Translations under genes and position numbers: made by a program
In this document: one piece after another, positions 1 through 22,533 of the stretch
Layout of the letters: the number at the start of each line of letters is the position of its first letter
Position numbering within the stretch: the stretch's first letter is position 1
Notes under the pieces: generated by a model
What the model saw: only the letters and a program-made list of their open reading frames with translations
The model's database searches: none
What the model was told of the DNA's origin: nothing
DNA from: a virus
DNA: 22,533 nt
Strand: one strand, 5' to 3'
Virus record (IMG/VR): IMGVR_UViG_3300047546_003020
Location: 1-22,533 of that record

Positions 1-1
1 G

Positions 2-553
2 CCCAGCTATTCCCAAACCTCATCGGCTCAATCCTTAACGGAACTGGCGGATCTGGTCGGAATGAGCCAGGAGTCGCGCCAAGTAATGGACGCGTTCGGA
101 ATCGAGGCACCGGCTCTGCTGAACAACTACGCTCTGAACCTGGAGCAAATGCTGGACAGCGCCGTCGCGTGGGGAAACCGCGCCGCTGATACGATCAAGG
201 GTTACGCCGAGTTCGCTGTCAATGAGCACCAGGAGAACCTGGCTTACAACGAAATCCTTACCAACCCTGACGTTCTCAGCGATTACACGCTGAAGTTCTT
301 TGGTCCCGAAGGTCCGTACCCCGTGTACGAAAGCGAGACTGAGCTGGAGCGTCCTGGCTATCGCACCGAAGCTGTGCAACCCACTGCCATGAATCAGTTC
401 CCTGCTCCTCCTGCTTCCGCTGCTCCTCAGCAACCGGAAAACTTCTGGGCAAGTTTCAGCGACCAAATGGCTCGCGATCCCCAGAACGCCTGGCGCCTCA
501 TGAATCAAGCTCAGCCTCAAGTGCTGGCAAACAAACTGTTTGTCATGGAGTGA
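2..553 (+). CDS. Unrecognised protein upstream of the capsid gene, 5' end outside window
   Basis: The reading frame is open from the left edge, so the gene probably begins upstream. An ATG at 62 is the first internal alternative and would give 163 residues. I do not recognise the family. The N-terminal two thirds look helical and acidic (for example the stretch around AVNEHQENLAYNEIL), followed by a Pro/Ala/Gln-rich linker at about residues 110-130 of the ATG-62 form and a short helical tail ending LANKLFVME. Its place two genes before the major capsid protein would suit a head-assembly or scaffold-type role, but that is inference from position only. It ends in TGA, and the next gene begins four bases later. 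Frame 1 is also open over the first bases, so the true upstream frame is not certain. Confidence 0.6.
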   Translation, partial: PSYSQTSSAQSLTELADLVGMSQESRQVMDAFGIEAPALLNNYALNLEQMLDSAVAWGNRAADTIKGYAEFAVNEHQENLAYNEILTNPDVLSDYTLKFFGPEGPYPVYESETELERPGYRTEAVQPTAMNQFPAPPASAAPQQPENFWASFSDQMARDPQNAWRLMNQAQPQVLANKLFVME

Positions 554-557
554 GGCC

Positions 558-1094
558 ATGCGCCCTCTTCTTAAGTATGGCATTCCCCTGGCTGGCGGCT
601 TAGCTGCTGCTGGGGGCGCCCTTGCTCAAGGTGAAGATCCCGGTTCCGCAGCTCTCGCTGGTGTTGCCGGTGGTGCTGGTGCCGCAGGTGGTTTACTTGC
701 GGCTCGCGGCTTAGCTGGTAAATATGCTCCGGGTCTCAGTGCTGCGATGCGGGAATCTGTTATTCCCCTTGGCCAAAAAGTCAGCGCAGAAATGCAGCAA
801 GCTGAACCTGGAAGTTTAAAACGTAAAGCGCTTGAAGGAGTTCGTGAACGTTTAGCTGGTGGCTATAAAGCTTTGGACTCCGGAAAAACAGAGCGCTATT
901 TAGGGCAAGCACTTGCAGGCGGACTTGTTCCCGCCTCCGCTGCACTCGCCGGTTTAGGTGGTGTTGCTGCAGGTGCGATCCCTGGTGCAATTGGTGTTCC
1001 TGGCTTCCAGCAAGCTGTAGTTGATCCGGAATCTTACGGTTCCAGTAATTCGGCAGGCGCTCGTTATAAAGTGCCTACCACAGAATATGTCTAA
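558..1094 (+). CDS. Gly/Ala-rich hydrophobic protein, probable virion-associated
   Basis: This 178-residue protein is preferred with the ATG at 558, which has a GGAG at 547-550. A TTG at 540 gives six extra residues and overlaps the previous gene. It has three small-residue hydrophobic stretches rich in Gly, Ala and Leu: about residues 8-25, 30-55 and 125-150. A more polar helical section carries many Lys, Arg and Glu at about 75-120. Such stretches can span or insert into membranes, as seen in some phage DNA-ejection or internal head proteins, but there is no diagnostic motif. It lies directly upstream of the capsid gene with a 102-base gap. The function is unknown; it could also be a small head or assembly protein. 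Confidence 0.65.
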   Translation: MRPLLKYGIPLAGGLAAAGGALAQGEDPGSAALAGVAGGAGAAGGLLAARGLAGKYAPGLSAAMRESVIPLGQKVSAEMQQAEPGSLKRKALEGVRERLAGGYKALDSGKTERYLGQALAGGLVPASAALAGLGGVAAGAIPGAIGVPGFQQAVVDPESYGSSNSAGARYKVPTTEYV

Positions 1095-1196
1095 TAAAAT
1101 TAGACACTGCTAAAATTTGTGTTAGATAGGACATTTTAATGTCCGAATCTTTCACCCGATAAAAACACTTCCTGCGACACTGGAGGATAAAACAAA
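1095..1196 (+). promoter_or_regulatory. Leader of the capsid gene with hairpin and strong ribosome site
   Basis: The 102-base gap before the capsid gene holds a perfect 6-bp hairpin at 1129-1144 (GGACAT, loop TTTA, ATGTCC) with no T-run after it, so it is not a typical terminator. A clear Shine-Dalgarno GGAGG lies at 1182-1186, ten bases before the GTG start at 1197, and supports that start. A -10-like TAGATA lies at 1124-1129 but no good -35 is visible. The gap is AT-richer than the genes around it, so a promoter or RNA-processing site is plausible but unproven. Confidence 0.4.
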
Positions 1197-2360
1197 GTGT
1201 TTATTGATAACGACTTTCCAAAGATTTTAGGTGCGGAACTTTATCGTCCCCACCCTGCCTATATTGCTGAGATGGCTGTGGAGCCCGTGGTTGTCCACGA
1301 CTTCACTCGTCAGCCTGGTCAAACTGTTCAGCTGGATCGCTACAAGTTCTGGGGTACCCCTGGTACGAAGGACAGCCGCGAGCGTATTGCTGACCAGACC
1401 ATCGGTACTGCCAACAGCCGCAACATCACCAAAGAGAAGGTGCTTGTTGTGCTGAAAGAGTACACCGGCCCTGCAGACCCGGGTGATCCGACCCAGCCCA
1501 GCACCTTCAAGATTGCTCGTGAAACCCTGGTTACCGCCCAGCGTCTTCTGCTGGACACCGGCAACCTGAACATGTTCCACCAGAGCATCGGTTCGCTGAC
1601 CCTGCTCGACGACTATCGCCGTTGGCGCGACCGCGTCTTCATCGACGAACTCTCCAAAGCTGATGCCAACGGTCAGGCTTCCAGCACCCAAGGTGGTTAC
1701 TACTTCCCTGGTGGCAAGGCCAAGAACGCTTCCGGTCAGATCACCTATAGCTCCACCGAATACACCGCTGATGTTCAGCAGTTCTCGGTGCGCACCGACC
1801 TTCTGACTGTTGTCAAGGACCTGCGTAAGCGCAACGTGCCGACCTTCGCTGATGGTCTGTACCGTTGCATTTGCGATCCCACTTTCATGATGCACCTGCG
1901 TCGTGATCCTGACTTCCGTGAGATCGCTCGTTACGCTGGTAATCCTGGTCAAGGCATGTACATGGGCAACCCCATGATGCCTAACAACGCCAGCTTCTAC
2001 ATGGGTCCCCAGGCCGGTCAGGCTTACTTTCTGGGTGGCGAACCCGTCATGCCGACTGGTGTTCAGTTTGAAGGCGTTAAGTTCTTTGAGTCGACCAACT
2101 TCCCGACCAAGTCTGTCTCGACTTCCTTCACCGGTTCTGCTCCTTACGCAAACCAAGAGGTTGCTCAGGGCTTCTTCTTCGGTCCTCAGGCAATCGGTGT
2201 TGGTATCGGCGGCCCCAACGCTCAGGTGTTGATCAACAATAACGACGACTTCAGCCGCTTCATCATCCTGATTTGGCAGCTGTATGCTGGCTTCGAGATC
2301 CTGAACAAGGACTTCGTTACCACCGCTTACAGCTATGTCTCTGACGACGGTAGCGTCTGA
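1197..2360 (+). CDS. Major capsid protein (HK97-fold type, N4-gp56-like)
   Basis: This 387-residue protein forms the icosahedral shell. Its size and order of features fit the HK97-fold coat proteins grouped as N4-gp56-like: a mixed N-terminal arm, a middle segment with Cys, Asp-Pro, hydrophobic residues and LRRDPDF around residues 225-245 (comparable to the family's His-Pro/LR segment), a GPQAIGVGIGG segment near 330-345, and a final strand region ending in the AGFEILNKDF segment. This is my recognition by eye, not a search. It uses a GTG start with GGAGG ten bases upstream. Codons are strongly biased to C-ending forms compared with genes after 4.5 kb, as expected for a very highly expressed gene. 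A probable decoration protein follows after 33 bases. The main alternative would be another abundant shell protein. Confidence 0.75.
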   Translation: MFIDNDFPKILGAELYRPHPAYIAEMAVEPVVVHDFTRQPGQTVQLDRYKFWGTPGTKDSRERIADQTIGTANSRNITKEKVLVVLKEYTGPADPGDPTQPSTFKIARETLVTAQRLLLDTGNLNMFHQSIGSLTLLDDYRRWRDRVFIDELSKADANGQASSTQGGYYFPGGKAKNASGQITYSSTEYTADVQQFSVRTDLLTVVKDLRKRNVPTFADGLYRCICDPTFMMHLRRDPDFREIARYAGNPGQGMYMGNPMMPNNASFYMGPQAGQAYFLGGEPVMPTGVQFEGVKFFESTNFPTKSVSTSFTGSAPYANQEVAQGFFFGPQAIGVGIGGPNAQVLINNNDDFSRFIILIWQLYAGFEILNKDFVTTAYSYVSDDGSV

Positions 2361-2393
2361 TATTAATTAGTAAACCAAAACAGGAAAGAATAA

Positions 2394-3200
2394 ATGACTT
2401 ATCTTTCAGCTAAAAAAATCTACCCCGGCAACTGGGCAGAACCGCTGAACGGCTGGTACAAGAACATTGATACCAACGACGACGGTTCTAACAACGCCTC
2501 CAAAGGCGGCCCCACTTCCGTCCTGGCAGTCCCTGGCTACCGTTACTTCCAGCAGCGTGGTTACGTCCCCGTGACCTGGGCTTCTGGTGAAGCTACCACC
2601 AAGGGTCAGACCATGAGTGTGATCGTTCCTTCGCCTTACCGCCAGGACGACACCCGCCCCGACATCACTGGGATGGTGATTTCCGGCAACAGCAGCTTGC
2701 CCGCCTATGTGTACCGCGCCACCCTGTCGGTTGGTTCGGGCTGGGGCGACGGCCGCGCCGCTTCTGGTGTGTATGCTTCGACCGGTAACGTGCTCACCTT
2801 CGGTCGCGATTCCAGCGGCCCCGTGGCTGTGACCGGCGTTGGTGAACCCATCGCTCAGGCCAACCTCAGCTCCACCGTTTCTGGTGACGCTGCCACCAAG
2901 ATTTACTTCGCTGGTGGTTCGGCTGCTTATGGCACCAACCCCTTCTTGACCGCTACTGGCGCTGCTGGTGTTGACGCTTCTGGCGTTTACAAGTCCCTCA
3001 CTTCCTCCACCACCTTCAAGGTGTTTGCTCGTGAGTCGACCACCGCTACCGCTGTGTCGGGTGGTGTGTATATCTCTGATGCCGATTCGAGCGCTGGTCG
3101 CGTTGGTTATCTGATCGTGGAAGTGTGCTACATCCAGCCGGATGAAGCTCCTGGCTACGAAGATATCGACGGCTACCTGCTTGGTCGCACCGTCAGCTGA
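2394..3200 (+). CDS. Probable capsid decoration or second head protein
   Basis: This 268-residue protein is rich in Gly, Ser, Thr, Ala and Val with an even, beta-sheet-like pattern and almost no long helices. Such composition fits a head decoration protein or other external beta-rich virion protein. The start is supported by AGGAAAG a few bases upstream. It follows the capsid gene by 33 bases and shares its strong C-ending codon bias, suggesting both are made in large amounts from one transcript. After the stop comes a perfect 10-bp hairpin at 3212-3236. No enzymatic motif is visible. The decoration role is inferred from position and composition. Confidence 0.6.
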   Translation: MTYLSAKKIYPGNWAEPLNGWYKNIDTNDDGSNNASKGGPTSVLAVPGYRYFQQRGYVPVTWASGEATTKGQTMSVIVPSPYRQDDTRPDITGMVISGNSSLPAYVYRATLSVGSGWGDGRAASGVYASTGNVLTFGRDSSGPVAVTGVGEPIAQANLSSTVSGDAATKIYFAGGSAAYGTNPFLTATGAAGVDASGVYKSLTSSTTFKVFARESTTATAVSGGVYISDADSSAGRVGYLIVEVCYIQPDEAPGYEDIDGYLLGRTVS

Positions 3201-3211
3201 TTGAGTTAAAC

Positions 3212-3236
3212 TAGGACCAGACAAAATCTGGTCCTA
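3212..3236 (+). promoter_or_regulatory. Perfect 10-bp RNA hairpin abutting a start codon
   Basis: The arms are TAGGACCAGA (3212-3221) and TCTGGTCCTA (3227-3236), with a CAAAA loop. There is no run of T after the stem, so it does not look like an ordinary terminator. The last base of the stem is the A of the ATG that starts the next gene at 3236, so the RNA would hide that gene's initiation region. It may limit read-through translation after the abundant capsid and decoration genes, or be an RNA-processing or 3'-end-protecting structure. Confidence 0.6.
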
Positions 3237-3661
3237 TGACTGATCAAGCGCTTCTTTATCAACATAAAAAGACGGGAGCTCGGGTAAAAATTGTAGGCGA
3301 GTGGGATGAAGGTGAATGGTTCATGGTCCAAGACCAGGACGACCGCATCTACACCGCCTACAAAACCGAACTCATTCCCGATCAAGATGCCACGAAGAAG
3401 GTAAAAGCTCTTCAGGTAAAAGATAAAGCGGCACAAGAGGAACCCAGGGCTTTTCCTCCCGATAGCCGATTAAACATCAACAGCGCTACGGCGCAGATGA
3501 TTGCTGATCATATCAAAGGCATCGGCCTCAAAACTGCTCGAGAGATTAAAGACCTTCAGATGTCCTTATCGGGTGAACGTTTTAATAATCTTGAACAGTT
3601 GAAACAAATCAAACGCGTTGATTGGGACGCTGTCCTGGCAGCCAACCTAATCCGAGTTTGA
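3236..3661 (+). CDS. Helix-hairpin-helix (ComEA-like) protein
   Basis: The protein has 141 residues. Residues about 5-50 form a short beta-rich module with charged strands. Residues about 50-75 are a Lys/Glu/Gln linker. Residues about 78-140 resemble the ComEA-type helix-hairpin-helix: LNINSAT, then the GIG hairpin at 95-97 followed by KTAREI, then a second helix pair. Such domains bind DNA without sequence specificity through the phosphate backbone. In a capsid operon this could be a head-completion, packaging or DNA-organising protein, which is inference. No clear Shine-Dalgarno is present, and the start codon is part of a 10-bp hairpin, so translation is probably damped or regulated. The gene is followed by a strong terminator, closing the capsid unit. 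Confidence 0.7.
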   Translation: MTDQALLYQHKKTGARVKIVGEWDEGEWFMVQDQDDRIYTAYKTELIPDQDATKKVKALQVKDKAAQEEPRAFPPDSRLNINSATAQMIADHIKGIGLKTAREIKDLQMSLSGERFNNLEQLKQIKRVDWDAVLAANLIRV

Positions 3662-3680
3662 ACCTCATCTCTACTTCTTG

Positions 3681-3703
3681 CCCCTGGGAAACCAGGGGTT
3701 TTT
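3681..3703 (+). terminator. Rho-independent terminator ending the capsid unit
   Basis: CCCCTGG (3681-3687) pairs perfectly with CCAGGGG (3692-3698) around a GAAA loop and is followed directly by TTTTT and an AT-rich tract. This is a textbook intrinsic terminator. It lies 20 bases after the helix-hairpin-helix gene and separates the capsid genes from the peptidase gene at 3730. Confidence 0.9.
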
Positions 3704-3729
3704 AATTTTAAAATAAAAAGAAAAAGATA

Positions 3730-4443
3730 ATGTCTTATATACCTATTGGTATTGTTGGTAGCACTGGCAGATCCACTGCGCCTCATGCACACTTTGGCTT
3801 GATTGACAGAAGAACAGGAAAAAATATTCCCTTATCCTGGGCACGATCTGATGTAGGTCAAAACATTTACTTTCAACTCCCCAATCAAAAAAACTGGCAA
3901 CCCCTATATGCAAAGCAAGGTGACAGTTGGGTTTTAAATAAAGCAGCTCCGTTGACCAGTGGTCATGGAATGCGCGAGCATCCCATTCTTAAGCAACAGA
4001 TTTATCACAAAGGCGAAGACTATGGTCTCCCTGGCGGCACTACACTTGCTTTCCGTGGGGCTGGCAAAGTCACACCGATTCCCAACGCTGGTGCAGCAGG
4101 AAACATGAGTAGTGTCCTGGATGCCAGTGGACGCTACCGCCTTGACACAATGCACCTCTCACAGCTTCCCAAGGAAGCATCAATTGGTTCCGGAGAAATT
4201 CCTACTGCTCCGCAACTTCCCGCTCCAGAGGGGCAAACTCCTGAACCCAATGAAGGTGCCATTGCAAAACTTTTTAAGGATATGTTTAAGCAACAAGAAT
4301 CAAACAGTTTGCGTGATGCACTTTTATCAAGGGCGCTCCAAAGTGCAACACAAAGACGTGCAAGTATCTTCGATGAACTGATGGCAAGTAATCCCTATGA
4401 GGAAATGACCTTGGATTCGAGAGCCCTTCAACAATTTATGTGA
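3730..4443 (+). CDS. M23/LytM-type metallopeptidase with circularly permuted motifs
   Basis: M23 peptidases are zinc endopeptidases that cut peptidoglycan cross-bridges. Here the segment normally found last, GSTGRSTAPHAHFGL with its HxH (H19, H21), comes first at residues 10-24. The segment normally found first comes later: SGHGMREHP at 77-85, then HKGED (H93 and D97, the HxxxD zinc pair), then GTTLAFRGAGKV. A His in the segment usually reading YxHLS is present as MHLS at 141-144. All expected ligands are therefore present but in rotated order. Residues about 155-237 are a Pro-rich linker and a helical tail. The start at 3730 follows the terminator directly, so no missing N-terminal half is likely. 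It may act in cell-wall penetration at entry. Confidence 0.7.
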   Translation: MSYIPIGIVGSTGRSTAPHAHFGLIDRRTGKNIPLSWARSDVGQNIYFQLPNQKNWQPLYAKQGDSWVLNKAAPLTSGHGMREHPILKQQIYHKGEDYGLPGGTTLAFRGAGKVTPIPNAGAAGNMSSVLDASGRYRLDTMHLSQLPKEASIGSGEIPTAPQLPAPEGQTPEPNEGAIAKLFKDMFKQQESNSLRDALLSRALQSATQRRASIFDELMASNPYEEMTLDSRALQQFM

Positions 4444-4495
4444 TTACTCAAGCGTAAGCGTGGTATTCATTCACGACTGAAGAGCGCAAGTAGAA

Positions 4496-4501
4496 TATAA
4501 T
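4496..4501 (+). promoter_or_regulatory. Candidate -10 element TATAAT
   Basis: A perfect TATAAT stands in the 84-base gap before the gene at 4528. The -35 side is weak: TTCACG lies 20 bases upstream. It is one of four such hexamers found before genes that follow a gap in this window. Confidence 0.35.
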
Positions 4502-4527
4502 AACAGAATGGCTTTTGGGCACGTATT

Positions 4528-4989
4528 GTGCAGCTTAGCGATTTTGATAAAAGTAGAGTCAGGTATCACCTGGGCTATTTCACTGTTTCGGTGCCAGCGG
4601 GAGACTATGCCCGTCTGGAAGAAGCAATGAATACAGTCCCGGATTCATACTTCTACGACAAAATTACAATTCAAATTGGTCGTTGTGATACGGCAGAAAA
4701 GAAAACAGAGGTTGCGACTTCGCCTTCCACTCGTTTAGAAAGCATTGCTGGTGACGTTGATCGTACCATTCGCTCAAGCAATGCCAAAGAAGCGTTGAAA
4801 GTATGGGATGAAATTTATCTCTATGAAACAAATCGTCTTGCCAATATTCTTTACGTTCCAAACTACAAAGATCCTTTCCAGGCAAGATACAGATACGAGC
4901 GCTCAGGCGCAGAGTTTATTCAGTCATTACCAGGTCCTGCTGATACCGCAGTAGGTTCTCGTATTTATCTTCATGAGGTTTGGCGCTAA
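4528..4989 (+). CDS. Conserved-looking virion protein, possible neck or head-tail connector
   Basis: The 153-residue protein starts at a GTG with no clear Shine-Dalgarno, so the start is uncertain. An ATG at 4508 lies in a different frame (MAFGHV), and a single-base shift near 4526-4528 would join the two. The protein has a dense, conserved-looking pattern, including DKSRVRYHLGY near the N-terminus, a GDVDRTIR segment near residue 70 and a PGPADTAVGSRI segment near the end. I do not recognise a named family. Size, folding-type composition and place between an entry peptidase and internal virion proteins suggest a neck or connector protein. It overlaps the next gene by TAATG, implying coupled translation. 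Confidence 0.6.
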   Translation: MQLSDFDKSRVRYHLGYFTVSVPAGDYARLEEAMNTVPDSYFYDKITIQIGRCDTAEKKTEVATSPSTRLESIAGDVDRTIRSSNAKEALKVWDEIYLYETNRLANILYVPNYKDPFQARYRYERSGAEFIQSLPGPADTAVGSRIYLHEVWR

Positions 4990-6176
4990 TGTGGGGACTT
5001 TTATCAAACCTGGGTCGCGGGCTTCCAGGAACTTTAAACACGCTGGCGAGGACCGGCGGTTCGCGTTTTGTCAATAGCGTTGACGATTTAATGCGTCAAC
5101 AATTGGCTGTTGCAGCCAGGCGTGCAGGTCCTGCTGTAAGAAGGCAATCAAATCTTCCAGGTATTCCCGGTTTCATGGGAGATGCAAGAATTGTAGCTGC
5201 AACTCCTTTGGTTAAAGGCGCCTCTCTTGGTGCCGCAGGATTAACTGGTACTGGAGCCGTGCAAGGAGGTGGACTTACAGGTGGTATTGAGAACACATTA
5301 AATCAAGCTGGTCCCGCCCTAGATCGTTTCGTTAGCAATATCATTCCTGACAATATTGAAAAATCTCTATCTGATTTTGCAAAAGAGCAAGAGAAAAAAG
5401 GTTTAGGTGGTGCATTAGAACTTGCAACTCCACTGGGATTTCTTGCATCTCGCTTAATTCCAAATCCTCCAGCACCCCAAATTACGTTTCAACAGAGACA
5501 GGCACGCCAGCCGGGTCAACCAGTAATTCGTAATCAGGAAGTTAGTACTGCTAGAGCTGAGGTTCAACCGGAAACTCAGGCTCCTCCTGCTCCCAATCTT
5601 CCTTCCCCAGTGCGTAATGCACCCGCTTTAAACATGGCAACTAATCCTGCAGATCGCGCATATGAAGCTGAGAAACGCAATGTTGCTCAGCAAGTTGAAC
5701 AAGATCCTCTAAATAAAAAATATCGAATTGCCGAATTAACCAAGGCATACAATACTGCCAAGCCGGAAGAAAAAGAAAGGATCGGACTTGAAATTTGGGC
5801 AACAACCAATCCTGAGCTTGCATCAAAATTAAAGCCAGGTCAGCTTGGGTACACAGAAGCAGTGTCCGCGTTCCAAGCGCAGAGTCCTCTTGGCGGTTTC
5901 AAAACTGCTACTGGCAACATGCAGTTTGCCGATAAATTTGGACAGTCGGCTCAACAAACTTATCCAGGCATTAATCCCTTTGAAGCGCAAACTCCACTGA
6001 CAGGAATTGACTTTAAACCTCCTGGCCAGATTGGTGTGACCGAAGCATTTCAAGCAACTGCACCGATTCCTGGAGCAACACAAGCGTTTACAGATCCGTT
6101 GAATTTCCTTAAGCCAAACTTGTCGCAAACGCAACAAGCACTCATCCGCCAGGCTTTTGAACGAGGTTTAAAATAA
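4989..6176 (+). CDS. Large Pro/Gln/Ala-rich virion protein
   Basis: The preferred start is the ATG at 4989, overlapping the previous stop as TAATG. A TTG at 4980 would add three residues. The 395-residue protein has a Gly/Ala-rich hydrophobic region around residues 70-110, a Pro/Gln/Arg-rich low-complexity region around 155-210, a charged helical stretch around 220-280, and a C-terminal part with repeated short motifs of the type F-Q-A/F-E-A with Gln, Thr, Pro and Gly (AFQAQSP, FEAQTP, AFQATAP). No catalytic motif is visible. The spaced FxAQxP-like units and disordered linkers suit an internal or tail-associated virion protein. Function is inferred from position only. Confidence 0.6.
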   Translation: MWGLLSNLGRGLPGTLNTLARTGGSRFVNSVDDLMRQQLAVAARRAGPAVRRQSNLPGIPGFMGDARIVAATPLVKGASLGAAGLTGTGAVQGGGLTGGIENTLNQAGPALDRFVSNIIPDNIEKSLSDFAKEQEKKGLGGALELATPLGFLASRLIPNPPAPQITFQQRQARQPGQPVIRNQEVSTARAEVQPETQAPPAPNLPSPVRNAPALNMATNPADRAYEAEKRNVAQQVEQDPLNKKYRIAELTKAYNTAKPEEKERIGLEIWATTNPELASKLKPGQLGYTEAVSAFQAQSPLGGFKTATGNMQFADKFGQSAQQTYPGINPFEAQTPLTGIDFKPPGQIGVTEAFQATAPIPGATQAFTDPLNFLKPNLSQTQQALIRQAFERGLK

Positions 6177-6281
6177 CCCCCTGGTAAACTAAGACTACTT
6201 GGCACCACACCTGTGGGTAAGTCCACCAGCTGGATAACTGATCCTTGGATCTACGGAAGCCAGTGTCGTCGCATCAACCAA

Positions 6282-6398
6282 ATGATTCTCTGCCGTAACT
6301 TCGTCCGTCGACTTACTGCGAAACTAAGTCTTGTAGTAGCTCTTCAAGCAGTATTTGTTCCCGGTCTTAAGGCAGAGTCAAATTGGGTAGGAGAATAA
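6282..6398 (+). CDS. Possible small signal-peptide-like protein before the transglycosylase
   Basis: The 235-base gap 6177-6411 carries an open frame from just after the previous stop to 6398. Starts are GTG at 6213 (61 residues) or ATG at 6282 (38 residues). From 6282 the product has a basic N-terminal part (CRNFVRRLTAK), a hydrophobic core (LSLVVALQAVFV) and a c-region-like PGLKA before ESNWVGE. This is the profile of a signal peptide or a tiny single-span protein. No Shine-Dalgarno is visible for either start, so it may be a chance frame. If real, its position directly before a lambda R-like enzyme could suggest a role in membrane transit or lysis. The remainder of the gap shows a GATCC-TT-GGATC inverted repeat near 6240 and a GACTTA/TAAGTC stem near 6310-6330. 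Confidence 0.3.
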   Translation: MILCRNFVRRLTAKLSLVVALQAVFVPGLKAESNWVGE

Positions 6399-6411
6399 GG
6401 AAACAAAACCA

Positions 6412-7167
6412 ATGTCCAAAGAGCGGCAAATTCTTGAGCAGTGGGCCAGGCAAAACCCTGGCTTATTTGAAGGCTTAAAGCAATCCATCTCTGGGGCAGA
6501 GGGAACTATCCTGGGTGGTAAACCCGGCTATAACGTCATGTTTGGCGGTGGCCGCTTCCAGGGTTATGAGCGTCATCCAAACCGCGTTATCAGCTCCCCT
6601 GGGGGCTACTCAAGTGCTGCTGCAGGTGCGTACCAGTTCATGCCTGGTACCTGGAGTGGGGTGCAAAAAAGTCTTGGCTTGCCGGACTTTAGTCCAAAAT
6701 CACAAGACATTGGCATGTTGAAAAAGGTGCGAGAGCGCCTCATGCCTCTTGGTGGTCTCTCTGCCATCAGTAAGGCTGGCACTCTTACACCACAGATTCA
6801 GGCAGCTCTCGCCCCTGAATGGGCTTCTTTCCCAACTGAGACTGGCAAGAGCTATTACGGCCAACCTGTCAAATCTGTTTCTCAAATTCAAAACTTTTTT
6901 GAAGAAGGGAAAAAGCGAGGACAAAACTTACCTCCAACATTGGCAGCTGTCGAAAGTGCCCCTTCGGCCACAGCTCAACAAGTGCAACGAGGGGACAGCT
7001 TGGGTCGTGGACTATTGCAGCAAGTCATGGGGGTACTTCCCTTTATGCAAAGGCGTCAAAGTGCACTGCCCACAGCTATGGACTTGATTTCACTTGATCC
7101 CAACCCCCTGGGGATGCCGTCCCCTCAACAGCAATTCTTAAGCATGTTCATGGAGGACATCATCTGA
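6412..7167 (+). CDS. Lambda R-like lytic transglycosylase (GH104-type)
   Basis: The N-terminal ~155 residues match the order of the phage lambda endolysin R. First is the catalytic acid segment AEGT (E30), then GYNVMFGGGRF with GYERHPN, then SSAAAGAYQFMPGTW at 67-81, LGLPDFSPKSQD at 88-99, and WASFP/YYGQ at 137-151. This family cleaves the glycan between MurNAc and GlcNAc, leaving an anhydro product. The 251-residue protein is longer than lambda R (158 residues). The extra C-terminal ~100 residues are Gln/Pro/Ser-rich and helical, with no signal peptide. Because a GH24 enzyme sits in the later lysis position, this one is perhaps virion-borne and used at entry, but it could also be the endolysin. 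The start has AAGGA about ten bases upstream. The next gene begins one base after its stop. Confidence 0.8.
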   Translation: MSKERQILEQWARQNPGLFEGLKQSISGAEGTILGGKPGYNVMFGGGRFQGYERHPNRVISSPGGYSSAAAGAYQFMPGTWSGVQKSLGLPDFSPKSQDIGMLKKVRERLMPLGGLSAISKAGTLTPQIQAALAPEWASFPTETGKSYYGQPVKSVSQIQNFFEEGKKRGQNLPPTLAAVESAPSATAQQVQRGDSLGRGLLQQVMGVLPFMQRRQSALPTAMDLISLDPNPLGMPSPQQQFLSMFMEDII

Positions 7168-7168
7168 C

Positions 7169-7429
7169 ATGGCACGTTACGCCGACTACGTCGATTCATA
7201 CACACCTGGGGAAGTTTATTCTGCAGGCCTGGATGATTATCAGCTTTATCCTCAGTTGAGATCTGCTTATTTAGCAAAGAAGAAATTTAAATTTCAACCA
7301 GAATCAGAAGAAGGTGCGTATTTTCAAAAGTTTTTAAACATGCAAAATAACCCAGAAGCTGTTTTGCAAGAGTCTTTGAAATTACCTCAAGGCTTCCAAA
7401 GTGCGATGGCATTGTTTAGTGGCCAGTAA
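7169..7429 (+). CDS. Small unrecognised virion-block protein
   Basis: This is an 86-residue protein beginning one base after the transglycosylase stop, so it is probably translated by coupling. It is rich in Tyr near the N-terminus (YADYVDSYTPGEVYSAG), then charged and helical. No known motif, signal peptide or membrane segment is present. Tight packing between virion genes supports that it is real. The function is unknown. Confidence 0.6.
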   Translation: MARYADYVDSYTPGEVYSAGLDDYQLYPQLRSAYLAKKKFKFQPESEEGAYFQKFLNMQNNPEAVLQESLKLPQGFQSAMALFSGQ

Positions 7430-7438
7430 CGTTATAAT
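7412..7438 (+). promoter_or_regulatory. Candidate promoter before the beta-rich structural gene
   Basis: A perfect TATAAT at 7433-7438 is preceded by TTGTTT at 7412-7417 with a 15-base spacer. It lies 18 bases before the ATG at 7457. The ten bases TTATAATGAA recur at 21586-21595 before another tail-type gene, which raises the chance that this is a real phage promoter element. Confidence 0.45.
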
Positions 7439-7456
7439 GAACAAAAAGAGTTAGAA

Positions 7457-8236
7457 ATGTCGTCAACAGCATCAAACAAGCAACCCTTGTTTATTGACCG
7501 CCCGCTGTTTGATTCGGTGCGGATTACTACTCAGACCGTCGGCAGCGCAGCTTCCAACACTGTGTTTGTGCAGGGTGGTCAGGCTCCGTCCATCCTGGTA
7601 GATATGGACGCATCCTTGAGTGAAGACAATAACAACGGCGGTGTTGTTGATTCGATCAGCATTGTGAGAAATGACTATTATCGTGATGCTGACTACGTTA
7701 TTAGCACTGCTACTTCTGGTAGCGTCATTTCTCTGACCAGCGGTCAAGTCGTTTTAGTTTTTGAAACCGGCATTCTTACTAACCCGGCAGCCAGTGGGTT
7801 TGGTTATTACACCTACACGGGCGCCACGACGTTGACCGGTGTGAATACAAAACTCTTGTACTCAGGTGGCACGGCGACAGGTTTTCTTTACAACGGTGTT
7901 AACTACGGTTACCAACCAGAAGTAACCTTCGTCTTCTATCACACCCGTGGCACCACCACCCCGATTCCGGCATCTGGTGACTACAAGGTTCTGTTCACCA
8001 AGCAAGTTCCTGCCAATACTCAGCGTGTCGAGTGCACTGATGTGATGCCTGAGCTGGCAGTTCCTGCTGTGTCTGCAGGTAATACCACCGGCCTCGGTAA
8101 CGGTTCGCCCTTGCGGAACAAAGGTATTTACCTGGAGCGTGGTGACCGTATTTACGTTGGCGTGTTCCCTGACGGTCCTAATATCTCTGGTTACACCCCA
8201 GGTGTTCATATTGTTGCCCAAGGCGGCTTCTTCTAA
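7457..8236 (+). CDS. Beta-rich virion structural protein
   Basis: The protein has 259 residues, rich in Thr, Gly, Val, Ser and Tyr with alternating hydrophobic strands and essentially no long helix. Its C-terminal section, including the LERGDRIYVGVFPDG stretch around residue 225-240, looks like a folded beta-sandwich or jelly-roll edge of a surface virion protein. No enzymatic residues stand out. It begins 27 bases after the previous gene, behind a candidate promoter, and the next gene starts three bases after its stop. Tail, spike or decoration roles are all possible; I do not recognise the family. Confidence 0.65.
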   Translation: MSSTASNKQPLFIDRPLFDSVRITTQTVGSAASNTVFVQGGQAPSILVDMDASLSEDNNNGGVVDSISIVRNDYYRDADYVISTATSGSVISLTSGQVVLVFETGILTNPAASGFGYYTYTGATTLTGVNTKLLYSGGTATGFLYNGVNYGYQPEVTFVFYHTRGTTTPIPASGDYKVLFTKQVPANTQRVECTDVMPELAVPAVSAGNTTGLGNGSPLRNKGIYLERGDRIYVGVFPDGPNISGYTPGVHIVAQGGFF

Positions 8237-8239
8237 ACC

Positions 8240-9793
8240 ATGGCAAAAAAGAGTGGAAGCTCTTTTGGTAACTTTGGTCAAATAAAGACATTTGATCCAA
8301 GGCCGGTCAAACCAATTACAACAGAATTTTCCAAAGGTTCGATTCCTGATTCTATTTATACAGTAAATCGGGAATCGGCTTGGTCAAGATGGAGGCGTGG
8401 CTATGAGCTGGCTACGGCTTGTTTCTACAATAATTCTTATGAATATCCTTTTCAATATCAGATTCCTATCCCAGCTGGTACTCCTTCTGGCAGTGGAAAT
8501 CCACCCTTAATTCCGGGTGTATTTAAAGGTTTTCCAACCAAGAACAAAGAATTTGGAATGCACTGGGCTGGCATTCGCGTTGCTGGCAGTTTGCGTTTTG
8601 ACAATGTTGAAGATATTACCGGAGTCAAAGCATCAATTGCTTCTATTACGGAAGATGCTGATTATTGGTACATCCAGCTTGCGGGTACCTGGAGCGTTAC
8701 CAATCCACTTCCGCCTCCGTTATATGTTGCAATTCCAGGAGTTCCAGGGGGATTAAAGGCTATTAACGGTGAGATTTTGGAGGATCGCATTATTACTGCG
8801 GGAGGAATTCCTATTAACCGGGACACGATTGATCCAACGACGCAAAAACGATACGGTTACGTTCAAGCTGTTTTGGTGGACACAAACCCATTTACAGGAG
8901 TGTTGAAACTACGCAAAGCAGGTTCCGTGGAGGCAACCCCTGACCGTGCATTGATCACTCCTGCTTCACGTCCTCCAAACATTGGAAGGTTCTTGATGAC
9001 CGGCACTCGATATTGTTGTTCGTGCCAAGACTTTACTAGACGTGATTATCAATATATGAAGACATTGGGAGACGGAAATAAAAAACAATTTTTGCGTACC
9101 AATATCGCTGTGTTAAAGCCAGGGCGATATGAAATCATGACAAAGAATGGCGTCGTGGATAACTCTGCGATGACAAGTGCAAAAGAAAATAGAGATATGA
9201 GAATTATTTCTCCGTCACCTCAATACAACGTTCCTCCAACAATTACACCTACAACTTCAACAGTCCCTGGGGCTAACCGGGATAATCCAGGTGTATTCCG
9301 TGACTTTGGTGCCATGTACTTACGCAGCACCACAAACCCATCACTCCCTGGCTCCAGGGCAGAAGGCATGCCAACGTATGACGACTACTCCGCCAGTGGA
9401 AATGTAATCACATCTCTTACAGATACATGGACTCCCCTGTTGGATGAGATTAGATATTGCAAACACATCTATGCGATGAAATATGAAGAAGGAGTATTTC
9501 CTCCAGAACCATCTGATTTTCCGGTGGAAATTGAAAGTATGGTTGCGTGGGAGCAAAAATTAGTCGAAGAAACAGAAAGTGATCAAGTGGAGGCAAGAGC
9601 GGCAAATTTACAACGCATGTCATTGTCTTACATGGATGTACCTCCATACAATTGTCAAGCGCCAATGATGATGCCGATGATGCAAAAGTTGTTCAACGTA
9701 CCATCTACTTTTATAAAAATGGCGGGATTTAAAATGATTGATAAAAATGGAAACTTCTACACTCCAGCTTTGAATCAAAGACCATCAACATGA
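8240..9793 (+). CDS. Large virion structural protein with a CCxC/DF cluster
   Basis: The protein has 517 residues, with Pro/Gly-rich loops and many aromatic strands. Residues about 60-90 hold YNNSYEYPFQYQIPIPAG. A GTRYCCSCQDFTRRDY segment lies at about residue 255-270 and could bind a metal, though only three cysteines are clustered. There is a Met-rich patch near the end (APMMMPMMQ). No known enzymatic fold is recognised. Size and location among virion genes suggest a tail, baseplate or spike component. The last bases overlap the next gene as ATGA. Codon use is more A/T-rich than in the capsid genes. Confidence 0.65.
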   Translation: MAKKSGSSFGNFGQIKTFDPRPVKPITTEFSKGSIPDSIYTVNRESAWSRWRRGYELATACFYNNSYEYPFQYQIPIPAGTPSGSGNPPLIPGVFKGFPTKNKEFGMHWAGIRVAGSLRFDNVEDITGVKASIASITEDADYWYIQLAGTWSVTNPLPPPLYVAIPGVPGGLKAINGEILEDRIITAGGIPINRDTIDPTTQKRYGYVQAVLVDTNPFTGVLKLRKAGSVEATPDRALITPASRPPNIGRFLMTGTRYCCSCQDFTRRDYQYMKTLGDGNKKQFLRTNIAVLKPGRYEIMTKNGVVDNSAMTSAKENRDMRIISPSPQYNVPPTITPTTSTVPGANRDNPGVFRDFGAMYLRSTTNPSLPGSRAEGMPTYDDYSASGNVITSLTDTWTPLLDEIRYCKHIYAMKYEEGVFPPEPSDFPVEIESMVAWEQKLVEETESDQVEARAANLQRMSLSYMDVPPYNCQAPMMMPMMQKLFNVPSTFIKMAGFKMIDKNGNFYTPALNQRPST

Positions 9794-10017
9794 CAACACC
9801 TAATTTCGGAGATGTAGTTGATAGTACTTTTATTTATTCTGCAGAACAGCTTGATGGCCGTTTGTACGGCAACAGCGAAGTTTCTTATCAAGGTGTTCCA
9901 ACCGTCTATCACGTTGGTGATGTTGTGTATCTGCCTTACGCATCTGGAGAAACATCAACAATGGAAGCAGTTGGACTGGCTTGGCAGGCATACGCAAGTG
10001 GTATAGGCCCTGCTTAA
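9790..10017 (+). CDS. Small structural-block protein, unrecognised
   Basis: A 75-residue protein whose ATG overlaps the previous stop (ATGA), implying coupled translation. It contains a short beta-type pattern (VPTVYHVGDVVYLPYASGE) that resembles a small SH3-like or capsid-fibre fold, then a helical end. It is the last gene of the first rightward block before the palindrome-rich gap. The function is unknown. Confidence 0.6.
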   Translation: MTTPNFGDVVDSTFIYSAEQLDGRLYGNSEVSYQGVPTVYHVGDVVYLPYASGETSTMEAVGLAWQAYASGIGPA

Positions 10018-10144
10018 TTAAACAATTGTTGCAAACAAGGTATACTTATATTAAGTCTCACGAGACTTATTAAGAATTTCTGTAGAACGGGTACCCTGTT
10101 CTGTACCATGTTTACGTTTCGGTTAAGCCTATTAGCCTTACGCC
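10018..10144. repeat. Palindrome-rich intergenic region before a recombinase-like gene
   Basis: This 127-base gap contains four inverted repeats. AACAATTGTT lies at 10021-10030 and TTGTT-GCA-AACAA at 10026-10038. AAGTCTC-AC-GAGACTT lies at 10053-10068. AGAACGGG-TAC-CCTGTTCT lies at 10084-10102 with one G-U pair. The third could act as a terminator-like stem for the block to its left, although no T-run follows. TATATT at 10047-10052 with TTGTTG at 10026-10031 could be a weak promoter. The density of palindromes and the position just before a recombinase-like gene suggest operator or recombination sites. Confidence 0.45.
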
Positions 10145-10579
10145 ATGAAACCCTCCCAACCTCCTCCGCTTGACCAGCGGATTGTGGATGACTTTTTTCA
10201 AGTCGCCTCTTTGAAGAACGGAAGAAAGATAAGCTGGCTTTATGGGATGATTGCGACTTATGGATTGCGTCCAGAAGAACTGAAGAAATTTACCTGGAAC
10301 AAAGACAACACAATCAACGTTAAACACAAAAAGAAAGCCGTTCGCCCACTACACCCACAGTGGGTTGTTTTGTTTGGGCTAAAAGAAAAGCAGCCCTCTA
10401 ACACAGAAGGCTGCTGGGAAGATCTTTGCTTCCTTCTTTACAAGACCATGGCTTCTGGTAAAACGTCGTACAACGTGACGGATTTACTTCTCAGCCATGA
10501 GCTGCGAAAGAAGTTTTACTTGAGGTATCAAGCTAAACAGAAAGCAACTCCGGAGCTTGTTTCCGCAGGTGCTTCCTGA
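10145..10579 (+). CDS. Tyrosine-recombinase-like protein lacking the catalytic tyrosine
   Basis: In this 144-residue protein, YGLRPEEL (residues 39-46) matches the box I arginine segment of phage integrases (R42). KHKKKAVRPLHPQW at 60-73 matches the beta-hairpin lysine and following strand. SHELRKKF at 117-124 matches HxxR of box II (H118, R121). The expected LGH segment and nucleophilic Tyr, usually about 30 residues later, are missing because the protein ends at 144. There is also no N-terminal arm or core-binding domain of usual size. It therefore looks like a shortened or decayed integrase, or a repurposed DNA-binding relative. No Shine-Dalgarno is visible. Its 3' end overlaps the leftward helix-turn-helix gene by 47 bases. 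Confidence 0.55.
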   Translation: MKPSQPPPLDQRIVDDFFQVASLKNGRKISWLYGMIATYGLRPEELKKFTWNKDNTINVKHKKKAVRPLHPQWVVLFGLKEKQPSNTEGCWEDLCFLLYKTMASGKTSYNVTDLLLSHELRKKFYLRYQAKQKATPELVSAGAS

Positions 10580-10751
10580 CGTTTTCGACGTTCCAGCGAT
10601 AACCGTCTCGTGATCGGGTCTCTGGAAAGGCCGCGAAATGCGGTCCCAGTTTCAGGGTCCCGTCATCACGCATCTTGAAAAGTGTTTTTCGATCAATGCC
10701 CAGGAGCTCTTCTGCTCGCTTGACAGAGACCCAGCCTCGGACTTTGGTCAT
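10533..10751 (-). CDS. Small helix-turn-helix DNA-binding protein, excisionase/MerR-like
   Basis: The preferred ATG at 10751 gives 72 residues; a TTG at 10817 would add 22. Residues about 7-30 (the WVSVKRAEELLGIDRKTLFK segment) form a helix-turn-helix of the type seen in excisionases and MerR-like regulators. The following GTLKLGPHF and YRWN segments resemble a wing. It is leftward among rightward genes and convergent with the recombinase-like gene. Such a pair is reminiscent of an integrase/excisionase or control module. An 8-bp hairpin palindrome at 10804-10823 lies upstream and could be its operator. It shares general architecture with the helix-turn-helix protein at 19023-19436. Confidence 0.6.
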   Translation of the reverse strand: MTKVRGWVSVKRAEELLGIDRKTLFKMRDDGTLKLGPHFAAFPETRSRDGYRWNVENVRKHLRKQAPELLSV

Positions 10752-10803
10752 GGCGCGGAAAAAACGCGTACCAACATAAGGTATCTGCTTGCGCCCAGAT
10801 GGC

Positions 10804-10823
10804 AAGGGTTTTAACAAACCCTT
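10804..10823. repeat. Perfect inverted repeat, possible operator
   Basis: AAGGGTTT and AAACCCTT flank a TAAC loop, an 8-bp perfect stem. It lies in the gap between the leftward helix-turn-helix gene and the rightward HNH gene, where both promoters should be. It may be an operator for divergent control. As an RNA stem it lacks a T-run, so a terminator role is less likely. Confidence 0.5.
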
Positions 10824-10888
10824 AAAGTTTTAGTCGCATTTCTATACAGATGAGCTCACTTAAAATAAGTTAACGGCAACTAAAGAGT

Positions 10889-11260
10889 ATGTTCAACTGT
10901 GAACAGGATCCCCTTGCCCTGCTCATTGAATTAACTCCTAAGTTAGCAAAGAAGCGTTATCGACAATCTATCTACGATGCCTGGGATAACAAATGTGGCT
11001 ATTGCGGAGATCCTGCTACATCCTTGGATCACATAATCCCCAGGTTTTGTTCCGGATCAAATAATCGAAACAATCTACTTCCCGCTTGTCGTCGTTGCAA
11101 TGCTAACAAGGCAAGTGCAAAGATGGAAGATTGGTATCGTCAACAGTCTTACTTTACGGAAGAAAATTTGGACAAAATTAAAGTCTGGATGTCACAAGAA
11201 ACGATTGATATTTTTATGTATAGTGTCAATGAACCAATAAATAGATTGGCAGTTTCATGA
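10889..11260 (+). CDS. HNH endonuclease
   Basis: This 123-residue protein carries a complete HNH nuclease core. CGYC at 36-39 and CRRC at 67-70 form the structural zinc site. LDHIIPR at 46-52 carries the catalytic His (H48). NNRNNLLPACRRCNANK at 58-74 supplies the Asn residues of the fold. HNH proteins nick or cut DNA and include homing endonucleases and packaging-associated nucleases. There is no visible sequence-recognition domain and no adjacent intron or terminase in the window, so a free-standing homing-type nuclease or an accessory nuclease is most likely. It overlaps the next gene as ATGA. Only a weak AAAGAG precedes the start. Confidence 0.85.
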   Translation: MFNCEQDPLALLIELTPKLAKKRYRQSIYDAWDNKCGYCGDPATSLDHIIPRFCSGSNNRNNLLPACRRCNANKASAKMEDWYRQQSYFTEENLDKIKVWMSQETIDIFMYSVNEPINRLAVS

Positions 11261-11718
11261 CTCTTGAGCAATGGATGCAGCACACGGCTCCTGAAATGCA
11301 TGGAGCCAAGATGGCTGCTGGAGAAAACAAAGATGCATTGGAGTATCTTTTACAGCTTGGATATTGCTGTCGAATCATCGACAATGTTTATGACGAAGAC
11401 CGTACTTACGAAAAGCAAGATTTAATTGACGTATTTGAAATACTTGTCTCCAGGGTTCCATCCAACCCTTTTTATGTTGAGAATATTAAGACGCTACAAC
11501 CAATTCAAAACATCGGCTGGTGCGCCTGGCAGCAAGCAAATCGACTTTGCACTGGTAACAAAACAGAAAGAATTTATGCTCACGTCTACCGTGGGTTGGT
11601 CACTGAACTTTACCCAGCAGTTGCCTTGCTGACTCAGGGTTACAGTGCGATGATAGAAGTACGAAAATTTACTGAAACATATTTTCGCGATAGTTGGGAA
11701 AAATCGCTTGAAAGGTAA
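11257..11718 (+). CDS. Unrecognised 153-residue helical protein
   Basis: The protein is mainly helical, with a conserved-looking core: IIDNVYDED at about 41-49, SNPFYVENI around 70-78, and a final section with WCAWQQANRL near 90-99. I do not know the family name. It overlaps the HNH gene by four bases upstream and the 846-residue gene by TAATG downstream, so all three are probably translated from one message. Without motifs, its function cannot be stated. Its coupling to the large virion gene suggests a phage morphogenesis role more than an association with the nuclease. Confidence 0.6.
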   Translation: MTLEQWMQHTAPEMHGAKMAAGENKDALEYLLQLGYCCRIIDNVYDEDRTYEKQDLIDVFEILVSRVPSNPFYVENIKTLQPIQNIGWCAWQQANRLCTGNKTERIYAHVYRGLVTELYPAVALLTQGYSAMIEVRKFTETYFRDSWEKSLER

Positions 11719-14258
11719 TGGGAATTTTTTACAACCCCACTGCTCGCAAGTGGAATGTTACTTACGAGAAAACAGATAATCCGACAAATTTAAAAGCTGA
11801 TTACCCGGAGACGGAACAATACAGCGTCAAGGTTTCTAACGCTTGCGATTCTCGCGACTTCTGGGGAAACTGCGTTGGCCAGGATCGTTGGGAAACCAGG
11901 ACCAGGGATTTGCCTGAAAATAAAAGAATTAATGAAAGTAATAGAAAGGATAATGAATTAAATCAAAAATTAAACCAAGAAAATATTGCTAAAAACAAAG
12001 CGTATGATACGACGCTTGCAGCAGCAAACTCAACTCGTGGAGGTGATTACACGGGACAACGACAAGTTATACGCAACCTTAAGGATGTAGATCCAACCTT
12101 TAAAAAGGATCTGGAAGAGCAATACAAGACATTTTACCGAACTGAAAAACTTCAAACCTGGGATGTGAACCTGGGCGCCAAACCTATTTATGGTAATTTC
12201 GATCCAAATTATTACAAACAGACTTATCCGCAAGTTGCCGAATCTTGGAAATCGGCAGTGGCAAATGATGACATCGACATCACAGAGCGTTATGGGGAAA
12301 ATGGTTATTACTTGCAACACTACACAACACAAGGAAAGCCTGCAGGATTTCGTGGCAACGCCCCGGAAGTAACTGCTGCAGCAAAGGCTTATGTAGAGAA
12401 AAAACCTACGGACCAAGATCTTCAAGCTGTTCGTGACTTGCAGCTTGGCATTGATACCGATACTCAAACGGAACGCCTTCTAAACATTCCGGAAATTGCT
12501 GCCGAATGGGAAAAAGCTAAAAACGATGACCCTTACTGGAAGCAACTTGCAAAAGATAATTATTTAGACCCCAATAATGCCGAGGAATTTGCGGCTCTGT
12601 TCCGTATTTCCAATCGTCCAAAAGATAAACAAGTAAGTTTGGCTTACAACATCAATGCTGGCTATGGCGTCACTGAATTAGAAGATGCACTAAATCAGGC
12701 AGTTGGCGAAAAGGCTAACTTAGATGTTAAAAAATTTGGTGCTTTGGCACAAGATGTGTTGAAGCAAACTATTAAAGAAATGAAACAAGCAAAGGCTAAG
12801 GAACAAATGCTTAGTCTCATGGGTGGTTTCAGTGGATTCAGTGAAATCATGGACATCAATAATCAATTAAGTAACTCCATATTGGGCGATACAGGGATCG
12901 GCGGGTTACTTTCTTTTACTTCTGGAGGCAAGGCAGAGGAGTCTTTGGAGAAAAGTCTTCAGGGAATTACCGGTGTGCGTAATAGTGCCACTTACAACTG
13001 GCAGCAATGGTTTGATACTGAACTTAAAAAACGTTATGAACAAGACCTGGAGTTGGGCTATACAGATTCAGAAGCTCAGCAAAATGTGAAAATTGAATCT
13101 CAATTTGCAAGAGACTTTATCGACAAATATTTAGTTCCGCGCTTTAACACAGCTCGTTCGATGAATGAATTTGTTGAATACTTAGACATCAGACAGGAAG
13201 AGCAAAACCCGTTCCAAACGCAAGACATGGTTAACGCGGTTAGCTTGATCGCCAATCTGCGTGCTAATCAATATTTAGATCAACTTAAGAATACAGGAGA
13301 ACGTTATTTTGATTCAAATTTCTACTTCAATCCCACTGGGGATAAAGCAAGAGAAGATGCTTACACCAATCAATCTCAAACCGTTTCCGCTGATTGGGAA
13401 AACGCTAAAAAAGGAGATCCATATTGGGCGCAGCAGGCATATCGCTTTGGCGTGGACATTAATGATAAAGATGCTTTTGCACGTATGCACTTCCAAGTTA
13501 AAGGTCAGGGATTGGGTTATGACGCAGCAGATGACATTCTTAATGCAAGCAAGGTTCAAAGTGAGATCTACAATCGTATTCTGCCTGCACTAAAGGAAGA
13601 AGCTTTAAAACAAGGTTCCATCTTTGGTCAGTTTATTACTCCAGAAGAATTCGCAAATGAAATGCTGCGGGGCTTGGATCCTAATGACAAATCAACTTGG
13701 CAAGAAGTTCTTCAGCGGTACGGACTTACTGACTTCAAAGGCACTATCGATGAGTTAAAAGAATATGTGACAGAAACATTGCGTACAGGTTCAGGGCAAG
13801 AAATTAGGGAACAGATTAAATATCTAAATGAAAAGCGCCAGCGTCCAACGCAAGAAGTCCTAGGCTTAACTTATATCGAGCGTCCGGAAGACTATAAAGA
13901 TGAAATGGCCACCCCACAAACAGAATTGTATAAAGTGTTTCAATCCGCTGGTTATCAAGGGACAGAAGATGAGTTTTATGAAAACTTTTTCCCTGACCTG
14001 GACAAATCGGAACAAGTTGCTCTTACCAAGGCGGGTACAAATACAGCACTAAAAGTCACGGGATTAGATTTGAGTGATCCCTTTGCTTCCCTTGGAACGA
14101 TTGAAAGTTTCTTTGATGAAGAGGCTCCAGAAGATGCAGAGCCTGGGAGTGTTGACAATTACTTTAAGTTAGGATTAGAGAATGAAGATTCAGAATATAA
14201 ATCAAAAACTGGATCTCAGATTCTTGGTGAATTTACCTCTATGTTTAAGGGATTCTGA
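11718..14258 (+). CDS. 846-residue probable internal virion or ejection protein with internal repeats
   Basis: This is a large, mostly helical, Gln/Asn/Lys/Glu-rich protein, AT-rich in codon use. Three related units are visible. They lie at about residues 161-195 (FDPNYYKQ, then VAESWKSAVANDD), 258-296 (AAEWEKAKNDDPYWKQLAKD) and 531-596 (FDSNFYFNPTG, then SADWENAKKGDPYWAQQAY). A Gly-rich hydrophobic patch lies at about 365-400. No catalytic motif is recognised. Very long helical proteins near the end of a virion operon are often internal head or DNA-ejection proteins in short-tailed phages, or tape-measure-like proteins in long-tailed ones. Both are possible here. Its stop and the next start overlap as TGATG. 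Confidence 0.65.
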   Translation: MGIFYNPTARKWNVTYEKTDNPTNLKADYPETEQYSVKVSNACDSRDFWGNCVGQDRWETRTRDLPENKRINESNRKDNELNQKLNQENIAKNKAYDTTLAAANSTRGGDYTGQRQVIRNLKDVDPTFKKDLEEQYKTFYRTEKLQTWDVNLGAKPIYGNFDPNYYKQTYPQVAESWKSAVANDDIDITERYGENGYYLQHYTTQGKPAGFRGNAPEVTAAAKAYVEKKPTDQDLQAVRDLQLGIDTDTQTERLLNIPEIAAEWEKAKNDDPYWKQLAKDNYLDPNNAEEFAALFRISNRPKDKQVSLAYNINAGYGVTELEDALNQAVGEKANLDVKKFGALAQDVLKQTIKEMKQAKAKEQMLSLMGGFSGFSEIMDINNQLSNSILGDTGIGGLLSFTSGGKAEESLEKSLQGITGVRNSATYNWQQWFDTELKKRYEQDLELGYTDSEAQQNVKIESQFARDFIDKYLVPRFNTARSMNEFVEYLDIRQEEQNPFQTQDMVNAVSLIANLRANQYLDQLKNTGERYFDSNFYFNPTGDKAREDAYTNQSQTVSADWENAKKGDPYWAQQAYRFGVDINDKDAFARMHFQVKGQGLGYDAADDILNASKVQSEIYNRILPALKEEALKQGSIFGQFITPEEFANEMLRGLDPNDKSTWQEVLQRYGLTDFKGTIDELKEYVTETLRTGSGQEIREQIKYLNEKRQRPTQEVLGLTYIERPEDYKDEMATPQTELYKVFQSAGYQGTEDEFYENFFPDLDKSEQVALTKAGTNTALKVTGLDLSDPFASLGTIESFFDEEAPEDAEPGSVDNYFKLGLENEDSEYKSKTGSQILGEFTSMFKGF

Positions 14259-14563
14259 TGTCAGAAAAAGCCAAGAAAGCTGTTAACGCTGCACAGCGGT
14301 ATAAGAAGTCAGAGATGGCTTGCAACAAACCGCAACGAACTCCGAACCATCCAAAGAAAAGTCACATCGTCAAAGCCTGTGACGGAGGACAAGAAAAGAT
14401 CATCCGTTTTGGTGAACAAGGCGCAAAGACCGCTGGTAAACCGAAAGCCGGTGAGTCCGAACGCATGAAACAAAAACGTGCCAGTTTCAAGGCGAGGCAC
14501 GCAAAAAATATTGCCAAAGGCAAAATGTCAGCTGCCTACTGGGCGGATAAAGTTAAATGGTGA
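14258..14563 (+). CDS. Small basic protein, unrecognised
   Basis: A 101-residue, strongly basic protein with start overlapping the previous stop (TGATG). It contains IIRFGEQGAKTAGKPKAG in the middle and a KARHAKNIAKGKMS segment followed by AAYWADKVKW at the end, a pattern that looks conserved. I recall similar small proteins in large marine phages but cannot name the family. High Lys/Arg content suggests nucleic-acid contact, for example with packaged DNA, but this is inference. Confidence 0.65.
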   Translation: MSEKAKKAVNAAQRYKKSEMACNKPQRTPNHPKKSHIVKACDGGQEKIIRFGEQGAKTAGKPKAGESERMKQKRASFKARHAKNIAKGKMSAAYWADKVKW

Positions 14564-14568
14564 TTTAA

Positions 14569-14694
14569 ATGGGAAAAGTAAAGAACTTATCACAGAAAAA
14601 AGAAGCGAAACCCAAGCTCACAAGGCAAGGAAACGGACAAAACTCCAAGCCAAATCACGGCCGAAAGAAAAGTCGCGGTCAGGGCAAGGGCTAA
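14569..14694 (+). CDS. Very small basic Lys/Arg/Gly-rich protein
   Basis: A 41-residue frame starts at the ATG at 14569, six bases after the previous stop, and ends at TAA 14692-14694. It reads MGKVKNLSQKKEAKPK, then a Gly/Asn/Lys-rich part ending RKKSRGQGKG. Almost half of the residues are Lys, Arg or Gly. Its position directly behind another basic protein supports a real gene, possibly a DNA- or RNA-binding peptide. A longer frame on the same strand through this region overlaps it and looks non-coding. Confidence 0.5.
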   Translation: MGKVKNLSQKKEAKPKLTRQGNGQNSKPNHGRKKSRGQGKG

Positions 14695-14740
14695 CACTTA
14701 ATCATTATTTGTGTATCATGGATTTAATTGACTTAAATCC

Positions 14741-15403
14741 ATGGCCCATTATTTTGGTGACGCCATAAAAATCATTCGTAAATACGAAGGGTTTAATGAG
14801 AAAGCGTACCCAGATCCTCAAAGCGGGAGTGCGCCGTACACCTTTGGCTATGGGACACAGTTTTACCCCGACGGATCACCGGTTCGTCAGGGCCAGTGCT
14901 GCACGAAAGAAAAAGCCCTGGAATATTTGTTCCATGAAGTCAAGTTGATCGATAAACAGCTAAAAGAATTGCGTGTTCACATGGATGATTCCATGCGGCA
15001 AGCATTGATTTCTTTCGTCCATTCGGTGGGTTGGGAGCCGTTTCTTTACAGCGCCATCATCGATTACATGGAGCAAGAAGACTGGGGTGCGGCCGCTGAT
15101 GAAATCACCCATTGGATTTTTGATTCCGAACACAAGGTCATTGGCGGTCTCCTGGAGCGCCGTAGGGAAGAAGTGGATCTGTTCCTCCAGGAGATCAACA
15201 CCAACCCCTGGGCTTCAACTGAGATCCTCCTGGCGGCATTTCGGAACTACTCGGCAGCCCCAAGCCAAGTCCGAGCTATTCGCAAATTAGAAGAAAATAT
15301 TAACCCTTATACCCTAGCCGAATTTGCCAATGAGTTCAATATTACTCACAATCCGTGGCATCCGTTTAGCGAAGAAGAGCTTGACGCTATATTTGCAAGC
15401 TAG
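14741..15403 (+). CDS. GH24 (T4-type) lysozyme, probable endolysin
   Basis: This muramidase would cut the MurNAc-GlcNAc bond at lysis. The catalytic signature is at the N-terminus: YEGF (E16), AYPDP (D25) and the YTFGYGT segment with T34. Further lysozyme features follow, including G-V-x-x-G at about 45-51, a helical ALISFVHSVGW segment near 87-97, and GLLERRREEVDLF at about 136-150. The 220 residues exceed the T4 enzyme (164). The last ~65 residues form an extra helical region of unknown role. No signal peptide is visible, so export would depend on a holin, not identified here. No clear Shine-Dalgarno precedes the start. Confidence 0.85.
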   Translation: MAHYFGDAIKIIRKYEGFNEKAYPDPQSGSAPYTFGYGTQFYPDGSPVRQGQCCTKEKALEYLFHEVKLIDKQLKELRVHMDDSMRQALISFVHSVGWEPFLYSAIIDYMEQEDWGAAADEITHWIFDSEHKVIGGLLERRREEVDLFLQEINTNPWASTEILLAAFRNYSAAPSQVRAIRKLEENINPYTLAEFANEFNITHNPWHPFSEEELDAIFAS

Positions 15404-15427
15404 TCTTAGAATACTTTCAACGAAGCC

Positions 15428-15727
15428 ATGAAAAACGCAATGGATAAGTCAATCGAACCTCGAGAATTCGAGCTTCCTTTGGAACTTCAGTTCTCCATGC
15501 GTAAGGCTGAGATCGCAGCAGCGGAGATGACATGGGATCAACTCCATGCCGCACTCTTGAACCTTTACTACCAGCGCCTGATGGAATGGCAAGCTGTAAA
15601 GGAGATCATGGCTGGCGAAAACATTGAGCTTGATTTTGACATTCCAACAGACCTGGAACTAGAAGAACTGGCCCAGGCCTGTGCACTTATGGAAGATGAC
15701 GACGATGACGAACTTCAGCCGTTCTGA
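15428..15727 (+). CDS. NblA-like phycobilisome degradation protein
   Basis: NblA is a small cyanobacterial adaptor that directs phycobilisome antenna proteins to Clp protease. Residues about 14-62 align by eye with NblA of filamentous cyanobacteria: E-L-x-L-E-x-Q-F-S-x-R, then M-x-x-D-Q, L-x-x-L-Y-x-Q and a downstream Glu. These fall at LPLELQFSMR (16-25), MTWDQ (34-38) and LLNLYYQRLMEW (43-54). The protein is longer than NblA (99 against about 60) because of an acidic tail, ending in a run of Asp and DELQPF. The start could be the ATG at 15428 or at 15440. A TTGACG at 15381 and TAGAAT at 15407 may be a weak promoter. It converges with the DUF3310 gene, overlapping it by 13 bases. Confidence 0.55.
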   Translation: MKNAMDKSIEPREFELPLELQFSMRKAEIAAAEMTWDQLHAALLNLYYQRLMEWQAVKEIMAGENIELDFDIPTDLELEELAQACALMEDDDDDELQPF

Positions 15728-16206
15728 GGTTCTTTGGTTTTAATCAATTGATCTAAATACCAACGGCACTTTTTGAGGTCTTGTACACCTCCTTTTTGCT
15801 TCCAGCGCCAAAGGTATTTCACGCAATTACCGCGTAAATAACCTTCGTATTCTTCTGCGGAAAGCTGGGCTTCGATTGCTTCAATACATTCGATCCCACC
15901 GTCAGTGTAGTGAGAAGGATGGTTGACAACATCTTCCTGAACTACAGGTCTTGCTGGTACAAATGACCAAGGAACAGGACAAACGCCACCGGGGCATTCA
16001 CTTATTTCGTCTACCGGGTTAAACCACGGCGCTTGCGTGACATCTCTTTCATCTCCTCGCTGGGAGATTCCAGTTCCATGATCAGTGTTTTGGGCTTCGG
16101 GGATGCTCCCGCTTGAAGACCCTGTTCCATCGAAGGAATGTAACCCGTCATTCCGGGCCGTTCCCCCTCGATTGCCAAATTTCTCCTCGGTCTGTCGTCC
16201 TGACAT
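15715..16206 (-). CDS. DUF3310 (SaV-like) nucleotide-kinase-type protein, start uncertain
   Basis: Residues 93-155 carry the DUF3310 signature: the NHPSHYTDGGIECIEAI segment, then EGYLRGNCVKYLWRWKQKGG and DLKKCRWYLDQLI. The family is common in phages and loosely annotated as nucleotide kinase, with no proven reaction. The only ATG in this frame is at 16206, which would give an N-terminal region of ~70 low-complexity residues (Gly/Ser/Thr-rich). That region is read in another frame as the end of the neighbouring leftward gene. I find no ATG, GTG or TTG closer to the domain. Either a 196-base overlap, a -1 shift from the upstream frame, or a non-standard start is needed. The domain call is solid; the start is not. 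Confidence 0.7.
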   Translation of the reverse strand: MSGRQTEEKFGNRGGTARNDGLHSFDGTGSSSGSIPEAQNTDHGTGISQRGDERDVTQAPWFNPVDEISECPGGVCPVPWSFVPARPVVQEDVVNHPSHYTDGGIECIEAIEAQLSAEEYEGYLRGNCVKYLWRWKQKGGVQDLKKCRWYLDQLIKTKEPQNG

Positions 16207-16358
16207 GCAACTAAACCCCTGTTGTACATGTCTTGTAATGGTACATCATTATTTTGATTTGCGATGGGCTGCCCGAAATCTTCTTCACTCAGGCAACGGC
16301 ACAAAACTTCGTCTTGTACAAAACTATCTAAGAATCCCAATGCATCTCTGTGCATCAT
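16011..16358 (-). CDS. Unrecognised leftward protein upstream of DUF3310
   Basis: I prefer the ATG at 16358 (115 residues). An ATG at 16481 would add 41 residues lying antisense to the rightward gene at 16395. The product starts MMHRDALGFLDSF, is acidic in its first half and ends with a basic tail (KRRGLTR). Its last 65 residues share DNA with the putative N-terminal part of the DUF3310 frame. This frame looks more protein-like in the overlap than the DUF3310 one. The function is unknown. It is divergent from the gene at 16395 with a 36-base gap and no visible Shine-Dalgarno on either side. Confidence 0.5.
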   Translation of the reverse strand: MMHRDALGFLDSFVQDEVLCRCLSEEDFGQPIANQNNDVPLQDMYNRGLVACQDDRPRRNLAIEGERPGMTGYIPSMEQGLQAGASPKPKTLIMELESPSEEMKEMSRKRRGLTR

Positions 16359-16394
16359 GATATGAGCTGGAATTATCTCTTCTAAAATATTATC

Positions 16395-16781
16395 ATGCTT
16401 AGTTTCTTCGATTCTACTTACGATCCGCAGAGGGACTCTGGTACCTCTGGTGCAGAGCTTACGGACCTCAATCCGGAACAAGCGTATGACACGGACTTGC
16501 GTCGCTTAGATCCAGAAGAGCGTATTACTGCTTCCAGGGCGGATACAGAGAACGCAAGACAACAAGATCGTGTTGCTAAATATTTCAGAGCCGCGAAAAG
16601 TGCTGGTAAATTTCGCCAGAAGGCCGGGATTGATGAGCCGATGATTCGTGGCAAAACTCCTCGTACAGAAGCCGTAATCGATGGTGTTTATCTCCCCAGC
16701 CAGGGGGATCGCATCGGCACTGCTGGAAGTACAAACTATGCAGAAAAACCAAAGCCAAACTTTGGCATGAGTTACAGCTAA
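16395..16781 (+). CDS. Unrecognised acidic-to-basic small protein, rightward within the leftward block
   Basis: This is a 128-residue protein with a hydrophilic, probably disordered N-terminus rich in Asp, Glu, Thr and Ser (TDLNPEQAYDTD), a charged helix around 40-75 with many Arg and Lys, and a C-terminal YAEKPKPNFGMSYS tail. Unlike its neighbours it is on the plus strand. It converges with the 66-residue leftward gene, overlapping by a few bases at the stops. Possible AT-rich promoter DNA (AAAATATTAT) lies just before the ATG. A virion-associated or regulatory role is possible; I cannot assign one. Confidence 0.5.
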   Translation: MLSFFDSTYDPQRDSGTSGAELTDLNPEQAYDTDLRRLDPEERITASRADTENARQQDRVAKYFRAAKSAGKFRQKAGIDEPMIRGKTPRTEAVIDGVYLPSQGDRIGTAGSTNYAEKPKPNFGMSYS

Positions 16782-16978
16782 TCAAAAGTCATCGTATTCA
16801 TTTCTTCCATTTCCAAGCAGTCCCTCATATCTTCGAAAGTGGGTGTGAGAGCATTCAACACCCACTGAACATCATCAGATTTAAACTTCTTTAGTTTCTC
16901 TGTAAGTTCATTATTTTCTAAAAGGATTACGTTGTCGTAAATCACTTCGAGAATATCAAGGCAAGTAGTGGGGTTCAT
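16778..16978 (-). CDS. Small acidic protein coupled to dCTP deaminase
   Basis: A 66-residue, Asp/Glu-rich helical protein (for example ELTEKLKKFKSDDVQW and FEDMRDCLEMEEMN). Its ATG overlaps the stop of the deaminase gene as ATGA, indicating coupled translation. There is no recognisable motif and the function is unknown. Confidence 0.6.
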   Translation of the reverse strand: MNPTTCLDILEVIYDNVILLENNELTEKLKKFKSDDVQWVLNALTPTFEDMRDCLEMEEMNTMTFD

Positions 16979-17562
16979 ACTTTTGCGAGAACAACGTTGT
17001 AAGCTTGGTTTTGATATTTGCCTTTGCGGTCCTGGTAGCTCGTTTCACAGGAGTTACCGCGATGAAACAGGAGTTGCGTGATGCCTTCATTGGCATAAAT
17101 TCTGTTGAAAAGACCAGTGCAATTACTGATTTCCAGGGTTAAATGACCGCACCAGCCTGCTTCCGCTGGAGTGATGTTCACAAGGATGCCAGAGCGTGCA
17201 TACGTCGACTTGCCAACTGCCACAACAGTGACATCCCGTGGTAATTGCAGGTGCTCCTCTGCGACACCAAGGCAATACCCGTAAGGAGGGAGAAGAAAGT
17301 AATGGCCTTTCTCATCTTCCAGTAATTCGGCAGGACGCAGAATGTCAGGGTTGAAATCTTTGGGATCACAGTCGCCAGATTGAATGCGTCCAAAGACTAA
17401 ACACTGCTTTGCCGATAAACGAATATCGTATCCATAAGAACTGAGTCCATAGCTGAGAATCTTTCTTCCATCACACTCACTGATGAGTGAATCCTGGAAC
17501 GGACTGATCATATTTTTTGTTTCGGCCAGGCACTTAATTTCCCAATCAGCAAGGACAGTCAT
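16975..17562 (-). CDS. dcd: dCTP deaminase
   Basis: It converts dCTP to dUTP, supplying thymidylate synthesis during phage replication. With the ATG at 17562 the protein has 195 residues, the usual family length; a TTG at 17574 adds four. The dUTPase-like fold motifs are present in order: GYDIRLS at 44-50, GKSTYARSGILVN at 117-129 with the Ser and Arg of the nucleotide site, and LTLEISN at 141-147 with the catalytic Glu at about 144. The C-terminal YQDRKGKYQNQ segment is also typical of bacterial dCTP deaminases. The deaminase-only form is most likely rather than the bifunctional type, but I cannot exclude that from sequence alone. It is followed by the small acidic gene in an ATGA overlap. 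Confidence 0.88.
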   Translation of the reverse strand: MTVLADWEIKCLAETKNMISPFQDSLISECDGRKILSYGLSSYGYDIRLSAKQCLVFGRIQSGDCDPKDFNPDILRPAELLEDEKGHYFLLPPYGYCLGVAEEHLQLPRDVTVVAVGKSTYARSGILVNITPAEAGWCGHLTLEISNCTGLFNRIYANEGITQLLFHRGNSCETSYQDRKGKYQNQAYNVVLAKV

Positions 17563-17595
17563 AGTCGCGTTCAATCGTTTTTCAGTATACCCAAC

Positions 17596-18180
17596 TCAAT
17601 AAATGACGCGGCCTCTTTCTGAATAAATGTCAATGAATCTCTGGGTTGCCTCACCTGAGTTTTTCTTGGGTTGCAAGTAAACCAGAAAACTGGTACATGT
17701 TTTGTGTTTGCTGATACCCTCACTGGTGTTCTTGATCAGGACGGGGGTCGTTTTCAAGAAGCAAATTGGAAAATCAAAGATCTTTTGTTCATATCGAATC
17801 ATGTCAGGACAGTTGGTCAGGTAAAGACCCTGCTCTATTTCATCTGCCAGCCACAATCGGTACAGCTTTCGGAACCATACGGCATGAGAAGATGAAAGTG
17901 ACACAGAAGAAGCCCGTGTCATCTTCCACTTTTCTTTCTTTTTATCCCAGTAGTAGCAGCCACTGGGAGGAAAGAGATAGACCTTGCCGTACCAGTCTTG
18001 CTCATTGAGACCATCTTCTTGTGGCCCAAAGAAAGCTTTTGCCTGGACGTAGGAATTCGCAATCCTGGAACTAGCTGGATCCAAGTCAATTTCACCCATC
18101 AGCTCATGAGCTGTAGAGATGAGATCAGGGCTTGTGATCAGTTCAAGATCTTCAACTTTTTTACGGAATTGACCGCCCAT
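17596..18180 (-). CDS. Phage Dam-type N6-adenine methyltransferase homologue with degenerate catalytic motif
   Basis: This 194-residue protein matches the layout of the phage DNA N6-adenine methyltransferase family. TSPDLISTA lies near 16-24, DLDPAS at 32-37, AFFGPQEDGL at 49-58, then an aromatic/Trp segment and a late FPICFLKTTPVLIK at about 136-149. The catalytic motif expected as NPPY or DPPY reads FPPSG at 70-74. The Asn/Asp that contacts the adenine amino group and the stacking Tyr are absent. It may be inactive or repurposed, for instance as a DNA-binding or antirestriction factor. Start ATG 18180 with GGAGAG nearby; overlaps the previous stop by one base. Confidence 0.6.
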   Translation of the reverse strand: MGGQFRKKVEDLELITSPDLISTAHELMGEIDLDPASSRIANSYVQAKAFFGPQEDGLNEQDWYGKVYLFPPSGCYYWDKKKEKWKMTRASSVSLSSSHAVWFRKLYRLWLADEIEQGLYLTNCPDMIRYEQKIFDFPICFLKTTPVLIKNTSEGISKHKTCTSFLVYLQPKKNSGEATQRFIDIYSERGRVIY

Positions 18181-18569
18181 TACTCTCCTGCAACGCGGTT
18201 GTAGTCTATTTCCAAATAGCGAATGCCCTCTTCATCATTCACGATGTAGCCCGCTTTCTCTTCTGGATCAATCTTTTGTGCAGCCTGGAGGATACGGCGA
18301 AAAGTTTCAGCCATATCACCGTCATTGCTTCGTTCACACTCCTCTTGAGCTGCGTGCAGTTCCTTAAGTGTTAAGAAGAAAACCTGTCGCTCCTTGTTGT
18401 TTGGTTGGAAGCACAAAACGCCAGGTCCCTCTGCTGCCCAGAATTTTGTATACATGCTACCCATGTCACCCAAGATGAGAGCGACTGTGGTTTCGAGCAT
18501 TTTTGCCTTAGTTTCATCGGCAATGTCTTTACCCAAGATCTGAAGAAGTAACTTTTCCCGTCTGTTCAT
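18180..18569 (-). CDS. Unrecognised 129-residue protein in the leftward block
   Basis: A helical N-terminal half (REKLLLQILGKDIADETKAK) is followed by a segment with many hydrophobic and aromatic residues (MYTKFWAAEGPGVLCFQP) and an acidic C-terminus (EEGIRYLEIDYNRVAGE). The pattern around GPGVLCFQP, VFFLTLKEL and the final strand suggests a small alpha/beta fold. I do not recognise the family. It overlaps the preceding gene by 41 bases if the ATG at 18569 is used, and no Shine-Dalgarno is clear, so the start may lie further in. It meets the Dam-like gene in a TAATG overlap. Confidence 0.55.
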   Translation of the reverse strand: MNRREKLLLQILGKDIADETKAKMLETTVALILGDMGSMYTKFWAAEGPGVLCFQPNNKERQVFFLTLKELHAAQEECERSNDGDMAETFRRILQAAQKIDPEEKAGYIVNDEEGIRYLEIDYNRVAGE

Positions 18570-19026
18570 TGCGTAATAGATCTTGTTTTTGAAGAGATTC
18601 TAAGAGCTTTGGAAGTGGTTTGTAAATAACAACCAGCTTTCCAAGGACTCCACGTTTTTTCATTAACTTGCCATTCTCATCGCGCATCTTGTCAAATTCG
18701 CCGGAGCGAATCAGATATTCAGCGACACACCGGAGACGGCGCTTGAGGGGCAGCTCGGCTTGTGGGAATTTACCACAGATCGTATCTGGGTGCATGTCCT
18801 TGAAAGCAAGTCGCAATCTGTTCGCCAAGGTCATACCGGAATTGGCGTCCTCTTCTTCATATTTTTTTAAGTTTTCGAGGTATCTTCTAAGGCACCCATC
18901 ATCAAAAGATCCACTGGGCGGCAGGTAATCCATCAACTGAAGGTAGATGGAAGGCGGCAAGATCTCCACGCAGTTCTCAATCGTGACATCGTCAATGGAG
19001 AAGCCGTCGAAACGAGTAATGGTCAT
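18529..19026 (-). CDS. Unrecognised protein with possible winged-helix C-terminal part
   Basis: The ATG at 19026 overlaps the previous stop (ATGA) and has GGGAG about ten bases upstream, so I prefer it over the ATG at 19068. The result is 165 residues. The second half carries a run of basic helices (PLKRRLRCVAEYLI) and a KKRGVLGKLVVIYKPLP segment that resembles a beta-wing, so a winged-helix DNA-binding fold is possible. The first half is more acidic, with YLPPSGSFDDGCLRRYLENL. No catalytic motif is seen. A role in DNA-binding regulation or replication is inference. Confidence 0.5.
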   Translation of the reverse strand: MTITRFDGFSIDDVTIENCVEILPPSIYLQLMDYLPPSGSFDDGCLRRYLENLKKYEEEDANSGMTLANRLRLAFKDMHPDTICGKFPQAELPLKRRLRCVAEYLIRSGEFDKMRDENGKLMKKRGVLGKLVVIYKPLPKLLESLQKQDLLRNEQTGKVTSSDLG

Positions 19027-19436
19027 TTCCGGAACTCCCTCATTGGCGTGTACATTGGAGGTTGACAATCCCGGAAATCTTGAAAGCTGATGTCTTTATT
19101 CTTAATGAATGATTGGATCAACTGGTTCCAGGGGATGCGGATCACGGCTTTTTTGTAGTGATCAGGTGAAACATTGACGTAGTGGATACCCTCTTGCCAC
19201 CCTTTCTTCTTGTCTTTCCGCCCTTGTGCGATCCAATTTCTGATCGTTTGGTCCGATACGCCAAGCCTCCGACCACACTCTTCAGTGGAAATGTATTCGT
19301 CAGCAAATGCCTCTGGATTCAACGTAGCTGCTTCATCGTTGTCATAACGACTTTTCCACATGGCACCAAGGATATTGCGAATGCCCTTCAGTTCAAAGGC
19401 AATGTCCTCAAGTCCTTTCCTAATTCCTGAAGTCAT
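19023..19436 (-). CDS. Helix-turn-helix DNA-binding protein at the head of the leftward block
   Basis: A 137-residue protein. Residues about 48-72 (ISTEECGRRLGVSDQTIRNW) form a classical helix-turn-helix of the excisionase/MerR-like kind, with a following wing-type section: the KGWQEGIHYVNVSP segment, then KKAVIRIPWNQLI. As the first gene of the leftward transcript it is a natural candidate for an early regulator. Its layout resembles the smaller protein at 10533-10751, so the two may be distant relatives. No Shine-Dalgarno is visible. The gap to the rightward gene holds a perfect palindrome, AAAACGTTTT. Confidence 0.65.
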   Translation of the reverse strand: MTSGIRKGLEDIAFELKGIRNILGAMWKSRYDNDEAATLNPEAFADEYISTEECGRRLGVSDQTIRNWIAQGRKDKKKGWQEGIHYVNVSPDHYKKAVIRIPWNQLIQSFIKNKDISFQDFRDCQPPMYTPMREFRK

Positions 19437-19472
19437 AGCAACACAATTTCTGTTTAAATGCTAGTCTGTGGG

Positions 19473-19482
19473 AAAACGTTTT
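19473..19482. repeat. Perfect palindrome in a divergent intergenic region
   Basis: AAAACGTTTT lies in the short region between the leftward helix-turn-helix gene and the rightward membrane-protein gene, where both promoters should start. It is a possible operator for the adjacent regulator, but a ten-base palindrome can occur by chance. Confidence 0.3.
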
Positions 19483-19490
19483 GCATTCTC

Positions 19491-19820
19491 ATGTCAGAAC
19501 AAATCCCTAACAGCCAGATGCCACCGTTGGCCGATGTCAATGGCAATGTACAAATCCCTGGAACCATTACGCCCGAGCAATTGGAAGAAATGAAGGCTCG
19601 CGCCAGGGAGCTTGCTATTCGCCAAACCCTGGTTCAGCAACAAGCTCAGGAAGCAGTTCCCCCGAGTGTTCCGCCGCAAGTTATTTATGTGCGTAGGAAT
19701 TTGACAGTGGCAGAATTACTGCTTCTTTTGTTACTTTCCTGCGGGATTGTCCTTGGAGTTCAAACCATCGGCGGTGTTGTGGCGAATACACTTCCCCGTA
19801 TCGAGATTAAACTTAAATAA
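19491..19820 (+). CDS. Single-span membrane protein
   Basis: The ATG at 19491 gives 109 residues; a longer frame from 19458 looks less likely. Residues 1-65 are hydrophilic with a Glu/Ala/Arg/Gln-rich helix (about 27-52) and Pro-rich PPSVPP at 57-62. Residues about 71-97 are a strongly hydrophobic segment (LTVAELLLLLLLSCGIVLGV) preceded by Arg-Arg, predicting a cytoplasmic N-terminus. A short basic tail, RIEIKLK, follows. It is not obviously a signal peptide. Holin-like, superinfection or structural anchoring roles are possible but unproven. Confidence 0.6.
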   Translation: MSEQIPNSQMPPLADVNGNVQIPGTITPEQLEEMKARARELAIRQTLVQQQAQEAVPPSVPPQVIYVRRNLTVAELLLLLLLSCGIVLGVQTIGGVVANTLPRIEIKLK

Positions 19821-19841
19821 GGGAGTTGGTCAAAGTATAAT
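19813..19841 (+). promoter_or_regulatory. Candidate promoter before the tail-fibre gene
   Basis: TTAAAT at 19813-19818 and a perfect TATAAT at 19836-19841 are separated by 17 bases, the best-spaced promoter candidate in the window. The tail-fibre GTG start is at 19871, 30 bases downstream of the -10. It partly overlaps the end of the previous gene. Confidence 0.5.
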
Positions 19842-19870
19842 TCATATAAAGAGATTGTGTGATTTAATAG

Positions 19871-21580
19871 GTGGCAAACCGTAGGATCTCTGATTTACAA
19901 GAGATTGCTGGGATAAGCCTGGCGGACGGAGATCTATTTACCGTAGTCCAGGTCGCGGAAGTCGACCCGGCAATTAAAAATAAAAAGCTCACAGTTTCAG
20001 GCGTTAGAGGTTACTTAAATCTGTACTACCTGCAACTCGCAGGCGGTACGGTAAGCGGTGCAGTTGTCTTTGCAAACAACGTCACTGTTTCTGGGACGAC
20101 CACCCTTAATAACTTCACGGTTACTGGTAGTACAACTCTTGCCAGCCTGGTCGTACAGAACGGAGCCATTGTCAGTGGCACCATCACTGGTGTTGGCACG
20201 ATCACCGGTAACACCATCCAGGGCAACCTTGTTGCTGGTACCTCTGGTCAGTTCACCACAATCACTGGTGCCACTGTTCAAGCAATCAGCGGTAACTTTA
20301 CGAACCTTAGTGGTACAACCATTACGGGTACGACGGTCAATACGCTGACCGGTAATTTCTCGAACGTTGTCACCGCCAATACGGTCAGTGGAATTACCGT
20401 TACCGGAACAACGGTTAATGCCAGTAGTGGCGTATTCACCACCCAAGTTTCTGGCGCCACAATCACTGGTAATAACATCAATGGAACCAGTGGTACGTTC
20501 CAGGTATTAAACGTTGCTTCCCAGCAGATCAGCGGTGATCTGACCGTTAGCGGCAATCTGCGTGTCCTGGGATCCGGCTTCTTTAGTTCCGGTGTCAACA
20601 TTAGTGGCACTCTCAGTGGTACCACGATTACCGGAACGACTGCTCAATTCACTAATGTCAATGGAATTTCTGGTGTATTCACAAGCCAGGTCTCTGGTGC
20701 CAGCATCACAGGCAACGCAGGTAATTTCACGACACTAACTGGTGGCACTGGAGTATTTACCACCCAGCTTTCTGGGGCAACAATTACCGGAAATACGGGT
20801 AATTTCACGAACCTAAACGCAATTACGGCGACGTTTGAAACTGGAATTGTCCGTCAAAACATCACTGTCACCGGCAATATTGTTACCAGTGGGACTCTTA
20901 CCGTTGGCCAGACGGCCACCATTACTTCAGGTTTAACCGTCACCAACGGCACGATCTCTGGTGTAACAATTACCGGAACAACGGGTAGTTTTACATCCGT
21001 CACTGGAGTTGGTGGTGGATTTACTACTCTTACTGGCAGTACGGTCACCGGTAATATTGCAAACTTCAGCAGTGGTGTCTTCACAAGCACGCTGTCTGGT
21101 GCAACGATCACTGGCAACATCGGTCAATTTAATTCGCTAACAGGTAACACTGCAGGATTTACGACTGTTACTGGTACCACAATTACAGGTACCAATGGTC
21201 AATTCACGTCAATCACAGGTATTGGCGGTGGTTTCACGACACTGACCGGTGCAACAATCACTGGGACCAACATCCAGGGAGTCAATATTACCGGCGCAAC
21301 AATCGTTGGTACGACTACGATTTCCGGTGCAACAATCACTGGTAATACCGGTAATTTTGCAAATTTAAATGCTGTTAGTGGCGTATTTACTCAGCTGTCG
21401 GGTGCCACAGTCACTGGTAATACAGTACGAGGAACTTCAGGTGTTTTCCAGAACCTTAGTGGTGCAACTATTACTGGAACCAGTGGTTTATTTACGAATG
21501 TATTGATTAACGGATCACCGGCGGCAAGTCAATCTTACGCAGATAATACTGCAATTGTTTTTGCAATTGCTCTTGGATGA
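19871..21580 (+). CDS. Repeat-built tail-fibre or spike protein
   Basis: The 569-residue protein has an N-terminal head of about 60 residues (RRISDLQEI, then GDLFTVVQVAEVD and a Val/Gly strand) that probably attaches to the virion. It then continues to the end with diverged short repeats. The main unit is SGATITGN-x-x-x-F; other units read TTLTGxTITG, with GxFT between them. Clear copies begin near 20450, 20693, 20771, 21095, 21325, 21398 and 21457. Thr, Gly, Ser, Ile and Asn dominate. This pattern predicts a long trimeric beta-structured shaft, as in many phage receptor-binding fibres. The start is a GTG with no strong Shine-Dalgarno. The last residues (SYADNTAIVFAIALG) form a different, unrepeated tip. 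Confidence 0.75.
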   Translation: MANRRISDLQEIAGISLADGDLFTVVQVAEVDPAIKNKKLTVSGVRGYLNLYYLQLAGGTVSGAVVFANNVTVSGTTTLNNFTVTGSTTLASLVVQNGAIVSGTITGVGTITGNTIQGNLVAGTSGQFTTITGATVQAISGNFTNLSGTTITGTTVNTLTGNFSNVVTANTVSGITVTGTTVNASSGVFTTQVSGATITGNNINGTSGTFQVLNVASQQISGDLTVSGNLRVLGSGFFSSGVNISGTLSGTTITGTTAQFTNVNGISGVFTSQVSGASITGNAGNFTTLTGGTGVFTTQLSGATITGNTGNFTNLNAITATFETGIVRQNITVTGNIVTSGTLTVGQTATITSGLTVTNGTISGVTITGTTGSFTSVTGVGGGFTTLTGSTVTGNIANFSSGVFTSTLSGATITGNIGQFNSLTGNTAGFTTVTGTTITGTNGQFTSITGIGGGFTTLTGATITGTNIQGVNITGATIVGTTTISGATITGNTGNFANLNAVSGVFTQLSGATVTGNTVRGTSGVFQNLSGATITGTSGLFTNVLINGSPAASQSYADNTAIVFAIALG

Positions 21581-21585
21581 TCCGT

Positions 21586-21595
21586 TTATAATGAA
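21586..21595 (+). promoter_or_regulatory. Candidate -10 element repeated from 7432
   Basis: TTATAATGAA occurs here and at 7432-7441, each just before a structural gene. TATAAT is at 21587-21592, 30 bases before the ATG at 21623. The -35 side is weak (TTGCAA at 21561 with a 20-base spacer). Confidence 0.35.
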
Positions 21596-21622
21596 TGAAA
21601 CTGCGTAAGTACCAATAAATAC

Positions 21623-21994
21623 ATGGCCCGTTTTGTTTCGGTCGTTAGACAAAGTATTGCAAGCGGTTCTACCGCCCCGACGGTCATTATTTCTGGTACT
21701 TCCAATTCCAGTGGTGTACCGGCTAATACCTATGGTGTGATTCTGAGTATTCTTGCTTCTAATACGACGGCAAATGCTCAGAACGTCACTGTACAACTGA
21801 TTAAATCCGGCGGCACTCCCACTGGATCTCTTATTACTTCTGGCACCGTACCCAACCAGTCCTCCCTTGAATTTATGACCGGTAATAAGGTCATTATTCA
21901 GTCGGAAGATGTAATCCGTGCTTACGCGGGAACTGGTAGCGCCGTTGACGTGACCATTTCCTACATGCTGAACCCGCAAGATAACACCATCTGA
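21623..21994 (+). CDS. Small beta-rich tail-type protein
   Basis: A 123-residue protein rich in Ser, Thr, Val, Asn and Gly with alternating strands (for example TYGVILSILASNTTANAQNV and a DVTISYMLNP end). It lacks charged helices and catalytic residues. The fold suggested is a compact beta-sandwich, as in fibre-associated or decoration proteins. It lies between two tail-fibre genes, with the next ATG two bases after its stop. The exact role is unknown. Confidence 0.65.
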   Translation: MARFVSVVRQSIASGSTAPTVIISGTSNSSGVPANTYGVILSILASNTTANAQNVTVQLIKSGGTPTGSLITSGTVPNQSSLEFMTGNKVIIQSEDVIRAYAGTGSAVDVTISYMLNPQDNTI

Positions 21995-21996
21995 TC

Positions 21997-22533
21997 ATGC
22001 CTTACATCGGTAATGTCCCAAGTTCCTTCAATGTTGGAACTGACAACATCAACAATGATGCGATCACTACTGCCAAGATTGCAGATGGCGCGATCCTTAA
22101 TGCCGATGTAAACAGTGCGGCTGCCATTGCTGGTACCAAAATCAGCCCTGACTTTGGTAGTCAGAACATTTTAACCACTGGTACCAGTACCGCCGCAAGC
22201 CTGATTCCAACGGGAAGCAGTGTCCCCACCAATGGATTTTATTTACCTTCCGCAAACAACGTAGCCATCTCAACTAATGGGTCCAAAAGACTTCACGTAG
22301 ACGCAAGTGGCAACGTTGGGATTGGCATGACACCCGTTTATGCCTTTGATGTAACCGCCGGTAATGGCAATGCAATTAGGTTTACTGATTCAGTCAATTC
22401 AGTACAAAACCTGATTGGTGCGTTCAACTCCAATGGCTTTATTGGCACTGCAAGTAATCATCCTCTCTACTTTACAACCAACGGCAGTGAGCGCATGAGG
22501 CTAGATACCTCAGGCCGATTAGGTCTGGGGACT
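21997..22533 (+). CDS. Tail-fibre protein, truncated by the right end of the window
   Basis: An ATG at 21997, two bases after the previous stop, opens a frame that runs without a stop to the edge (179 codons seen). It begins MPYIGNVPSSFNVGTDNINN and then reads NDAITTAKIADGAI with INADV-type repeats. It continues with NVAISTNGSKRLHV-type sections and ends SERMRLDTSGRLGLGT. The pattern of G-S-x-R-(L/M)-x-(V/L)-(D)-x-S-G-x-(V/L)-G-(I/L)-G is typical of phage tail fibres built from short beta repeats, often closed by a chaperone domain. Any such domain would be outside the window. Confidence 0.8.
   Translation, partial: MPYIGNVPSSFNVGTDNINNDAITTAKIADGAILNADVNSAAAIAGTKISPDFGSQNILTTGTSTAASLIPTGSSVPTNGFYLPSANNVAISTNGSKRLHVDASGNVGIGMTPVYAFDVTAGNGNAIRFTDSVNSVQNLIGAFNSNGFIGTASNHPLYFTTNGSERMRLDTSGRLGLGT

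Follow-up and report, generated by a model that had tools for sequence, protein, structure and literature searches.

Locus and gene neighbourhood

The window, by which we mean the whole stretch of DNA analysed (22,533 bases), is an IMG/VR virus record and is assigned, by its sequence, to the same cyanophage lineage as S-EIV1, a freshwater phage of Synechococcus. Gene order is shared between the two, and S-EIV1 matches window positions 11718-19500 with 68% DNA identity across 68% of that stretch. The gene of interest codes for a protein of 99 residues with an NblA-like domain, and is placed with its parts and neighbours as follows:

14741-15403, plus strand: endolysin gene (Phage_lysozyme, PF00959), immediately preceding the NblA-like gene at a distance of 24 nt
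15428-15727 (stop included), plus strand: NblA-like gene, 99 aa, based on the open frame, relatives and purifying selection
15458-15616, plus strand: NblA-like domain, residues 11-63, based on profile searches, the register table and predicted helices
15617-15688, plus strand: conserved extension ENIELDFDIPTDLELEELAQACAL, residues 64-87, based on alignment A1, the structural model and the register table
15689-15724, plus strand: acidic run and C-terminal tip MEDDDDDELQPF, residues 88-99, modelled with low confidence
15710-15732, plus strand: terminator-like stem-loop over the tip codons and stop, from a consensus scan only
15715-16206, minus strand: convergent DUF3310 gene, stop at 15715-15717

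The gene may alternatively start at Met5 (15440), because this residue never varies in alignment A1 and is the first one in several relatives. At its other end, it is overlapped by the stop and last codons of the DUF3310 gene over 13 nt (15715-15727). The scan that yielded the stem-loop found 6 terminator-like sites in the scanned region, with 2.8 expected.

A first IMG/VR scan returned 442 relatives of the NblA-like protein. Three more scans, started from marine, S-EIV1 and '-SVF' forms, enlarged the set compared in full to 135 distinct complete proteins (93-110 aa), both freshwater and marine. Measured on the core of 75 codons, dN relative to the window ranges from 0.04 to 0.26, and dS exceeds 1 or is saturated. 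Of 120 distinct relatives in which the upstream gene could be tested, 119 have an endolysin there, in agreement with the location beside the endolysin given in the original prediction, and a convergent DUF3310 gene lies downstream in all 114 that could be tested. Given the 442 relatives, the low dN at high dS and the near-invariant synteny, the open frame is a real gene; its conserved sequence and fixed neighbours make it a stable component of the S-EIV1-like lineage. Judged from the place beside the endolysin alone, late expression is suggested. When genome contigs were scanned with the family alignment, a single contig was found, in a mislabelled MAG: PAZU01000015.1 (L085), deposited as 'Euryarchaeota archaeon', bears a marine NblA-like gene at 7904-8206, whose product recurs unchanged in two IMG/VR contigs (L092, L093), and looks like a cyanophage contig binned wrongly.

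In S-EIV1 itself, AHV82245.1 (KJ410740, 73902-74222), deposited as 'hypothetical protein', is a clear orthologue with 60% identity over residues 5-74 and the same neighbours as in the window. Its acidic run is longer than that of the window protein and its tail ends in ELAPF. Growth of this nearest isolate on Synechococcus supports the earlier expectation of a phycobilisome-bearing host. The phage to which a prophage of S. elongatus UTEX 3055 is said to be closest is likewise S-EIV1 (PMC9239245). The S-EIV1-type protein may already have been recognised, for instance in the survey of Nadel 2019, which is said to have covered distant nblA genes. A 2017 survey lists the S-EIV1 group with hli and ptoX, without nblA (PMC5332604 Table 2).

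Three further genes of the window are of note. At 17596-18180 (minus strand), a 194-aa protein with no Pfam or PHROG match carries the motif IDLDPASS...DGLNEQDWxGKVYLFPPS, which recalls phage Dam-type adenine methyltransferases; FPP takes the place of the catalytic NPP(Y/F) and is the rule in relatives, so that, by its sequence, the protein could be an enzyme with lost catalysis or changed chemistry. The 569-aa protein at 19871-21580 (plus strand) consists of degenerate repeats around SGATITGNxGxFTxLxG, matches only pentapeptide repeats, below threshold, and may form a fibre or appendage. An 846-aa protein without PHROG match is encoded at 11718-14258 (plus strand), in the interval from the HNH-type gene region to the endolysin, where S-EIV1 has a 2.7-kb gene.

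Relationship to NblA

NblA/Ycf18 (PF04485; 1ojh, 2qdo, 2q8v, 3cs5) is a ClpC adaptor for phycobilisome degradation. PF04485 matches the window protein at E = 2.1e-4 (22.1 bits; aligned residues 15-61) and residues 11-64 at E = 4.7e-5 (24.2 bits), both just below the curated Pfam cut-off of 25 bits; it also matches 37 of 38 diverse relatives (best E = 1.3e-6) and, in another set, 35 of 35. Among the 268 open frames of the window, the NblA profile selects this one only. A single-sequence PDB search returned 1ojh at E = 0.11, and in a search with the family profile NblA (1ojh) alone was significant, at E = 3.4e-5, the next entry having E = 0.34. Profile-profile comparison with ten genuine NblAs using hhalign gave E = 8.3e-7 and 3.8e-7 at a probability of 91.6-92.9%, with a score of 38.6 against 11.9 for the reversed profile; none of 60 column-shuffled decoys scored above 18.4, and the best decoy probability was 5.2%. 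Since the profile searches are significant and the decoys far below, with single-sequence searches borderline, we consider the protein homologous to NblA across the two-helix core of about 50 residues. The proposed NblA pattern at residues 14-62 and the relationship to NblA are thereby borne out.

PHROGs and NCBIfam contain no usable family for the NblA-like protein, and the unnamed phrog_23930, which genuine NblAs match, is not matched by it. Weak Pfam side matches to PHF12_MRG_bd, DUF4030 and TADA2A, all with E above 0.001, were dismissed as chance.

The motifs of the protein read E15-L-x-L-E-x-Q-F-S-x-R25, M34-T-W-D-Q38 and L43-x-x-L-Y-x-Q49. In sequence, it shares with host NblA the two-helix core, ELxLExQFSxR, the Met-x-x-(D/E)-Q turn, LxxLYxQ and the N-terminal half. 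The core is predicted to form helices at residues 18-32 and 36-63 (pLDDT 91), in register with the NblA alignment and with the modelled turn (M34-T35-W36) at the conserved NblA Met. Fold searches with the full model and the core (Foldseek, VIA-align; PDB, BFVD) returned nothing significant; very short helical models are non-discriminating in such searches, which for this reason neither confirm nor refute the hairpin.

NblA is reported to dock on ClpC via a motif near its N terminus and to contact phycobiliproteins with its C-terminal end, so that the Clp protease receives the antenna (PMC4103541; PMC7966870). Across the 135 distinct relatives, NblA positions L7, L9, E10, Q12, F13 and R16 are occupied by L, L, E/Q, Q, F and R, and M25, L34, L37 and Y38 are also kept in the register table. 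As far as sequence goes, the N-terminal half, the reported ClpC-docking part, is strongly conserved. At position 53, all solved host NblAs have Lys or Arg, which we take to be part of the phycobiliprotein-binding determinant; Ala is found there in 100 of the 135 relatives, and W56 is changed to Asn in 127, the set of NblAs used for comparison being one without picocyanobacterial members. By sequence, the end reported to bind phycobiliproteins is thus altered in this family. The NblAs of S. elongatus and Thermosynechococcus have also diverged at the C-terminal end and have no W56; its absence is therefore nothing unusual, in contrast to that of the basic residue. P17, E28, W36, R50, E53 and A56 are invariant in the NblA-like family and new to it.

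Other phages are known to carry NblAs, namely phages of Microcystis and Planktothrix and marine phages (PMC9602691). As in the lineage described here, the NblA-family genes of Ma-LMM01, MaMV-DC, PaV-LD and Nodularia phages reside in cyanophages of phycobilisome-bearing hosts. The earlier comparison with Ma-LMM01 and PaV-LD holds insofar as these are phage NblAs, but their proteins are short (79 and 54 aa, and 58 aa in a Nodularia phage) and all lack the acidic extension, and their genes are sited elsewhere, e.g. adjoining nrdA in Ma-LMM01. We therefore view the NblA-like protein as a separate branch, not another copy. Distant nblA genes are reported for S-TIM5, S-SCSM1 and Syn5; searching these phages with PF04485, we found nothing.

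The extension and its C-terminal tip

Host NblA measures about 60 aa, as opposed to the 99 aa of the NblA-like protein, which lacks K53 and W56 and has a predicted third helix, an acidic tail and a terminal Phe; nothing resembling the extension occurs in host-type NblAs, as had been proposed. Its description as some 37 acidic residues was right as to charge, residues 63-99 containing 15 Asp/Glu and no Lys, Arg or His, and too simple as to build: a third helix is predicted at about residues 75-90, and only after it come the acidic run and a short tip. All relatives possess the extension, with the conserved third helix, the acidic run and either a C-terminal Phe or the marine DPF form. Past residue 63, the stretch ENIxLxFDIPTDLELxELAxxC is conserved in freshwater and marine relatives, and the last 20 residues hold at least 7 Asp/Glu in every one of them. 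By sequence, the C-terminal end of NblA is replaced family-wide by a conserved stretch, predicted as a third helix, and an acidic tail, and the extension is too conserved for mere ornament.

The tip is -PF in 82 of the 135 relatives, the window included, and another -F, mostly SVF, in 25, while in 28 marine-type proteins three or four further residues come after DPF (DPL in one case). Overlap with the DUF3310 gene amounts to 13, 12, 4 or about 0 nt across relatives. It is 13 nt in 41 of the 82 -PF forms, including the window, where a Gln codon is the reversed DUF3310 stop, and 12 nt in 16 of 23 -xF forms, where the Ser codon TCA is the reversed stop. The overlap therefore explains the recurrent Gln and Ser, and not the terminal Phe. 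Since about 37 -PF and 7 -xF relatives (44 together) keep the Phe end at an overlap of 4 nt or less, the terminal Phe looks to be under selection in the freshwater forms, as far as sequences tell.

The C-terminal tip of bacterial single-stranded DNA-binding protein (SSB) is DDDIPF, and in every copy examined, freshwater and marine, the SSB encoded by these phages themselves likewise has a -PF end. In S-EIV1, the ssDNA-binding protein of the lineage is encoded at KJ410740 29657-30466 and has the conserved -PF tip like bacterial SSB, which was also found in contigs L086-L091, L201-L216 and L361-L369. The SSB gene of one contig (L309 / G043:C1:49718-50528) is split between two frames, by a frameshift or a sequencing error. 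When tails were paired by contig, the SVF tail of the NblA-like protein was found together with SSB tips DPPF or EPPF, and the marine DPFTPA tail with TDPF or EDPF; no co-variation of the NblA-like tail with the phage's own SSB tip was detected.

Possible function

With the ClpC half kept and the substrate end replaced, the simplest account is an adaptor that would serve Clp through a rebuilt substrate contact. The reading we favour, with a probability of roughly 0.58, is a Clp adaptor descended from NblA whose substrate end has been rebuilt and whose target is most likely still the phycobilisome. The protein would fold as an NblA-like helical hairpin dimer and, during infection, dock on host ClpC and hand phycobilisome proteins over to the Clp protease, with the new C-terminal part or a helix surface replacing the usual phycobiliprotein contact. 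This contact would most likely have been rebuilt for picocyanobacterial phycobilisomes, the make-up of which is unlike that of the model strains, and the phage would gain amino acids and relief from excess light. Phage NblAs, marine metagenome-derived ones included, are reported to be active when expressed in cyanobacteria (PMC9602691), and the nearest isolate, S-EIV1, infects a Synechococcus; counting against a phycobilisome role are the changes at position 53 and W56, the greater length with its conserved extension, the Pfam score of the window protein below cut-off and the fold searches that returned no match. Of the initial designation as an NblA-like phycobilisome-degradation protein, the homology stands and the degradation role is less secure, residue 53 being mostly Ala and W56 Asn. 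Because the binding determinant, a basic residue at position 53, was looked for and found replaced, we class the protein as related to NblA and stop short of calling it a proven functional NblA.

The same division into a kept core and a replaced end would fit an adaptor aimed at something other than phycobilisomes, in which the NblA core sits on ClpC while the third helix and acidic tail select another substrate, which may be, e.g., a host protein hindering phage growth. The replacement is family-wide at the C-terminal end with the N-terminal core positions retained, the new stretch is itself conserved in freshwater and marine forms, as for a binding surface, and the new invariant core residues W36, R50, E53 and A56 suggest new contacts. 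However, there is no candidate substrate, and the S. elongatus and Thermosynechococcus NblAs, which also lack W56, indicate that its loss alone is compatible with the usual role; we consider such a change of target unlikely, though it is the main rival of the favoured reading. An adaptor of this kind would have spread through one of the widespread cyanophage lineages of fresh and marine waters. That the last three to five residues are functionless, fixed by the DUF3310 stop and the terminator, with the rest acting as NblA, would agree with the recurrent 13-nt and 12-nt overlaps and with the terminator-like hairpin that covers the same bases in the window, but it is at odds with the Phe-ended relatives at 4-nt or zero overlap and with the marine forms, which keep DPF clear of the overlap, and strikes us as improbable.

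Mimicry of the SSB tip was examined because the SSB of the same phages ends in -PF. The acidic -PF tail would here copy that tip and dock on SSB-recruited proteins, with the NblA core feeding them to Clp or just blocking them. An acidic run and a Pro-Phe end are indeed shared with the SSB tip by most freshwater relatives: -PF or another -F follows the acidic run in the 82 and 25 relatives counted above, and one relative has the tail NDDEDDVIPF. Yet an acidic run closed by Pro-Phe with a free carboxylate is not general in the family (82 of 135), the tail is out of step with the phage's own SSB tip, and the Phe of the marine DPFTPA is non-terminal. Part of the tip is moreover dictated by the overlap with the convergent DUF3310 gene, and convergence can easily produce acidic tails that end in a hydrophobic residue. 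SSB-tip mimicry was largely rejected on the missing co-variation and the overlap, and we regard it as very improbable.

If the favoured reading of an adaptor that breaks phycobilisomes is true, NblA would belong to the regular late-region gene set of all S-EIV1-like phages, in lakes and ocean, rather than having been picked up now and then by a few phages of Microcystis and Planktothrix. If phycobilisomes are not what it breaks, the protein would show in nature how a virus can redirect a protease adaptor of its host. In both cases, the extended form would offer a direct handle on the open point of which part of NblA chooses the substrate.
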